Shown piece by piece: positions 1 through 64,000 of a stretch of 64,000 nucleotides of DNA. The position numbers and the translations under genes are program-made. A model generated the notes under the pieces. That model had not been told where the DNA came from. It was given only the letters and a program-made list of their open reading frames with translations, and ran no database searches. The DNA comes from Pararhizobium gei (GTDB taxonomy: Bacteria; Pseudomonadota; Alphaproteobacteria; Rhizobiales; Rhizobiaceae): NCBI RefSeq assembly GCF_029223885.1, contig NZ_CP119409.1, forward strand, positions 1,142,001-1,206,000. Reading direction: 5' to 3'. Within the stretch, counting starts at the first letter, position 1. Each line of letters starts with the position of its first letter.

Positions 1-816
1 ATGCCTTACCCGAACGCAGCCGACGTTGCCGAGTTGAAGAAGGACGAGAACCTGACGGTTCTGGAGCAGGAAGGCCTCAACGTTTCCTATCTCGCCTATA
101 ATACGCTCGTCGCACCCTTCGACAAGGCGGAAGTGCGCAAGGCGCTGAATATGGCCGTCAACAAGCAGGCGATCGTGGACGCTGTCTTCCAGGGCGCCGC
201 CACAGTTGCCAAGAACCCGATTCCGCCGACGATGTGGTCCTATAACGATGCCGTTGTCGACGACAAGTTCGATCCGGAAGCAGCAAAGAAGATGCTGGAA
301 GACGCCGGCGTCAAGGATCTCAAGATGAAGATCTGGGCCATGCCGGTGGCACGTCCCTATATGCTGAACGCGCGCCGTGCAGCCGAACTGATGCAGTCTG
401 ACCTCGCGGCAATCGGCGTCACCGTCGAAATTGTCTCCTATGAATGGGCCGAGTATCTGAAGCTGTCTTCCGCAAAGGACCGCGATGGTGCGGCCATCCT
501 TGGCTGGACCGGCGACAACGGCGATCCGGACAACTTCCTCGACACGCTGCTTGGTTGCGATGCCGTCGGTGGCAACAATCGCGCTCAGTGGTGCAACAAG
601 GAGTTCGACGACCTGATGACCAAGGCGAAGGCGACCGCCGACGTTGCAGAGCGCACCAAGCTTTATGAAGAAGCGCAGGTGATCTTCAAGAAGGAAGCGC
701 CCTGGAACACGCTGGACCATTCGCTCGTCTTCGTTCCGATGAGCAAGAAAGTCACCGGCTTTGTCATGGATCCGCTCGGTATTCACCGTTTTGACGGCGT
801 CGATATCGCGGAGTAA
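1..816 (+). CDS. dppA: Peptide ABC transporter substrate-binding protein, 3' part
   Basis: This is the C-terminal part of a family 5 (DppA/OppA-like) periplasmic solute-binding protein. The reading frame is open from base 1, so the signal peptide and N-terminal lobe lie outside the window. The visible 271 residues contain the typical segment where the chain returns to lobe I (FDKAEVRKALNMAVNK) and the late ligand-lobe motif GWTGDNGDPDNFLDTLL. It is followed by permease and ATPase genes of the same system, so it should deliver di- or oligopeptides (or a related substrate) to DppBC. Two cysteines near residues 186 and 200 could form the disulfide seen in DppA-type proteins. The family is clear; the exact substrate is not. 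Confidence 0.9.
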   Translation: MPYPNAADVAELKKDENLTVLEQEGLNVSYLAYNTLVAPFDKAEVRKALNMAVNKQAIVDAVFQGAATVAKNPIPPTMWSYNDAVVDDKFDPEAAKKMLEDAGVKDLKMKIWAMPVARPYMLNARRAAELMQSDLAAIGVTVEIVSYEWAEYLKLSSAKDRDGAAILGWTGDNGDPDNFLDTLLGCDAVGGNNRAQWCNKEFDDLMTKAKATADVAERTKLYEEAQVIFKKEAPWNTLDHSLVFVPMSKKVTGFVMDPLGIHRFDGVDIAE

Positions 817-854
817 CCTTCCATCATTGATGCCGCTCCGTTACGGCTAAGGTG

Positions 855-887
855 CCGGCGGTCCGAATTTTTCGGGCCGCCGGTTTT
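855..887 (+). terminator. Intercistronic hairpin after the binding protein gene
   Basis: A 10-base stem (CCGGCGGTCC with GGGCCGCCGG, one G-T pair) with a 9-base loop is followed by TTTT. It sits between the binding protein gene and the permease genes. Such a hairpin typically protects the abundant binding protein mRNA and lowers permease expression. Confidence 0.7.
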
Positions 888-907
888 CACAATTGGACTG
901 ACCGCCC

Positions 908-1912
908 ATGTTGCGCTTCTTTTTCGGACGTCTGGCCGTCCTCATCCCGACCTTTATCGGGGTTTCCATCATTGCTTTCTCATTCATCCGTCTGCTGCCG
1001 GGCGATCCGGTTATGCTGATGTCGGGAGAACGGGTTATGTCTCCTGAGCGCCATGCCCTGTTGATGACCGAACTCGGTCTCGACCGGCCGGTCTATGCGC
1101 AGTATTTTGATTATCTCGTCAATCTGCTGCAGGGCGATTTTGGTAGCTCGATCGTTACCAAGCGGGCCGTGCTTGACGATTTCCTGCAGTTGTTTCCGGC
1201 AACGCTCGAATTGTCCATCTGCGCCATTCTTCTCGCCGTATTTCTCGGCGTTCCTGCCGGCGTTCTCGCAGCGGTCAAGCGCGGAACCTGGCTCGACCAG
1301 ACACTGATGGGAACCGCGCTGATCGGCTATTCCATGCCGATTTTCTGGTGGGGCCTGCTGCTCGTGATCTTCTTTTCGGGCTATCTCGGCTGGACACCCG
1401 TCTCCGGCCGTATCTCGCTGATGTATTTCTTCCCGCAGGTGAGCGGTTTCATGCTGATCGACAGTCTGATTTCAGGGCAGGCGGGCGCCTTCAAGTCCGC
1501 CGTCACCTATCTGATCCTGCCGACCATCGTGCTGGCGACGATCCCGCTGGCGGTCATCGCCCGCCAGACCCGGTCTGCCATGCTGGAGGTGTTGGGCGAG
1601 GACTATGTTCGCACCGCCCGGTCCAAGGGTCTGTCTCCCTTCCGGGTCATCGGCGTGCATGCCCTGCGCAATGCGCTGATCCCTGTCGTCACCACCATCG
1701 GTCTCCAGGTCGGCGTACTCCTGGCAGGCGCGATCCTGACGGAAACCATTTTCTCATGGCCGGGTATCGGCAAGTGGATGGTCGATTCCGTGTTCAAACG
1801 CGATTATCAGGTCGTGCAAGGCGGACTGATGCTGATCGCCGCCGTCATCATGATCGTCAATCTCATCGTCGATGTGCTTTACGGGCTCATCAACCCCCGC
1901 ATCCGGCACTAG
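908..1912 (+). CDS. dppB: Peptide ABC transporter permease DppB
   Basis: Inner-membrane permease of the DppB/OppB family, 334 residues, the usual length. The N-terminal membrane segment (LAVLIPTFIGVSIIAFSFI) is followed by the LLPGDP motif conserved in the family, and the C-terminal half carries the cytoplasmic EAA loop around residues 225-275 (GVHALRNALIPVVTTIG) that docks the ATPases. The chain ends with LIVDVLYGLINPRIR, the standard DppB end. dppC starts nine bases downstream, so the two are cotranscribed and should form the heterodimeric channel. Confidence 0.95.
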   Translation: MLRFFFGRLAVLIPTFIGVSIIAFSFIRLLPGDPVMLMSGERVMSPERHALLMTELGLDRPVYAQYFDYLVNLLQGDFGSSIVTKRAVLDDFLQLFPATLELSICAILLAVFLGVPAGVLAAVKRGTWLDQTLMGTALIGYSMPIFWWGLLLVIFFSGYLGWTPVSGRISLMYFFPQVSGFMLIDSLISGQAGAFKSAVTYLILPTIVLATIPLAVIARQTRSAMLEVLGEDYVRTARSKGLSPFRVIGVHALRNALIPVVTTIGLQVGVLLAGAILTETIFSWPGIGKWMVDSVFKRDYQVVQGGLMLIAAVIMIVNLIVDVLYGLINPRIRH

Positions 1913-1921
1913 GAGGTTCCG

Positions 1922-2812
1922 ATGGCTGCTATCGAAGCCCAAACCACCCCGCCGACCGGACTTTCAGAGTTCTGGTTCTATTTTTCGCGCAACAAGGGCG
2001 CTGTCATCGGTCTGGTGATCTTCACGATCATCCTGGTGCTGGCAGTCTTTGCGCCGATCGTCTCGCCGCATAATCCGAGCATACAGTCCCGCGATGGTCT
2101 CCTCCTGCCCCCAGGGTGGATGGAGGGCGGCAAGTTCGCCTATTTTTTAGGTACTGACGCTGTCGGGCGCGATATCCTGTCCCGCCTGATTTATGGCGCG
2201 CGCTTTTCGCTGTTCATCGGCGTCGTCGTCGTCAGCATCTCGGTCCTGTCCGGTGTCATCATAGGCTTGGTGGCCGGTTATTTCCGCGGCCGCACCGACA
2301 CCATCATCATGCGTGTCATGGATATCATCCTGGCCTTTCCATCGCTGCTTCTCGCTCTCGTGCTGGTGGCGGTTCTCGGGCCGGGCTTGCTCAATGCGAT
2401 GATTGCGATTTCGCTCGTCAACCTGCCGCATTTCGTGCGCCTGACCCGCGCTGCGGTCATGACCGAGCGAAGCAAGGATTACGTTATTGCCTCCAGGGTC
2501 GCAGGCGCCGGTACCCTGCGCCTGATGTTTCTGACCATTCTGCCCAACTGCCTGGCGCCGCTGATCGTCCAGGCGACGCTAGCCTTCTCGGCCGCAATCC
2601 TCGATGCCGCAGCGCTCGGCTTTCTCGGCATGGGCGCCCAGCCGCCGACGCCGGAATGGGGCACGATGCTGGCTGAAGCGCGCGAATTCATCCAGCGCGC
2701 CTGGTGGGTCGTGACCTTCCCCGGCCTTGCCATTCTGATCACCGTTCTTGCCATCAACCTGATGGGCGACGGCCTGCGTGACGCGCTCGATCCCAAGCTG
2801 AAGAGGTCCTGA
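1922..2812 (+). CDS. dppC: Peptide ABC transporter permease DppC
   Basis: Second inner-membrane permease of the system, 296 residues. It has the short cytoplasmic N-terminus followed by a first membrane helix (GAVIGLVIFTIILVLAVFAP), the family motif LGTDAVGRDILSRLIYGAR near residue 78, and an EAA loop near residues 185-230. It ends with INLMGDGLRDALDPKLKRS, the normal DppC end. An AGGAGG ribosome site lies just before the start. It pairs with DppB and is driven by DppD and DppF. Confidence 0.95.
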   Translation: MAAIEAQTTPPTGLSEFWFYFSRNKGAVIGLVIFTIILVLAVFAPIVSPHNPSIQSRDGLLLPPGWMEGGKFAYFLGTDAVGRDILSRLIYGARFSLFIGVVVVSISVLSGVIIGLVAGYFRGRTDTIIMRVMDIILAFPSLLLALVLVAVLGPGLLNAMIAISLVNLPHFVRLTRAAVMTERSKDYVIASRVAGAGTLRLMFLTILPNCLAPLIVQATLAFSAAILDAAALGFLGMGAQPPTPEWGTMLAEAREFIQRAWWVVTFPGLAILITVLAINLMGDGLRDALDPKLKRS

Positions 2813-2937
2813 TGACTTTGATCGAAATGGAGAAGTTTTTGGTCGACGCAGCGCGCAGGTCGATCAAGGCGCTCGACCTATCACTCGGATCGGAAACGCC
2901 TCTTAATACCCCGGACGAGGGCCAGTCTGCCCCGTGA
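2812..2937 (+). CDS. Possible 41-residue protein overlapping dppC
   Basis: A short frame opens with ATGA overlapping the dppC stop and encodes MTLIEMEKFLVDAARRSIKA and another 21 residues. The AAGAGG just upstream inside dppC could serve as ribosome site. I recognise no family. The translational coupling is the only support, so it may be a chance frame. Confidence 0.3.
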   Translation: MTLIEMEKFLVDAARRSIKALDLSLGSETPLNTPDEGQSAP

Positions 2938-3039
2938 TCGGACGAGGATCTGCGATGGGTTACGGTTTACCCTTTATCATGGCGTTTGTCTCCGCAGCAT
3001 CGAAGTCACATCTATATATTCATTCGTGGTAGAAAACTC

Positions 3040-3894
3040 ATGTCACTCTTTGAAATAGAAAATCTCGTTGTCGAATTTCAGACGGCGTCCGGTCCCTTTC
3101 GCGCCGTCAATGGCGTCTCGCTAAAGGTGGATGCGGGCGAGGTCTTGGCGATCGTCGGCGAGTCCGGCTCCGGCAAGTCCGTATCCATGCTGGCTGCCAT
3201 GGGACTTCTGCCCTGGACCGCAAAGGTGACGGCCGACAGGCTGCAGTTCAACGGCATCGACCTGCTTGGCATGTCGTCATCCGACCGTCGCAAGATCGTC
3301 GGAAAGGACATTGCGATGATCTTCCAGGAGCCTATAGCCAGCCTCAATCCCTGTTTCACCGTCGGTTTCCAGATCGAAGAGGTGCTGCGCATCCATCTCG
3401 GGCTCGACAAGGCAGCGCGGCGGAAACGCGCGATCGAACTTTTTGATCTTGTTGGTATTCCAAACGCTGCCGAACGGCTTGGCCATTTTCCGCACCAGAT
3501 GTCGGGCGGCCAGTGCCAGCGTGTGATGATCGCGATTGCCCTGTCCTGCAACCCCAAGCTCCTGATTGCCGACGAACCAACCACCGCGCTTGACGTGACG
3601 ATCCAGAAGCAGATCCTCGATCTCCTGATGCGGCTGCAGGCGGAACAGGGCATGGGCATGATCATCATCACGCATAATATGGGCGTCGTCGCAGAAACGG
3701 CCGATCGCGTTATCGTCCAGTACAAAGGCCGCAAGATCGAGGAGGCTGATGTCCTGTCGCTGTTCGAGGCCCCGAAAAGCACCTATACGCGCGCTTTGCT
3801 CTCGGCCCTGCCGGACAATGCCACTGGCGACCGGCTTCCGACCATCGCCGAGTTCCTGACCGACGACCAGATTTTTGAAGGAGCAGCGCGATGA
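3040..3894 (+). CDS. dppD: Peptide ABC transporter ATPase DppD
   Basis: ATPase subunit that energises peptide uptake through DppBC at the inner face of the membrane. It has Walker A (GESGSGKS), the Q-loop segment IAMIFQEPIASLNPCF, the signature motif MSGGQCQRV, Walker B (LLIADEPTTALDVT) and the H-loop histidine (IITHNMG). It lacks the longer C-terminal cysteine-rich extension of some homologues, so it is on the short side at 284 residues. I chose the ATG at 3040 (MSLFEIENLVVEF) because homologues begin there; an upstream ATG at 2986 would add 18 unusual residues. Its stop overlaps the dppF start by ATGA. Confidence 0.93.
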   Translation: MSLFEIENLVVEFQTASGPFRAVNGVSLKVDAGEVLAIVGESGSGKSVSMLAAMGLLPWTAKVTADRLQFNGIDLLGMSSSDRRKIVGKDIAMIFQEPIASLNPCFTVGFQIEEVLRIHLGLDKAARRKRAIELFDLVGIPNAAERLGHFPHQMSGGQCQRVMIAIALSCNPKLLIADEPTTALDVTIQKQILDLLMRLQAEQGMGMIIITHNMGVVAETADRVIVQYKGRKIEEADVLSLFEAPKSTYTRALLSALPDNATGDRLPTIAEFLTDDQIFEGAAR

Positions 3895-4718
3895 CCCCTG
3901 TTCTCGAAGCCCGCAACCTGACCCGCGATTACCACATTCCGGGAGGCTTGATTAAAAAGGCGAGAACCGTTCACGCCGTCAAGAACGTCAGCTTCTCGGT
4001 GGAGCAGGGCAAGACGCTGGCCATCGTCGGCGAAAGCGGCTGCGGAAAATCGACGCTCGCCCGTATCGTCACCATGATCGATCCGGCAACCTCGGGCGAC
4101 ATGTTCATCGACGGTCAAAAGGTCGATATCGCCAAGGAGCGTCTGACGCCGGACATGCGCCGGAAGGTGCAGATCGTGTTCCAGAATCCCTATGGCACGC
4201 TCAATCCGCGCAAGAAAATTGGCGAGATCCTGACCGAACCGTTGATCATCAACACGAAGATGAAAGCCGACGAGCGCCGGGAAAAAGCGCTCGCCATGCT
4301 GAAGAAGGTTGGCCTTGAGGAGAAGCACTACGGCCGGTATCCCCATATGTTCTCAGGCGGCCAGCGCCAGCGCGTGGCCATTGCCCGCGCCCTCATGCTC
4401 AATCCGCGGCTTCTGGTGCTGGACGAGCCGGTATCCGCGCTCGATCTCTCGGTGCAGGCGCAGGTTCTTAATCTGCTCGCCGATCTCCAGGACGAGTTTC
4501 AGTTGACCTATGTCTTCATCAGTCATGATCTTTCGGTCGTGCGTTACATCGCCGATGACGTTATGGTGATGTATTACGGCGAGGCGGTGGAATATGGCAG
4601 CCGCGAGCGGGTCTTTAGCGATCCCCAGCACAATTATACGCGCACACTTTTTGCAGCGACCCCGCGTGCCGATGTCGACAGCATCAAGGCAAGGCTCGCC
4701 AGAAAAAACGCTGCCTGA
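3891..4718 (+). CDS. dppF: Peptide ABC transporter ATPase DppF
   Basis: Second ATPase of the peptide transporter, 275 residues. Visible motifs are Walker A (GESGCGKS), the Q-loop segment QIVFQNPYGTLNPRK, signature FSGGQRQRVAIARAL, Walker B (LLVLDEPVSALDLS) and the H-loop (VFISHDLSVVRYI). The C-terminal part (YGEAVEYGSRERVFSDPQHNYT) is the oligopeptide-transporter extension. The start overlaps the dppD stop by four bases, indicating coupled translation and a DppD-DppF heterodimer. Confidence 0.95.
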   Translation: MTPVLEARNLTRDYHIPGGLIKKARTVHAVKNVSFSVEQGKTLAIVGESGCGKSTLARIVTMIDPATSGDMFIDGQKVDIAKERLTPDMRRKVQIVFQNPYGTLNPRKKIGEILTEPLIINTKMKADERREKALAMLKKVGLEEKHYGRYPHMFSGGQRQRVAIARALMLNPRLLVLDEPVSALDLSVQAQVLNLLADLQDEFQLTYVFISHDLSVVRYIADDVMVMYYGEAVEYGSRERVFSDPQHNYTRTLFAATPRADVDSIKARLARKNAA

Positions 4719-4829
4719 TACAGGCCGGCACTTCCTCGGCTCGGTGGTTTCGCTCGCAGGAAATCTGCGCTAGACACCGTGCCGTCACCTATCACGACGC
4801 GGCCTGCCGCAAACCATGAGGATTTCAAA

Positions 4830-5174
4830 ATGGACATCACACGCTTCGAAACTGGCCCGCGCATGAGCCAAGCGACCGTACACAACGGTACGGTCTATCT
4901 GGCCGGCCAAGTCGGCAAAGCCGGCGACGATGTGGCGACCCAGACCGGTCAGGCGCTCGCCGAGGTCGATCGTCTTCTGGCTTTGGCAGGTACGGACAAA
5001 AGCCGGATCCTTTCGACAACGATCTGGCTTGCCGACATGGTCGACTTCCCGAAGATGAACGCTGTTTGGGACAAATGGGTGCCACAGGGGAACACGCCCG
5101 CGCGCGCGACCGGCGAAGCCAAGCTTGCAACACCCGATTATCTCGTGGAAGTTATCGTCGTCGCAGCGCTCTGA
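4830..5174 (+). CDS. ridA: RidA family enamine/imine deaminase
   Basis: A 114-residue protein of the RidA/YjgF/Rid family, cytosolic enzymes that hydrolyse reactive enamine and imine intermediates released by PLP enzymes. It starts MDITRFETGPRMSQATVHNG and contains the family segment VYLAGQVG. The C-terminal ARATGEAKLATPDYLVEV includes the arginine (R of PARATGEA) that in RidA binds the substrate carboxylate. GAGG lies about ten bases before the ATG at 4830. It follows the dpp genes by about 110 bases and may have its own promoter. Which Rid subgroup it belongs to cannot be told by eye. Confidence 0.88.
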   Translation: MDITRFETGPRMSQATVHNGTVYLAGQVGKAGDDVATQTGQALAEVDRLLALAGTDKSRILSTTIWLADMVDFPKMNAVWDKWVPQGNTPARATGEAKLATPDYLVEVIVVAAL

Positions 5175-5211
5175 GCAGCTGCCTCTTATCTGGCATTTCC
5201 TACAAATCATG

Positions 5212-5234
5212 CCGCCGTCTTCAGGAGACGGCGG
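5212..5234. terminator. Hairpin between convergent genes
   Basis: Perfect 9-base stem CCGCCGTCT/AGACGGCGG with a 5-base loop between the convergent ridA and DUF995-like genes. It probably ends transcription from one or both sides, although the T-run is short. Confidence 0.6.
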
Positions 5235-5245
5235 TCCGTTTCACA

Positions 5246-5632
5246 TCAGTCGCCTATGCGCGCTGTGCCGGTTTCGCCGTTGTCGCGCACCCATTTGACC
5301 TTGGACGGCCCCGTCGCCGTGAGGTCGAAGCACATTTTCGCGCCATCATACCAGGTCTGGAACTGCTGGCAGAGCTTGTCGGATTGGATCCACCAGCGGC
5401 CCTTGTCAGCCGGTTTAATGAATTTCCCCAGCCCCAGCGCCTTGCCATTTCCATCGACCTCGCCCGACGACCGATAATTCAGCGGAAACTCGCCTCCCAT
5501 CGGCGCAGCAAGATAGATGGTTTTCCCAACGATGCGTTCCCGAATATCCGCTTCTTTCAACGGACCGGCGTCGGCAGCCATAGCACCTGTCGAAACTGCG
5601 GCCCCCAGGCAAACAAGTAGCAGTGTTTTCAT
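5246..5632 (-). CDS. Exported DUF995-like protein
   Basis: A 128-residue protein with a clear signal peptide (MKTLLLVCLGAAVSTGAMAA, cleavage likely after AMA). The mature part has the pattern of DUF995-type periplasmic proteins: an early segment on a 'glycan/structure' motif (GKTIYLAAPMGGEFPLNYRSSGEVDGNG), a WW pair (KGRWWIQSDKLCQQFQTW) and two cysteines (near residues 88 and 100) spaced for a disulfide. The function of this family is unknown. It is transcribed toward ridA and stands alone. Confidence 0.75.
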   Translation of the reverse strand: MKTLLLVCLGAAVSTGAMAADAGPLKEADIRERIVGKTIYLAAPMGGEFPLNYRSSGEVDGNGKALGLGKFIKPADKGRWWIQSDKLCQQFQTWYDGAKMCFDLTATGPSKVKWVRDNGETGTARIGD

Positions 5633-5697
5633 GACGGTCTCCGTGCCCTGTTGTGATGTTATCTATATTTCCGTTGCCGTTTATTCAGCGGCATAAA

Positions 5698-5722
5698 GGA
5701 ACAAGTCATGTACTTCCGCGTT
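5698..5722 (+). promoter_or_regulatory. EcfG-type (general stress sigma factor) promoter
   Basis: GGAAC at 5698-5702, 16 bases, then CGTT at 5719-5722. This matches the alphaproteobacterial EcfG promoter consensus. It lies 46 bases before the small membrane protein gene at 5768. Confidence 0.7.
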
Positions 5723-5767
5723 CACAGACGATTACTTTCAAATCCTGTAAAAACGAAGGAGCGCACC

Positions 5768-5938
5768 ATGCTGTACTGGTTGCCTAGGGTAAGCCTTTTC
5801 CTGCTCGCCATCCTCGCTCTTGGCCTTGGGTTTTTCCCGGCAACATCCGAGGACGTTGCCAACACGCTGATTGTCGTCATTCTGGGTCTCGGTCTGTTTT
5901 CGTTGACGTTGCATGTCTTTCCTCCAGAACGGTACTAA
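5768..5938 (+). CDS. Small two-helix membrane protein, stress promoter
   Basis: A 56-residue protein with two hydrophobic segments (residues about 5-24 and 32-51) and a short polar end FPPERY. The start at 5768 is chosen for the AAGGAG eight bases before it; an upstream ATG at 5708 overlaps the promoter. I do not recognise a named family. The GGAAC-N16-CGTT promoter upstream places it in the general stress regulon. Confidence 0.7.
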   Translation: MLYWLPRVSLFLLAILALGLGFFPATSEDVANTLIVVILGLGLFSLTLHVFPPERY

Positions 5939-6104
5939 GCGTCATAAAGTTTCTTCAAACGAAGGATTTTAGACGCTTCAAAACATGAAGAACCACTCGG
6001 CAGACTGTAACCGGCTACTGTTGGCCTGCCCTTTGTGACCAAGGGCTGGCGAAGAATTTAGAAACACGATATCGCCGGTCTTCGGGGACAGTGGAGTGGA
6101 CAAT

Positions 6105-7241
6105 ATGAGTGCTGCCTTGCCGGGACGAGAGCTTTTCAAGCGACAACAACGGCTGCGACAAGCTGAACTTGAAGCAAAAGCAGCGGAGGCGGCAATACCG
6201 GAGACGGCACAGAAAACCGGGCTCGACCTCGTCGTTGCATGGAGCGTTGTCGGAACCTTCATAATTTTTGCGGCGACAGTCATCTATATGATGGAGTCGA
6301 TCTTGATGCCGATCACTCTGGCCATCGTTGTCGGCATGGTCCTGGGCCTTGCTGCCGACCGTCTGGCCGGCTTCGGTGTGCCACCCGTATTGGGCGGACT
6401 CCTGCTGGCGTTGATTTTCGTCGTCGGGCTATTTTTCCTGATCAATTTTTTGATTGAACCGCTGACCACCCTTGCCGGGCAAGCTCCAGCCCTGGTTGAA
6501 GGTGCCATCGAACGGGTCCTCCCCTATCTCCAAAGGTTCGAATGGGCGCGAACGGCGATTGCGGGTGCCGACGAGAAGGCGATTGCGGACGTGGCCATCC
6601 AGAATGCGGGTGCCATGCTCGGTCTTCTCGCGGCAGGGGTCACGCCGGCCTTCGTTCAGTCTCTGATCTTTCTCGCGGCGCTTAGTCTCTTCCTGATCGG
6701 ACGCTCTCATTTGCGCAAGACCATCATCCTTGCGTTTGCGACACGCGACCGCCGGCTTGCAGCCATCCGGATCATGAATGCCACAGAAAATGCGATCGGT
6801 TTCTACTTCTCGACAGCAAGCGTGATTTACGTCGTGCTCGGCGCGATAACCGCAACGATCGCTTTCGCCGGCGGTTTGACCATGGCGCCGCTCTGGGGCG
6901 TTTTTGCCTTTGTATCCAGCTTCATTCCTTATCTCGGCGTGACGGCAATGACGCTTGCATTGGCCATTGCAGGCCTGATGACGCACGATAGCGTCCTTTT
7001 GGCTCTTGCGCCTGCAATAGGCTTCTTTTTGCTGCATCTGGTCATGGAAAACCTGGTGACGCCGGCCATCCTCGGACGCCGGCTGGAAATCAATCCGTTC
7101 CTGATTTTCGTCGCGATCATCTTCTGGACATGGATGTGGGGCGCAGTCGGCGCCATGCTGGCGCTGCCCCTATCCTTGATCGCCATGACCATTTTCAACG
7201 AGGTGCGGACTCAACCGGTCGAACGCCAGTTGCCGGGGTGA
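6105..7241 (+). CDS. AI-2E family transporter (PerM/TqsA-like)
   Basis: A 378-residue inner-membrane protein of the AI-2E transporter family (UPF0118). It has a polar N-terminal tail of about 50 residues, paired helices near residues 55-110, a central amphipathic domain and four to five C-terminal helices with the family pattern GVFAFVSSFIPYLG and NLVTPAILGRRLEINPFLIF. Family members export or exchange small solutes or ions; the link to autoinducer-2 holds only for some. I chose ATG 6105 over GTG 6096. It follows the small stress protein by 166 bases. Confidence 0.88.
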   Translation: MSAALPGRELFKRQQRLRQAELEAKAAEAAIPETAQKTGLDLVVAWSVVGTFIIFAATVIYMMESILMPITLAIVVGMVLGLAADRLAGFGVPPVLGGLLLALIFVVGLFFLINFLIEPLTTLAGQAPALVEGAIERVLPYLQRFEWARTAIAGADEKAIADVAIQNAGAMLGLLAAGVTPAFVQSLIFLAALSLFLIGRSHLRKTIILAFATRDRRLAAIRIMNATENAIGFYFSTASVIYVVLGAITATIAFAGGLTMAPLWGVFAFVSSFIPYLGVTAMTLALAIAGLMTHDSVLLALAPAIGFFLLHLVMENLVTPAILGRRLEINPFLIFVAIIFWTWMWGAVGAMLALPLSLIAMTIFNEVRTQPVERQLPG

Positions 7242-7282
7242 TGTCTGCACCCCCTTGCTCTAAAAACAGTTGTGTGGCCTGC

Positions 7283-8074
7283 TCAGTTCGAGCGGCCCTT
7301 CTCGTCGAAGAATAGCGCCTGGCTGATGAGCGCCTTCACCATGTCCGGATTGAACGGCTTCGTCACCAGAAATGCCGGCTCGGGCTTGGTGCCGGTCAGC
7401 AATCGCTCAGGGAAGGCTGTAATGAAGATGACCGGGAGGGTGTTATTGCGAAGGATATCGTTAACGGCGTCGATGCCGGAGCTACCGTCAGCCAGCTGAA
7501 TATCGGCCAGAATCATTTTTGGCGATGTTTTTTCGAAAAGCGCCATGGCTTCGCTATGCGTACGCGCAATACCGGATACTTTGTGACCGAGGCTCGTCAC
7601 CATGTCCTCGATATCCATGGCAATCAGCGGTTCGTCCTCGATGATCAGCACTTCGGTCGCCACCTGCCGCGAAATATCATCTGAGGCCTCGCGAAGGAGC
7701 GCCACCGCCCTTTCGGCCGGGACATCCAGTATCTCTGCCGCTTCATCCGGTGAAAAACCCTCGACGGACACAAGCAGGAAAGCCTTGCGAGCAGCTGCCG
7801 GCAGGTTGGAAAGATTCGCCGAGGCGCGCTGTTCCCAACTGAACGGCGAAGCACTTTCCGGTAAGTTTATGCTTACGGTGTCGAACAGCGAGCAGAACAG
7901 TTTGAACAGGTTGACCCTGTCATTCGTGCCTTTTGGAAAAAGTGTGATGTCAGCGATGAGCGCTTCCAGGACTGCCGCCACATAAGCGTCTCCGGATGCC
8001 TGCGATCCGGTAACGGCACGTGAGAACCGGCGCAGATACGGAAGATGGGCTGCAATCCGCATGGAAAGTGACAT
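7283..8074 (-). CDS. phyR: General stress response regulator PhyR
   Basis: Anti-anti-sigma response regulator of 263 residues. Residues 1-140 form the sigma-like output domain, with region 2-like and region 4-like helices (LPAAARKAFLLVSVEGFSPDEAAEIL). Residues 141-260 form a receiver with the acidic pocket E146/D147, the phosphoacceptor D191, the T in FITAFP and the lysine in VTKPF. When phosphorylated, PhyR binds NepR and so frees the EcfG sigma factor. nepR is divergent and starts 231 bases away. This arrangement is standard in Rhizobiales. Confidence 0.95.
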   Translation of the reverse strand: MSLSMRIAAHLPYLRRFSRAVTGSQASGDAYVAAVLEALIADITLFPKGTNDRVNLFKLFCSLFDTVSINLPESASPFSWEQRASANLSNLPAAARKAFLLVSVEGFSPDEAAEILDVPAERAVALLREASDDISRQVATEVLIIEDEPLIAMDIEDMVTSLGHKVSGIARTHSEAMALFEKTSPKMILADIQLADGSSGIDAVNDILRNNTLPVIFITAFPERLLTGTKPEPAFLVTKPFNPDMVKALISQALFFDEKGRSN

Positions 8075-8305
8075 TCGCGACTTCCTTCAGTATGATAGTT
8101 TCAGAATTGAACTCGACGCTACTAGCGAGTCTGACAAGGCGTTGGTTTGAACATGTTTTATGGTTTATGGGAAGTTTTGAAGCGGAATGATCTCGCCAGA
8201 GTCTGAAAAAATGTCTGCAATTTGGAAAATGACAATGAGTCGGGCGTATCAAATTGGAATACGCAATGCGACAATTCCCGCACAGGGCAGGAGTGCAACT
8301 CGGCG

Positions 8306-8497
8306 ATGAGCGATACCCCCAGAGACCGGCGATCTGCCCGGACGGCAGTCGGAACTGAAGGCGGCATGATGGACGCGAATAACCAGATTGCTTTGAAGTT
8401 GAGAGCGCTTTACAGGGAGGTTGAGCAAGAGCCTATCCCGGATATATTTCTTGATCTTCTCGCCAAGCTGGACAAAGCCGAACAGAAATTCGACTGA
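8306..8497 (+). CDS. nepR: Anti-sigma factor NepR
   Basis: A 63-residue NepR-family anti-sigma factor. The core ALKLRALYREVEQEPIPDIF plus LDLLAKLD is the family signature, two helices that grip EcfG regions 2 and 4. I chose ATG 8306 (MSDTPRDRR); an alternative start at 8366 (MMDANNQ) would keep the core. It is normally followed directly by ecfG. Here a strong terminator follows and no sigma gene is in sight, so EcfG must be encoded elsewhere. Confidence 0.88.
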   Translation: MSDTPRDRRSARTAVGTEGGMMDANNQIALKLRALYREVEQEPIPDIFLDLLAKLDKAEQKFD

Positions 8498-8531
8498 AGC
8501 TCACTCACCTGAGAATCCAAAGACGGGAAAC

Positions 8532-8558
8532 AAAAAAACGGGCCGCAGCCCGTTTTTT
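8532..8558. terminator. Bidirectional rho-independent terminator
   Basis: AAAAAACGGGC and GCCCGTTTTTT form an 11-base stem with a 5-base loop. The A-run and T-run on either side let it end nepR on the plus strand and the glycine-zipper gene on the minus strand. Confidence 0.9.
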
Positions 8559-8579
8559 ATTGTCGTATCGGTGGCTTGA

Positions 8580-8828
8580 TCAGCACGCTGCCGTGTAGCG
8601 ACGACCATACCGGTCGCGGTAGATGCAGCGGCCCGGCTCGTTGGCATTACCGATCAGCGCGCCGGCGACACCACCGACTGCAGCGCCGACTGCAGCGCCA
8701 CGCACATTGCCTGTTGCCACACCGCCGATAATCGCGCCGGACGCAGCGCCTATGCCGGCGCCTTTTTCAGTCTGCGTGCAAGCTGCAAGCGGAAGAATGA
8801 GTGCAGTTACGAGAAGAATCTTTTTCAT
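8580..8828 (-). CDS. Glycine-zipper outer-membrane lipoprotein
   Basis: An 82-residue lipoprotein. The signal peptide ends in the lipobox LAAC (MKKILLVTALILPLAAC), and the mature part is a run of glycine-zipper repeats (GIGAASGAIIGGVATGNVRG and following). A short C-terminal tail carries two cysteines (CIYRDRYGRRYTAAC). Small proteins of this kind in rhizobia are abundant outer-membrane or periplasmic components, often stress-induced. No enzymatic role is expected. Confidence 0.85.
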   Translation of the reverse strand: MKKILLVTALILPLAACTQTEKGAGIGAASGAIIGGVATGNVRGAAVGAAVGGVAGALIGNANEPGRCIYRDRYGRRYTAAC

Positions 8829-8872
8829 GGTGGCTTCCTACCTATGGAGCGATGAACATCTGTTTCGACCGG

Positions 8873-9028
8873 TTAAATACGGCCCATCAGCACGAGAATG
8901 AGAAGTATGACGACGACCAAGCCGAGACCGCCTGACGGTCCGTAACCCCAACCACGGCTGTAGCCCCAATTCGGAAGCGCGCCGATCAGCAAAAGAATAA
9001 GGACAATCACGAGAATCGTGCCGAGCAT
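8873..9028 (-). CDS. DUF3309 family small membrane protein
   Basis: A 51-residue protein starting MLGTILVIVLILLLIGALPN, with a central WGYSRGWGYGPSGG turn and a second hydrophobic stretch ending in LVLMGRI. The pattern fits DUF3309, tiny two-helix proteins common near stress genes in Rhizobiales. GAGGAAATACC precedes the ATG. Function unknown. Confidence 0.8.
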   Translation of the reverse strand: MLGTILVIVLILLLIGALPNWGYSRGWGYGPSGGLGLVVVILLILVLMGRI

Positions 9029-9339
9029 GGTATTTCCTCTTTGAGTTCAGGCCTTTCACAGCCACCGGGTTCCGCGATCTAAACGCCGCTCACGAAGTTT
9101 TGTTCCAGCGCCTGCTTTGTTTCTGAGGCGATGCCGCGATCCCCAGACGAGCGCGGGGGACATTGGGTTTCGGTGACGGTCGTTCCAGCGTGAAATGTGG
9201 AACTTATCTTGCTGTCGCGCGCTTCCCCTGCGGCAGTTATTGCAGGCAGCGCGGACACCCGCGGAACCCGGAGCCCAATGGCGCCAATCCGGCCCGGAAG
9301 GAATGGACCGGATTCAATCCAGTTTTAAAGAGTGTCGTC
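9029..9339. other. Intergenic region upstream of the PRC-barrel gene
   Basis: Divergent promoter region of 311 bases. A GGAAC at about 9199 is followed after 16 bases by CGCTT, one mismatch from the EcfG -10 element, so a weak stress promoter for the PRC-barrel gene is possible. I see no gene here. Confidence 0.4.
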
Positions 9340-10263
9340 ATGAACCGCATTTTCATCGCTTTCAGTGCGCTTGCCGTGCTGTCCTCTACAACCGCATTGG
9401 CGCAGGCAACGGGGTCCAAAGCCGACCCGGCAAAGCAGACGACGGATTACCTTTCCGCCGCCTCCGACCAGGTTCTGGTCAGCAGCATTATGGGCAAGAC
9501 AGTCTATTCCGGAGCCGACGAGGAGGGTGAGGCGATCGGTAACGTCAACGACGTAGTCATCGCCCCAAGCGGCGGCGCCCAGGCTCTGGTCATCGGCGTT
9601 GGTGGTTTCCTCGGGATTGGGGAAAAGGACGTGGCGATCAGCTTCGACCGGGTCACGTGGTCGAACCGAGACGGCCAACGCATCATGGTCGTTTCGGCGA
9701 CGAAGGAGGAATTGCAGGTCGCCCCCGAGTTCGAGCGCATTGCGCCAACGGATGGTGTTGCCGCGGCTGTTCCGGAAAGCGAAAACAAGGGAGTAACTGC
9801 GGAGCCGTTATCGTCCGAGAACGAGCAAACGGCCCGACCTTCCGGTGGAACGACGCCTCAGATGACCGACCCGGAAAAGCCCCCCATCGATCCGGGGACA
9901 ACGGTCTCCAATCCTCCACCGGAGTTCGTACCTGTCGATCCCGCCGCGATCGTGGCGGAAAAAATGATGGGTGTTGAAGTCAAGGTTGCGGATGATACAG
10001 ATCTCGGAAATATCGGGGACGTCATTCTGGCAAAGGACGGCAAGATTGAGACTTATGTCATCGATGTCGGCGGCTTTCTCGGCATCGGCGAAAAGCCTGT
10101 CGCCATGAGCGCCGCAAGCGTTCAGGTATTGGCAGATTCAAACGGCAAGATGGTCATCTACTCGCCGTTCACGCGGGCGCAGCTGGAAAACCAGCCTGCC
10201 TACGACGCCGAGCTTTACAAGCAAAATCCTGCTCGTATTACCCTGAGCACGCCGCGCAGTTGA
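9340..10263 (+). CDS. Exported protein with two PRC-barrel domains
   Basis: A 307-residue protein with a signal peptide (MNRIFIAFSALAVLSSTTALA) and two PRC-barrel-like repeats. The first is near residues 46-125 and the second near 215-290; each contains the same stretch on a glycine-rich hairpin (VGGFLGIGEKDVAISFD and VGGFLGIGEKPVAMS). A proline- and glutamate-rich linker joins them. PRC-barrels are protein- or RNA-interaction modules; the exported tandem form is common in rhizobia and has no defined role. Start chosen at the ATG before the signal peptide. A terminator follows. Confidence 0.85.
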   Translation: MNRIFIAFSALAVLSSTTALAQATGSKADPAKQTTDYLSAASDQVLVSSIMGKTVYSGADEEGEAIGNVNDVVIAPSGGAQALVIGVGGFLGIGEKDVAISFDRVTWSNRDGQRIMVVSATKEELQVAPEFERIAPTDGVAAAVPESENKGVTAEPLSSENEQTARPSGGTTPQMTDPEKPPIDPGTTVSNPPPEFVPVDPAAIVAEKMMGVEVKVADDTDLGNIGDVILAKDGKIETYVIDVGGFLGIGEKPVAMSAASVQVLADSNGKMVIYSPFTRAQLENQPAYDAELYKQNPARITLSTPRS

Positions 10264-10272
10264 TATACGAAA

Positions 10273-10299
10273 AACGGAGCCTCTTAAGACGGCTCCGTT
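10273..10299 (+). terminator. Terminator after the PRC-barrel gene
   Basis: AACGGAGCC pairs with GGCTCCGTT across a 9-base loop, just after the stop codon. A-rich sequence lies before it and T-containing sequence after it, so it could serve both strands. Confidence 0.75.
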
Positions 10300-10337
10300 C
10301 TCACACTTCAATTTTCAACGCCGGCTCCCAGTTGTTT

Positions 10338-10529
10338 TCACGACATTTTCTCGACCGCTTCAAGTTGACTCAAAAGGGCGGCCAAGTGGTCCTGTTCCGC
10401 TGAGACGTCCTGAATGGGATAGAGGTCCTGCAAGGTTCTGCCTATATGCAGATTGCCTTCTCTCGCTCGGACTGGCTGTCGCACAGCGGCTGTTGCCGAT
10501 TTCCAGATGTTTGCGGTCGATACGGTCAT
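10338..10529 (-). CDS. Small stress-regulon protein, unknown function
   Basis: A 63-residue protein, MTVSTANIWKSATAAVRQ and onward, with a conserved-looking second half (GRTLQDLYPIQDV, then DHLAALLSQLEAVEKMS) that could form a helix. I do not recognise a family. The ATG at 10529 is preferred because a match to the EcfG promoter at 10560-10586 would start transcription near 10551, which excludes the longer frame beginning at 10613. Confidence 0.55.
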   Translation of the reverse strand: MTVSTANIWKSATAAVRQPVRAREGNLHIGRTLQDLYPIQDVSAEQDHLAALLSQLEAVEKMS

Positions 10530-10559
10530 TCTGCTGTCTCGCATGTCGATGTCATTGCA

Positions 10560-10586
10560 GAACGTTGCGTGAGAGCGGAAGGTTCC
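10560..10586 (-). promoter_or_regulatory. EcfG-type promoter
   Basis: Read on the minus strand: GGAAC (10586-10582), 17 bases, CGTTC (10564-10560). It points at the small gene ending at 10338. Confidence 0.65.
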
Positions 10587-10681
10587 GTCAAGCTCGGGAA
10601 CGATCCGTGTCAATTCGAGACATTTCTCTTATGTATAGTTAATGACCGGTTTAAAATCCAAAAGAAGTCTTCTGTTCTGAT

Positions 10682-10708
10682 GGAACGAAAATTATGGCGA
10701 TAGCGTTT
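10682..10708 (+). promoter_or_regulatory. EcfG-type promoter
   Basis: GGAAC at 10682-10686, 17 bases, CGTTT at 10704-10708, positioned 33 bases before the DUF1328 gene. Confidence 0.75.
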
Positions 10709-10740
10709 CCTCTTCAGGAAATTAGCCAAGGAGACGTTCG

Positions 10741-10905
10741 ATGCTCTATTACGCTCTCATCTTTCTCGTTGTCGCCATCATCGCAGGCGTGTTGGGGTTT
10801 GGCGGTATTGCAGGCGCATCTGCGGGTATTGCGCAGATTCTATTCTTCCTGTTTCTTGCCTTCCTCGTAATCTCGCTGATCGCTGGCCTGATGCGTCGAA
10901 CTTAA
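10741..10905 (+). CDS. DUF1328 family small membrane protein
   Basis: A 54-residue protein ([20 protein letters not shown], then a [16 protein letters not shown] segment and a second helix) of the DUF1328/YtjA family: two membrane helices joined by a glycine-rich turn. AAGGAG lies eight bases before the ATG, and a GGAAC-N17-CGTTT promoter lies upstream. The family is widely stress-induced in alphaproteobacteria but has no assigned function. Confidence 0.85.
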
Positions 10906-11047
10906 ACGCGCTTTATCCTTATGAAGGGGGCGTCGCGGAAGCGGCGCTCTTTTTCGTTTGCGTGTTGCTGACGATTGCCTTGCCCGGGAAAGGCGCCTTG
11001 GATATTCATGGCGCCTTGCTTTGCCATAAAACCGGAGTCTCAGCCGC

Positions 11048-11548
11048 ATGAAGTCGCTCGAACTTGTTATCGAAAGGATCATTTTGTCGAGCCGCTGGCT
11101 CCTCGTCGTTTTCTATCTGGGCCTGGTTGCGGCGCTCGGCATTTACGCTGTTTCTTTCGCGTACAAATTTCTGAAGGTTGCAGCGCAAGTGTTTGTTTAC
11201 GACGATGCGCAGATGATCCTTGCCATGCTGGGCCTGATCGATGCGGCGCTGGTCGCCAGCCTCATCGTTATGGTGATGATCTCGGGATATGAGAATTTCG
11301 TCAGCCGGTTCGACGAAGCCGACGCGGAAGTTTCGTTTCTCGGAAAGCTCGATTCAGGCAGTCTCAAGATCAAGGTCGCCTCATCCATCGTTGCCATTTC
11401 TTCAATTCATCTGCTGCAGATTTTCCTGAACACCCAGCAATATTCCAGCCAACAACTGATGTGGGCGACAATCATGCACATTGCCTTCGTCGTCTCCGCG
11501 CTTATGCTGGGCTTTCTCGAGCAGATCATGAACGGGCTGAAGAAGTGA
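11048..11548 (+). CDS. YqhA family (UPF0114) membrane protein
   Basis: A 166-residue inner-membrane protein with three to four helices (residues about 15-40, 55-80, 108-125 and 138-158). Family signatures are IERIILSSRWLL at the start and MISGYENFVSR in the middle. UPF0114/YqhA proteins have no established function. It lies 13 bases before the dadA-like gene and may share its transcript. Confidence 0.88.
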   Translation: MKSLELVIERIILSSRWLLVVFYLGLVAALGIYAVSFAYKFLKVAAQVFVYDDAQMILAMLGLIDAALVASLIVMVMISGYENFVSRFDEADAEVSFLGKLDSGSLKIKVASSIVAISSIHLLQIFLNTQQYSSQQLMWATIMHIAFVVSALMLGFLEQIMNGLKK

Positions 11549-11561
11549 ACAGGGGCAGCAA

Positions 11562-12815
11562 ATGAAAACGGACGTCGTTGTACTGGGCGCGGGTATTGTC
11601 GGGCTCTCGACTGCCATTCATCTGGCACGGCGTGGCAAATCGGTCGTGCTGCTGGACCGGCGTGGCGTCGGCGAAGAAACCTCGTTTGGCAATGCGGGTC
11701 TGATCCAGAGGGAAGGTGTTTTCCCGTATGGTTTCCCGCATGATTTCGGCGCGCTGTTCCGCTATGCCCTGAACAACACGATAGACGCGCATTATCATGT
11801 CCGCGCCCTTCCGGGCCTTGTGCCTTTCCTGTTGCGGTACTGGTGGAATTCCGGCTTTACTCAGCATGAGAACATAGCCTCGATGTATGCGCCACTGATC
11901 GAGAATTCGATCACCGAGCATGAGGATCTCATCAACGCATCAGGAGCCGGTGATCTCATCCGCAAGGACGGCTGGATGAAGGTCTTCCGCACGGAGGCCG
12001 CCCGCGACATCGCTTACAGGGATGCCGAAAAACTGTCTTCCGCCTTTGGTGTCAATCACCAGAAGCTGTCCAGCAGCGACCTGAAGACCGCTGAGCCATC
12101 GATCAAGGTTGATCTTGCAGGCGGTCTGCGCTGGACCGATCCCTGGTCGATCCGCGATCCGCACAGTTTGAACAAAGCCTATCTTGCCTATTTTCTCTCG
12201 CTGGGTGGCCGCCTTGTGTCAGGGGATGCAGCGACCCTCGAGCATGTTCTGGAAGGCGCCGGGTGGCGCGTCGCAACCCCGGAGGGGCCGCTGGAAGCCA
12301 AGGAAGTCGTCGTTGCGCTCGGCCCTTGGGCAGATACCGTCACGCGCAAACTCGGCTATCGGTTCCCGCTCGCCGTCAAACGCGGCTATCACATGCATTA
12401 TGGTATGCAGGAGGGCGCAACGCTCAACAATTGGGTGCTGGACGCCGAGAAGGGGTATTTTCTGGCCCCCATGCTGCGAGGTGTCCGCCTCACCACCGGG
12501 GCCGAGTTCGCCCGCCGCGATGCGCCCAAAACGCCGGTGCAGCTGACGCGTGCCGAACGGGTTGCGCGGGAGTTCTTTCCACTTTCGGAACGGCGCGACG
12601 AGGAGCCCTGGATGGGGGCTCGCCCGTGCACGCCGGACATGATGCCGATCATTGGCCGGGCTCCGCGCCATGAGGGCTTGTGGTTTGCCTTTGGTCACGC
12701 GCATCACGGCATGACGCTTGGACCGGTTACCGGGCGGGCTCTGGCCGAGGCAATGACGGGCGAAAAAACGATTATCGACATCAAACCCTACAGACCCCAT
12801 CGCTTCGTTGCCTGA
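11562..12815 (+). CDS. dadA: FAD-dependent D-amino acid dehydrogenase-like oxidoreductase
   Basis: A 417-residue DAO-family flavoprotein. The N-terminal dinucleotide motif VVLGAGIVGLSTAIHLARRG binds FAD, with the ribose-binding acid in LLDRRG. The C-terminal segment WMGARPCTPDMMPIIGRAP and FAFGHAHHGMTLGPVTGRA match the DadA-like subgroup, which deaminates D-amino acids to 2-oxo acids and passes electrons to the respiratory chain. The exact substrate is uncertain because close relatives act on other amines. AGGGGCAGCAA lies before the ATG. Confidence 0.85.
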   Translation: MKTDVVVLGAGIVGLSTAIHLARRGKSVVLLDRRGVGEETSFGNAGLIQREGVFPYGFPHDFGALFRYALNNTIDAHYHVRALPGLVPFLLRYWWNSGFTQHENIASMYAPLIENSITEHEDLINASGAGDLIRKDGWMKVFRTEAARDIAYRDAEKLSSAFGVNHQKLSSSDLKTAEPSIKVDLAGGLRWTDPWSIRDPHSLNKAYLAYFLSLGGRLVSGDAATLEHVLEGAGWRVATPEGPLEAKEVVVALGPWADTVTRKLGYRFPLAVKRGYHMHYGMQEGATLNNWVLDAEKGYFLAPMLRGVRLTTGAEFARRDAPKTPVQLTRAERVAREFFPLSERRDEEPWMGARPCTPDMMPIIGRAPRHEGLWFAFGHAHHGMTLGPVTGRALAEAMTGEKTIIDIKPYRPHRFVA

Positions 12816-12953
12816 TCAAAGGCCGCCGGAAGGGACCGGGGGGGGGCGGCACTGCTCGAAGGCTGGGTACCAACGGGTCATCCGCCAATCAGCGCGAATT
12901 GACTCCCGGCTCTTTCACCTGAGACACCAGGGAAAGAGCCCTCCGAGACCCGA

Positions 12954-13448
12954 TCAGTCGTCCCAGTCGCCCGGGATGCCGGTGTCAACGCCCAGAGTCG
13001 ACAACTGGCTCCGAACTCGAACCACCCCGAGAACCGCCGAGACCAGCCGCTCCACTTTTCGACGATCTTCGGTCGAATCAACCGTACCGGTCAATTCGAC
13101 GACTCCCCGGCTCGCCTTGATCTCTAGGCCGTTCATATCGATGTTCCGGTCTGAAAGGGTTTCGGCGATTGCCTCTTCCAGCGCGTCGTCATCAACGTCA
13201 GCTGAGGGGTCATCGCCCACAAGATCGGGTATATTGCTTGTCTTGATTACCGTATCGTCACTGCGCTGGAAGCCAGGATTGCCGGCTTCATCAAAATTCT
13301 CATCAGCCTCGCCATACGCGCCATTGCCGATTTTCGCTTCGGATCCCGGAGTAGCGTCCGCATAAGGCCAGCCGTCATTGATGTCGCGCTCTTCGTAGTC
13401 ACGATAATCTTCTTCGCGCCGTATGCTGTCGGGGTTTTTTTCGATCAT
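12954..13448 (-). CDS. BON domain protein
   Basis: A 164-residue protein. The first 85 residues are acidic and low-complexity, rich in D, E, Y and N. The remainder is a single BON domain (DDDALEEAIAETLSDRNIDM, then GLEIKASRGVVELTGTVDS and VERLVSAVLGVVRVRSQL). No signal peptide is visible. BON domains bind membranes or other proteins and often occur in osmotic or general stress proteins. Single gene, divergent from no close neighbour. Confidence 0.8.
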   Translation of the reverse strand: MIEKNPDSIRREEDYRDYEERDINDGWPYADATPGSEAKIGNGAYGEADENFDEAGNPGFQRSDDTVIKTSNIPDLVGDDPSADVDDDALEEAIAETLSDRNIDMNGLEIKASRGVVELTGTVDSTEDRRKVERLVSAVLGVVRVRSQLSTLGVDTGIPGDWDD

Positions 13449-13541
13449 GGCTCAATCCTCACTAGTCCCAATTACCCAAGGAAACGACCAGAGAGGCAAT
13501 TGGTTCAATAAAAATGCATTCCGGGACGTGTGATAAGCAAA

Positions 13542-13575
13542 CGAAGAACGGCGCCGCAAGCGGCACCGTCCTTCG
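13542..13575 (-). terminator. Terminator hairpin
   Basis: Long near-palindrome (CGAAG...CTTCG outer, GCCGC/GCGGC inner, two small mismatches) just after the stop of the minus-strand gene 13597-14001. Confidence 0.65.
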
Positions 13576-13596
13576 CTATTTGTATAGTCTTTTCAG

Positions 13597-14001
13597 TTAC
13601 GGAGCCGTGCCGGTGGCCGGCGTCTGTGTACCCGTACCCGTTGCCGGGGTCTGCGTATCGGGGGTCGCCGGGGTTGCATTTGGTGTGGTTGTCGTAGGGT
13701 CAGGCGTTACAGCCGTGTTTCCAGCTGGGGTATCGGTCGTCTGCTCGGTCGCAGCAGGCGTCGCAGTGTCATCCGTCCCCATTTCCGAGGGCAGCCAGAC
13801 CAGCAGGGCCAGAACGACGCCAGCCAGCAAAATTATCAAAAGAGGCCATTTCGACCTCGAAGAGCGCGGCGCGATATCGTCCGGTACCCGCTGATTGTTC
13901 AGCGGATCAACCGTCGGATTAATCTGCGGGCTTGCCAGTCCGCCCGGAAGCACTCCGGGATTTGCATTGCGGTTGTCGCTGGGATCAAAACGTTGATTCA
14001 T
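13597..14001 (-). CDS. Membrane-anchored protein with Thr/Pro-rich outer domain
   Basis: A 134-residue protein. About 50 polar residues (MNQRFDPSDNRNANPGVLPG onward) come first, then one membrane helix (WPLLIILLAGVVLALLVWLP) and a C-terminal tail of about 60 residues made almost wholly of T, P, A, D, G and N. The last part repeats TPATGTGTQTPATG. Topology is probably N-in, tail in the periplasm. I recognise no catalytic domain. AAAGGA precedes the ATG at 14001, and a GGAAC-N16-CGTTT promoter sits upstream. Confidence 0.75.
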   Translation of the reverse strand: MNQRFDPSDNRNANPGVLPGGLASPQINPTVDPLNNQRVPDDIAPRSSRSKWPLLIILLAGVVLALLVWLPSEMGTDDTATPAATEQTTDTPAGNTAVTPDPTTTTPNATPATPDTQTPATGTGTQTPATGTAP

Positions 14002-14062
14002 GGCAGTCGTCCTTTCGAGAAACGGAGCCTGTTCCTGAATACGGTTTAGGCAACTGCCTAAC

Positions 14063-14088
14063 AAACGTCGTTCTGAAGGATAGGTTCC
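14063..14088 (-). promoter_or_regulatory. EcfG-type promoter
   Basis: On the minus strand: GGAAC (14088-14084), 16 bases, CGTTT (14067-14063). It lies about 60 bases before the ATG of the Thr/Pro-rich membrane protein. Confidence 0.75.
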
Positions 14089-14117
14089 CGCGAAAGGGGG
14101 GTGCTTATGCCGAAACA

Positions 14118-14141
14118 GGCGCCGTACATCGGTACGGCGCC
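14118..14141 (-). terminator. Perfect hairpin after the XRE gene
   Basis: GGCGCCGTAC and GTACGGCGCC form a perfect 10-base stem with a 4-base loop, eight bases after the stop of the minus-strand XRE-like gene. Confidence 0.75.
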
Positions 14142-14149
14142 ATAAGAGC

Positions 14150-14386
14150 TTACAGAGGTTCGAAGGTTGCAGCAGGGATTTGAAGCGCTGCTGCGACGCG
14201 CTTCAGCCTGCCGGAATCCGTGTCTTCGCCCTTTTCTATTTTCAGGATTTCGACGTCCGTCAGGCCGCAGGTAACTGCGAGATCTTCAAGACTATATCCT
14301 GATGCCTCCCGGAAGCGTTTGACAACGTTTCCAGCGTCGAGACGCTGCAGCGGCATGGAGTCGGACGATGGAAGTGGAATGGTCAT
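14150..14386 (-). CDS. Small XRE-family HTH regulator
   Basis: A 78-residue protein consisting of little more than one helix-turn-helix of the Cro/CI (XRE) type: VVKRFREASGYSLEDLAVTC, GLTDVEILKIEKG and RLKRVAAALQIPAATFEP. GAAGGAG lies before the ATG at 14386. Single-domain regulators of this size occur throughout rhizobial chromosomes. Its targets cannot be read from the sequence. Confidence 0.8.
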   Translation of the reverse strand: MTIPLPSSDSMPLQRLDAGNVVKRFREASGYSLEDLAVTCGLTDVEILKIEKGEDTDSGRLKRVAAALQIPAATFEPL

Positions 14387-14811
14387 AAACAACTCCTTCG
14401 GTTGTTCGCACCGGCAAGGCGGTCGGCACGTGAAGGTGACTTGCGGTGATATGCATTTCTCGGATGCAACTGGCGCTGCTCGAGTGCGGTGCAATATAAG
14501 TCTAAACCGTGGCGATGCAAGCCATTTCAAAACTGCGGGATCTTGTAAGCTCTATGGGAAAAAATTTCTTTTAAAAACAATAGATTAATCAAGTTTCGCG
14601 GCAGTGCAAGCGAGGGGGTGGCATCATAAGTTGTTGCGATGCACAAGGCCCTGTTCTATGCTTGCTGGGTAAAAGCGCGTGAGACGTTGTGTTCTCTTGC
14701 TTCCGGTCGTCGACCGATCGGGGCGACGTCCTGCAAATTCCGGATACGGTTTGCGGCGGAGTGAAGCGGTCGCCGCAGCGTGCGCGGCAGGCCTTATTTC
14801 GAGGACCGGAT
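14387..14811. other. Intergenic region upstream of exoQ
   Basis: 425 bases. The left half is the upstream region of the XRE gene. An A/T-rich patch near 14555-14600 could hold promoters. A frame open from 14689 would extend exoQ by 41 residues but looks non-homologous. No gene seen. Confidence 0.4.
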
Positions 14812-16122
14812 GTGAAAATTGCGAAAGCCAGCCTTATCACTGCCGGCGACAACGGTGCCTATGCGATCGTGGCGCTTGCCCTGTCGCTGTTCGTCTTTGC
14901 CTATTCGGCCCGTTTCGGCCAGGCGTCCATTCTGCTTTACTATGCCCTCTGGCTGCCTCTGCTGCTGGTGGATTACCGCGGCGTCCTGGGCAATCCCGCC
15001 CGCTATGCCTGGCTTTTCGCCTTTGCGATTTTCGCCTGTCTGTCTTTTTCCTGGTCGGCCGCGCCCGGGGTGACGGTCAGGGCCGGGCTTCAATATTTTT
15101 CGCATGTCGTCTGCGCCGTCATTGCGATGCGGGTCATCGATACGCGCAGCATGACACGGGGATTGATCGCCGGGACCGGGATTGTCCTGGCCTATTCGCT
15201 GCTGTTCGGCGTTTACCACCTCGATCCGCTCGATGGCGGCTATAGTTTCGTCGGCGCCTTTGCGTCCAAGAACCAGCTCGGTTTTTATGCCTCGCTCGGC
15301 GTCTACTTTGCTTTTGCCTGCGTTTTCCTGTTGCGCGACCGGGGCATCTGGATTTTTCCCACGGCAGCCGTTGGCTTGATGTCGGCCTATTGTCTCTACG
15401 CGTCCCAATCGGCGACTTCGGCGCTCACCACGGTTGCGGTCATCGGTATCAGCCTTGGTCTGCATGTCCTTGCTCCTTTGTCACCGCAAACCCGCAAGAC
15501 GGTGTTCGTGGCGGTCGCGATTGTCGGCGTGGTTGGCGTCGTGGGTGCAATTTACGGGGGCGCCGTCGATAGCGTCCTTGGCATATTCGGTAAGGACTCG
15601 ACATTGACGGGCCGTACCTACCTCTGGCAGCAGGGCATAGAGGCGGCCGGAGCCACCCCCCTGATCGGCGTTGGCTACCAGGCTTACTGGGTACAGGGTT
15701 TTGCCGAGGCCGAACGGCTCTGGGAAGAGTTCTATATCGGTTCGCGCAGCGGCTTCCACTTCCACAATACCTTCATCGAGACGATGGTGGAAACCGGGTT
15801 TATCGGCCTGCTGCTGCTGTGTTCGGTTCTGCTGGTCACCGTCATCGGCCATCTCGGCCGGATGCTCTCGCAAAAGGTAGCGACAGAGTCCTCGATACTC
15901 TTCGGCGTTGCGATCCTGCTGCTGATGCGTGCCTTCGTGGAGGTCGATACCCTCAATCCCTACCATGTCGGCTCGTTTCTCCTCTATTTTGCGGCGGGGC
16001 GACTGACCTTGCCAGCACATCGCGCATCTCAGGCGCAACCCCGCGCCTTCGCGCCGATGCCAGAGGATACGCATCTGCGCAGCGTCGGGCTTTCCAGCCT
16101 CTTCGAAAGACCGGCGCGATGA
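14812..16122 (+). CDS. exoQ: Succinoglycan polymerase-like protein ExoQ (O-antigen ligase family)
   Basis: A multi-pass inner-membrane protein of the Wzy/O-antigen ligase family, 436 residues from GTG 14812 with GAGG just upstream. About ten hydrophobic helices are visible. The large periplasmic loop before the last helices carries the family signature (GRTYLWQQGIEAAGATPLIG, then FHFHNTFIETMVETGFIGLL). In S. meliloti, ExoQ joins octasaccharide units into high-molecular-weight succinoglycan. Here it overlaps exoZ by ATGA and lies near the GH16 gene, 18 kb from exoYF, whereas in S. meliloti it directly follows exoF. Confidence 0.8.
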   Translation: MKIAKASLITAGDNGAYAIVALALSLFVFAYSARFGQASILLYYALWLPLLLVDYRGVLGNPARYAWLFAFAIFACLSFSWSAAPGVTVRAGLQYFSHVVCAVIAMRVIDTRSMTRGLIAGTGIVLAYSLLFGVYHLDPLDGGYSFVGAFASKNQLGFYASLGVYFAFACVFLLRDRGIWIFPTAAVGLMSAYCLYASQSATSALTTVAVIGISLGLHVLAPLSPQTRKTVFVAVAIVGVVGVVGAIYGGAVDSVLGIFGKDSTLTGRTYLWQQGIEAAGATPLIGVGYQAYWVQGFAEAERLWEEFYIGSRSGFHFHNTFIETMVETGFIGLLLLCSVLLVTVIGHLGRMLSQKVATESSILFGVAILLLMRAFVEVDTLNPYHVGSFLLYFAAGRLTLPAHRASQAQPRAFAPMPEDTHLRSVGLSSLFERPAR

Positions 16123-17132
16123 AGACCATCTACGGCATCCAGTATCTAAGGGCCTTCGCCGCGCTGGCCGTGGTGGTGTTTCACGCCGCCGAAAAGACCG
16201 GGCATCACTTCGCCATCGGCGCTGCCGGCGTGGATGTCTTCTTTGTCATCAGCGGCTTCATCATGTGGGTCATCAGCGACCGGCGGCCACTGACGCCATT
16301 GGCATTTCTCGTCGAGCGTATCCGGCGCATCGGGCCTGTCTACTGGCTTGCGACGCTGGTCATGGTGGCCGGAGGCCTTGCCGGTCTTTTTCCCAATCTG
16401 GTGGTAACTGTCCAGCATCTTGCGGCCTCCCTGCTGTTCATCCCGGCTCGCTCGCCCAGCAACGGCGAAATCTGGCCTGTTCTCGTACAGGGCTGGACGC
16501 TGAATTTCGAGATTTTCTTCTATCTCGTCTTCGCGCTGTCTCTCACTCTCCCGCGCCGCTTCCGGCTTGCCACGGTCGCCGCCTTCTTCGTCCTTCTGGT
16601 GCTCGCCGGGGGACTGTTCGAAACCGGGAATGCGCTTTTCCTGACTTATACCCGTCCCATCATGCTCGAATTCGTCGCCGGCATGCTGATTGGACAGCTC
16701 TGGTTGACGGGCAGGGTGCCAGGCCCTCGTACAGGCATGCTGCTGGTCGCCGCCGCTCTTGCCGGATTTGCAGGGCTCGAAATATTCAAGCTTCCCTTCG
16801 ATGCGTTCAAATGCGGCCCGCTCGCCATCGCTCTGGTTTCGGGAATCCTGGCGCTGGAAGCAGCCGGCAAGGTCGGCCGGTGGCGGCCATTGGCGTTCCT
16901 CGGCGACGCATCTTACTCGGTTTACATCTGGCACACCTTTGCCATCTCCGTGCTTGTCAAATTCGGCATGGCGGCCGGAATCGGCTCTGGTATCCTGTTT
17001 CCCGCCGCTGTCGTTGCGGGGGTGATTGCCGGCTCGATTGCCTATGTCGGATTGGAGCGGCCGCTGACGCAATTGCTGCGCTCCAACAGGCCGAATACAT
17101 CGCCCAAAGCCGTTCAGGCAAAAAACGCTTGA
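16119..17132 (+). CDS. exoZ: Exopolysaccharide acetyltransferase ExoZ
   Basis: Acyltransferase-3 family membrane protein of 337 residues with about ten helices. It opens IQYLRAFAALAVVVFHAAEK, the family's conserved R and H, and contains GVDVFFVISGFIM and WTLNFEIFFYLVFAL. ExoZ acetylates the succinoglycan repeat. It starts within the exoQ stop (ATGA), so the two are translationally coupled. The assignment to ExoZ rests on the pairing with exoQ, as in S. meliloti. Confidence 0.82.
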   Translation: MKTIYGIQYLRAFAALAVVVFHAAEKTGHHFAIGAAGVDVFFVISGFIMWVISDRRPLTPLAFLVERIRRIGPVYWLATLVMVAGGLAGLFPNLVVTVQHLAASLLFIPARSPSNGEIWPVLVQGWTLNFEIFFYLVFALSLTLPRRFRLATVAAFFVLLVLAGGLFETGNALFLTYTRPIMLEFVAGMLIGQLWLTGRVPGPRTGMLLVAAALAGFAGLEIFKLPFDAFKCGPLAIALVSGILALEAAGKVGRWRPLAFLGDASYSVYIWHTFAISVLVKFGMAAGIGSGILFPAAVVAGVIAGSIAYVGLERPLTQLLRSNRPNTSPKAVQAKNA

Positions 17133-17349
17133 ACAAGGCAGGCGCATGCGTGCCAAAACCATGCATCCCGTTGATCCAGACCGGATCAGATGATCCAGGT
17201 TGGGACAAATTATTCCGCCGTTAACGTCCCCCATCAGTTGTCATGGGTAATGTGGCGTTGCGGTAGTCTCGCATCGCATCACGATGATACCCTTCGATTG
17301 CACTGCCAACGCCACGGAAGTCACCGGCAGGTTTGATTGGAGACAGACG

Positions 17350-18741
17350 ATGCGAAAATCCGTTCTCAACGCCCTTGGGCAGCCGCTGTTCTTCAGCGAC
17401 ACATCCACCGCCTTCTTTTCCGCGACCGGTTCCGGCGCGACGCTGAGCGGGACCCAAGGTCACGATTCCATGTGGGGTGACAGCGCTGTCAATGTTACCA
17501 TGATCGGCGGCGCCGGCGACGACATCTACTACCTCTATTCCGCAATCAACCGTGCGCAGGAAAGTGCCGGCCAGGGCATCGATACGATCAGCACCTGGAT
17601 GAGCTATACGCTGCCCGCAAATTTCGAAAATCTGACGGTAACCGGCAATCTGCGCTACGCGTTCGGCAATACGGCGGGCAATATCATCAAGGGCGCCTCG
17701 GGGAGCCAGACGCTTGACGGTCGTGGCGGAAACGACGTCCTGAGCGGCGGCACGGGCGCGGATACCTTCATCTTCACCAAGGGAAACGGCAGCGACCTGA
17801 TCACCGATCTCGGCGCCGACGACACGGTGCGGCTGAACGGCTATTCGCTCACCTCCTTTGAGCAACTCCTGGACAATGTAACCCAGGAGGGGGCTAATCT
17901 TCGCCTTGATCTGGGCGGCGGCGAGAGCCTGGTCTTTGCTGACGAAGCGCTCGGCGACCTCCATGCCGGGCAGTTCGAGTTGAGCCTCGACCGCTCCATG
18001 CTGACGCGCACCTTCAACGACGATTTCAATACGCTTCAGCTGGTCAAAGGAACCTCGGGCGTGTGGGAGGCAAAATACTGGTGGGCGCCGGACAAGGGGG
18101 CGACATTGCCGGCAAACGGCGAACTGCAGTGGTATGTCAACCCGCTCCATGCGCCCACCTCAGCCGCGAACCCGTTCTCGGTGGCGGGCGGCGTGCTGAC
18201 CATCACGGCCAAGGAAACGCCGGCAGCACTCAGCGGCGAGGTGGAAGGCTATGACTATACCTCGGGAATGCTGACCACCCATGCGACCTTCGCGCAGACC
18301 TACGGCTATTTCGAGATCCGGGCGGACATGCCGGGCGATCAGGGCGCCTGGCCGGCCTTCTGGTTGCTGCCGGAGGACGGCTCATGGCCGCCGGAGCTCG
18401 ATGTCGTGGAAATGCGCGGACAGGACCCGAATACCGTGCATGTCACGGTTCATTCCAACGAAACCGGCGAGCAGACATCCGTTCACAGCGCGGTAAGCGT
18501 TTCGGGCACCGAAGGTTTTCACACCTACGGCGTTCTCTGGCAGGAAGACGAGATCGTCTGGTACGTCGATGATGTGGCCGTCGCCCGCGCCGATACGCCG
18601 TCGGACATGCACGATCCGATGTATATGATCGTCAATCTTGCTGTCGGCGGCTCGGCCGGTGCGCCAGGTGCCGATTTCTCCGACGGGTCGCAGATGAGGA
18701 TCGACTACATCCGCGCCTATAGTCTGAACGACCTCGCGTGA
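17350..18741 (+). CDS. Secreted GH16 endo-glycanase with RTX-like repeats (ExsH/PlyA-like)
   Basis: A 463-residue protein. Residues about 25-150 contain calcium-binding nonapeptide-like repeats (MIGGAGDDIYYLYS, LDGRGGNDVLSGGTGADTF). Residues about 225-460 form a family 16 glycoside hydrolase with catalytic ELDVVE (E-L-D-x-x-E). There is no classical signal peptide; the N-terminus MRKSVLNALGQPLFFSDTS and the repeats suggest type I secretion (PrsDE-type), as for rhizobial ExsH and PlyA. It probably trims nascent succinoglycan. The repeats come first here and the catalytic domain last, as a mirror image of some homologues. Confidence 0.82.
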   Translation: MRKSVLNALGQPLFFSDTSTAFFSATGSGATLSGTQGHDSMWGDSAVNVTMIGGAGDDIYYLYSAINRAQESAGQGIDTISTWMSYTLPANFENLTVTGNLRYAFGNTAGNIIKGASGSQTLDGRGGNDVLSGGTGADTFIFTKGNGSDLITDLGADDTVRLNGYSLTSFEQLLDNVTQEGANLRLDLGGGESLVFADEALGDLHAGQFELSLDRSMLTRTFNDDFNTLQLVKGTSGVWEAKYWWAPDKGATLPANGELQWYVNPLHAPTSAANPFSVAGGVLTITAKETPAALSGEVEGYDYTSGMLTTHATFAQTYGYFEIRADMPGDQGAWPAFWLLPEDGSWPPELDVVEMRGQDPNTVHVTVHSNETGEQTSVHSAVSVSGTEGFHTYGVLWQEDEIVWYVDDVAVARADTPSDMHDPMYMIVNLAVGGSAGAPGADFSDGSQMRIDYIRAYSLNDLA

Positions 18742-18795
18742 CAGAGGTTGCGTGATCTTTCCGGCGCGCGTTCTTCGAGGCGCGACGGAAAGGAC

Positions 18796-21132
18796 CTATT
18801 CCGCAGCCTTCAGAGGCTGTTCGATATAATATTTCTCGTAGCTCTTGCGGTATTTTTCCGCAGCGCCAAAATCGCTGTATTTGCCGAGCTGCCCCATATC
18901 CGTCTTGTTGAGCATGACGCCGAGGATCTTCGCGTTGAATTGCGGATCGGATTGCAGCACATCCCGTACGAGACGGGCGGGGGTCTTGCCCCATTCCACG
19001 ACCATCAGGAAACCATCGGCAAACGGCGAGAACGCCTTCGCGTCGATGACGGGTGCCAGCGGCGCAAGATCGACGATGACATAATCGAAGGCGCTGCGGG
19101 CATTGCTGATGAGCGCCTCCATGCCGGGCGAAGCCAGAAGCTCGTTCGTGTGGTAGAGATGGTCCCGCGGCGCGATCGGCAGAATGGCAAGCCGGGTCTG
19201 CGGATCCACCCTGATGCCCGCACGCCAATCGCTTTCCCCCAGCACCGCTTCCAGCAGGCCGGTTTTGGGTGGCGGTGAGATCATCCGGCTGATGGCCGGA
19301 TTTCGAAGGTCGGCGTCGATGAGCAGCGTCTTCTTGCCGGCTGCGGCCAGCAGTCCGGCGAAATTCGCGGCAATGGTCGATTTTCCTTCGCCCGGCAGTG
19401 CCGAGACGATGCCGATGACGCGGTTAGGCCTGCCCTGCAACATGACGTCGGCCGCAAGTTTGGCGTTGCGCAACGTCTCGGCAAAGGCAGATCGTGGCGC
19501 TTCCACTGCAATGCGCGTCATCCGCGTCAGGGGAATATCTGTGTCTGGCGCGGTTTTTTCCGGACCGTTCTTTGCGTTTTGACGATGCCCCTTGCCCCAG
19601 AGCCTCTTCGTCTTTTTGCCGACGAATGGCACATATCCAAGCGACTTATGACCGAGAACGGAGCGGATTTCCTCTTCGAGGCGAAAGAACCGTTCGCGGA
19701 ACTCCTGAACTGCCGCAATCGCGCTGCCAAGTATCAAGCCGAGAATGATGGAAAGCGCCATCACCATGGTTCTCTTGGGGCTTGAGGGCGAAACCGGAGT
19801 GCCGGCTTCCGAGATGACCCGGGCCTTGGCGATCGGGAAAGACCGTTGCTGCGCGGCTTCCTCATAGCGTCCGAGATAGGATTCGTAGAGTGTCTTCAGC
19901 GCTGTTGCCTTTTGCTCCAGTTCGCGCAATTCCACCAGCGACCTGTTGTCCTGCGAATTGCTTCCGACCAGTCCCTCGATGCTCTGGCGCAGCGAGGCTT
20001 CGCGGGATTTTGCCACCTCCATTTCGTTGCGGTAGCTGGCGGTAATCTGCTGCAGCTCGCGGAAAATCTGGCGGGCGAGGTCGCTCTTTTCATATCTCAG
20101 GCTGACGGCCTGCTGGTGATCAGGCCCGAAGTTCTCGGTCACCGCGTATTCGCGCTTGCTGATCGCGAGATAGCGGCTGCGCAGATCCTGGATGACCGTG
20201 TTGTCGGTTTCCTTGGAGGAGACCGTCGCATTGTTGACGGCGTTCTCGGCGCCTTGATCAATAATCGACTGATACTGGTTATACCGGGCGGAGGCCGTTG
20301 CCGTGTCGGCCTGGGCAACGATCAGCTGCTTGTTGAGGTCCGAAAGTTGCTGCTCTGACATCAGTTCGCCGCCGGTCGACGTGAGGCCGTGCTCGGACCT
20401 GAACTTCTCCGCATCGAGCGCGGCGGCCTGCGCGCGCTGGCGGAGATCGGTCAGCCGTTCCTGAAGCCAGACGGATGCACGTTCGGTGGCGTCGAAATTG
20501 GCGTTCAACTGGTCGGTGAGGTAGGCGGTCGCATATGCCTTCGTGATGTGTGCGGCGAGCCGCGGATCTGTCGACTTGTAGGAGAGGGCAACCACCGAGC
20601 TGCGGCCGACTCGTTCCACCGTGATTGCCTGCTGAATATAGGCTGCGGCTTTTTCCCGCCTGCCGTTGCGCAGAGCTTCCGCGGATATTTCGCGTTCGCT
20701 GCCGAACATCCCGGTGACGGATCGGAGCGCGGATTTGACGCCGGACATCAGTGATTGCGGCGGATTGAGAACGGTCTCGTTTTCTCCGAGCTTTTCGGCA
20801 TCGACGACATGCAGCGCCAGTTCGCCCGATTTCAGGATTTCGACGGCGCTCGATATTTTCGTGTCGGCCTGCTGGGCGCTCTGCGGCGAAGGCACGTCCT
20901 CCGCATATTTCGACAACTCGTCATCCAGCAAGATATGGGTCTGCGACGTGTAGAACGGTGTGGCGCTCAGGAGATAGAGACCGCCCAGAAGGAAGAAGAG
21001 GATGACGCAGATGGCAACGACCTTCGAGCGCCGCGCCGCGATCGCGGTCAGACGGTTCAAGTCGATGAATTTGTCGGAATCATCGCTCTGAACCGGCGGA
21101 ACGGCGTTCAACGGGAGGGGTCTGTGATTCAT
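18796..21132 (-). CDS. exoP: Chain-length regulator/tyrosine autokinase ExoP
   Basis: A polysaccharide co-polymerase with fused bacterial tyrosine kinase, 778 residues. The N-terminal Wzz domain runs from a first membrane helix (VVAICVILFFLLGGLYLL) through long periplasmic coiled-coil segments to a second helix (TMVMALSIILGLILGSAIAA). The cytoplasmic BY-kinase part has Walker A (GIVSALPGEGKSTIAANFAG), A' (LLIDADLRNPAIS) and B (FDYVIVDLAPLAPV). The tail YRKSYEKYYIEQP holds the phosphorylated tyrosines. I prefer the ATG at 21132 with GGAG upstream; a TTG at 21204 would add 24 residues. Confidence 0.9.
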   Translation of the reverse strand: MNHRPLPLNAVPPVQSDDSDKFIDLNRLTAIAARRSKVVAICVILFFLLGGLYLLSATPFYTSQTHILLDDELSKYAEDVPSPQSAQQADTKISSAVEILKSGELALHVVDAEKLGENETVLNPPQSLMSGVKSALRSVTGMFGSEREISAEALRNGRREKAAAYIQQAITVERVGRSSVVALSYKSTDPRLAAHITKAYATAYLTDQLNANFDATERASVWLQERLTDLRQRAQAAALDAEKFRSEHGLTSTGGELMSEQQLSDLNKQLIVAQADTATASARYNQYQSIIDQGAENAVNNATVSSKETDNTVIQDLRSRYLAISKREYAVTENFGPDHQQAVSLRYEKSDLARQIFRELQQITASYRNEMEVAKSREASLRQSIEGLVGSNSQDNRSLVELRELEQKATALKTLYESYLGRYEEAAQQRSFPIAKARVISEAGTPVSPSSPKRTMVMALSIILGLILGSAIAAVQEFRERFFRLEEEIRSVLGHKSLGYVPFVGKKTKRLWGKGHRQNAKNGPEKTAPDTDIPLTRMTRIAVEAPRSAFAETLRNAKLAADVMLQGRPNRVIGIVSALPGEGKSTIAANFAGLLAAAGKKTLLIDADLRNPAISRMISPPPKTGLLEAVLGESDWRAGIRVDPQTRLAILPIAPRDHLYHTNELLASPGMEALISNARSAFDYVIVDLAPLAPVIDAKAFSPFADGFLMVVEWGKTPARLVRDVLQSDPQFNAKILGVMLNKTDMGQLGKYSDFGAAEKYRKSYEKYYIEQPLKAAE

Positions 21133-21221
21133 GGGCCGCTGGCTCTCCAGATGCATATTCAGTTTCTCAATCTCCCCCTCAAACATGTCAGGGGTGAGAT
21201 TCAATGGTGTTGCAAAGCCGA

Positions 21222-22214
21222 CTAGCCTCTGCCCGTGGTCTCCGCCACCGGTTCGCCCGCCGGTCGATTGCGCGACAGCGGCGCCAGAAACCGTTTGAGG
21301 CGCACGGCGATCGGCATTCTGAGATGGTATATCGCAGCCGGGTTCTTCATTGCGGTTCTGACGACGCCGGACAGCGAGCGGGCCTTGATATGGTCGACGA
21401 GCAGAACGAAGGCCCGCGCGTCTTCCAGGCTGCGCTGCCGGCGTTCCTGGGCCGCTTGCGACGCTGCGTCGAGGCTGTTGTCGCGGACAAATGTCTCATC
21501 CGCCGCAAGCATTGCTTCCACATGGTGAAGCTTCAGGACCCGCGATATCGAACCGCTTCGTATATAATAGGTGTAGCCCGCGCTCGGTTCCACCGCACAG
21601 ATGCCGCCCTTGGCGAGAGCGGAGGCCAGCAGCAGATAATCTTCGCCGATCGGCAGGGTTTCATCGAAACGGAGGCCGTGCTTGGTCAGAAAGCGGCGCT
21701 CGAAGACCGGTTTCATGTAGCCGTAGTTATGCTCCGAGCGAAACAGCACGTTCGAATCGATGAAGGCAGGCAGCGTCAGCGTCTTCAGTTGCGCCAGACG
21801 GGTTTCGTCAAACATGCGCCGGACTGTGCCCTCAAGCATAACGACATCGATATTGTCGACGACGATCTGGGCATTCGCCTGTTTTGCGCGCGCGATCATC
21901 CGCGCGGCACGATCCGGCGCCACCATATCGTCCGAGTCAAGAATAATGATCCAATCGCCCTGTGCCGCTTCCAGCCCCGCATTGCGGGCGCCGCCCGGGC
22001 CACGGTTCCTGTCGAGGCGGATAAGCCGGACACGCGGATCGGTATAGGCAGCGACGGCCGCAGCCGTTCCATCGGGAGAGCAATCATCAACGACGATCAC
22101 TTCGATGTCCACGCCTACTTGCGCCAGCGCGCTGTCGATGGCACGCCCGATCGTGTCCTGCGCCTTGAATGCAGCCAGAATGAAGCTTGCCTGCGGAGCA
22201 GCGTTCACCATCAC
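21222..22214 (-). CDS. exoO: Family 2 glycosyltransferase ExoO
   Basis: A 330-residue cytosolic family 2 (GT-A) transferase. It opens with the nucleotide-binding strand ASFILAAFKAQDTIGRAIDS, then VVDDCSPDGT, GGARNAGLEAAQGDWIIILDSDD (the DxD motif) and later GEDYLLLAS for the acceptor. In S. meliloti, ExoO adds a late glucose to the succinoglycan unit. Its stop is 90 bases from exoP and its start overlaps the exoM stop, so the genes form one operon. The symbol is given by position between exoP and exoM. Confidence 0.8.
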   Translation of the reverse strand: MMVNAAPQASFILAAFKAQDTIGRAIDSALAQVGVDIEVIVVDDCSPDGTAAAVAAYTDPRVRLIRLDRNRGPGGARNAGLEAAQGDWIIILDSDDMVAPDRAARMIARAKQANAQIVVDNIDVVMLEGTVRRMFDETRLAQLKTLTLPAFIDSNVLFRSEHNYGYMKPVFERRFLTKHGLRFDETLPIGEDYLLLASALAKGGICAVEPSAGYTYYIRSGSISRVLKLHHVEAMLAADETFVRDNSLDAASQAAQERRQRSLEDARAFVLLVDHIKARSLSGVVRTAMKNPAAIYHLRMPIAVRLKRFLAPLSRNRPAGEPVAETTGRG

Positions 22215-23143
22215 GATCTCGCCTCCGCTGTTCCATATTGCTCGATTTCCCGTACGCCGAGAAGACCGACGAAGACGCCGGCATGCAACGATGCCCGGAG
22301 CACGAAGCGATTTCGGCGAACCGGGAACAGACAGAACGCGAGTGCCGCGAGCCCGCAGTAGCCGCTCTTCGCTCCGGCAAGGGTCAACTGGCGCATTTTT
22401 CCGGCCGCACCACTGCCGGCGTCAATCAGCCGCCCATGCGTCTGCCCGAAGCGGAATTTCCGCTTCGCAAGCCAGGAAAAGACGGCGCGCTTGGCCGGCA
22501 CGGGTTCCTGCACCCAGGCTGCCGGTGCATAGGCGATCTCGCCGCCCATCCGGTACATATGGGTGAAGAACTCGGTGTCTTCGCCGCCGCTGCGCCCAAG
22601 CTCCAGCTTGAAGCGTCGTCCGGCGAGGCAAGGGGAGGCGAGCCGCAGCAGGACATTGCAAGTGTAGCCGGTGATGATCTGTTCTCCGACGAAGACCGGA
22701 AAGGTCGAATGAAAATCGCCGCGCTGCATCCAGTCGGGAGCATCCGGGCCGTAGACGGCCCGAACCGGTCCCAGCACCGCATCGGCGCCGGTCACGTCAG
22801 CCGTCTCCATCAGCCGCACCAGCCAGTCGCGGCATGCGATCTCGTCATCATCGATAAAGGCCATAAAATCCCCGGTCGCGGCATCGAGGCAGGCATTGCG
22901 GGCAATGGAAATGTTCGAGGCCGGGCAGTGCACATAAACGATCTCGTGGGGTACGAGGCTGCGCACGGCATCCACCCGCGCCGCCGCGCTCGGCGCAACA
23001 TCATTATCGGCGACGATGATCCTGAGCCGTGCGCCTTCAGGGACGCTCAGATCGCCGAGCGAGCGCAGCGTTTCCGTCAACTCGGTACGCCTGTAGGTGC
23101 AAAGCCCGATATCGATGCGAATGGTTTGTCCGCGATTATCCAT
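22211..23143 (-). CDS. exoM: Family 2 glycosyltransferase ExoM
   Basis: A 310-residue family 2 transferase. Visible are IDIGLCTYRRTELTETLRSL, IIVADNDVAPSAAARV, ARNACLDAATGDFMAFIDDD (DxD-type metal site) and GGEDTEFFTHMYRMGG. ExoM adds the fourth sugar, a beta-1,4-glucose, to the lipid-linked succinoglycan unit in S. meliloti. ATG 23143 overlaps the end of exoA and has GAGG in front; the much longer open frame upstream is exoA read in another frame. A C-terminal hydrophobic stretch (CGLAALAFCLFPV) may touch the membrane. Confidence 0.82.
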   Translation of the reverse strand: MDNRGQTIRIDIGLCTYRRTELTETLRSLGDLSVPEGARLRIIVADNDVAPSAAARVDAVRSLVPHEIVYVHCPASNISIARNACLDAATGDFMAFIDDDEIACRDWLVRLMETADVTGADAVLGPVRAVYGPDAPDWMQRGDFHSTFPVFVGEQIITGYTCNVLLRLASPCLAGRRFKLELGRSGGEDTEFFTHMYRMGGEIAYAPAAWVQEPVPAKRAVFSWLAKRKFRFGQTHGRLIDAGSGAAGKMRQLTLAGAKSGYCGLAALAFCLFPVRRNRFVLRASLHAGVFVGLLGVREIEQYGTAEARS

Positions 23144-24152
23144 GGGCCGCCTCATGCGAAACCACGCGGCGCCTGCGGATATCGAGAAGCTCGCGCCAGA
23201 AGCCCGCCGACCAGGCGAAATGCATGACCATGGCGGAAACGGCGGCAAGCGGCCCATAGGGGTTGCGTTGGCCGAGCGCCATCCAGGCACCATAACCGAG
23301 GCAGGCCAGCGCCCAGAGGCCGAAGGGGATGACGGCCACCCAATTGACGATGGCGAGCAGCGCGCCGATTGCGATGGGCACCACCGCCAGCGGCAGCATC
23401 TGCCGGAGGCTGGGCATGGCACGATGCTTGAGGAAATTCTTCGCGCGACCGCGGCCATAGCCGAAATACTGACGGAAAAGCGCTGCGGCACTGCTGCGTG
23501 GATAATAGATCATACTGGTCTTGTCGGTCATCCAGATGCGATAACCTGCCTTGCTCAGCCGGTAGTCAAACTCGGCATCCTCATTGTGGCTGAACATCTC
23601 GTCATAGCCGCCTACGGCGCGGAATGCGGAAATCCGCATCACGGCGTGATGCCCATGATTTGTCCAATGGCCGACGGCGCCCGTCCGGTGCTTCGAGCCG
23701 CCGTTGCCGAGCTTGGAGTTCTGCGCATAGGCGGTTGCCTTCTGGAATGTGCCGAAGCCGACCGTCTGCATCGCCACGACCACGGAATCCGCGCCTGTCG
23801 CCAGCGCTTCCTGCATCAGCCGCTGGCAGTAATCGGCCGGGTATTCGCCATGCGCATCGATGCGGATCATGTAATCGTAACCGTCGCCGAGCGTGGCAAC
23901 CGCCAAATTGATTGCGGCACTCTGGATCTTCTTGGGATTGTGCATGAGCCGAACCTTCGGATTGACGACCGCAATCTGCTGGACGATCTCGCAGGTGCCG
24001 TCCGTGCTGCCGCCATCCACCACCACGAGGTCGGCATCGAGATCGCCGATCGCGCCGCCGAGCTTGAGGATCAGCGCTTCGATATGTTTCGCCTCGTTCA
24101 GGCAGGGAATGATGATCAGGCTGCGGCCAGAGGTCATGTCACCGGTGCTCAT
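23136..24152 (-). CDS. exoA: Family 2 glycosyltransferase ExoA
   Basis: A 338-residue membrane-associated transferase. The catalytic part has SLIIIPCLNEAKHIEALI, VVDGGSTDGT and DYMIRIDAHGEYP, with acceptor-side motifs HNEDAEFDYRLSKAG and the processive-like QYFGYGRGRAKNFLKH. Three membrane helices follow near residues 250-310. ExoA adds the second sugar, a beta-1,3-glucose, in S. meliloti. ATG 24152 overlaps the exoL stop by ATGA. Confidence 0.85.
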   Translation of the reverse strand: MSTGDMTSGRSLIIIPCLNEAKHIEALILKLGGAIGDLDADLVVVDGGSTDGTCEIVQQIAVVNPKVRLMHNPKKIQSAAINLAVATLGDGYDYMIRIDAHGEYPADYCQRLMQEALATGADSVVVAMQTVGFGTFQKATAYAQNSKLGNGGSKHRTGAVGHWTNHGHHAVMRISAFRAVGGYDEMFSHNEDAEFDYRLSKAGYRIWMTDKTSMIYYPRSSAAALFRQYFGYGRGRAKNFLKHRAMPSLRQMLPLAVVPIAIGALLAIVNWVAVIPFGLWALACLGYGAWMALGQRNPYGPLAAVSAMVMHFAWSAGFWRELLDIRRRRVVSHEAAHG

Positions 24153-25348
24153 AGCAGTCCACCCTCGTTGCTCTGTGTTTCGTGAATATCGCTGAAGGCG
24201 GCGGAGCGATCGCCGCCGGCGCGAAGCGATGCCAGCCGGCTGACCAGTCTTCGGCAATCGGCCTTGTCGAACACCCAGCTGCGGGCACCGACATCTGCCA
24301 CCTTGCGGAATTCCGCCTCGTATCGCTCCGGCGTCATGGCACCCAGAAGGCCGACCAATGCACCGCTGTCCGCCCGGTCGAGAACGAGCCCGATCGACCG
24401 GCTTTCAAGAAACCGAGCGGTTTCGGTACCGCGCATGGCAACCGGCACGGCGCCATGGCGGCAGCCTTCGTAGAGACGGTTCGGCAGGAGCCAGCTGGAA
24501 TTCAAGCCTTCCTCGAAGAAGTCGATGGCCCATGAAAACTGGACTTCGTCATAGATGCGGCCGAGATCCTCGGGATTTCTGTACGCTCCTTGAAAGCTTA
24601 GATAGGGCTCGCTTTCGACAAAATCGTTGAAATCCTCGAACTCCGAATAGGCCGGCCGGCCGCGCAGGACGATTTCGAATCGCCCGTCCATCGCGCGTGA
24701 AAACGCGGCGAGAAGCTGCAGCGATTTGCGGCAGCGGAGCGCGCCGAACCAGCCGATTTTCCAGGGAGTCCCGGCCGCAGGCGGTCTCGGTTGCGGGTGC
24801 GCCATTGCGTCCGTGTCAAATTCGATGACCTGGTTTTCCAACAAAAGCACCGGCGCCTTCAGTCGCGACACAGGCCCGAAATAATGCTCGACGAATGCAG
24901 GGGAACTGGTAATGAGCAGGCTGACATTGCGTCCCAGATATCCCTCCGCCATGCGCAGGGCACGTCCGGCGGCATCCTTGCGCAACAGCAGACGGTGGAT
25001 GTCGAGGCATTCATAGACGATCGGCACGGCACCGCCGAAAACCGCATTCGCCCTGTTGGCGAGCGCGAGCATCTCCAGATTGCGGGCGATGATCACGTCC
25101 GGCTTTGCACGTCGGCTGAGCTTGCTGCCGATTGAAAAGGCGGCCCTGCCGACCGCGGCGATCCGCTGACCGAATTTCCCATCGAGGGTTACGCCAAGAT
25201 CGATGAAATCATTGTTGTCCGTAGGTACATCCGAGCCGCGACGAAAACCGGCCACTGTTACCTGGGCGCCGCCCGCCTCCAGCATCAGGATCCGGCGTCT
25301 GATCGCCGGGTCCGTCACATCATGCACGAGGTACAAGAGGTTCAGCAT
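24149..25348 (-). CDS. exoL: Glycosyltransferase ExoL
   Basis: A 399-residue GT-B fold transferase. The N-terminal domain starts MLNLLYLVHDVTDPAIRRRI, the middle has IVYECLDIHRLL, and the C-terminal donor domain shows KIGWFGALRCRKSLQLLAAF and the late NRLYEGCRHGAVPVAM (E/H-G-A pattern of family 4-like enzymes). ExoL adds the third sugar of the succinoglycan unit in S. meliloti. It lies between exoA and exoK, the S. meliloti order. Confidence 0.82.
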   Translation of the reverse strand: MLNLLYLVHDVTDPAIRRRILMLEAGGAQVTVAGFRRGSDVPTDNNDFIDLGVTLDGKFGQRIAAVGRAAFSIGSKLSRRAKPDVIIARNLEMLALANRANAVFGGAVPIVYECLDIHRLLLRKDAAGRALRMAEGYLGRNVSLLITSSPAFVEHYFGPVSRLKAPVLLLENQVIEFDTDAMAHPQPRPPAAGTPWKIGWFGALRCRKSLQLLAAFSRAMDGRFEIVLRGRPAYSEFEDFNDFVESEPYLSFQGAYRNPEDLGRIYDEVQFSWAIDFFEEGLNSSWLLPNRLYEGCRHGAVPVAMRGTETARFLESRSIGLVLDRADSGALVGLLGAMTPERYEAEFRKVADVGARSWVFDKADCRRLVSRLASLRAGGDRSAAFSDIHETQSNEGGLL

Positions 25349-25436
25349 GAAAACGTCCTGTTTTCCGCCCGGCTGAATGCCAAGCCTAGGTCAATTTCTT
25401 GTGCGCCGCAACATTCCTGCTGCGAAAGCTGTCGGC

Positions 25437-26228
25437 TCAATTGAGCACACAGGTGACGGACTCGGGAAAAACGCATTTCTCATCTGGTGCGGTAAAGGCG
25501 ACACGGTCGATCTGCATGCGGGCCGGATCCTGGTATTCGAACTTGCCCATCCAATCCGTGAATGTGTCGCTGCCCCAAAGGCTGAAGAAGATCTTCTGGT
25601 CGTTGACCGGTATTTTCGAGGGATCGGTGACCTCCTGCACGAGGGTGCCGTTCACAAAATAGCGCAAACGCGTCTTCTCCCAGATGAAGGCGTAATCGTT
25701 GAAGGCGGCATCCGCGCCACCGGCGATATCGATCAGCTTCTCGTTGCCACCCTTGGCCGAAATATACTGGTTGACCTGAACCTTGCCGGAATCCTTGCCA
25801 AGCACTTCGAAATCGATTTCGTCATGCGGCTTCTTGTCGGTCGGTCCGATATAGGTGAAGAAAGCCGAGTTGAGGCCGGAGCCCGTGGCCGTCTTGATTC
25901 TGGCTTCGTAAGTGCCGTATCCGAAGCGTTTGCGGGTTTGGATTTCGCCGCAAATATAGTCGCGTGTCTTGCCGGCGCCTTTTTCGAACGTCAGGTCCAG
26001 AACCCCGTTCGCAACCTTGACCTGCGTCTTCGACCAGGTGCAGTTCTGGTGTGCGCCATTGTCCCAACCGTCCGAAATATACCAGACCTTGCGGTCGATT
26101 CGGTCAAAATTGTCAACGAAGGATTGTCCTGTCTTCGCGTCCTGCGCCTGTGCCGAAATGGCGAGACCAGCCGTGGCAAGGGCCGCAGCAGCGGCGATTG
26201 TCCGGGCATTCAAGCATATCGTCATCAT
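25437..26228 (-). CDS. exoK: Secreted endo-beta-1,3-1,4-glycanase ExoK
   Basis: A 263-residue family 16 glycoside hydrolase. The signal peptide (cleavage near AISAQA) is followed by one catalytic domain with the motif HDEIDFEVLG (E-I-D-x-E), in which the two glutamates are nucleophile and acid/base. Aromatic residues (WYISDGW, FFTYIGP, FSLWGSD) line the glucan cleft. ExoK cuts nascent succinoglycan to give lower-molecular-weight forms. The ATG at 26228 overlaps the exoH stop (ATGA). It is the second GH16 enzyme in this window. Confidence 0.9.
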   Translation of the reverse strand: MMTICLNARTIAAAAALATAGLAISAQAQDAKTGQSFVDNFDRIDRKVWYISDGWDNGAHQNCTWSKTQVKVANGVLDLTFEKGAGKTRDYICGEIQTRKRFGYGTYEARIKTATGSGLNSAFFTYIGPTDKKPHDEIDFEVLGKDSGKVQVNQYISAKGGNEKLIDIAGGADAAFNDYAFIWEKTRLRYFVNGTLVQEVTDPSKIPVNDQKIFFSLWGSDTFTDWMGKFEYQDPARMQIDRVAFTAPDEKCVFPESVTCVLN

Positions 26229-27373
26229 GTCATTTTCTTTCGGTTTGCGTAGCTCTCGGTCCAGTCTTTCGCGCCCGCCGGTTCTTCGCCCGGTCGAACA
26301 GCGGAGGGTAAGGTGCGGCTCGCCCGGCAGCCTGTGAGCACGGCGTGCAATCCCGGGGTTACGCGCTTGGCCAGAGTGTGGGTGATCACCAGAACGACGA
26401 GCGTCAGAAGCGGCGCCAAAACGTAAAACAGCGGGTAATGCTGCGCTTCTGCCATCCGGTTCCAGAGCATCCAGAAAGCGATGAGCAGCGGATAATGCGC
26501 GCAGAAAATCCAGAAGCTCAGGCCCTCTGTCCGCGCCAGCCGGGTGCCCAGCGGAATGCGGATCAAAATTGCCGAGATCGCCCACGAGGCGACAATGCCG
26601 CTGATTGCAATCAGGTTGCGCGCCACATCGACAAGCGGGGGATGGTCAGGACCTGTCCGGTACAGTGCCGTTGCCAGCAGAGTGGCCACAGTCAGAAACA
26701 CAAGGGCGATCTTTTTCGCATGGCGGTCCAGTATGCGGATATCGATCCTGTACAAGCTTGCATAGATTCCAAAGGCGAAGCCGAACAGAATGCCTTTTTT
26801 CAGGAAGATCAGTCCTGGCACCGGAAGGATTGCATAGAGAAACAAGATCGCCAGCGTGATTCGCGGATATTTCTGCACGGCGAGCCCGAGTAGGGGCGCC
26901 AGGATGATGCACAGCAGCAGATCCCTGAGGAAATAGAGCGGCATATTGATCGGCAGTCCGTCGATGGCAAAGGCGAGTGTCGTCAATTCGTGCGGCCCCG
27001 CATGGACGATGTCGGGAAGATAGCCGAAGCCAATGCCGCGGCTCTGCGCGAGCATCACCAAGCCAAGAAAGGCGAAGTTCCAGATGAGAAAGGGGACAAG
27101 GACCGTCCGGGATTTCGACCGCAACACCTTGCCGTAGTCCAGGCCGGCAAGACCGCGCCGAAACAGAAGATACCCGGAGATGGCGCTGAGGCATGGCACG
27201 CCAACGCGAAACAGGCTGTCCCCGACGAAGACCCGCAACCAGTCGATGAAGCCGTTTTCGCCCAGAAAAGGGCTTGTCTGCGGATCGTAGGGAACGTGCA
27301 CGAAGACGATTCCGGAAATCAGCAGAATGCGCATCAGATTGATCCGCGATGAGATATTCGCGTCGATAGCCAA
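26225..27373 (-). CDS. exoH: Succinoglycan succinyltransferase ExoH
   Basis: Acyltransferase-3 family membrane protein, 382 residues, with about ten helices. The start INLMRILLISGIVFVHVP carries the family's R and H, and later segments are AISGYLLFRRGLA and PLYFLRDLLLCIILAPLL. ExoH adds the succinyl groups to succinoglycan in S. meliloti. The polar C-terminal tail of about 35 residues is coupled to exoK. Confidence 0.83.
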   Translation of the reverse strand: MAIDANISSRINLMRILLISGIVFVHVPYDPQTSPFLGENGFIDWLRVFVGDSLFRVGVPCLSAISGYLLFRRGLAGLDYGKVLRSKSRTVLVPFLIWNFAFLGLVMLAQSRGIGFGYLPDIVHAGPHELTTLAFAIDGLPINMPLYFLRDLLLCIILAPLLGLAVQKYPRITLAILFLYAILPVPGLIFLKKGILFGFAFGIYASLYRIDIRILDRHAKKIALVFLTVATLLATALYRTGPDHPPLVDVARNLIAISGIVASWAISAILIRIPLGTRLARTEGLSFWIFCAHYPLLIAFWMLWNRMAEAQHYPLFYVLAPLLTLVVLVITHTLAKRVTPGLHAVLTGCRASRTLPSAVRPGEEPAGAKDWTESYANRKKMT

Positions 27374-27772
27374 GGCCTATCCCCTGTTTGAGCCGCTCCT
27401 CCCAAGGCGACCATTTCAACCAGAGCAGATCCGAACCTGCAGCAGCTAGAATAGAACAATCCGTGTGGATTAATATGGCACTGCAGCAAAAAAATCCGCT
27501 TCCATGCTGCGTTGCACGCGAATGGATCTTCTCAGGTGTGGGTCAAAAGGAGTGCAGTTTTGTCCTTCGAAGGCGTAAAAGCGTCTGTTTCACAGCGCTT
27601 TGAAGTATCTGCACATATGCCGATCAACACGCCGGACGATTGGTGAGGAGAGCGCGAAAAATAGCAGTGCATGGGCGGTTTTGCAGCTCAAGGTTTATGA
27701 AGATATCGTCCGCGTGGCGATACTGTGCCGAATTAAGGCGTTTAAAGGCACCTTGTCGTGACGGGATAATCC
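27374..27772. other. Gap between exoT and exoH
   Basis: 399 bases without a recognisable gene between two same-strand exo genes. In S. meliloti, exoI occupies this position; no trace of it is visible. The stretch is less GC-rich than its neighbours and probably holds the promoter of exoHKLAMOP. Confidence 0.4.
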
Positions 27773-29236
27773 CTAAACGATACGGCCGCGGTTTTTGATC
27801 AGCTGGAAAATTTTACCAAGAAGCGACCGTTCCGAAAAAAGGATGAGCCCTGCATATAGAACGCCGCCGGTAATGGCTCCCGCCACAACTTGAAGAACTG
27901 GATTGGGGAGGCTCGCTCCGAAATGATCCAGCAGGAAACGCACTGCCAGCGCCATGAGCAGCGCCATCATCATCGGCCGGCAGCTGATGGAGAAGCCCTT
28001 GAGAAACGGTGTCCCGTCAGCGCGAAAGACCGCCCAGGAATAGCCGACGAGGGTTACTGCATTAACGATGCAGAGCCAGATCATCGCATCGACCAGGGTG
28101 CCGGTCGCAGCACCGTAGGCGACTGCTAATGTCGTGGCGATGGCGCGCACGACCGCCGACCAGAACAGAGCCCGGCCATGCCCGACGCCCTTAAGATAAG
28201 GAATGAACGTGCTGCAGGGGGTCAGGATGCCCTTCGACAGCGCCAGAAGCCCCAGCACCGGCCAGGCATAGGCCCATTGCGGACCGAACAGGATGCGCAT
28301 TGCCGGTTCCGCCAGCGCCCAGATACCGAACATCATCGGCGCAAGCAGCACAGTGGTTACCTGGGTCGAGAACAGCAGCGCCTGGGAGCGGCGCTGCTTG
28401 TCCTCCACCATGCCGCTGAATGCCGGGAAGAGAACGCCCATAACAGCCGACAGCACCACCTGGTTGGGAATGCTGGCAAAGCGATTGGCGGCTGAATAGG
28501 CACCTGCGTCCGCAAGGCTCAGCGAACGGGAAATAATCACCATCGGCGACTGGAAGGTGATGAAATTGGCGATCTCGGAGCCCATCATGCCCAGGCTGAA
28601 ACGGCTCAGTTTGAGCACCCGCCCTGGATGGAAAACAAAGCGCGGCATATAATGCGAGACAGCGTAGAGACCGCAAAGCCGCACCAGTGCGGACACGAAA
28701 AGCTGCGCGATCAATGCCCAGACGCCAAAGCCGAAAAGCGCCATGACGACGGCGACGATCGCACCCGTCGATTCGGCAATCATCGACCAGAAAGCCTCCT
28801 TGCTGAAATTCATTCGCCGCGCCAGCAGCGAATAGGCCACGTCGCCGCCGAGCTGGAGCGGAATGAGAAGGCTCATGATTTCCAGGAGGTAGCTTGCCTC
28901 TGGTGCGCCCAGAAGGGCGGCGAAGGGCACAGCGTAGGCGTAGAGTCCGATTGCCATCAGGATGGCGATGGCGAGATTTGCCCAGAAAACCGAATGGACC
29001 GTCTCCATCTCCTCCTCCCGCTGGATAACCAGCGCCGAAGTCAAACCTGCGCCGCCTATCATGGCCAGAAACTGCACCACCGTCAGCGCAACCGCGACGC
29101 CGCCGAACTCCTCGGGCGACAGGATGCGCGCCAGGATCGGCACGGTGACAAACTTGAGGCCGAACGTACTCGCCTTGGATAAGACGCTCCAGCCGACATT
29201 GCTCGTAACGGATTTGACGTTAACTGTGGGAGGCAT
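27773..29236 (-). CDS. exoT: Polysaccharide flippase ExoT (Wzx-like)
   Basis: A 487-residue MOP-superfamily flippase with about 12-14 membrane helices, starting VTSNVGWSVLSKASTFGLKF and containing the conserved early segment VTVPILARILSPEEFGGVAV. ExoT moves the lipid-linked octasaccharide, or low-molecular-weight succinoglycan, across the inner membrane. It is transcribed away from exoW. The gap to exoH lacks exoI. Confidence 0.87.
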   Translation of the reverse strand: MPPTVNVKSVTSNVGWSVLSKASTFGLKFVTVPILARILSPEEFGGVAVALTVVQFLAMIGGAGLTSALVIQREEEMETVHSVFWANLAIAILMAIGLYAYAVPFAALLGAPEASYLLEIMSLLIPLQLGGDVAYSLLARRMNFSKEAFWSMIAESTGAIVAVVMALFGFGVWALIAQLFVSALVRLCGLYAVSHYMPRFVFHPGRVLKLSRFSLGMMGSEIANFITFQSPMVIISRSLSLADAGAYSAANRFASIPNQVVLSAVMGVLFPAFSGMVEDKQRRSQALLFSTQVTTVLLAPMMFGIWALAEPAMRILFGPQWAYAWPVLGLLALSKGILTPCSTFIPYLKGVGHGRALFWSAVVRAIATTLAVAYGAATGTLVDAMIWLCIVNAVTLVGYSWAVFRADGTPFLKGFSISCRPMMMALLMALAVRFLLDHFGASLPNPVLQVVAGAITGGVLYAGLILFSERSLLGKIFQLIKNRGRIV

Positions 29237-29348
29237 GATAGGATGGTCCTGTTCGGTGATGAAGGATCATGGCCGGGCAAGAAAGCGCGGGGAGGCGCAG
29301 GGGAGAAGTGCCAGCAACAACGTGTATAGAAACCGCAAGGACGAAAAG

Positions 29349-30308
29349 ATGGCGAGATTCACGGTTGTCATTCCCTACTATCAAAAGCAGGCCGGGATTT
29401 TGCAGCGGGCGCTTGCGTCCGTCTTTGCCCAGAGCCATCAGGATTTCGACATTCTGATCGTCGATGACGAGTCGCCTTTTCCAATCGAAACCGAACTGGG
29501 AACATTGTCGCTTGAGCAGCGGGCCCGCATCCGGGTGATCAGCCAGGCCAATGCCGGACCGGGTGGGGCCCGCAATACCGGGCTCGACAATGTGGCAACC
29601 GGGACGGATTTCGTCGCCTTTCTTGATTCGGACGACAGCTGGACGCCGGATCATCTGGACAATGCGAAGATTGCAATGACGCAGTTTGGGGCCGATTGCT
29701 ATTGGGCTTCGATTACCGGCGGCGACGCCTTCTACTATCATTTCGACATGGTGCGGCTGGAGAGGACGGAAAAGGCCGTACGGCTTTCCGACAAGCCCCT
29801 GATCCTCGAAGTCCCTTCCTTTCCGAAGGTCATGCTGCGTGACTGGGGTTTTCTGCATCTCTCCTGCATGGTGATCGGCCGCCGCCTGTTCGAAACCGTC
29901 CGTTTTGCCGCAGCCCTTCGTCTGGCTGCGGAAGATGTGTTGTTCTTCTGCGATTGCGCTATCGCGGCAAAGCGCGTCGTGCTGTGCAACGAACCGGGCG
30001 CCGTGCGCGGAGAAGGCGTCAATATTTTCCATGGTATCGATAGCGATTCTCCGCAATTTCTGTCGCAGCAGTTCAACACCTGGGTTGCGCTCGACACTCT
30101 GGAAAGCCGGTTTCCCCAGAAAACCGAGGAGGTCGTTTCCATCCATTCCTACAAACAAACCGCCCGGAAACAGGCGCTGTGGAGCCAGGCGCGCCGGATC
30201 AGGCGGCGGGAGATGCCGCAGTTCAGTCTGCTTGCGCGCTGGGTGATCCGGGATCCCCTGCTGATCCGAAACGCGCTTCAGCTTGCGGTCGGCAGGCTAA
30301 CACGGTAA
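29349..30308 (+). CDS. exoW: Family 2 glycosyltransferase ExoW
   Basis: A 319-residue family 2 transferase with ARFTVVIPYYQKQAGILQRA, ILIVDDESPFPIE, GPGGARNTGLDNVATGTDFV and the DxD site FLDSDDSW. In S. meliloti, ExoW adds the seventh sugar, a beta-1,3-glucose. It is divergent from exoT and followed by exoV 100 bases later, as in S. meliloti. Confidence 0.87.
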   Translation: MARFTVVIPYYQKQAGILQRALASVFAQSHQDFDILIVDDESPFPIETELGTLSLEQRARIRVISQANAGPGGARNTGLDNVATGTDFVAFLDSDDSWTPDHLDNAKIAMTQFGADCYWASITGGDAFYYHFDMVRLERTEKAVRLSDKPLILEVPSFPKVMLRDWGFLHLSCMVIGRRLFETVRFAAALRLAAEDVLFFCDCAIAAKRVVLCNEPGAVRGEGVNIFHGIDSDSPQFLSQQFNTWVALDTLESRFPQKTEEVVSIHSYKQTARKQALWSQARRIRRREMPQFSLLARWVIRDPLLIRNALQLAVGRLTR

Positions 30309-30409
30309 CCTTCGCAGGTGCAGCATTTTTCTTGCCACATCTTCCATCGCGTTACGGCGCGTGCTTGCCACGGCTTTTATGCCTTTGCCAATGCATTCAG
30401 GAGACGGTC

Positions 30410-31360
30410 ATGGACCCCTATTATTGGGAATCGCAACACGGGAATTTCGGCGACGACCTTAATCTCTGGCTGTGGGACTTTCTCCTCCCGGGGTTCCGCG
30501 ACGTTCAGCCCGAAACGCTTCTGGTCGGGGTCGGGACGGTCCTGAACCGGGTGCTTTTGCCCGAAGGCCGGCACAAGCTCGTGCTCGGCAGCGGGTTCGG
30601 TTACGGCGCGCTGCCGGACATGTCCGACCGCCGCGAATGGGACATACGATGCGTTCGCGGCCCCTTGACCGCCCAGAAAGTCGGCGTCGATGCGAAGCTC
30701 GGGATCATTGATCCGGCTGTCATGGTCACCGAGATGCCGGAGTTCAGAAACCTGCAGAAAAAGCACAGGAAGAGTTTCGTTCCCCATTGGGAATCAGCGG
30801 CGGCAGGGCTGTGGCCGGTCGTCTGCAGCACCGTCGGCGTGCACTATATCGATCCGCGTGGCGAGGCAAAGAGTGTTATCCGCGAGATCGCCCAGTCGGA
30901 GTTGATCATCGCCGAATCCATGCATGGCGCCATCCTCGCCGATGCCTTTCGCGTGCCATGGGTGGCGGTTACCACCTCGGATAGCATCAACAGCTTCAAA
31001 TGGAACGATTGGGCGCAGACAGTCGGCGTTACCTACAAACCGCGTCATATTCCTGTTTCCACACGGGCGGAGGCGATCGCCAAGGGCGCAAAATTCTGGG
31101 GGGTCGGCTTCGAGCCGCAACAGCCCCGGCCCGAGGATCCCAACAAGCTGGAGATCGATGCCGAGGTGCTGGTTGCCCCGGGCGAGCCGCGACAAACCTC
31201 GCTCAGGGCCGCCGCAAAGCAACTGCTTGCCACCCCTTCGACCTTGTCACTTTGGCAGGCGGCGCGCGCAACGCCGCAGCTCAGCGCTGATTCTGTTCTG
31301 TCGGAACGCAAGGAGCGGTTTCTGACCGTGCTGGATAGCGTGCGCCGCGCCTATTTCTGA
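30410..31360 (+). CDS. exoV: Pyruvyltransferase ExoV
   Basis: A 316-residue polysaccharide pyruvyltransferase that caps the terminal glucose of succinoglycan with a pyruvyl ketal. Visible family features are GNFGDDLNLWLWDFLLPGF at the start, LGSGFGYG, IRCVRGPLTAQKVG, DPAVMV and the late SELIIAESMHGAILADAF. AGGAG lies six bases before the ATG. Its end overlaps the end of exoU on the other strand by ten bases. Confidence 0.9.
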   Translation: MDPYYWESQHGNFGDDLNLWLWDFLLPGFRDVQPETLLVGVGTVLNRVLLPEGRHKLVLGSGFGYGALPDMSDRREWDIRCVRGPLTAQKVGVDAKLGIIDPAVMVTEMPEFRNLQKKHRKSFVPHWESAAAGLWPVVCSTVGVHYIDPRGEAKSVIREIAQSELIIAESMHGAILADAFRVPWVAVTTSDSINSFKWNDWAQTVGVTYKPRHIPVSTRAEAIAKGAKFWGVGFEPQQPRPEDPNKLEIDAEVLVAPGEPRQTSLRAAAKQLLATPSTLSLWQAARATPQLSADSVLSERKERFLTVLDSVRRAYF

Positions 31361-32379
31361 CGGCGCGCACCGTCGCGCGCTGGCTGCTGCAGCAGGTAGC
31401 GAAGCGCACCCGAGCCACCGAGTGCCACGGGCGCCGCTTGCGCGCGGGATCGAAAGCGGTCGGTCTTGTCCGCGAGAATGCCGCCTGCGATCGCGGGCAG
31501 GGCCGAGGGACGGAGAAGCGCATGCAGAAGCGCTGCCGCGGCACCCGATCGTTTTTTGACGTCGAGAAATTCCCGGAGTTCATAGCGTCGACGGATGTGG
31601 CGCTCGTGACGGCTGACGAGGGTGCGGGCTTCCCCCGAGAGGGTGTTTTCCGCAAGTATTGCCCGGTCAGCCTCGTAAAGCCGCTGGAGGTCGATGGTCC
31701 GGTGACTGCCGCTCAGTGAATTGCCGCGCACCACGGCGCCGTAACCGCAACTGTGAATGATGGTATAGCGAGCCCCCTTTGTCAGGGCGCGGACATACAG
31801 ATCGTAATCTTCCCCCAGTCTCAGGCTTTCCTGGTAGCGCAACCTGTGTTCATCCAGAAAAGCGCGCCGCATCAGCGGTTTCAGGAAACCGATCTCGCCC
31901 CGCCGGACGCCGCGTTTCGAAATATTGCCTTCGATGAATTCCAAAAGGCTGATCGCCCTCGGTGCGGCATCGAAATCGTCAAGTGCCAGATGCGCGGTCG
32001 CTGCATTTTCCTCGTCGACAAAGGCAATATTGTCAGCGATGAAATCCCAATCCCGGTGCGAGACGAGGTTCTTCAAGCGGCCGGGAAAGAAAAAATCGTC
32101 GGCATCGAGAATAGCGATCACAGGTGCGGTCGAGATCGAGATTGCACGGTTGCGGGCTGCCGCTGGGCCTTGATTGACCTCGAACCGGGCAATTTTCAAG
32201 CGCGCTGTTCCATCATCCGCTTGACGAGCGATCGCGGCGGTTTCGTCGCTCGACCCATCATCGATGACAACGACTTCGGCCGTTTCCGGCTCGGCCAAGG
32301 CCGAGCGGACGGCGCGCCCGATCGTGGCTGCCGCATTTTTCGCTGCAATGATGACGCAGACGTTGGCATTTGCTCTCAT
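31351..32379 (-). CDS. exoU: Family 2 glycosyltransferase ExoU
   Basis: A 342-residue family 2 transferase with VCVIIAAKNAAATIGRAVRS, VVVIDDGSSDET, GPAAARNRAISISTAPVIAI and the DxD-type site LDADDFFFPG. A later LGEDYDLYVRALTKG helps define the acceptor side. ExoU adds the sixth sugar, a beta-1,6-glucose, in S. meliloti. GAGG lies nine bases before the ATG at 32379. Convergent with exoV. Confidence 0.87.
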   Translation of the reverse strand: MRANANVCVIIAAKNAAATIGRAVRSALAEPETAEVVVIDDGSSDETAAIARQADDGTARLKIARFEVNQGPAAARNRAISISTAPVIAILDADDFFFPGRLKNLVSHRDWDFIADNIAFVDEENAATAHLALDDFDAAPRAISLLEFIEGNISKRGVRRGEIGFLKPLMRRAFLDEHRLRYQESLRLGEDYDLYVRALTKGARYTIIHSCGYGAVVRGNSLSGSHRTIDLQRLYEADRAILAENTLSGEARTLVSRHERHIRRRYELREFLDVKKRSGAAAALLHALLRPSALPAIAGGILADKTDRFRSRAQAAPVALGGSGALRYLLQQPARDGARRQK

Positions 32380-32506
32380 GATCCCGTCCTCTATCAATGT
32401 GGCGCCGAAACTAATCCGGGCCGGACGAAGGGACAAGGCAAGATGTTGCGGTTGCGAAGAGTTTCGTGCCGCATTCGGCACAGGTGCGTTACGCACAGCT
32501 TGAGAG

Positions 32507-32794
32507 TCAGGACTTCAGCTGACCGCGATTGTTGCCGACACGAAGCGGCTTTGGCTCCTTGTCTTCCGCCGATGCGGTAGACATGGCCTGTTGACCCTGC
32601 GCAAGCCTGCGGCGTTCGCGGCTTTCTTTGGAAACAACAAAAAGAATAGCGACAAAATATCCCAGTTGCAAAAGAATCGCGCAGGCGATCGTCTGCCAAG
32701 CCGTCGTCCAGACGGAACCAGTCAGCAGGAAGGTAACCACTGCAAAGGCCACCAGGGCACCCAACATGCTGATGAACACGCGAGGTGCGAACAT
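32507..32794 (-). CDS. exoX: Exopolysaccharide production repressor ExoX
   Basis: A 95-residue inner-membrane protein, MFAPRVFISMLGALVAFAVV then a second helix (TTAWQTIACAILLQLGYFVAILFVV) and a basic SKESRERRRLAQ segment, followed by a 35-residue polar tail. This is the pattern of rhizobial ExoX/Psi proteins, which lower succinoglycan synthesis after translation in balance with ExoY. It lies divergent from exoY, as in S. meliloti. I chose ATG 32794; a longer frame begins at 32896. Confidence 0.85.
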   Translation of the reverse strand: MFAPRVFISMLGALVAFAVVTFLLTGSVWTTAWQTIACAILLQLGYFVAILFVVSKESRERRRLAQGQQAMSTASAEDKEPKPLRVGNNRGQLKS

Positions 32795-33609
32795 CAGGAC
32801 GACCCCAAGGCCATGTCTTGATCTGCAAACATCATCGGAAGATACCTTCTCCTCGTAGGCGTTTATTAACATATCGAAGCCGGCCCTCAGATACAACCGA
32901 TATCCGAAGACTATTTACTCCTGTTTCTGTGTGATTTACGGCCGGAAAGCTTAGTTTCCATTTAAATTCGTCTGTCAATTGCAGAGCAAGCAAGGCATTT
33001 CTTGCGAAGTTTTTGACATGCAGGTTAACGAGTTCACTTCGCGGGATGGAGGAGAATCGCGGCGACGCGCTGTGGACCTATTGCTGACATATTTCTCAGG
33101 AGCCTGACGTCCACGACATCCCCAGGTAGATTGAGATTTATAAAATCAATTAAAGACTGCAGAAAAACGACATCCTGGTCAACTTTTGTTACAAAATTAG
33201 CCCGCCGTAATAAAAACATGTGCAGTGCAAAAGAATGGTGCGATGCAAAAAAATCTCTGCGGCAGAAGAAATTTCATAGTAATTTTTCTTATAATTCAGT
33301 TCATTCCTGTATTTCAACAAAACCTAAATCGCTTTAAAAGTCTCATCCGGCGGAAATCCATGGCAATATCGGGATCCATGTTCCACTCCGTGGCAATACA
33401 TATCCGGAATTATACTTTCTCAAGCGAGAAATAGTCAGCGTTCCTGTCCCAAATTTTTGATTTTACATTGACATCTAGCCGTCGTGATACGAAATGAGGC
33501 AGAAAACTGCCTTTTAAAATCGGATTCTCCGTTTACACTCCCTGCTGCAATAACCGCTCATGCCCTCACGGGATCCGACCAATCGCCAACCCAAATGGAG
33601 CTATCTCCC
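32795..33609. other. Long AT-rich exoX-exoY regulatory region
   Basis: About 815 bases without a convincing gene, clearly richer in A and T from about 33120 to 33480 than its surroundings. In S. meliloti this intergenic region is long as well and holds several promoters and regulator sites for exoY and exoX. I could not identify a specific operator. Confidence 0.5.
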
Positions 33610-34290
33610 ATGAAGTCTGCGACTCGATCGGCAAGTTCGCCGTATTTTACCACCATCGCATCCGGAGAGGACCGGCCGATCGGTGGAATATCGAAGAGGG
33701 GGTTCGATATTGTCACAGCACTGCTGGCGCTCATCGTCTTCAGCCCGATTTTTCTGCTTTTGATGGCGCTTGTTAAATTTTCCGATGGCGGCAGCATCTT
33801 TTATGGCCATCGCCGTGTCGGCCATAATGGACGCTTCTTCCACTGCCTGAAGTTTCGCACGATGGCGCCGAATGCCGACAGGATTCTCCAGGACCATCTC
33901 CGCAACAATCCGAAGGCCTATGAGGAATGGCAGGCGACACGCAAGCTGCAGCACGACCCTCGGGTCACGGTGATCGGCAGTGTTCTGCGCAAGCTCAGCC
34001 TGGACGAACTGCCCCAGCTCCTGAACATCATCCGCGGCGATATGAGTGTCGTCGGTCCCCGTCCGGTCGTGGAAGACGAGCTCGAACTGTATGAGAATTC
34101 CGCAGTCTATTACCTGAAATCGCGCCCTGGCCTGACGGGCCTCTGGCAGGTCAGCGGCCGCAACGACGTCTCCTATGCGACGCGGATTGCCTTCGACACG
34201 CATTACGTCACCAACTGGTCGATGATCAAAGATGTCGTCATCGTCGCAAAAACCATTCCTGCCGTCTGCCTGTCGCGCGGCAGCTATTGA
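33610..34290 (+). CDS. exoY: Undecaprenyl-phosphate galactose phosphotransferase ExoY
   Basis: A 226-residue initiating sugar-phosphate transferase of the bacterial sugar transferase family. It attaches galactose-1-phosphate to undecaprenyl phosphate, the first step of succinoglycan synthesis. One hairpin membrane helix (FDIVTALLALIVFSPIFLLL) precedes the catalytic part with FYGHRRVGHNGRFFHCLKFRTM, LRKLSLDELPQLLNII, GDMSVVGPRPVVEDE and LKSRPGLTGLWQVSGRNDV. GGAG lies nine bases before the ATG at 33610. Confidence 0.93.
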   Translation: MKSATRSASSPYFTTIASGEDRPIGGISKRGFDIVTALLALIVFSPIFLLLMALVKFSDGGSIFYGHRRVGHNGRFFHCLKFRTMAPNADRILQDHLRNNPKAYEEWQATRKLQHDPRVTVIGSVLRKLSLDELPQLLNIIRGDMSVVGPRPVVEDELELYENSAVYYLKSRPGLTGLWQVSGRNDVSYATRIAFDTHYVTNWSMIKDVVIVAKTIPAVCLSRGSY

Positions 34291-34379
34291 TCTTACCGCT
34301 GTCGAAGCCGGTGCAGCCTGAGGACAGGCCGCACCGCTGGCTTGAGACGGGCCGGCTTAAGTTGCAAAAAGGGTTCTGG

Positions 34380-35651
34380 ATGATGCGATACCCTTCGAGA
34401 CTATGGCCGTCGCCAGGCGGTCGCACGGTGCGTTCAGCCCGCGTCTGCATAGTGGTGGTTGCCGCTCTGAGCGTCTTCCGTGCGGCTTTTGCGGGAGACT
34501 ATACGCTGGCTGCGATGGACAAGCTGAGGATCCGTGTTGCCGAGTGGCAGACGGCGGAAGGGTCCGTCCGGGACTGGTCGGCGGTCAGCGGCGAGTACAC
34601 GGTCGGCGCTTCCGGCAGCATCTCCCTGCCGTTTCTCGGCACACTTGTGGCGTCCGGGAAGACCACTGATGAGATCGCCGGGCAGGTCGGCATGGAATTG
34701 CAGAAACTGTTTGGATTGCCCGACCGTCCCTCGGCCTCGGTGGAGCTTGCCCAGTACAGGCCGATCTATCTTGCCGGCGAGGTGCAGACCCCGGGCGAAT
34801 ATCCGTTCGCGCCGGATTTGACCGTGCTGAAGGCCGTAAGCCTCGGCGGCGGCCTGCGCCGGCCGGAGAGCGGACAGCGCTTTGCCCGCGATTTCATCAC
34901 CGCGCAGGGCGAATCCTCCATAAATCTCGCCGAAAAAAACAGGCTTCTCATCCGCCGGGCGCGTCTGCAGGCGGAAATCGCCCGGAAAAACGACATCGTC
35001 GTCCCTCCGGAGCTTTCGCAAGTCGCCGATGCTGCCAGCCTGATTGACAGCGAGAAGGCCCTGATGGCGTCACGCGACAAGCGGCAGAGGCTGCAATTGA
35101 CGGCCCTGAGCGAGCTCAAGGCGCTGCTGCAAAGCGAAATCGAGGCGCTTGCCAAGAAATCCGAAACACAGACCCGGCAGCTGGCGCTGGTTGTCGAAGA
35201 CAAGGGGCGCGTCGATGTCCTTGCGGAAAAGGGACTGGCGCTCAGTGCCCGAAAGCTCGCGATCGAGCAACGCCTTGCCGATCTGCAGGCGGCACTTCTC
35301 GATATTGACACGGCCTCGCTGAAAGCCAAGCAGGATGTCAGCAAGGCGAGCCAGGACGAGACCAACCTGCGCAACGACTGGGATGCGCAACTGGCCCAGG
35401 AACTTCAGAACACGGAAGCGGAACTGGACACGCTGGCCCTGAAGCTGGCGACCAGCCGCGATCTCATGACCGAGGCTCTGCTGCAATCGGCGGATGCCGC
35501 CGAGATGCCGCGTCCCGGCCAGATTGCCAGCATTTCCTATGCCATCGTCCGGCAAAAAAATGGGACATCGGAAAGAATAGCCGCCGACGAAGGCACGCCG
35601 GTCGAGCCCGGTGATGTGGTCAAGGTCGAGCCGGTCGCAACCACGCAATAG
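34380..35651 (+). CDS. exoF: Polysaccharide export protein ExoF
   Basis: A 423-residue exported protein of the OMA (outer-membrane auxiliary) family. After a signal-like helix (VCIVVVAALSVFRAAFA) comes the Poly_export domain (YTLAAMDKLRIRVAEWQ onward), an SLBB-like segment (PIYLAGEVQTPGEYPFAP) and a long alpha-helical coiled-coil region from about residue 185 to 360. ExoF works with ExoP and ExoQ in polymerisation and export. Start ATG 34380 or 34383; the frame opens further upstream but that part looks unlike the family. Confidence 0.88.
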   Translation: MMRYPSRLWPSPGGRTVRSARVCIVVVAALSVFRAAFAGDYTLAAMDKLRIRVAEWQTAEGSVRDWSAVSGEYTVGASGSISLPFLGTLVASGKTTDEIAGQVGMELQKLFGLPDRPSASVELAQYRPIYLAGEVQTPGEYPFAPDLTVLKAVSLGGGLRRPESGQRFARDFITAQGESSINLAEKNRLLIRRARLQAEIARKNDIVVPPELSQVADAASLIDSEKALMASRDKRQRLQLTALSELKALLQSEIEALAKKSETQTRQLALVVEDKGRVDVLAEKGLALSARKLAIEQRLADLQAALLDIDTASLKAKQDVSKASQDETNLRNDWDAQLAQELQNTEAELDTLALKLATSRDLMTEALLQSADAAEMPRPGQIASISYAIVRQKNGTSERIAADEGTPVEPGDVVKVEPVATTQ

Positions 35652-35686
35652 GTGAGCTTGGGGCGGTCGCAAGGAAAGAGAGGCAG

Positions 35687-35962
35687 ATGATGAAAAGTGC
35701 CGAACGCAGACAGGATGTCCCGGCACAGGCCGATCCGGCAGAGGTCCTGATCAACCAGAAATTGACGGCCCATCTGATGGCAAATGCGATCAAGACCGAT
35801 ATCCAGCCTGAGCGGACGGCGCCGGCCGTGCGGAAAAACACCACCAGAGGTTTCGGGTCTATCCCCGTTGCTCTGGCCCAGCTCGCCGGACTGCCGGTTC
35901 TTGTCCTTCTGATGTGCTTTGCCGCCGTCCATGCCTATCTGTATGAGACGAAGGAAAGTTAG
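35687..35962 (+). CDS. Small membrane protein after exoF, unknown
   Basis: A 91-residue protein in the exoYF transcript, 35 bases after exoF, with GAGAGGCAG before the ATG. The first 60 residues are polar and charged, and one membrane helix follows (VALAQLAGLPVLVLLMCFAAVHAYLY). I do not recognise it. In S. meliloti, exoQ follows exoF here, so this small gene takes its place. Possibly an accessory to the export complex; this is inference from position only. Confidence 0.55.
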   Translation: MMKSAERRQDVPAQADPAEVLINQKLTAHLMANAIKTDIQPERTAPAVRKNTTRGFGSIPVALAQLAGLPVLVLLMCFAAVHAYLYETKES

Positions 35963-36042
35963 GACTTCAGCACCCAGGATAAGCTTTTCTCGCCGAAGAA
36001 AGTCTCGCCGACCGTCATGTTAAGGAACGGCCGGCGCATCAA

Positions 36043-37464
36043 TTAACGTCTTTCCTTTTTCTTGCGCCAGGGCGCATTCTTTTGCCAATCGCCAGCCATG
36101 ATGCTCCCGTAGGGGATCACCTCGTCGACGACTTCTGCAAGGCCGTAATGTTCGATCTGGGACCGGACATTGGCAGCGTTCTTGTATGCGCTCGGCAGTT
36201 CCGAAATATCGGGGATGCCAAAGAAGAAGCGGGCGTCGAGACCCGATGTCTCCCTCTCCATCACGGCCGCGATGTTGTTCGGGCTCAGACCCCGGCTATC
36301 GGCCCCGAATTCCTCGCCGAGCCGACGCATATGCGCCGTCCGCGAGAAATTGCGCCCCGCGCCATGCGGCGAGAAGCCGAGGCCGTGGGCGGCGTCCGAG
36401 CCGCGCACGATCAGGATCGGCTCCGCCATGTTGAGCGGGATGATCGTCAGATCGGTCGAATCTTCAGCCCATTTGTCGAAGGCCGGTGTTGCACCCTTGC
36501 CATGGTAGAACAGGCCATCGGACTTGCGGAAGACGAAGTTGTGCTCGTTCCAGAACCGGTCGCTCACCTTCGCCGCCAGCTTTTCCGCCGTCATGTCATG
36601 GATGGCGTAGTGGTTTTCCTTCGTCCACCGGCGGATTGTCTGCAGCGCCGACCAGTACATGTCTCCTTCTTCGCTGTCGGCCGGAATCCAGGCATTCTCC
36701 CGGTGCGTTTCGGGCGAAAGCTGTTCGCGGAATTTGTTGGCGATCTTCATGCCTCGATCATAGAGCCGCGCACCGGGGGCACGCGATCCGTGATGGGTGA
36801 CGAGCGCCGTCTCTCCGGTCGATTTCATCTGCCCGACATAGGCAAAATGATTGCCGTCGCCCTGCGTGGCGAAATGCTCGATACCGACATGCAGGATCTC
36901 CTTCAGCAAAGGGTTTGCCTGGAACGCCGAGAGTGTCTCCTCCGAAGGCTTGATCTGCGCGCCGCGCGGGCGTCCGCCGGGACCGAAATGCGTGACGGCA
37001 TGCACGGCATCGAGCAAGGCCTTGGGCTCCACGCCCGGAAAGATCGAGATCGCCATCGAGCAGCAGATATCGGCCGAATGCATGCCGGGATGGATCGCTT
37101 CCGACGCCACCACGCCACCGACCGGGATCGTGCCGACCGGTCCGGACGGGCAGGCATCGGGCATGATGGCGGCTGCGCGGACGACAGGCGTGCGGGCAAG
37201 CTCGCGCATCGTCGCGCTCACCTTTTCGATGTTGTCCTGTTCGAAGGCATCTTCGGCACGGATATTAATGTGGATGAGCACGTCATTCGGCGCCTTGAGC
37301 GGCAGGGTCGGCCCCGGCTGATAGCCGCGGGCGACCGCCAGCGCGGCAGCCATGGAACCGCCATTTCCCAGCACTTGGTTCGCTGCTACCAACGCATCGC
37401 GAAACCACTTGCCCTGGCCCATGCCGGCATCGATCAAATCCTGTCCGCTCATTACCTCTGTCAT
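36043..37464 (-). CDS. rtcB: RtcB family RNA ligase
   Basis: A 473-residue RtcB-type ligase, which joins RNA 2',3'-cyclic phosphate or 3'-phosphate ends to 5'-OH ends with GTP and manganese. Recognisable family motifs are DICC (residues 132-135, place of the metal cysteine), GDGNH (202-206), THHGSR (223-228), YHGKGATPA (320-328) and SPHGAGRNFSR (365-375), whose histidine 367 corresponds to the guanylylated one. Several motifs differ from E. coli RtcB, so this is a divergent subgroup. I chose ATG 37464; the frame stays open to 37560, but that part overlaps the last tRNA-like unit. Last gene of the rsr-array-rtcB operon; no rtcA or archease gene is nearby. Confidence 0.92.
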   Translation of the reverse strand: MTEVMSGQDLIDAGMGQGKWFRDALVAANQVLGNGGSMAAALAVARGYQPGPTLPLKAPNDVLIHINIRAEDAFEQDNIEKVSATMRELARTPVVRAAAIMPDACPSGPVGTIPVGGVVASEAIHPGMHSADICCSMAISIFPGVEPKALLDAVHAVTHFGPGGRPRGAQIKPSEETLSAFQANPLLKEILHVGIEHFATQGDGNHFAYVGQMKSTGETALVTHHGSRAPGARLYDRGMKIANKFREQLSPETHRENAWIPADSEEGDMYWSALQTIRRWTKENHYAIHDMTAEKLAAKVSDRFWNEHNFVFRKSDGLFYHGKGATPAFDKWAEDSTDLTIIPLNMAEPILIVRGSDAAHGLGFSPHGAGRNFSRTAHMRRLGEEFGADSRGLSPNNIAAVMERETSGLDARFFFGIPDISELPSAYKNAANVRSQIEHYGLAEVVDEVIPYGSIMAGDWQKNAPWRKKKERR

Positions 37465-37534
37465 TGTCTTTTCTGCGTTTGCAGTCCTTCTGGTTCCGTT
37501 TCGTTTCGTCACACCACCCGGGCGACGAGCGTTG

Positions 37535-37601
37535 GCCGGGGAATAATTCACCGCTCGCATTCCATCACCGATGGCGCTAAGTGGCCCCTGTAGTCACCGG
37601 C
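37535..37601 (-). ncRNA. Degenerate last unit G
   Basis: It keeps the unit start GCCGGTGACTACAGG and a matching CCGGC at 37539-37535, followed by a CTCGTCGCC-like spacer element at about 37530-37522. It has no T arm. It may be a decayed unit or the array's 3' border in front of rtcB. Confidence 0.4.
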
Positions 37602-37644
37602 GGCATTCGCCCAGGGTCTTCTTCGTCATCCCGGCGACGAGTTT

Positions 37645-37753
37645 GGCAGGACCGTTGTGATGAGCTACGCATTGCCTTGTGCAACCGGGATGATTCGAAC
37701 ATCCGACCTTCCCGCCGCAAAGCGACGGGCTGCTCTTTCCGTGTAGTCCTGCC
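37645..37753 (-). ncRNA. tRNA-like unit F, opened in the D loop
   Basis: 109 bases closed by the same GGCAGGAC/GTCCTGCC stem as unit E. D-stem halves GAGC (near the 5' end) and GCTC (near the 3' end) are split. The anticodon position is an 8-pair helix CCCGTCGC/GCGGCGGG with a TTT loop, so no anticodon can be read. The T arm is GGATG-TTCGAAT-CATCC. The acceptor CGGTTGC pairs with GCAATGCG with one bulge and a short ACAAG loop. Confidence 0.7.
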
Positions 37754-37800
37754 TGGCATTCGCCGGGTATTCCATTCATTCAAGCCCCCGCAACAAGGGT

Positions 37801-37910
37801 GGCAGGACAGTATTATCTGAGCTACGCGCTCCCTTCGGGAACGCGGGATGATTTGAACATCCGACACACCGGCTGGAAACCCGGCCGGCTGCTCTACCTG
37901 TAGTCCTGCC
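37801..37910 (-). ncRNA. tRNA-like unit E, opened in the D loop
   Basis: 110 bases closed by GGCAGGAC/GTCCTGCC. Next come TACAG, the second half of a D arm (GTAGAGC), a closed anticodon-like arm (GCCGGC/GCCGGT, 10-base loop), T arm GGATG-TTCAAAT-CATCC and a 9-pair acceptor helix CGCGTTCCC/GGGAGCGCG capped by just GAA with no CCA. TA and the first half of the D arm (GCTC) follow. The D-stem halves GCTC and GAGC lie at opposite ends, so the break is in the D loop. Confidence 0.7.
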
Positions 37911-37954
37911 GGCATTTGCCGGGGATAGTCCTTTGCAGCGGCGACGAGGGTGGA

Positions 37955-38045
37955 CGAAACCGGATGGTCCCGCTCGTGCCAGAGAGCGTGTGCCAAGGAG
38001 GAGTCGAACCTGCCAGACCATCCAACGGTGGATGCTGTAGTTCCG
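37955..38045 (-). ncRNA. tRNA-like unit D, opened in the anticodon arm
   Basis: 91 bases. Outer stem CGGAAC/GTTTCG, inner anticodon-type stem GGATGGTC/GACCATCC (8 pairs), T arm with loop TTCGACT and a contiguous D arm GCTC-TCTGGCAC-GAGC. The acceptor 3' strand TTGGCAC is present but its 5' partner is missing, so the acceptor stem has been lost. An alternative hairpin CATCC/GGATG lies beside the inner stem. Confidence 0.6.
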
Positions 38046-38083
38046 CCCGGCATTCGCCGCTGCAATTCTTTCGACAACCAATT

Positions 38084-38181
38084 AACCGGAAACTTTCCAC
38101 CGTTCCTCCAAGACGAGGTGACGACGGAGCAGGCTTCGAACCCACAACTCCATTTGCGGAGCACCAGTATCGTTTCCGGCC
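38084..38181 (-). ncRNA. tRNA-like unit C with long variable arm
   Basis: 98 bases closed by a 10-pair stem, GGCCGGAAAC with GTTTCCGGTT (two G-T pairs). It has an extra hairpin CTCC-GCAAAT-GGAG (38161-38148) just before the T arm, as in class II tRNAs (Leu, Ser, Tyr), and a T arm GTGGG-TTCGAAG-CCTGC. The D arm and acceptor strands after the linker are hard to pair. It seems to derive from a different tRNA than unit A. Confidence 0.6.
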
Positions 38182-38212
38182 TTTTGCCTCTGTCATGGCG
38201 ACCAGTGTTCAA

Positions 38213-38286
38213 GGAAACTCCGCTACCAGAATGGGAGCGTGACTTCCCTTGCAGGGTTTGAACCCGCCGCGGCCGATGTAGTTTCC
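38213..38286 (-). ncRNA. tRNA-like unit B, shortened
   Basis: 74 bases closed by GGAAACT/AGTTTCC. The T arm is intact (GCGGG-TTCAAAC-CCTGC). The acceptor is imperfect (AAGGGAA against TCCCATT) around a GTCA end remnant and a short linker. The D arm is reduced to a GGTAG-type remnant. The smallest unit of the array. Confidence 0.6.
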
Positions 38287-38329
38287 TTTGCATTCGCCAT
38301 GTCATGCGTCCGTGACAACGAGGTGTGGA

Positions 38330-38426
38330 GAAACGTCCTGCTCTATCCGCTGAGCTACGGGGCCACAAAATGGAGGCCCCGGCGGGATTTGAACCCGCGA
38401 CCTGGAGGGTAACAGCCTGTAGTTTC
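38330..38426 (-). ncRNA. tRNA-like unit A, opened in the anticodon arm, with CCA
   Basis: 97 bases. Order on the RNA: GAAAC (38426-38422), TACAG, a T arm with 5-base stem GCGGG/CCCGC and loop TTCAAAT, acceptor 3' strand CGGGGCC, T, CCA, six-base linker TTTTGT, acceptor 5' strand GGCCCCG (all 7 pairs), TA, D arm GCTC-AGCGGATA-GAGC, then GTTTC (38334-38330) pairing with the start. It is a complete tRNA cut in the anticodon arm and joined across the acceptor ends. It is the first unit after rsr. Confidence 0.75.
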
Positions 38427-38485
38427 ATCCGGCATTCGTCACGGTCCCGCGCCGTTCACGGCGGCGTGGGTTTATTGCTTTTACG

Positions 38486-40042
38486 TCACAGCTCGATCGA
38501 CTCGATGGTTTTCACCCAGCCGTCCGCTCTGTTCGAGTTGGCCGCAAACGCCGTGATCACCCCATAGACGGCATCCGAGAAACCGCCGATGTTAAGCACG
38601 TCGTCCCGCGTCGGCGCCTGTGTGGTGGCATGGGGCTGGATATCAAGGCAGACCAGCTTTGCAGCCGGATTGACCCGCTTGATCCTTGCCCATTCCATCA
38701 TCACAGCCGTCGGCTGACCACTCTTGCCCGCATCCATCCAGGACTGGTTGTCCGAGATGAACACGACGAGATCGACCTTCGCCTTCTCGTTTGCGAGTTT
38801 CCTCAGCGGAGCGGAGCAGTTCGTTCCGCCGCCGCCGACTGCCGCCAGCTTGGCAGCATTGGTCATCACCGAATCCCGCCGGTTGAGCTTGACGTTCACC
38901 ACGTCGTTCTCGAACGGCAGCACCCGCGCCTTCGGGTTGCGCTGCAGGAACGCCGCGGTCATCAGACCAGCGACATCGATGCAGCGGACCGCGGATGTCG
39001 CCCCCTTGCGGTAACCAGTTACCGGCGAACCCATGGAGCCGGAAACGTCCGGGCAGAGCACCACATTGCCGGCAAGCGACGGCACATTGGCGATCGCGAC
39101 ATCCATGGCGTCCTGCAGTGCATCGCGCACGACATCCGGAACCTGGCCATCGACCATCTTCCACGCCATCATCAGTTGATAGGGAAAGACCTTGGCCTTG
39201 CGGACCTCGTCCGGATCGGCCAGTCGCGCAGCCAGCGCCTCGGCGAACCCTTCAACCTCGAACACGCCATTGCGTGCAAAGGTGTTGAGGTTCTGCCGCA
39301 CCATCTGCCAGCCGCCCTTTTCGGCGATTTCGACCCAATGCTCCCGCGTCAGCGGCAGCGAGGTCAGCATCTGGAACGGCACGTCCGGCATAGTAGCCGT
39401 CTGGTCGCGCCGAAAGGCTTCCAGCGCCTTGATGAGGTCCGGCAGGGCCGCGTAGTCGTGCGGCTTGCCGATCGCCCAGGCATAGAGCGCCCTGCGTTCT
39501 TCCGACGCCGGCTTCGGGTGCACCATGCGGATCACATCGGCAAGCGACGGGTCGTTGCCGACCATCGCGCGCAGGATCTGTTCCGTGCTTGCCCGCTCGA
39601 GCCACGCCTGCACCAGCTTCTTCGGTCGCGTGCCGAGCGACTTGCGTCCTGTGGCACCCGACCGCATCACTTGGACGAAGCCGCGCAGCATCTTGCCGCT
39701 CTTGACCACGCGGGGAAACGCGCCGGCAAAGGCGTGGCTCTGAAGACCGGACAGCATGGCCAGCAGGGTGACCGGCATGTCCTTCATGTGGCCCTTCTCT
39801 GCAGCATAGACCGCCACCTTGGCCAGGAACTCCGGTTCGACCTGAAGCGCAAGCACCTTGACCGCCTCCAGTTGACCGGCACCATCCGCATAGAAGGTTC
39901 CGTTGAACATGCCGGTCACGGCATACTGCGCCAACGCTTCACGCGGCGTCAGCGTGTAAGCCGGCGCAGCTTCGTGGTTTTTCGTGTCCGTGCCCGAAAG
40001 CAGTTTTCCGAGGTAGGTTTTGAAGATCGCCTTGTTGACCAT
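38486..40042 (-). CDS. rsr: Ro60/Rsr family TROVE-vWA RNA-binding protein
   Basis: A 518-residue Ro60 orthologue. Residues about 15-320 are the TROVE domain, a ring of helical repeats that binds Y RNA on its outside and single-stranded ends of misfolded RNA in its hole. Residues about 325-510 are a von Willebrand A fold with an intact metal site: DVSGS (332-336), GGTN and SDNQSW. ATG 40042 is preferred because AGAGGT lies seven bases upstream and the sigma54 promoter would start RNA near 40067; an ATG at 40066 would have almost no leader. Heads the operon with the tRNA-like array and rtcB. Confidence 0.93.
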   Translation of the reverse strand: MVNKAIFKTYLGKLLSGTDTKNHEAAPAYTLTPREALAQYAVTGMFNGTFYADGAGQLEAVKVLALQVEPEFLAKVAVYAAEKGHMKDMPVTLLAMLSGLQSHAFAGAFPRVVKSGKMLRGFVQVMRSGATGRKSLGTRPKKLVQAWLERASTEQILRAMVGNDPSLADVIRMVHPKPASEERRALYAWAIGKPHDYAALPDLIKALEAFRRDQTATMPDVPFQMLTSLPLTREHWVEIAEKGGWQMVRQNLNTFARNGVFEVEGFAEALAARLADPDEVRKAKVFPYQLMMAWKMVDGQVPDVVRDALQDAMDVAIANVPSLAGNVVLCPDVSGSMGSPVTGYRKGATSAVRCIDVAGLMTAAFLQRNPKARVLPFENDVVNVKLNRRDSVMTNAAKLAAVGGGGTNCSAPLRKLANEKAKVDLVVFISDNQSWMDAGKSGQPTAVMMEWARIKRVNPAAKLVCLDIQPHATTQAPTRDDVLNIGGFSDAVYGVITAFAANSNRADGWVKTIESIEL

Positions 40043-40077
40043 GACAGCACCTCTTGGTTGGTTCATGCCAGATACAT

Positions 40078-40093
40078 TTCAAGACGCGTGCCA
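40078..40093 (-). promoter_or_regulatory. Sigma54 promoter of the rsr-array-rtcB operon
   Basis: On the minus strand TGGCACG (40093-40087), four bases, TTGAA (40082-40078). This is a near-perfect sigma54 element (TGGCACG-N4-TTGCW) about 25 bases ahead of the expected start of transcription and 36 bases ahead of the rsr ATG. RtcR, encoded divergently, is a sigma54 activator. Confidence 0.9.
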
Positions 40094-40161
40094 GTTAGAG
40101 AAAATCATCCGCAAAAAGAAAAAATTTCTTCTATCTTGCTGTTATTTATAAAGGAATATTT

Positions 40162-40177
40162 TGCGTTCCCAAACGCA
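40162..40177. promoter_or_regulatory. Palindrome, candidate RtcR upstream site
   Basis: TGCGTT-CCCA-AACGCA, a perfect 6-base dyad about 100 bases upstream of the predicted rsr transcription start, the usual distance for a sigma54 activator site. Confidence 0.45.
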
Positions 40178-40209
40178 TCCGGAAATTGCGAATGGTCGGC
40201 ACGTTCATT

Positions 40210-40226
40210 ATAATATCCAATATTAT
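40210..40226. promoter_or_regulatory. AT-rich palindrome near the rtcR start
   Basis: ATAATAT-CCA-ATATTAT, a perfect 7-base dyad, 26 bases before rtcR. It could be a second activator site or part of the rtcR promoter. Confidence 0.4.
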
Positions 40227-40251
40227 CATCCTTTATAAAATTGGATAAGTT

Positions 40252-41865
40252 ATGAAGCGGCGTGTTGCCATCAGCATATTGGGAACCACCCTCGACATGG
40301 GAAAATGGGACAATCGCTGGAGCCGCTGGCGGCCGAATGTCGGGCTGTGCCAGCAGGCCGGCTTGTTCATCGACCGATTGGAACTCATCCATGACAATCA
40401 TGCGAGCGCACTCGCCAACCGGATCATTGCAGACATAGCGACCGTGTCGCCGGCAACGCAGGTGCGCAGCAATGTCATCAATTTCCGCGACCCGTGGGAT
40501 TTTTCCGAGGTTTATACGAACCTTCGCGATTTTGCCCGCATCTACCCGTTCGACCCCGATACGGAGGATTATCTTGTCAACATCACCACCGGCACGCATG
40601 TGGCGCAGATCTGCTGGTTCCTGTTAACGGAAGCCCGCATCATTCCCGGCCAGTTGCTGCAGCTTTCGCCGCCGCGCGACCGGGAGCCGGACCAGGATTT
40701 TGCCGGCACGCACCGGATCATCGACCTTGATCTCTCTCGCTACGACGAGATTGCAAAACGCTTTGCCTCCGAGCGTGCGGACGCCGCTTCATTCCTGAAA
40801 TCCGGCATTTCGACCCGCAATGCCGAATTCAACCGAATGATCGACGAGATCGAACGGGTGGTCATTCGCTCGAAAGCGCCCGTGCTCCTGACCGGTCCAA
40901 CGGGTGCCGGCAAGTCGCAGCTCGCGCGCAAAATCTATGAACTCAAGAAAAGCCAGCGCAAGGTCAGCGGCCCCTTCATCGAGGTCAACTGCGCGACGCT
41001 GCGCGGCGACCAGGCCATGTCCACTTTGTTCGGCCACGTGAAGGGCGCGTTCACAGGCGCAGCAGGCGAGCGTTCCGGACTGCTCAAATCCGCCGACAAG
41101 GGCGTGCTGTTCCTTGACGAGATCGGCGAACTCGGCCTCGACGAACAGGCCATGTGCCTGCGCGCGATCGAGGAGAAACGCTTCCTTCCCGTCGGCGCCG
41201 ACCGGGAAGTATCCGCCGACTTCCAGCTGTTGGCCGGCACCAATCGCGATCTCGGCGAAGATGTGCGCAAGGGCAAATTCCGCGAAGATCTTTATGCCCG
41301 CCTGAATCTCTGGACCTTCCAACTGCCGGGCCTGCGCGAGCGCAAGGAGGATATCGAGCCCAATCTCGACTTCGAGCTGAAACGCTTTCTGGAGCGGGAA
41401 GGTGAGAATGTTACCTTCAACAAGGAAGCGCGCCAACGCTACCTTGCATTCGCAACCGGACCACAAGCTGTCTGGAGCGCCAATTTCCGGGATCTCTCGG
41501 CTTCTGTGACCCGCATGGCCACGCTCGCCCCTTCTGGACGGATCACGACGGACGTTGTCGATGACGAAGTTCGGCGGCTCAATAGCTTTTGGCACGCCTC
41601 GTCTGGCAGTCACCCATCGGACGTTCTGGTTGAGGAAATATTGGGCGTTGAAGCCACCACGCGACTGGACCGCTTCGATGTCGCGCAACTGCACGACGTC
41701 ATCCGAACCTGCCGGGAGCACACAACCGCAAGCGCTGCCGGCCGGGCCCTCTTTGCTGTCTCGCGACTGGACAAGAAAAGCAGCAATGATGCCGACCGTC
41801 TGACGAAATACCTCGCGCGTTTCGATCTGAAGTTCGATGATGTCAGGAAGCGAACCAGCCCTTGA
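40252..41865 (+). CDS. rtcR: RNA-repair transcription activator RtcR
   Basis: A 537-residue sigma54 activator. Residues 1-180 are the RtcR-type CARF sensor domain (Rossmann-like; NITTGTHVAQ at 110-119 is the ligand-loop motif), thought to bind RNA fragments with 2',3'-cyclic phosphate ends. Residues about 190-430 are the AAA+ domain with Walker A GPTGAGKS (215-222), the sigma54-contacting GAFTGA (265-270) and Walker B VLFLDE (285-290). A C-terminal DNA-binding part follows (TASAAGRALFAVSRLDKKSS). It diverges from the operon it should control. Confidence 0.95.
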   Translation: MKRRVAISILGTTLDMGKWDNRWSRWRPNVGLCQQAGLFIDRLELIHDNHASALANRIIADIATVSPATQVRSNVINFRDPWDFSEVYTNLRDFARIYPFDPDTEDYLVNITTGTHVAQICWFLLTEARIIPGQLLQLSPPRDREPDQDFAGTHRIIDLDLSRYDEIAKRFASERADAASFLKSGISTRNAEFNRMIDEIERVVIRSKAPVLLTGPTGAGKSQLARKIYELKKSQRKVSGPFIEVNCATLRGDQAMSTLFGHVKGAFTGAAGERSGLLKSADKGVLFLDEIGELGLDEQAMCLRAIEEKRFLPVGADREVSADFQLLAGTNRDLGEDVRKGKFREDLYARLNLWTFQLPGLRERKEDIEPNLDFELKRFLEREGENVTFNKEARQRYLAFATGPQAVWSANFRDLSASVTRMATLAPSGRITTDVVDDEVRRLNSFWHASSGSHPSDVLVEEILGVEATTRLDRFDVAQLHDVIRTCREHTTASAAGRALFAVSRLDKKSSNDADRLTKYLARFDLKFDDVRKRTSP

Positions 41866-41915
41866 AGGACCGGCAGGCGATGCGGCGCCATTGCCACCGA
41901 GAGATCGCCTGTTTT

Positions 41916-42989
41916 TTACTCGGGCAGTTCAGGTTTCCCGGTTTTGACAACCCTGGCGCCGTTCCGGCTCTTGGCTCGGCGATCACCCCGGGACTGCGTG
42001 TTCAGAGCGTCTTCCGCGGCAAGTTTTTTCCACCGCTCGAAGCGGGTCGCGTCAAGCTCGCCACGATCGACGGCAGCCCGCACCGCGCAGCCTGGCTCTG
42101 TCCCGTGCAGACAGTTACGGAAGCGACAGGACAGCGCCAACTCCGAGATATCGGCAAACACATCCTCAATTCCCTGCTGGACGTCCTGCAACTGCAACTC
42201 ACGCATACCGGGCGTGTCCAGCAGCCAGCCGCCGCTGTCGAGCCGGTGCAGTTGACGGGCCGAGGTGGTGTGCCTGCCCTTGGCATCATCCTCTCGAACA
42301 GCCTGGGTCGAAATTCGTCCAGCTCCCGTCATGGTGTTGATGAGAGTGGACTTTCCGACCCCCGAGGAGCCGACGAAGGCCACTGTCTGACCCCGGCCGC
42401 ACCAGGGCGCGAGTTGCGCGACCTCCTCAGGCAAACGCGCATTGAGGGCGACCACATCGAGCCCCGACAAAAGGGCGTCAGCCGCCCGGCGGAAGGCATC
42501 CGGCTCGTCCGCCAGATCCGACTTGGTGACGACGATCACGGGCGTGACATTCGCTTCACGCGCCAGCGTCAGATAGCGTTCGAGGCGGGCGATATTGAAA
42601 TCCTGATTGCAGGACGTCACGATGAACAGGGTATCGACATTGGCCGCGATCATCTGCAACCCGCCCCTTTTTCCAGGAGCGCGACGCTTTATCAGGCTGA
42701 ACCTGCGGAGAAGCCGCTTCGGTTGCAGGGTTTGCGGATCGAGCAGAAGCCAGTCTCCCGCAGTCGCGAATCCACCGTCAACGCCGCGGTCGGCAGCAAA
42801 ATGAGGAACCGTTCCTTCATTATCGACACCAAGAACATGTAACACCGATCGATGCACAGCCGTCACCCGGCAGATCTTGAAAAGCCCGAATTCATCCGCA
42901 TCGATCTGCTGTGAAAAAAACGGCCGCCAACCGAGATCGAAAAGATCCCGCGATGGCGTGGAGACAGGCTCGGGTCGGTTTTCTGGCAA
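41916..42989 (-). CDS. rsgA: Ribosome small-subunit GTPase RsgA
   Basis: A 357-residue circularly permuted GTPase that checks late 30S assembly. An N-terminal OB-like domain is followed by G4 (VVTKSDLAD), G1 (FVGSSGVGKSTLINTM) and G3 (LLDTPGMREL), in that order, which is the permuted pattern of the family. A zinc-finger domain ends the core: CRFRNCLHGTEPGCAVRAAV. A basic tail of about 30 residues follows. Housekeeping gene that separates the RNA-repair locus from the Rhs region. Confidence 0.93.
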   Translation of the reverse strand: MPENRPEPVSTPSRDLFDLGWRPFFSQQIDADEFGLFKICRVTAVHRSVLHVLGVDNEGTVPHFAADRGVDGGFATAGDWLLLDPQTLQPKRLLRRFSLIKRRAPGKRGGLQMIAANVDTLFIVTSCNQDFNIARLERYLTLAREANVTPVIVVTKSDLADEPDAFRRAADALLSGLDVVALNARLPEEVAQLAPWCGRGQTVAFVGSSGVGKSTLINTMTGAGRISTQAVREDDAKGRHTTSARQLHRLDSGGWLLDTPGMRELQLQDVQQGIEDVFADISELALSCRFRNCLHGTEPGCAVRAAVDRGELDATRFERWKKLAAEDALNTQSRGDRRAKSRNGARVVKTGKPELPE

Positions 42990-43263
42990 GCGTGCCCCTC
43001 GATTTCGTGGATCCGGTCGCGTTGCAGGGCCAGCCGGTTAGTCTGTCTTCATAAACCTATGCTGCGCAACACCGCCAGTGATTTCCCTGTTGGAAGGGCG
43101 ACGTTTCCCTCACGTTCGCGCTTAGGGCACGGTGGCCTCTTCATGCCGTCCATCTCGCAATGACATATTCCACCATGTTTTCGCCATATTTCCACAACCG
43201 CGTATTGCGGATATCATGAAACTCAATTAGCCCTGTTGCAACTTATGGTGTGAGGGGTGATTC

Positions 43264-46200
43264 ATGAAGTTGCGCGGCATTGGTTTCGGACTTGTTGCAG
43301 GTCTTTTGGTGTCGGTTGCGACCGGTGCCTCTGCGGACGATCCTCAACTGGACGAAACAGTTCCCGCGATAGAAAGCCCGTTAGAGGTCCCGGCAGAGGT
43401 CGGGGAGCCTGTGCCGACGCAGCCGGAGTTGGAGCCGGCACAGCCTGAAAAGACTGAACTGAAGCGGGCACAACCCGTCGAGGAGCCGACGGCGGTCACC
43501 GATGCCGCAGGCGGCGTGGTTGTCGAAAACAGCTCCGTCGAGGAGCAACATGGCGGAGCCTGGGGAGCACATCCGACGCTCGGCGACGTCACGAACAACG
43601 GCGCCTTTTCCTACACCTATCCTATCGACGTTCCCGCATTCCGCGGTCTCGAACCCAAGCTTGAACTTACCTATAATTCGAGCCGGAAGACCAAAACGGG
43701 TGGAAGCTACCAGGGCTGGCTCGGCTTTGGCTGGGGCCTTTCCGGCATTCCCGTCATCGAACGTGTCGGGGCCGACCTTGGCATCCCGCAATATCCGGTT
43801 CTCCCGGCGCCGGATACAGATGTTTACACGCTGAACGGTGAGCCGCTGGCTCGCTGCAAGGGCTACGGAGCCTCATGCGTCGCTCAGGATACCGGCGGTG
43901 GAACCAACAACACGCCGAACACGTGGGTGTCCGAAGTCGAGAATTATCTGAAAATCAAATATATTCCTGCCAGCAATCTTTGGGAAGTGACCGCCCGCGA
44001 CGGAACCAAAACCACGTTCACGTCGGTTGGCACAATCGCGAGTGCGGCTGCCAACGACGATACGAGCGAGCATGAAACCCGCTTCGAGTATCGATGGCTG
44101 GCTACGGAAACGGCCGACACATACGGCAACAAGATCAAATATTTTTACAGCTGCCCCGAATTACCGGTCTGCTATCCCACCGCCATTGATTATCACAATC
44201 GAGCAATCGGGACGCCCGTCAGGACGATCCGGTTCCATTACGACGCCCGGCCGGACTATATCGTGGCAGCCAACGGACACTCGCTGTCCTACACGAAAAT
44301 GCGCATAAAGGCGGTTGTGGTTCAGACATCAGGCACAAACACGTCGGGTTACAAGCTGTCCTATGATCAGGCGCCTTTCAGCAATGCGTCGCGCCTGACA
44401 TCGATCCAGCAGTTTGGAAGCGACCTTGTCCTGGATGCTAATTATGCCATCGCCTCCGGCAGTGCGCTGCCGCCGACGACGTTCGCCTATAATGACCCGA
44501 CCTCAAGCGGTTTTGCGCCAAGCCAGGAAATTGTTGGACTCAACGGCATTCCGATTCAAAAAGTAACGGAGCGTTACGAGGTCGACAACCAGACGAAGAC
44601 CAAAAACTTTCTGCGAAACTCCTACGCTGCCGTCGATGTGAATTCCGATGGCATAACGGAGATATTGAAGGCCAAATGGAGCGGCTACGGGGCGGAGAAC
44701 TGCACCTATTTTTTATATCACAGCCCGCTTCGAAATACTGACTTTGACAAGAAGGACATTCTCCTTCCTTGCCCTTCATTTCTCTACGATAGCCCAATCT
44801 CATCAACGGCAAACGTCGCCCAGGTTCTTTCCGTTGGCCATTTCGGCACGGACAAGACCAAAACGCAGCTGATGACATTTTACCAGCCAGATGAAGACGT
44901 ATGGTCGCACGAGAAGCTGAAGGTGCAGTGGCAATCGACCTTTTCCAAGAACGGAGCCGAATTCACGGAGATTCGCAAAAATTGCCTCGCGGCAAATGGC
45001 AGTGCGGATGCTGTAACCGATCCCATCTTAAAGGCGCTTTGCGACGATAAATATCCAAACCTGTTTCCCATCGATTGGCACGGGGACGGGCGTGACGAAG
45101 TGATACGCGGCGATAGCCACGTCGGGAACCTGTTCGGTGACGGGCGCCAGCAACGCATCTTCGTTGACGATGATCAGACCAATTTCCAGTATCTCGTCAA
45201 TGGCACCTTCGAAACCGACAAGCTTGGCGATTTCATCTGCAAGGAAAGCTGCGCCATTGCCGATGTGAACGGGGACGGACTGAGCGACGTTGTCAACTTT
45301 GCCGATCTATCAAAAATATTTTTTTATCTGTTCACTGGCGACAAGCTGGTCAAGTGGTCTTCGCAGACCGACGACTGGGGCGAATCACCTGTGGTAACCG
45401 ATGTCGATGGAGACGGAAAAGCCGAAGTTTTGTTCGCCACACCCACAGGCGACAGCCCCTTCGCCAATATGAGCTGGCGGATTTACAAGGCGATATCCAG
45501 TCCACAGGAACAAACGGGCATTGATGGGTCCAATCTCGGTATCGGGAGCAGCTTCGTCACATCAGGCGACTTCAACGGCGACGGCCAATCCGACCTGCTC
45601 ATCGCGCCGCCCACTCCAAGCACTTCTTATAATCCTCAAAAAACCGATTATGAGAACGCTGCCGCTCTCAATCAGATGTTCGACAACTTTGAGGCCAATA
45701 AATACCGCATCCGATACGGGTCTGCGACCGGCGGCATCGCCCACCTCATCAACACGGTAACGACGCCGCAGGGCGGGCAGGTCAAGGCGGCCTATGCGCC
45801 GTCGACGGCCTACAAGAACACCTATCTGCCCTATAGCATTGCGACCGTCAGCTCCCTGTCGGTGCTGGACGGCCGGGGCCAGACGGCAACGACGCGCTAT
45901 GATTACGCCAACGGCAAGTATGATATCGAAAAGCGCCGCTTCCTGGGCTTCGGCAATGTTGCGAAAACCCTGCCGAAGATCACCGGCGAGGCCGATGCGC
46001 CGATCGTCAAGACAGCCTATGTCCAGAACATCGCGGCCATCGGCCTGCCATCGACAAAAATATTCCTCGACCCGGACGGCGAGGTCCAGCGGGTGGTTGC
46101 GGAAACCTATGAGATCGACGACACGCATATCCCCTATAAGGCTCAAAACACCGTCACGACAACGGAACTGCGGGTTGGCACGGTAGAGCGCTCGACGCGC

Positions 46201-49200
46201 CAAACCCGGATCTTCGACGATTTCGGCAATATTACCCAGGAAACGGACGAAGGCCGCCGCGACGTGTCCGGCGACGAGACCATTACCAAACGGGCTTTCT
46301 ACTACAACAAGGGCGCCTATATTGTCTCGCTGCCGGCCTGGCTCAGGCTGTCGGAACCCGGCAGCACCCAGAATCTGAGAGCCCAGAACTTTCTCTACGA
46401 CGACCAGCAGGGGGAAGTCGCACCCATCAAAGGCGAGTTGACCGGCAGGCGCGATTATACCAGCTCCGGCGTGTATCAGGAATCCACATTCCACTATGAC
46501 GACTACGGCAACCTGGACTGGTCGTCCAATGGCGTGGGAAACAAGACGTCCTATGTCTATGACGGGACGCAGCGTCTGTTCGTCACGAAAACGACTTTTC
46601 CCAATGGACTGGTGGAAACTGGTACCCCGAACGCGGCCTGCAGCGCGCCGGCGACGAAGACGGATGTCAACGGCGTCGTCACCAGCTACAGCTACGATGT
46701 CTTCTGCCGGCCGACCGAGGTTTTGAACGGCATATCGGGCGCCTATACGAAAACCGCCTATGAACAGTTCGGCAATCCCGCGTCGCAGTTCATCAAGACC
46801 TCGACAAGCCGGCAGAGTTCCACCGCCGATGCCGAGCAGTATCAGTCTTTCGACGGCCTGGGACGGGTCTGGCGCGTTATCGATGCGGCCCAGCCGAATT
46901 CGATTGTCGAAACCCGGTACGATCTCCGCGGAAATGTGGAAAAGGTCACCCATCCCTATTTCGCAGGCGAACCGCAATACTGGACGGTGACCAGTTTCGA
47001 CTGGGCCAACCGTCCGATTGCCATCACCAATCCGGATGGCAGCAGCAAATTCCTGCATTACGGCCTGCAGGATACCCTGTCCATAACCGATAGTGTCCCG
47101 TTCCAATATACCCGCGTCGGCGATGAGGAAGGCGGGGCGATCTATACCTATACCTCCGCTGCCGGCGACGTGATCGCCAAGGCGCAGAGAAGCAGGCCCG
47201 CCGCAGACGGGAGCACGACCTCCCGCTGGCTCTTTGGCGCGACCTTCGATGGCGCGCACCGCATGCTTGGCGTCAAGGATGCGGCCGGTTCCGTCTGGAC
47301 CTACACCTATGACTTGATGGGCAACCGCACATCGGCCAAAGATCCCGATCTGGGCCAGTGGTCCTACAGCTACGACAAGGCCAACCGCCTGGTCCGGCAG
47401 ACGGACGCGCGCGACAAGGTGACGACCATCACCTATGACAGCAACGGCCGGCCCCTGACCACCATGGTCTATAACAGCGTTGCGGATGCCAATGCGAACA
47501 GCGGCGGCGGTCTGCTGTCGCAGAATGTCTATGACGAGGACGTCAGCGGCTATTACAACAAGGGTCAGCTGACGAAATCGTCCAATTCCATGCAGAAGCA
47601 GGAATTCCGCTACAATGCCGACGGCCTGCAGCAGATGAAGCGGGTGACGATCAACGACAGCGTCCTGGACGCCCCCCTGGTTCACACCGAGACGACCGGT
47701 CTCGACAAGGGCGGCCTGCCCCTGTGGAAGGAATACGGGCCGGATCCCTTGGGGCTCGATGTCGGTTCCTCGTCCAGCCGCTGGGCGTACGACCGCAAGA
47801 ACCAGCTGATCTCGATCCCCGGCTACATCAATTCCGTGACCTACGAGGCCGATGGGCAGACCGCGTCGATCGCCTATAGCAATGGTTTCGAGACGTTCTT
47901 CACCTATGATCCGCAGCGCCGCTGGCTGACCAAGATCGCCACGCAGAAGGATCCCGGAAACGGCGATCCGATATCGGTGCTGCTGCGCTCGGCCTATGTC
48001 CGCGACCAGACCGGCCGCATCCTGTCGATCAACGGCCTTGGGACGCTGAACGACTGGGTCTATACCTATGACGGCTTCGGCCGGATCGCCGGCGCGGTGA
48101 ATGCCGGCGATCCCGCCTATTCCGAAACCTTCACCTATGCCGCCAATGACAATCTCCTGTCACGCTCGCGGCTGACGGGGAGTTTCGTCTATCCCGCGGC
48201 CAGTGCCGCCCACCCGCATGCGCCCGTCTCGCTCGGCACCACCGCCTTTACCTATGACGACAACGGCAACCTGCTGACTGACGGGACGCGAACCTTCACC
48301 TACGATCTCGCCAACCGCGTCGCCTCCGTGGCGGCCGTCGGCAGCAACACGGTGACGCTGCGCTACGGTCCTGATGGTGCAAGGGTCAAGCGGGGATCGG
48401 CGGGCGGCAGCACCTATTATATCGACGCCAATGTCGAATATGACGGCACCCGCTTCACGCGCTATCCGCATATGGACATCAAGGTCACCGGCACGTCGCG
48501 CACTTTCCTCCACCGCGACCACCTCTCCTCCATCAGCGCCGTCACCAGCATGACCAGCGGCCTCGGCGCCACCGAGACCAACCGCTACGCCACCTTTGGC
48601 GAGCCCCACAACAAGGATATGGATACCCAGAAGGGCTATATCGGCGAACGCTACGACGCCGAAACCGGCCTGTCCTATCTCAACGCCCGCTACATGGACC
48701 CGAGGTTCGGACGGTTCATCTCGCCGGACACATGGGACCCGACGATGGAGGGTGTCGGCACCAACCGCTATGCTTATGCCGGGAACGATCCGGTGAACAA
48801 AAGCGATCCGAACGGGCATGCGTGGCTGAACGAGGGCTGGGACAACGTCTTTGGAAAAGGCAGTTTCGACCGGACGTTTGGCTCCGGCTCGTCGGAACGG
48901 GTTGATCAAGGCTGGAATCGAGGTGTTGAGAATAGCCAGTATTATGTTGAGAATAGTGTCGAAGGGCTTTCACGCATACCGGGAGACCTACGCAAAATCA
49001 CGGATGATTTTGCAGAAGAACCACTTGAAACAACAGATGAATTATTAAATTCAATGCCGCCAAATCCAACGACCACAACGGGACGTGCGATAGTAGGTGT
49101 AATCGCCACAATAGTACCAAAAGTCGGTAACCTTCCAAAATTGATGTCCATTTGGTCGAGAACTAAAAATAAGACGCCAGTGGAAAACGCTCTATCGCAC

Positions 49201-49497
49201 TGGAACAAGCACCGGTCCGAATTTCCCGAACTTTCCAATGCGAAGGAGTATGTTCAAAAAGCGCAGGATATGTTCAAGAACCCTCCAAGCAGCGCTCTCT
49301 CCAAAGTTAGACCTAATGGTGAAAGGCTTATGTACGATCCAATAACAAACACCTTCGGGGCATTGGACAAGGCCGCTCCCCAAAAACCTTATTTAAGCCT
49401 ACTGGTGGCCTTGGATACTGGAACAGGCAGTAATTGTAAGGAGCAAGAAATTGATAAAGTTAAATCCCTGTCCATGTTGTGGCATGTTCACAATTGA
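43264..49497 (+). CDS. SpvB/TcdB/Rhs polymorphic toxin with BECR-like tip
   Basis: A 2077-residue secreted protein. It has a signal peptide (residues 1-24), a Pro/Glu-rich linker, an SpvB-like N-terminal domain (about 95-330), FG-GAP-like calcium loops (DVNSDG near 457, DWHGDG near 600, DVNGDG near 665, DVDGDG near 714, DFNGDG near 770), many YD repeats (about 1060-1790) and the Rhs core end ([20 protein letters not shown]) closing at DPNGH near 1848. The variable tip shows [19 protein letters not shown], as in BECR-fold RNase toxins. The reading frame is disturbed at the C4A5 run 49378-49386; in the next frame the tip ends [16 protein letters not shown] with stop at 49433. Confidence 0.85.
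47731..48822 (+). repeat. Rhs core-end repeat, copy 1
   Basis: The 3' end of the Rhs core inside the full-length gene. It is almost identical in DNA sequence to 49672-50763 and, in its last 760 bases, to 51670-52431. The copies differ mainly after the DPNGH codons, where the tips begin. Confidence 0.9.
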
Positions 49498-49645
49498 TCA
49501 TTTGGGCGATTATGAAATCTGCGATGTCTGTAACTGGGAGGATGATCCTGTTCAGTCTGCGGATGTTTCTTATGCCGGCGGCGCCAATGAAATTAGCCTG
49601 ATTGAGGCGAGAAAAATATGGAAAGAGAGCCTGAAATCCTTATGA
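49451..49645 (+). CDS. CPCC-type immunity protein
   Basis: A 64-residue cysteine-rich protein, [20 protein letters not shown] then [15 protein letters not shown] and [12 protein letters not shown]. This is the CPCC family, frequent as immunity proteins behind polymorphic toxins; two CxxC pairs suggest a zinc site. It starts with TTG, preceded by AAGGAG with a seven-base gap. It overlaps the end of the Rhs frame as it stands, but would begin 17 bases after the toxin stop at 49433 if the frameshift is repaired. Probably neutralises the tip of the full-length Rhs protein. Confidence 0.8.
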
Positions 49646-49671
49646 AGGAACAGCGATGGCGCCTCAAATGA

Positions 49672-50763
49672 ATACGGACCGGATCCGCTGGGGCTCGATG
49701 TCGGTTCCTCGTCCAGCCGCTGGGCGTACGACCGCAAGAACCAGCTGATCTCGATCCCCGGCTACATCAATTCCGTGACCTACGAGGCCGATGGGCAGAC
49801 CGCGTCGATCGCCTATAGCAATGGTTATGAAACCCTCTTCACCTATGATCCGCAGCGCCGCTGGCTGACCAAGATCGTCACGCAGAAGGATCCCGGAAAC
49901 GGCGATCCGATATCGGAGCTGCTGCGCTCGGCCTATGTCCGTGACCGGACCGGCCGCATCCTGTCGATCAACGGCCTTGGGACGCCGAACGACTGGGTCT
50001 ACACCTATGACGGCTTCGGCCGGATCGCCAGCGCGGTGAATGCCGGCGATCCCGCAGGCGTCTATTCCGAAACCTTCACCTATGCCGCCAATGACAATCT
50101 CCTGTCACGCTCGCGGCTGACGGGGAGTTTCGTCTATCCCGCGGCCAGTGCCGCCCACCCGCATGCGCCCGTCTCGCTCGGCACCACCGCCTTTACCTAT
50201 GACGACAACGGCAACCTGCTGACTGACGGGACGCGAACCTTCACCTACGATCTCGCCAACCGCGTCGCCTCCGTGGCGGCCGTCGGCAGCAACACGGTGA
50301 CGCTGCGCTACGGTCCTGATGGTGCAAGGGTCAAGCGGGGATCGGCGGGCGGCAGCACCTATTATATCGACGCCAATGTCGAATATGACGGCACCCGCTT
50401 CACGCGCTATCCGCATATGGACATCAAGGTCACCGGCACGTCGCGCACTTTCCTCCACCGCGACCACCTCTCCTCCATCAGCGCCGTCACCAGCATGACC
50501 AGCGGCCTCGGCGCCACCGAGACCAACCGCTACGCCACCTTTGGCGAGCCCCACAACAAGGATATGGATACCCAGAAGGGCTATATCGGCGAACGCTACG
50601 ACGCCGAAACCGGCCTGTCCTATCTCAACGCCCGCTACATGGACCCGAGGTTCGGACGGTTCATCTCGCCGGACACATGGGACCCGACGATGGAGGGTGT
50701 CGGCACCAACCGTTATGCCTATGCCGGCAATGATCCGGTGAACAGGAGCGATCCGAATGGGCA
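49672..50763 (+). repeat. Rhs core-end repeat, copy 2
   Basis: Second copy of the Rhs core end, beginning abruptly in the middle of the core after the first immunity gene. DNA nearly identical to 47731-48822. Confidence 0.9.
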
Positions 50764-51379
50764 TGTATCGGGTGCAACCGGACAACCGGAAGCGACAAAA
50801 GCCTACGAAAGTCAACAAGCAGCAGACCGGCAAGATCACGAGGCGTCAACTCTAGCCGACAAAATGCAAAGTCTTGGAAATGGAAATGAGGGGGGACTAT
50901 TTGATGGCGTCGATCCAGAGGTCGAGGCCCTTGCACGTGAAAAACGTAAATTTGGAGTGTCGGGTATAGCTGACCCGAATGTTGTCAGCCCTTCAGATTT
51001 AGTGTCACCGGGTAGTTTAATAAATGTGGTGCGAGGGGTCGTCGGAAAGCTGGCAAGTAGTGGGGGGTTTATAACACGAATTGCCGCGGATAGTGTGCCC
51101 GCTTCAACGCCAATTGGACGGTTGGGTAATCCGATTAACGTGAAGCCTGGCACTAACGCGGAGACGGTCATTGGGGGGCGTGAGTTCGGTGGGCATGCTC
51201 TTGACCAAATGCAGGGTCGTGGAGTTATGCCTTCGGCTGTCGAGAACACAGTCAGGGTAGGCAGAGCCTCGCCCGATCCAATTCCTGGCCGCACACGCCA
51301 TTATGAACAGACGAATAATCTGACCGTGATAACTGAATCCAATGGCAGGGTCGTAACGGTAATAACAGGGAAACGGTGA
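49775..51379 (+). pseudogene. Displaced Rhs core fragment with DUF4258-like tip
   Basis: A frame of 534 residues lacking the signal peptide and N-terminal two thirds of an Rhs protein; the homology starts at 49672, before any good start codon. After DPNGH a new tip follows, ending [20 protein letters not shown], then [20 protein letters not shown]. The HA-x2-M-x2-R pattern resembles DUF4258-type RNase toxins. As a silent cassette it could replace the tip of the full-length gene by recombination across the identical core DNA. Confidence 0.75.
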
Positions 51380-51660
51380 TGGAACAAAGCGACATCGCAA
51401 CACTGCAACAGATGCTGGATGAAATTAACGCTCATTCAAGTGAGAGCCTTGACCAGTTCGCTGAACGATTGCTTCAGCTACGTGATGAGCTTAAGTTTGA
51501 TGATGCGGATTGGTACCACGATTTTACGCAGCATTTAGCAACATTAGACTCAGCATCAACGTTTCACCCAGCAAATAATCTGGAGAGGCACCAACTTAGT
51601 GCTGCAACTCAACAAGCAATTTTTCAGATAAACTACTTGATCCGTGCTAAACTTAGTTGA
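51379..51660 (+). CDS. Putative immunity protein for tip 2
   Basis: A 93-residue acidic, helical protein ([20 protein letters not shown], then [15 protein letters not shown]). Its ATG overlaps the stop of the toxin fragment (TGATG), the usual toxin-immunity coupling. I do not recognise a family. Composition is more AT-rich than the Rhs core. Confidence 0.65.
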
Positions 51661-51669
51661 TTGGCGTAG

Positions 51670-52431
51670 TAGACGGCTTCGGCCGGATCGCCGGCGCGGT
51701 GAATGCGGGCGATCCCGCTGGCGCCTATTCCGAAACCTTCACCTATGCGGCCAACGACAATCTCCTGTCACGCTCGCGGCTGACGGGGAGTTTCGTCTAT
51801 CCCGCGGCCACTGCCGCCCACCCGCATGCGCCTCTTTCGCTCGGCAGCACCGCCTTTACCTATGACGACAACGGCCACATGGTGTCCGACGGGAAGCGTA
51901 ACTTCACCTATGATCTCGCCAACCGCGTCGCCTCCGTGGCGGCCGTCGGCAGCAACACGGTGACGCTGCGCTATGGTCCTGATGGTGCAAGGGTCAAGCG
52001 GGGATCGGCGGGCGGCAGCACCTATTATATCGACGCCAATGTCGAATATGACGGCACCCGCTTCACGCGCTATCCGCATATGGACATCAAGGTCACCGGC
52101 ACGTCGCGCACTTTTCTTCACCGCGACCACCTCTCCTCCATCAGCGCCGTCACCAGCATGACCAGCGGCCTCGGCGCCACCGAGACCAACCGCTACGCCA
52201 CCTTCGGCGAGCCCCACAACAAGGATATGGATACCCAGAAGGGCTATATCGGCGAACGCTACGACGCCGAAACCGGCCTGTCCTATCTCAACGCCCGCTA
52301 CATGGACCCGAGGTTCGGCCGGTTCATCTCGCCCGACACATGGGACCCGACCATGGAGGGCGTCGGCACCAACCGTTATGCCTATGCCGGCAATGATCCG
52401 GTGAACAGGAGCGATCCGAATAGGCATTCGT
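51670..52431 (+). repeat. Rhs core-end repeat, copy 3
   Basis: Shorter copy, beginning at the bases coding [15 protein letters not shown] few differences from copies 1 and 2 (for example [11 protein letters not shown] in place of [11 protein letters not shown]) show that it has diverged. Confidence 0.85.
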
Positions 52432-52475
52432 TTGGCTTGGACGATGGAAACGCAGCAGGTTCTGCGGGGCGCATC
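51670..52475 (+). pseudogene. Rhs core-end copy 3, remnant without tip
   Basis: A third copy of the Rhs core end, starting within the core and lacking everything upstream. It ends DPNRH (the usual G is R) and then about 15 residues that run in frame into the start of a transglutaminase-like gene. No toxin tip remains. Confidence 0.8.
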
Positions 52476-52656
52476 ATGAAAGGCCTATCCATCGCGGTTC
52501 TGGCTCTCTACCTGTCAGCCTCGACGCTTTTGGCGGGAACTGTCCGGCTGGTGGACGATCTGGAAGCGCTGTTTGCAGCGAATAGCGATTTGCTCGATGT
52601 AAAACTTTCCATCGATGCAATGGTGGATCCGTCCAGCAATGCTGAAGCGGCTAATA
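52476..52656 (+). pseudogene. Transglutaminase-like protein, N-terminal piece
   Basis: Signal-like start [20 protein letters not shown] followed by [20 protein letters not shown] and the beginning of the mature protein. It is cut by the IS630-family element; the rest is at 53814-54572. The two pieces are one base out of frame when the element is removed. Confidence 0.7.
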
Positions 52657-53813
52657 CCAACCGTCACTGATTAGAACCCTTGCGCCCATTTGCGTCGGCC
52701 GATTGACATGATCTTCCATGGTCGTTGCTGGAGGGTTCTCCAAGCGTAGCAGCAGTGGTCGACGATATCCTCGTAGGATTTGAAGACTCGGTTTGAGAGC
52801 CAGTTGTCCCTCATGAACTGCCAGATGTTTTCGACCGGGTTCAACTCGGGCGATTTGGGCGGCAGTGGCAGGATGGTGATGTTTTCTGGAACGACGAGAT
52901 TGTTGGACATGTGCCATCCGGCCTGATCCATGATGAGGACGGCGTGTGCATGAACGGCGACGTTGCGGGATATCTCGATCAGGTGCTGGTTCATGGCATG
53001 GGTGTCGCACCACGGCATGACGAGAGCGGCGGCCTTGCCGTGCTTGGGACAGATGGCACCGAAGATATAGGCCGATCGGGTTCGCTGGTCGTGCGGCGCG
53101 GACGGCCTTGAGCCCCGCTTGGCCCAACGACGCGTGATCTTGTTCTTCTGGCCTATCCGGGCTTCGTCCTGGAACCAGATTTCGATTACTTTGCCCTTGG
53201 CGGGACCTGCGGCGATTTCTGCCACAGCGGCGGGGAAGTTTTTTTAAATGCCTCGGCCGCCTCGGCATCCTGCGCATGATGTCTTGGGCGAGCCGAGAGC
53301 TTGCGATAGCCCATGGCACGCACTTCGCGGCCCAGGGTCTCCTCGCTCACCGAGATGCGGAACTCTTCCCAAATCCATTGCGCCAGATCACACAGACGCC
53401 AGCGAACGACTCCATCCAGATACGGGGTCGGTCCGCGCTCTATGGCTTGCGCCAAAGCCGTTCGCTGTTCATCGTTCAGGAGAGAAGGTTTGCCCGGGGC
53501 CTTGCCGTTGATAAGGCCGGCGGGACCGCGTTCATTGAAGCGCACCACCCAGTCGCGCACGATCTGAACCGTCACACTGCCAAGCCGGGCGGCATCGGCG
53601 CGTGAGCCGCCATCATAGATCGATGCAAGTGCCAGAAGCCGCCGTGCCTGATCGGCATCGCGTGTCTGCCGAGCCAGAAGCCGCAACCTGGCTCCGTCGA
53701 AGTCCGATCGCAAAGAAATCGCTGAACCCATCACAAACCTCCAGTTTGCATCACAGATTCAGATTCGTTGGCTGCTGGGAATCCCCTTCAGAGTCATGCT
53801 CACTGACGGTTGG
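52657..53813 (-). mobile_element. IS630-family insertion sequence
   Basis: 1157 bases flanked by TA on both sides (52655-52656 and 53814-53815), the IS630 target duplication. The ends are inverted repeats beginning CCAACCGTCA (left) and TGACGGTTGG (right). It carries one two-part transposase. It interrupts the transglutaminase-like gene. Confidence 0.88.
52671..53734 (-). CDS. IS630-family transposase in two overlapping frames
   Basis: The first frame (53734-53186) encodes the helix-turn-helix part (RRLLALASIYDGGSRADAAR) and the second (53225-52671) the DDE part: FQDEARIGQKNK, LIMDQAGWHMS and LPPKSPELNPVENIWQFM. They join at a run of seven A (TTTAAAAAAAC on the minus strand), where a one-base slip gives AFKKNFPAAVAEIAAG. 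This arrangement is typical of IS630-family programmed frameshifting. The element may be active. Confidence 0.85.
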
Positions 53814-54572
53814 TATAAGGCGGCGATCGAGCGCATGGCTATGGACGTGAAGGCCATGGCAGGCGAGGGAGCAAAGAGTACCGAAAAGCTCGTAGCCCTG
53901 AAACGCTATCTCTATGAGGGTGGCGCTTGGAACGAAAACCGGCCCTTTCAATATGACTTTGCAGATCCGCTCGGAGAGAAGCCAGCGAACCGCCTGCTGC
54001 GCCGCTACCTGACAACTCGGCGCGGCAACTGCATTACCATGCCAATGTTGATGGTGTTCGTCGGCCAGCGGTCGGGCCTGAAGATGACGCTCGCTGAAGC
54101 GCCGTTGCACGTCTTCATCAAATACACCGATGATGATGGCGTGGTCTGGAACCTCGAACCCACCAACGGCGGCGGGTTCACCCGCGATGTCTGGTACCGT
54201 CAGAAGCTGCCAATGTCGGACAAGGCGGTTGCGAACGGGGTTTACCTGCGGGCACTATCCCATGAGGAAGCCGCCGTGTTGATTGCCTCGTTTCTAGTCG
54301 AACATCAGATCGACGCCGGCGATTTTGAGGGGGCGATTGCGGTCTCCGACGTGCTGCTGCGGCATTATCCCACCTTTGCCTATGGGCTGGTGAAGAAGGG
54401 CAGCGCCTATGCCGGCCTGTTGCGGCGGGAACTGGCCGGGAAATATACACGGATGGAAGACATTCCCGCCGACCTGAAGGCGAAAGCCGATCAGTGGTAC
54501 GGGCAGAATATGCAGGCTTTTGCCAAGGCGGAAGCGATGGGGTGGCGGCCGCAGGACGGCCAGACAGAATAA
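53814..54572 (+). pseudogene. Transglutaminase-like/TPR protein, C-terminal piece
   Basis: About 250 residues with LVALKRYLYEGGAWNENRPF, FDYDFADP-like QYDFADPLGEK, the catalytic region TRRGNCITMPMLMVFVGQRS (cysteine of RRGNC) and APLHVFIKYTDDDG (histidine). A helical repeat region follows. This is the transglutaminase-like/SirB1 family; similar proteins occur beside Rhs genes. The open frame can be read from an ATG inside the IS end (53796), but the natural start lies beyond the element. Confidence 0.75.
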
Positions 54573-54599
54573 CGGTCTGATTCAATTGGGGACTTGTTC

Positions 54600-55406
54600 A
54601 TGAAATGCTTTTCCAATGGGTTTCTGACCCGTATTCTCAGCCTGCTTTTAATCTGCAGCATACTGTCCGTATCCTTCGGCTCAGCGGCGAATGCACGGTT
54701 CATCCAGCCAGATACGATGGATCCAACACTGCCGGGTGTCGGTACCAACCGTTACGCGTATGCCGGCAATGATCCGGTCAACAACAGCGATCCGAATGGG
54801 CACCAGGCGGCTACAGCCACTGGTGGATTTTGGGGAACTATAGGGAGTGCTCTATCTAGATTAGGTGCAGCAATTGGGTTTGGTGGAGCAGCCACTGTAG
54901 GAATAATCGCAGGCGGCGTTGTCCTGGTTACCGCAACTCCTATGGCTAATGGAGAGATGAAGCCTGATACTCAAGTAAACAATGGCGGCGGCCAAACTGC
55001 CGCTGTCGGTGGTGCTCCAGCGGGTGGCCCAGAAGATGAAGAGAACGAAAAACAAAAAGAGCCAGAAGTCTCCAGCAAAGAAATATCGCGCGCCTTAAAA
55101 GCAGAAGATCTTGGTATTAAGGGAGAAATTGATTCTCTAAAAGGATCGGTGAGAATAAAAGACGGAGTTATGACTGTGCGAGTTGACTTTGTTCAAGGGC
55201 GAATTGCGAGTTCACCGAAAGAAATATTCTCGAATCTCAAATCAGTTGCTCGAGCAAATGGAGCTAATTCTCTTAATGTCGAGGCAAGCATCGCAAACCC
55301 TGTAGTAGACAGAGTCATGAGAGGATTTGCAGTTAGAACAATATCCGATACAATGCCCGGCAGACTAGGAACCACTATACAGTCGTATAGCATCCCGCTA
55401 GATTAG
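54600..55406 (+). CDS. Minimal secreted Rhs-tip toxin
   Basis: A 268-residue protein with its own signal peptide ([20 protein letters not shown] through SAANA), then only the last 35 residues of the Rhs core ([20 protein letters not shown] through DPNGH) and then a 195-residue tip. The tip has a glycine-rich hydrophobic stretch ([19 protein letters not shown]), a charged linker and a C-terminal domain with [20 protein letters not shown], faintly like a GNAT fold. The YD-repeat shell is absent. ATG 54600 has GGGGA upstream. Followed by a probable immunity gene. Confidence 0.65.
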
Positions 55407-55414
55407 GAGCAACT

Positions 55415-55783
55415 GTGAACGTCCGATCGCGTACTCATCGAATTCTATCTAAACTCGATGGCTATTTCTCAGATCCTACTTCAGTTGGGTTTGATTTTGA
55501 CGCCAATGATTTCATTGGAGCTTACAGATCCGACTCCGGCTCTACAATATGCGTATTTAATGAATTTTGTATATTAGTTACGCAAGACGGATTAAATCGC
55601 ATAGAATATAAAACAATAGAAAACGTGACGGCTCCGCAACAAAAGAACAGCAAATATATTGAGATAAAAGACAAATTTGGACACGTATTTTTATTTTATG
55701 ACGATAATATAACAAATTTAATGAGTGTTATAAGATTTATTCTGAGAGTTCGTGATGACTGCAAGGATCTTCATTTGCGCTGA
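55415..55783 (+). CDS. Putative immunity protein for the minimal Rhs-tip toxin
   Basis: A 122-residue protein from GTG 55415, nine bases after the toxin stop, with AGGAG close upstream. It is AT-rich, beta-strand rich in the middle (YIEIKDKFGHVFLFYDD) and ends in a helix (LMSVIRFILRVRDDCKDL). No family recognised. The position directly behind a toxin-like tip is the only evidence for its role. Confidence 0.6.
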   Translation: MNVRSRTHRILSKLDGYFSDPTSVGFDFDANDFIGAYRSDSGSTICVFNEFCILVTQDGLNRIEYKTIENVTAPQQKNSKYIEIKDKFGHVFLFYDDNITNLMSVIRFILRVRDDCKDLHLR

Positions 55784-55838
55784 GAGCTAATACTAATCGG
55801 CATAGATCATAGCAGAGGGGCCTAATCTCGCAATCCGA

Positions 55839-57045
55839 TTGGACATCTCTAAAAACCTCCCCCCTTTTCGGCAAATCGTGATTCAATCCGGCTTGTGTGA
55901 TTTGGCGGAGCGGATGATGCGTGGACAGCTTGGATTTTGGAGTTTGGAAGAGCGTTACGAGCGGCTGAGCGCCGTCGGGGACCCTTTGGAGAAGCTCAAC
56001 GCCATTGTCCCGTGGGCTGTGTTCGAGAAGCCGTTGGCCAAAGCGCTGAAGCGGTCGGACGGATCGAAAGGGGGACGACCGCCGTTCCCGGAGGTCATGA
56101 TGTTCAAGGTTCTGGTGCTGCAGGCGCTGTGTAATCTCTCAGACGATCAGGCAGAGTTCGTGATCCAGGACCGCCTTTCGTTCATATCTTACCCGACAGG
56201 CGAAGCGCGCATCGCCGAAAGTGCGGTTTCTTGGTTTGTCCCTGTCGCAGAAGGTGCCGGATGCCAAGACGATCTTGCCGTTCCGCAAAAGCCTGGTTCG
56301 GGCCGGTGCCATCGACAACCTCTTTGCCCGTTTCGATAAGAATTTGTCGCGGTCCGGCTACTTGGCCAAGGGCGGACAGATCATTGACGCGACGATCATT
56401 CAGGCTCCCAAACAGCACAATAATCAGGACGAGAAGGCGGCGATCAAGGCTGGAGAAATCCCGCCGGAGTGGAAGGACAAGCCCGCCAAGCTCGCGCAGA
56501 AGGATCGCGACGCGCGTTGGACGGTGAAGTATTCCAAGGCGAAGCAACCGACAGAAACGCCGACATCAACAGCGACCCGGCAGCACGACATCGCCATTCC
56601 GACGTTCGGCTACAAGAACCATGCGGGCATCGACCGGGCGCACGGCTTCATCCGCGGATGGACGGTGACGAGTGCGAGCGCCCATGACGGTGCTCAGCTC
56701 AGGAATGTCGTCTCCAAGGACAATACGGCATCGACGGTCTGGGCCGACAGCGCCTATCGCTCGAAGACCAATGAGGGATGGCTGCAGGACAACGGCCTGA
56801 AGTCTGACATCCACCAGAGGAAGCCAAAGGGCAAACCCATGCCGGAAGCGATGTCGCGGGCCAATGGCCGCCGCTCGAAAGTCCGCTCCGCCGTCAAGCA
56901 TGTCTTCGCCCGGCAGAAGGACAAGATGAAGCTCTTCATCCGAACCATTGGCATCAGCAGGGCCAAGGTGAAGATCGGCATGGCCAATATCGCCTACAAC
57001 ATGCTTCGCTATGTCTGGCTGACCGGAAAAACGCAGGCCGCGTGA
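55839..57045 (+). pseudogene. IS5-family transposase interrupted by 37 bases
   Basis: First part: an N-terminal domain with GGRPPFPEVMMFKVLVLQAL. Second part (from 56221): the DDE domain with LAKGGQIIDATIIQAPKQHN, TFGYKNHAGIDRAHGFIRG, TVWADSAYRSKTNE and the C-terminal basic helix. Between them, the codons expected to read DRLSFMRFLGL are split at 56185 by 37 extra bases (about 56185-56221), which breaks the frame. The element's end repeats are not clear to me. Confidence 0.8.
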
Positions 57046-57179
57046 CGCACGGTGGCCCAACGGCCGGAATGCACGCCGCCACGGCGGCAATCACAATCAA
57101 AAACAACAGCATTCCTCGCCAGGTTCACCCGGAAGGCGGCTCTACACACCCATCAAATCAACGGAAGCCGGTAAATAGA

Positions 57180-57806
57180 GGTGTCCGTTTTGCTGCGCGG
57201 CCTTCGAACATCTTCGACGTCGCTCGTTCGCGGTTGGTCGCCTTGTCATCGATTTCGAAATGAAAGATCGGTCTTTGAATGCCGTCTTCGAATCCGGCGC
57301 TGCGTGCCGTGGTCAACTCTACCCGATAGTTTGCCCGGATAGCATCGACATGCGAGATCGGTAAGCCGCTTTTCATGAGGTAGGCGAGGCCAGCGCATCC
57401 GTCCTCCAGGGAAAGCCACGTGGGTCCCGAACTTCGTCAGAAGCTGACAGGCCCAGCCAACCTCGAGATCGAGTTCCATCTCGACGACATCGCCACCGCA
57501 TCCATTGCGTTTGGCCATCGTGCTGATGTCGTCGAGCCTTTCGAGTTCCTTGTCCCGCTCGTGTTCGAACAAAGATTGTAGCTGCTGCCTGGTCGCCATC
57601 ATGTCCTTCGAATGCATCTTCAATTCGGCCAGCCGCGTGTTGAGTTTGCGGCCAATGATCTGAGCCCTTCTATGGTCTGAACAATGAAGGCTCAGTGAAA
57701 GTCGGCTGCCTGGCCGACAGTGGACAAAGGCGGCGGGGACGCGTGCCCGCCAATAGAAGATATTTCCGCGGCGGATCAGATTCTCGACCTCGTGGCGCAC
57801 GGCCAT
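57180..57806 (-). pseudogene. Tyrosine integrase relic (DUF6538 N-terminus)
   Basis: The first 60 residues (VENLIRRGNIFYWRARVPAA onward) match the DUF6538 start of rhizobial tyrosine recombinases. The frame breaks near 57400 and continues in another frame (MKSGLPISHVDAIRANYRVE) to about 57180, where homology stops. The catalytic domain (R-H-R-Y) is gone. It lies beside a tRNA-Gln 3' fragment, the expected target site. Confidence 0.7.
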
Positions 57807-57952
57807 GACGAATACCCTGTCTTCGCCTGAGGTATCTGCCGCGACGCGCTAAGCGCATGGGCATCACCCTTGGGCATCAGGTCGCCAATGATGCCAAAAC
57901 GATATCCGGCACGACTGGAAAATCAAGGAATTAAGGGCTTTTAGGGAGAATT

Positions 57953-58000
57953 GGCTGGGGAACCTGGATTCGAACCAGGACTAACGGAGTCAGAGTCCCT
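57953..58000 (-). other. tRNA-Gln(CTG) 3' fragment, probable attachment site
   Basis: On the minus strand the last 48 bases of a tRNA: anticodon loop CTCTGAC (anticodon CTG), TCCGT stem strand, variable loop, T arm CCTGG-TTCGAAT-CCAGG, acceptor strand TTCCCCA, G and CCA. The 5' half is missing to the right (58001 onward is unrelated). The natural reading is a displaced copy left by integration of the element to the right. Confidence 0.8.
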
Positions 58001-58047
58001 AGAGACCTGATGTTATTGCTGCATGTTTTGTCAAAATAGGGCTAAAC

Positions 58048-58359
58048 ATGGCTAAACCATATCAAATAGTTAGAGGGGTTTTGCAAAATGAAACCCCGCA
58101 TTATTTTGATAATCTGTCGTTTGAACATAGAGAGATTTGGCGACGGATTTCCGATCCACGACCTTACTGTGTGAAGGTTAAAGAGCGGGATCGCAGACTA
58201 TGCATTGCAGGCATGTGGTGGCGGGCATCAAGGGCGGCCAACAATGAGGCTGGTAAAATGGGTCCAAGCCTGCTCGCCCTCCGAGACAAGTATTCACTGA
58301 CGTGTCATGAGGTGCTGTTCGTAACCGGAAGGGGTTCGAACCCCGGGCCTTTCGTATGA
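58048..58359 (+). CDS. Small protein at the start of the integrated element
   Basis: A 103-residue protein, MAKPYQIVRGVLQNETPHYF onward, basic in the centre (VKVKERDRRLCIAGMWWRAS). No family recognised. Its stop overlaps the primase start by ATGA, so the two are cotranslated; a replication accessory role is possible but unproven. Confidence 0.55.
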   Translation: MAKPYQIVRGVLQNETPHYFDNLSFEHREIWRRISDPRPYCVKVKERDRRLCIAGMWWRASRAANNEAGKMGPSLLALRDKYSLTCHEVLFVTGRGSNPGPFV

Positions 58360-59849
58360 GCAAGGCCACTGGGGAAATACCTACTGAAGTCTTCGATATG
58401 ATGGCTAAAGCTGAAGCGTCACGTCTGGCGCTGGACGATTTGGCTTTCGAATACGCATGTCAATTGCGGGGCCTCACCGTAAATGGCTCACGCCGATTTG
58501 AACCCGGTGCTAGTTGGAGTGCCGATGGCGATGAGTTCGATGTCAATACGATGAACGAGGAATTTGCAGTCGTTCTTAGTGGAGGATCTGCAATGATCGT
58601 TCGAGAGCGCTTTGATGCGCCAGTGGAAGATCGTTTAAGATTTGTCCGCGTAGATGCGTTCAAAACTCTTTTCCAGAACCGCTACAAGACCGTTCGAGGC
58701 CCAGATGGAAAGGAGAAAGAAATTACGTGGGCAACGGCATGGTTGGGGCATCCTGCCAGGCGACAATATGACGGCCTGGAGTTTCACCCTGATCCGGCCG
58801 GATCTGGCGGCACTGGAGGTTATCTCAACCTGTGGCAGGGATTTGCTTTCGACCGGAAGAAAGGAGGGACTTACACCCTCTTTAAAGACCACCTTCTGTC
58901 CAATGTCTGCAATGGCGACAATGGGCTGTTCCGATGGATATTCGGATGGTTTGCGCAGATCTTTCAAGAGCCGAGGGAAAAACCAGGCACTTCACTGGTA
59001 TTTCGAGGTTCTATGGGCGTGGGTAAATCAAAAATCGGTGAAATTATAGGTGAGTTACTTGGAGGACACTACTTTCAAGTAGATGATCCACGCTACATCA
59101 CCGGACAGTTTAACCACCATATGGCTGCGTGCCTGCTGTTGCAGGCCGAAGAGGCCGTGTGGGCCGGCGATAAAACGGCTGAAGGCCGCCTGAAAGGATT
59201 GATTACTAGCAAGACGCAGATGATTGAATCTAAAGGCATTGATCCAATCAGGCTCCCTAATTACGTGCGCGTTATCCAAACGTCGAATGAAGACTGGGTT
59301 ATTCCTGCCGGAAAAGACGAACGCCGTTTTGCAGTGTTCGACGTGCTGCCGACTTGCGCAAATAATCACGCCTACTTTCGCCAGATGGATGATGAGCTAC
59401 GTAACGGCGGATATGAAACTCTCCTTCATGACCTTCTCAGTTTCGACCTATCCGGTCTCAACCTGCGCGACATTCCAAAAAACGGTGCGTTGCTAGATCA
59501 AAAAATACGATCACTTGATCCAATAGAGGCGTGGGTGCTTGAGCGCTTACGGTCGGGTGCGCCAACAAAAAAACATAGCGGATGGCCGGAATATGTCACG
59601 ACTGAGGCATTGAGGGATGATTACATTCGTTCCAGCGAAGAAGTTGGCATTAAGCGCAAAGCGCAAGAGGTCACGTTCGGTTCTAAGATAATGAAGCTGC
59701 TGCCGGGTATAGCGAGGAAGAAACGGGTTGTGGAAACCGATGAAGGTGGTGCGACGACAAGAGTGTGGGTCTACGAGTTCCCATCGTTGGAGGACTGTAG
59801 GTCACGCTTTGAAGGTGTCCTTGGTCAGGTTTATAACTGGAACGAATAA
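58356..59849 (+). CDS. DUF5906/VapE-type phage primase-helicase
   Basis: A 497-residue replication protein. The central helicase-like ATPase has Walker A (FRGSMGVGKSKIGEIIGELL, near residue 215), then HMAACLLLQAEEAVWAGDKT (Walker B-like EEA) and LPNYVRVIQTSNEDWVIPAG, the sensor region, ending RRFAVFDV. This is the DUF5906/SF3-like family found in phages, satellites and plasmids, where it starts replication at an adjacent origin. No AEP primase motif is obvious in the first 200 residues. The repeat array directly after it is the likely origin. Confidence 0.82.
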   Translation: MSKATGEIPTEVFDMMAKAEASRLALDDLAFEYACQLRGLTVNGSRRFEPGASWSADGDEFDVNTMNEEFAVVLSGGSAMIVRERFDAPVEDRLRFVRVDAFKTLFQNRYKTVRGPDGKEKEITWATAWLGHPARRQYDGLEFHPDPAGSGGTGGYLNLWQGFAFDRKKGGTYTLFKDHLLSNVCNGDNGLFRWIFGWFAQIFQEPREKPGTSLVFRGSMGVGKSKIGEIIGELLGGHYFQVDDPRYITGQFNHHMAACLLLQAEEAVWAGDKTAEGRLKGLITSKTQMIESKGIDPIRLPNYVRVIQTSNEDWVIPAGKDERRFAVFDVLPTCANNHAYFRQMDDELRNGGYETLLHDLLSFDLSGLNLRDIPKNGALLDQKIRSLDPIEAWVLERLRSGAPTKKHSGWPEYVTTEALRDDYIRSSEEVGIKRKAQEVTFGSKIMKLLPGIARKKRVVETDEGGATTRVWVYEFPSLEDCRSRFEGVLGQVYNWNE

Positions 59850-60308
59850 GAATGCCCCATCTAAGATGGGGCGCATTCGCCAGATGGGGCGCAAAAACCA
59901 TAAACGAAATCAACGTTGTGCCCCATCTGCCCCATCTGCCCCATCTATCAGGCGTGACCACGTACGCGCGTAATCGACCTGAGACAATGAAAGATAAATC
60001 TTACTGACTTTGAAAATAGATGGGGCAGATGGGGCAGATGGGGCATTTGATTGAAAAGATTTAATAAAATCGCGCCCCATCTCGCTTAATTCATTAATTT
60101 GAGATGGGGCAGATGGGGCGCGACCAGGCCGGCAGGGGGTGGTCTTGGACTTTCCACCTCTACCGGGGACCGGCGGGGGGTCCAACGCTCTATAATTTTT
60201 TCAATTAGTTAATTTTTTTCTTCTAATTACAATGGCATAACTCGAAACTTACGCTTTGTCGTAAGTTGCCAAATTCCCGCCGATCATTTTTTCCGGCATA
60301 AAATCGGG
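59850..60308. repeat. Array of 9-base repeats, candidate replication origin
   Basis: Twelve copies of AGATGGGGC or its complement GCCCCATCT between 59853 and 60119 (seven forward, five reverse). Three tandem reverse copies (59919-59948) and three forward copies (60016-60045) make a perfect 30-base inverted repeat around 67 bases. A further hairpin lies at 59853-59872. The final part (60130-60308) turns GC-rich then T-rich with no gene. Iteron-like; adjacent to a replication protein. Confidence 0.75.
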
Positions 60309-61544
60309 ATGAATATTTGGCCTTTTTCCCGCTCCGCTCCGATCGAACAACGCGACGCCTCGCTGTCGGCGCCTGATGCTGTGATGGAGGCTTTGTGGAC
60401 CGGGAGCGCGGCCGGAGCGCCTGCGATCTCCGGTGGATCGGCACTCCGGGTGCCAGCGGTCGCCGCTGCGGTGCGCGTGATTTCGGAGGCCGCCGCGACC
60501 CTCGACATTCGGATCATGGAACGGGCCGAGGATGGCACGGAAACCGAGGATAAAAATCATCCTGTCGGCATCCTCCTGCGCGGCGATGCGAACAGCTGGA
60601 CCAGCGGTTTCGAACTGATCCGCGATCTTGCGGCCGACGCCCTGACACGTGACTGGGGCGGTCTCGCCTGGGTCAATCGCATCGGCGGGGACATCCGCGA
60701 AGTCATCCGCTACATGCCCTCTGCCATGTCGGTCACCTACGATCCGCAGACCGGTGAGCCGACCTACCGCCTCGACGGTCGCGTCATCGACAACCGCAAT
60801 GTGATCCATGTTCGCGGGCCGTTCGACAAGTCGCCGCTCACCCTCGCGGCCGAGGCAATTGGCCTCGCGAAGGAAATGGAACGGCACGCCGGCAATCTCT
60901 TTCGGAACGGAGCTCGCCCTGGGGGTGTACTTGAAGCACCGAACAAACTTAGCCCTGAAGCTGCGAAGCATATCATGAGCTCTTGGAAGGCAGCTCATCA
61001 AGGCTCCGCCAACGCCGGCAAAACGCCGCTCCTGTACGAAGGCATCACGTTCAAGCAGATGTCGCTCAACAGCGTGGATAGCCAGTTCCTCGAATTGCGT
61101 ACTTTCCAGATCCTCGAAATTGCCCGCGCCTTCCGCGTCCCGCCGTCGATGCTGTTCGAGCTGGACCGCGCGACTTGGTCGAACTCCGAACAGATGGGTT
61201 TCGAGTTCCTGACCTACACGCTTGAGCCGTGGCTACGGGCGCTCGAAAGCGCTCTCACCCGAGCGCTTCTGTCGCGTGAGGACCGTTTGCGCTACCGCAT
61301 CATGTTCGATCGCGACGACCTGACGCGCGCCGATCTGACGGCCCGCGCCACGGCAATTTCCAGCCTGATCAGCGCCAAGGTCATCAATCCGAACGAGGGC
61401 CGCGCCTGGCTGGACCTTGCGCCCTATGCCGGCGGCGAGGCCTTCAGCAATCCACATATCAACACCGACGCGCCGGGCGTGGGCCATAACGGCGGCCCGC
61501 CGATCGACGACAAGACCGAGGAGCCGGACAATGGACCTGAATGA
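60309..61544 (+). CDS. HK97-type phage portal protein
   Basis: A 411-residue portal protein, the dodecameric channel through which DNA enters and leaves the head. Family features are PAVAAAVRVISEAAATLDIR, NSWTSGFELIRDLAADALT, HVRGPFDKSPLTLAAEAIGL and ARAFRVPPSMLFELDRATWS. The end is polar (GVGHNGGPPIDDKTEEPDNG). It is not preceded by terminase genes, which is unusual; the repeat array lies upstream instead. Confidence 0.92.
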   Translation: MNIWPFSRSAPIEQRDASLSAPDAVMEALWTGSAAGAPAISGGSALRVPAVAAAVRVISEAAATLDIRIMERAEDGTETEDKNHPVGILLRGDANSWTSGFELIRDLAADALTRDWGGLAWVNRIGGDIREVIRYMPSAMSVTYDPQTGEPTYRLDGRVIDNRNVIHVRGPFDKSPLTLAAEAIGLAKEMERHAGNLFRNGARPGGVLEAPNKLSPEAAKHIMSSWKAAHQGSANAGKTPLLYEGITFKQMSLNSVDSQFLELRTFQILEIARAFRVPPSMLFELDRATWSNSEQMGFEFLTYTLEPWLRALESALTRALLSREDRLRYRIMFDRDDLTRADLTARATAISSLISAKVINPNEGRAWLDLAPYAGGEAFSNPHINTDAPGVGHNGGPPIDDKTEEPDNGPE

Positions 61545-61920
61545 CGTGCTGGCGAATGTGACCGATCAGGATCGCGGCCGGGAACTGACGATCGTCAACC
61601 CATGGACCGGCGAACAGACCGACATGAAATTCTGGATCGTCGGTCCCGACAGCGACACCCAGCGCCGCGCCCGCGTCGAAATGATGGACGAACTGGCCGA
61701 CGCGGCCGACGAGAGCGGTCGGGTTTCGGGCGAACAGCGTGAGGCGGCGCGGCTCAACAGCCTTGCGAAATGCGTGTTGCGCTGGGACGTCAAGCAGGGC
61801 GGCGAGCAGCTGCCCTTCGGGCAGAAGAACATTCTGCGCGTTTTCCGGGCCGGCACCTGGATACAGGCGCAGGTCGATGCCTTCGCCGGCGACCGTGCCA
61901 ACTTCCGGCCGGAGGCGTGA
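61531..61920 (+). CDS. Small phage head-region protein
   Basis: A 129-residue protein starting MDLNDVLANVTDQDRGRELT, overlapping the portal end by 14 bases. WTGEQTDMKFWIVGPDSDTQ and the following helix-rich part resemble small proteins found between portal and protease in Rhizobiales phages. Function not known. Confidence 0.65.
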   Translation: MDLNDVLANVTDQDRGRELTIVNPWTGEQTDMKFWIVGPDSDTQRRARVEMMDELADAADESGRVSGEQREAARLNSLAKCVLRWDVKQGGEQLPFGQKNILRVFRAGTWIQAQVDAFAGDRANFRPEA

Positions 61921-61922
61921 CG

Positions 61923-62465
61923 ATGGATCACCTCGACCTTGCCCTGCGTTTCGAATCGCCGAACGAAGCCGGCGAGTTTTCCGGCTATGCCGTGGTCTGG
62001 GGCGAACGCAACGGCCACAACGAAATCGTCCAGCGCGGCGCATTCCAGAAGTCTCTTTCGGATCACCGTGCCGCCGGCACCCGTCCCGTCATGCTGTGGT
62101 CGCATGACACGAACGCCATTATCGGCGTGTGGACCGAAATCCGTGAGGACGATAAAGGCCTGTTTGTCCGGGGGCAGCTTGTCGTTTCGACGCCGCGCGG
62201 ACGGGAGGCCTACGATCTCCTGAAGGCCGGCGCTCTCAATGGTCTGTCGATCGGGTTTCGCGCGCCGGTTGGCCGCCGCAGCGCTGATGGCATTCGCATC
62301 CTTACCGCCATGGATGTCCGCGAAATTTCGCTTGTGGGCATGCCATCGGCGGGAAGCGCCCGGATCACCTCGGTTCGCAGTTACGGCCGCTCTGCCGAGA
62401 GCGCAGCGGCCTTCATCGAAGCATGCCGGAAGGCAAAATGCGCTCTCATCGCGAAAGGGAAATGA
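61923..62465 (+). CDS. HK97-type prohead protease
   Basis: A 180-residue serine protease that removes the scaffold part of the capsid protein during head maturation. Motifs are EFSGYAVVWGERNGHNEIVQ at the start, RPVMLWSHDTNAIIG (catalytic histidine in the WSHD position) and GALNGLSIGFRAPVGR (catalytic serine in LNGLSIG). ATG 61923 lies two bases behind the previous stop. Confidence 0.9.
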   Translation: MDHLDLALRFESPNEAGEFSGYAVVWGERNGHNEIVQRGAFQKSLSDHRAAGTRPVMLWSHDTNAIIGVWTEIREDDKGLFVRGQLVVSTPRGREAYDLLKAGALNGLSIGFRAPVGRRSADGIRILTAMDVREISLVGMPSAGSARITSVRSYGRSAESAAAFIEACRKAKCALIAKGK

Positions 62466-62466
62466 C

Positions 62467-63648
62467 ATGACCAAGATTGCACTTGCATGCGCGGCGTCGA
62501 GCCTGATGGCAGGATGGCCGCTCGAAACACGGGCCGACCCGGACGATACCGATCCGCTGGCCGCAGCCACGGCAGCGGTCGAAGAACTGCGCAGCGGCTT
62601 CACCGAACATCAGACCCGCGCCGACGCAACCATTGCCGAGTTGCGCAGCCAGGTCACTGACCTTGAAACCCGGATGAACCGTCCCGGCGGCAACGGCGTG
62701 ACCCCGCCGGGCGAAATCACGCTGGAGCGTCGTGCCTTTTCCAGCTTCCTGCGCCTTGGCAATGATCGGATGCCGGCCGATGAAGTCCGCGCCCTGATCG
62801 TCGGTGACGACACGAAAGGCGGCTATCTCGCACCGGCTGAATTTCAGACGGAAGTCATCAAGGGCATTGTCGAGATTTCCCCGATCCGGCAGGCGGTTCG
62901 CGTCGGCTCCACAAGCGCCGGTTCCGTGATCCTGCCGAAGCTCACCGGCCGCCCAACGGCGCAGTGGGTGGGCGAGGATGAGGATCGTCCCGAAACCACC
63001 ATGACTTACGGTCAGCTCGAAATCCCGATGCACGAACTGGCCTGCTACATCGATGTCAGCCTTCGTCTTCTCGAAGACTCGGCCATCAACATCGACAGCG
63101 AAGTGGCAACCGAGCTTTCCCAGGAGTTCGCTCTCAAGGAAGGTTCGGCCTTTTCGAATGGCGACGGTGCGAAGAAGCCGCTCGGTATCCAGCGCACGGC
63201 CGGCGTGACGGAAGTCGTCAACGGCCATGCGACAAACCTCAGCGCCGACAAGCTCGTTGCCTTGATGTATTCGCTTCCGGCTCAGTATCGGAGCAATGCC
63301 TCCTGGCTCATGAACAATACCACGCTCGGCGTCATCATGACCCTGAAGGATGGACAGGGGAACTTCCTCTGGCAGCCGTCTTACCAGCAGGGCCAGCCTT
63401 CGACGCTGCTTGGCCGTCCGATTATCGAAGACCCGAGCATGCCGGATATCACAAACGGTGCCTATCCGATCTGGTTTGGCGAATTCGCCAAGGTCTACCG
63501 GATCTATGATCGCATCGGCATGTCGATCCTGCGCGACCCCTACACCCAGGCAACGAAGGGCATGGTTCGCTTCCACGCCCGTCGCCGCGTCGGTGGTGGC
63601 CCGACGCTGGCAGAAGCCGCTCGCAAACTCAAAATGGCAACCTCGTAA
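62467..63648 (+). CDS. HK97-type major capsid protein
   Basis: A 393-residue major capsid protein. The first 110 residues (coiled-coil rich: AAATAAVEELRSGFTEHQTR onward) are the scaffold delta domain removed by the protease. The HK97 fold follows, with DTKGGYLAPAEFQTEVIKGI, PKLTGRPTAQWVGEDEDRP and WLMNNTTLGVIMTLKDGQG, ending MVRFHARRRVGG. It overlaps nothing and starts two bases after the protease stop. Confidence 0.93.
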   Translation: MTKIALACAASSLMAGWPLETRADPDDTDPLAAATAAVEELRSGFTEHQTRADATIAELRSQVTDLETRMNRPGGNGVTPPGEITLERRAFSSFLRLGNDRMPADEVRALIVGDDTKGGYLAPAEFQTEVIKGIVEISPIRQAVRVGSTSAGSVILPKLTGRPTAQWVGEDEDRPETTMTYGQLEIPMHELACYIDVSLRLLEDSAINIDSEVATELSQEFALKEGSAFSNGDGAKKPLGIQRTAGVTEVVNGHATNLSADKLVALMYSLPAQYRSNASWLMNNTTLGVIMTLKDGQGNFLWQPSYQQGQPSTLLGRPIIEDPSMPDITNGAYPIWFGEFAKVYRIYDRIGMSILRDPYTQATKGMVRFHARRRVGGGPTLAEAARKLKMATS

Positions 63649-63659
63649 GGAGACCTCAC

Positions 63660-64000
63660 ATGCGTGACATCGTTCACAATATCGGCGTTGTGCAGTGCAT
63701 CGCCCCTGCCGACATCGCCGCATCGACAACGGGCGCACTCGTTGACCTTCTCGGCTTCGACAGCGTCGCGTTCATCATCGCAACCGGCGCCATCACCGGC
63801 GCCGGCGCCTTCACCTTCAAACTGCAGGAGTCGGACACCACGCTTGGCGGTGACTTCGATGACGTGGCCGCAGTTCACTACCAAGCGCCGATCGCCGGCA
63901 ACCTGACGGCAGGCGACACGGCCAAGGTCGGCTATCGCGGCTTCAAGCGCTACCTGCGGCCGATCCTGACCAAGGGCGGCGGCACATCGATCTTCGCCAG
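63660..64000 (+). CDS. Phage head-region protein, partial
   Basis: The frame opens at ATG 63660 behind AAGGAG and runs off the window (MRDIVHNIGVVQCIAPADIA onward, 113 residues visible). In content and position after the capsid gene it resembles small head-decoration or head-completion proteins with repeated IATGAITGAGAFTFKLQESD-type beta strands. The family is not certain. Confidence 0.7.
   Translation, partial: MRDIVHNIGVVQCIAPADIAASTTGALVDLLGFDSVAFIIATGAITGAGAFTFKLQESDTTLGGDFDDVAAVHYQAPIAGNLTAGDTAKVGYRGFKRYLRPILTKGGGTSIFA

Follow-up and report, generated by a model that had tools for sequence, protein, structure and literature searches.

The window analysed here is a stretch of 64,000 nucleotides from Pararhizobium gei (RefSeq assembly GCF_029223885.1, contig NZ_CP119409.1, positions 1,142,001 to 1,206,000). 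On its minus strand, Ro60 (rsr) is followed by an interval of about 1 kb and then by the RNA ligase gene rtcB, and all seven RNA units described below (A to G) lie in tandem in this interval, on the operon strand:

40252..41865, plus strand: rtcR, sigma-54 activator with an RtcR sensor domain, divergent (Pfam PF06956, E 1.2e-78; PF00158, E 9e-51)
40078..40093, minus strand: sigma-54 type -24/-12 promoter sequence, TGGCACGCGTCTTGAA, 28 nt before the Ro60 ORF, with 11 of 12 consensus positions
38486..40066, minus strand: Ro60 (rsr), 526 aa (Pfam vWA_Ro60 PF25045, E 3.5e-19; TROVE PF05731, E 2.4e-5)
38310..38444, minus strand: unit A, Y RNA of the canonical YrlA type, corresponding to a tRNA whose opening lies in the anticodon loop, with a CCA remnant in the acceptor linker
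38194..38301, minus strand: unit B, reduced YrlA-type unit with T arm, 4-bp acceptor remnant and D-loop remnant (from Rfam and direct reading)
38080..38191, minus strand: unit C, T arm, capped acceptor and a variable arm of class II; lacks a D arm and has a decayed basal Ro60 motif
37933..38065, minus strand: unit D, outer stem enclosing a T arm and a D arm; acceptor absent
37787..37922, minus strand: unit E, D-loop-opened tRNA mimic (fold and covariation; 131 bits with model R1, of which unit E is a member)
37630..37767, minus strand: unit F, D-loop-opened tRNA mimic (fold and covariation; 113.8 bits with model R1, of which unit F is a member)
37517..37615, minus strand: unit G, conserved hairpin head on a Y stem, without tRNA features
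36043..37464, minus strand: rtcB RNA ligase (Pfam RtcB PF01139, E 1.1e-28)

The start of rtcB was set by eye at MTEVMSGQDL; the mechanical ORF start, at 37560, falls inside unit G. Divergent rtcR and a sigma-54-type promoter before Ro60 are the arrangement of an RtcR-controlled RNA repair operon, and the locus is accordingly predicted from its sequence to be one. Promoters were assigned by consensus; of 67 loci (66 named records and the window), 59 have a site matching at least 10 of the 12 positions in the 200 nt preceding Ro60, compared with 0 of 67 shuffled regions (one shuffle per region). Between the Ro60 stop codon and unit A, a strong hairpin of 11 pairs (window 38446-38470) carries a T tail that makes it terminator-like on the plus strand only. 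A 283-codon ORF runs across the array (window 37577-38428). It is probably a by-product of the tRNA-like sequence, since in seven relatives stop-free runs extend to 102-249 aa at most.

Six of the units were found mechanically and unit C by eye. The first-pass annotation had placed an array of tRNA-like units between Ro60 and RtcB on the operon strand; this was borne out, with seven units and a span that now reads 37517-38444. Six of the seven follow a single plan: a stem strand ending in GA or AA, the letters ATGC, a second stem ending in CTACA, the head, the partner of the second stem, and a closing strand like CUCGUCGCC. These six thereby carry the basal stem of Y RNAs with its conserved internal-loop motif, so that the proposed pairing of the RNA ends in a new stem holds for them; in unit C the motif has decayed, while the second stem and the head are kept. 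Intact T arms in units A to F, a full acceptor with CCA in unit A and a class II variable arm in unit C were all seen as first described. The earlier count of six tRNA-like units and one degenerate unit was right in that six carry tRNA parts, but the last unit, G, has an intact Y stem and a conserved hairpin, and it is C that has the decayed motif. Like bacterial Y RNAs, the array units are encoded next to Ro60.

The same architecture is widespread among relatives. With a stem-motif-stem finder, 87 of 98 loci yielded 377 operon-strand units, 335 of them distinct, whereas the opposite strand of these loci (993,748 bases) yielded 10. The array units are therefore beyond chance, although a few of the 377 are chance hits; one of these falls within the Ro60 gene of L054. 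Of the 11 loci that yielded no unit, nine are stored in the opposite orientation and hold 3 to 7 units each; the others are L037, which is cut at a contig end, and L150, a chance locus. Trimming failed for two of the first 260 units. At least three units lay inside the interval after Ro60 in 60 of the 67 loci (270 units in total; 62 loci if units outside the interval are also counted), and unit number per interval ranged from 1 to 7, with none in one locus that is cut short. Arrays are therefore not peculiar to this genome. A family search gave 25 Ro60 loci, 10 of them the same records as the window or named loci; among the 15 that repeat no named record, 12 had at least three units. Head order is constant in the Rhizobiaceae loci read, with A first, D in the middle, E/F late and G last, and 36 "minimal" units among the relatives consist of the stem with no tRNA head. 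In a Bacteroidota assembly (L047:7649-10918) the Y RNA units fall into two groups, one of them lying about 2 kb downstream of the other.

Compensatory changes in homologous loci, which had been named beforehand as a check, were found for units A, D and E/F at a level that no column shuffle reached. Together with the common stem, they uphold the earlier proposal of an expanded Y RNA family in an rsr-rtcB operon. That the seven units form such an array is a statement to which we give far more confidence than to the functional account developed below.

None of the units behaves as an ordinary tRNA gene, that is, a linear tRNA with anticodon loop and acceptor end. ARAGORN called no tRNA in the window and none among 204 linear unit cores; when the cores were doubled it called 63 of 204, compared with 0 of 4080 shuffled cores. 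With a profile of the genome's own tRNAs, 157 of 204 doubled and 151 of 204 linear cores scored above the shuffle maximum of 4.6 bits, a measure that is informative for unit A and weak for units D, E and F. Rfam at a permissive threshold identified units A and B in the window as YrlA, with weak Plastid-ycf2 and tmRNA matches besides. No unit of the window reached the YrlA gathering cut-off of 69 bits (A 58.2, B 34.2, D 18.6), and units C, E, F and G had no match at E <= 1, D matching only at E 0.64. The search with YrlA and tRNA models that the first-pass annotation had called for thus recovered A and B, below the cut-off, and left C, E, F and G unmatched. Some units of relatives lie at or above the cut-off (L045, 81.6 bits; L051, 74.8 and 69 bits; L053, 70.6 bits).

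Unit A belongs to the YrlA type. Its own-tRNA profile score was 33.2 bits for the doubled core, versus 21.7 for the linear core and the shuffle maximum of 4.6, and ARAGORN calls the doubled core a tRNA. The nearest tRNA of the genome is Asn (56 of 66 aligned bases); the unit begins with CTGTTA, like the Asn anticodon loop, and has a full 7-bp acceptor followed by TCCA. As judged from the sequence, the tRNA-like domain of unit A is permuted with its opening in the anticodon region, as is characteristic of YrlA. In an alignment of 32 A-type sequences, taken from 43 units with similar rows omitted, 99.2% of pair cells were standard and double changes occurred at 14 of 30 pairs.

Units E and F are built differently. 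After CTACA come G18G19-like letters, the D-stem strand GAGC, a long anticodon-like hairpin, a variable loop and the T arm; then follow a short-loop-capped acceptor, which has no CCA, and, in GTAGCTCA, the partner strand of the D stem. The D-stem 3' strand and the anticodon-like arm thus precede the T arm, which corrects the earlier view that all units share one permutation. The order then described (T arm, acceptor 3' strand, acceptor 5' strand, D part) does apply to A, E and F, while B is reduced, C lacks the D arm and D lacks the acceptor. In an alignment of all 37 D-loop-opened units picked by pattern, one row of which is 7 bases longer, 93.0% of cells were paired and double changes occurred at 23 of 42 pairs; none of 500 shuffles reached any of five measures, and partners that were slid paired at 34-57%. 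RNAalifold, unaided, gave the same topology. The D stem is nearly invariant within this set. Across D-stem types, in 28 units hand-picked for diversity from 77 pattern candidates, the 12-23 pair was U-A in 18 and G-C in 10, with no exception; the loop-adjacent D-stem pair was a non-standard A-G in seven, six of these Leu-like, and for this set shuffles matched two of the five measures (27/500 and 10/500). Because of the fold, the covariation and the swap of the 12-23 pair in the D stem, units E and F are opened in the D loop, unlike YrlA, which is opened in the anticodon region.

The D-loop-opened heads bear less resemblance to individual tRNAs. Unit E is nearest to tRNA Phe of the same genome (48/59) and unit F to Arg(acg) (55/67), both weak matches; with Asn for unit A, the heads resemble more than one tRNA, in line with the idea of several tRNA ancestors. 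Their profile scores were 6.7 and 5.7 bits against the shuffle maximum of 4.6, doubling the core added 0.7 and 0 bits, and among the 37 alignment members 14 scored above the shuffle maximum and ARAGORN called none when doubled. Because profile and ARAGORN support is poor and sequence identity weak, the tRNA character of these heads depends on their fold and on the letters of the D and T arms. Of 62 distinct D-loop-opened heads that were folded, 48 formed three hairpins and 14 did not do so on their own; the 62 include at least one wrong pick (L059). In the 48 three-hairpin heads the anticodon-like loop had 4 nt in 29, 6 in six, 3 in five, 5 in four and 8 in four, and in none did it have 7; two further heads, L042 and its twin L067, fold differently but allow a reading with a 7-nt loop. 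The T loop had 7 nt in 42 of the 48 and the acceptor cap 3-6 nt in 46. GG preceded the D strand in all 48, and some of the selecting patterns themselves contain GG. By a rough pattern, NCCA followed the acceptor strand in 58 of 117 anticodon-opened versus 6 of 65 D-loop-opened units.

Head types D, C and G were aligned as well. An alignment of 26 D-type sequences, from 38 units (37 listed and L066) with similar rows omitted, was 98.2% paired with double changes at 8 of 34 pairs. Double changes were found at 10 of 34 predicted pairs in nine C-type sequences (9 of 10 units; the L036 match lies elsewhere) and at 7 of 27 predicted pairs in 17 G-type sequences (17 of 19 units, similar rows omitted). 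In unit C of the window the Ro60 stem is without its ATGC motif, and across nine loci the head of this unit keeps its structure; perhaps, to go by its sequence, unit C no longer binds Ro60.

D-loop-opened heads were read in Rhizobiaceae, Emcibacter, Afifella, Roseibium, Taklimakanibacter, Aestuariivirga, Uliginosibacterium (Beta) and Methylomonas (Gamma), and also in one Bacteroidota and one Acidobacteria metagenome assembly, there outside the stretch just after Ro60. Their D stems are of three types, GAGC/GCTC, GCGC/GCGC and Leu-like, the last with a variable arm. By pattern, such a head occurs in 42 of the 67 loci, with identical heads counted once and the wrong L059 among them, and in 39 by a stricter pattern. 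In its own genome the E/F model R1 recovered E and F, followed by A and D and, with a weak score, G; these matches all belong to the array, and a single weak match (E 0.2) fell outside it. Among 394 genomes of the family, strong R1 matches (E < 1e-15) occurred in 20 and Ro60 in 25, with both in 19 (Fisher p 3e-26, relatedness ignored); nine of the 20 contain sequences used in the model, and Ro60 was present in 10 of the other 11. Six of the 25 Ro60 genomes had no strong R1 match. One genome (G108) has kept rtcB and five units while Ro60 and the start of the first unit are missing, so the array can persist without Ro60. At the place of the missing part (L147:6880-13594) lie genes matching MzaE and MzaC of the PADLOC anti-phage library.

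Across 398 genomes of the phylum, R1 gave 15 matches at E <= 1e-4, four within the family and 11 outside it (G425, 1.0e-16; G405, 6.8e-10; the rest 7e-7 to 5e-5). The weak ones outside the family are uninformative on the D-loop type because canonical unit A scores close to them, at 4.3e-6. In the family search, weak matches in two genomes without Ro60 (G186 and G214) are probably due to chance, and 7 kb around the G214 match contained no unit and no Ro60 or RtcB match. An apparent array away from Ro60 in G279 was discarded, as array and Ro60 both lie at contig ends.

The locus resembles the enteric rsr-yrlBA-rtcBA operon and its YrlA RNA (RF02553) in having Ro60 and rtcB in one operon with divergent rtcR and a sigma-54-type promoter, in the basal stem with AUGC and CUUGUCGCC-type strands, and in the permuted T-acceptor-D head of unit A. 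It differs in having seven units instead of two, in that A and B score under the Rfam cut-off, and in the heads of the others: E and F are opened in the D loop and fall outside YrlA as defined by an opening in the anticodon region, D is without an acceptor, and C is class II without a D arm. YrlB is not known to have a tRNA domain. Unit G and the 36 minimal units resemble it and other Y RNAs without a tRNA domain in having the stem and no tRNA head, although unit G, unlike YrlB, carries a conserved hairpin head of its own. From the Ro60, Y RNA and PNPase machine (RYPER) of D. radiodurans, docking of the stem to Ro60 and of the head to a partner would be expected by analogy; the present array differs by its linkage to RtcR and rtcB. 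Like circularly permuted tRNA genes, the units have the 3' part before the 5' part, but the anticodon loop and CCA end are mostly lost and the ends pair in a stem of the Ro60-docking type.

Chen and co-workers reportedly identified probable Y RNAs beside Ro60 in over 250 species in 2014, each species having at least one with a tRNA-like domain, so several units per locus are probably known in part. The literature within reach of our search, which stopped short of the primary Y RNA papers, contained no Ro60-rtcB array of this size and no D-loop-opened Y RNA. Permuted YrlA is thus already known; for the second opening point and for such arrays we did not find a description there.

Sequence and comparison directly support the array, the common stem, the promoter sequence, the two permutations and the compensatory changes. 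On this basis we propose, with a probability of roughly 0.55 for the account as a whole, that the units are Ro60-stem Y RNAs with varied tRNA-elbow heads, made together upon tRNA cleavage and acting as adaptors. By analogy, tRNA cleavage would produce RNA ends with 2',3'-cyclic phosphate that RtcR would sense, switching on the sigma-54 promoter, from which all units would be transcribed together; a response of RtcR to cyclic-phosphate RNA ends is described in PMC9879122. The units would dock on Ro60 through their common basal stem, as in the Salmonella rsr-yrlBA-rtcBA system and the D. radiodurans Ro60/Y RNA/PNPase machine. In YrlA, Rsr is bound by the basal stem, and the tRNA-like domain serves as a binding site for PNPase and as a substrate for DusA and TruB (PMC8394870). 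Tethering of PNPase or another protein by the Y RNA head is reported for D. radiodurans and Salmonella in PMC4726728, PMC8394870 and PMC9879122, and superposition of a bacterial Y RNA on tRNA with circular permutation in PMC11472068.

Heads A, D, E and F have the T loop and the D-loop GG in common, and their anticodon loop and CCA end are removed or capped, which points to the elbow as the recognised part and therefore favours elbow-binding partners over anticodon nucleases. The heads may thus offer a tRNA elbow to tRNA-binding proteins (PNPase, TruB, DusA or other elbow binders), each unit being an exchangeable adaptor through which a tRNA-handling protein would reach the Ro60 ring; having several types of head could widen the range of partners or substrates. 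More tentatively, and as something we would sooner doubt than assert, bacterial Y RNAs might form a modular kit in which different kinds of tRNA opened at the anticodon or D loop, with sealed ends, were repeatedly grafted onto one Ro60-docking stem, giving an RtcR-induced panel of uncuttable elbows and making Ro60 a multi-client hub for tRNA damage. This panel of heads makes the purpose of the tRNA-like part of bacterial Y RNAs directly testable: its members vary in opening point, in probable ancestor and in size, while A, D, E and F retain the elbow, and so they separate the candidate recognition elements, namely anticodon, CCA end and elbow. In any case, tRNA mimicry on a Ro60-type stem exists in at least two permutation formats and across several bacterial groups.

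The operon logic would be identical if the heads were decoys, binding anticodon nucleases and keeping them occupied when tRNAs are damaged, a role that the authors of PMC7790460 suggest for Salmonella YrlA, and several tRNA-like heads would suit several nucleases. The anticodon-opened heads, however, have no closed anticodon loop, and the three-hairpin heads have loops of 3-6 or 8 nt and never 7, L042 and L067 being the two other heads readable with 7. Since a 7-nt loop is missing from most heads with a retained anticodon-like arm, the decoy role is weakened, and we regard it as unlikely. A role as substrates or regulators of RtcB, whereby units are cut in stress and religated, or titrate the ligase and hence RtcR, would fit the position of rtcB directly next in the operon, the retention of array and rtcB without Ro60 in G108, and the binding of RtcA and RtcB to the RtcR sensor domain reported in PMC9650030. 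Yet the heads, being continuous hairpins, offer no ends for joining without prior cutting, six of the seven units retain the Ro60-type stem, and YrlA fragments went undetected in Salmonella (PMC7790460); this role seems quite improbable.

It is likewise unlikely that the units are simply a YrlA family of duplicated, drifting copies with no separate function per head: unit A is YrlA, units of L045, L051 and L053 reach the Rfam cut-off and unit number varies from 1 to 7, but the distinct heads are each under compensatory change in many species and their order is constant in the Rhizobiaceae loci read. Circularly permuted tRNA genes do exist (PMC3978253), and linear tRNA genes sit within some arrays. 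That the units are permuted or decayed tRNA genes processed into working tRNAs is nonetheless very hard to credit, given that no tRNA was called in the window and that the D-loop-opened heads have short anticodon-like loops, capped acceptors and mostly no CCA. The adaptor account remains our preferred reading.

Two further observations concern ordinary tRNA genes. Of 21 Ro60 loci scanned with ARAGORN, six have linear tRNA genes interspersed with or adjacent to the Y RNA units:

L045:7823-7897: linear tRNA Asn
L049:8036-8113: linear tRNA Pro
L050:8032-8109: linear tRNA Pro
L054:7788-7965: two linear tRNAs Leu
L065:7788-7964: two linear tRNAs Leu
L053:2727-5086: eleven or more linear tRNAs, Acidobacteria assembly, upstream of Ro60

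These may be spares made upon tRNA damage, or raw material for new heads. Elsewhere, an Rfam YrlA match (L003, G000:C1:1939998-1940148, E 8e-4) spans two tandem tRNA genes (1939971-1940168) that score equally; it consists of the 3' part of one, the spacer and the 5' part of the other, and such a tandem pair shows how a permuted head could arise.
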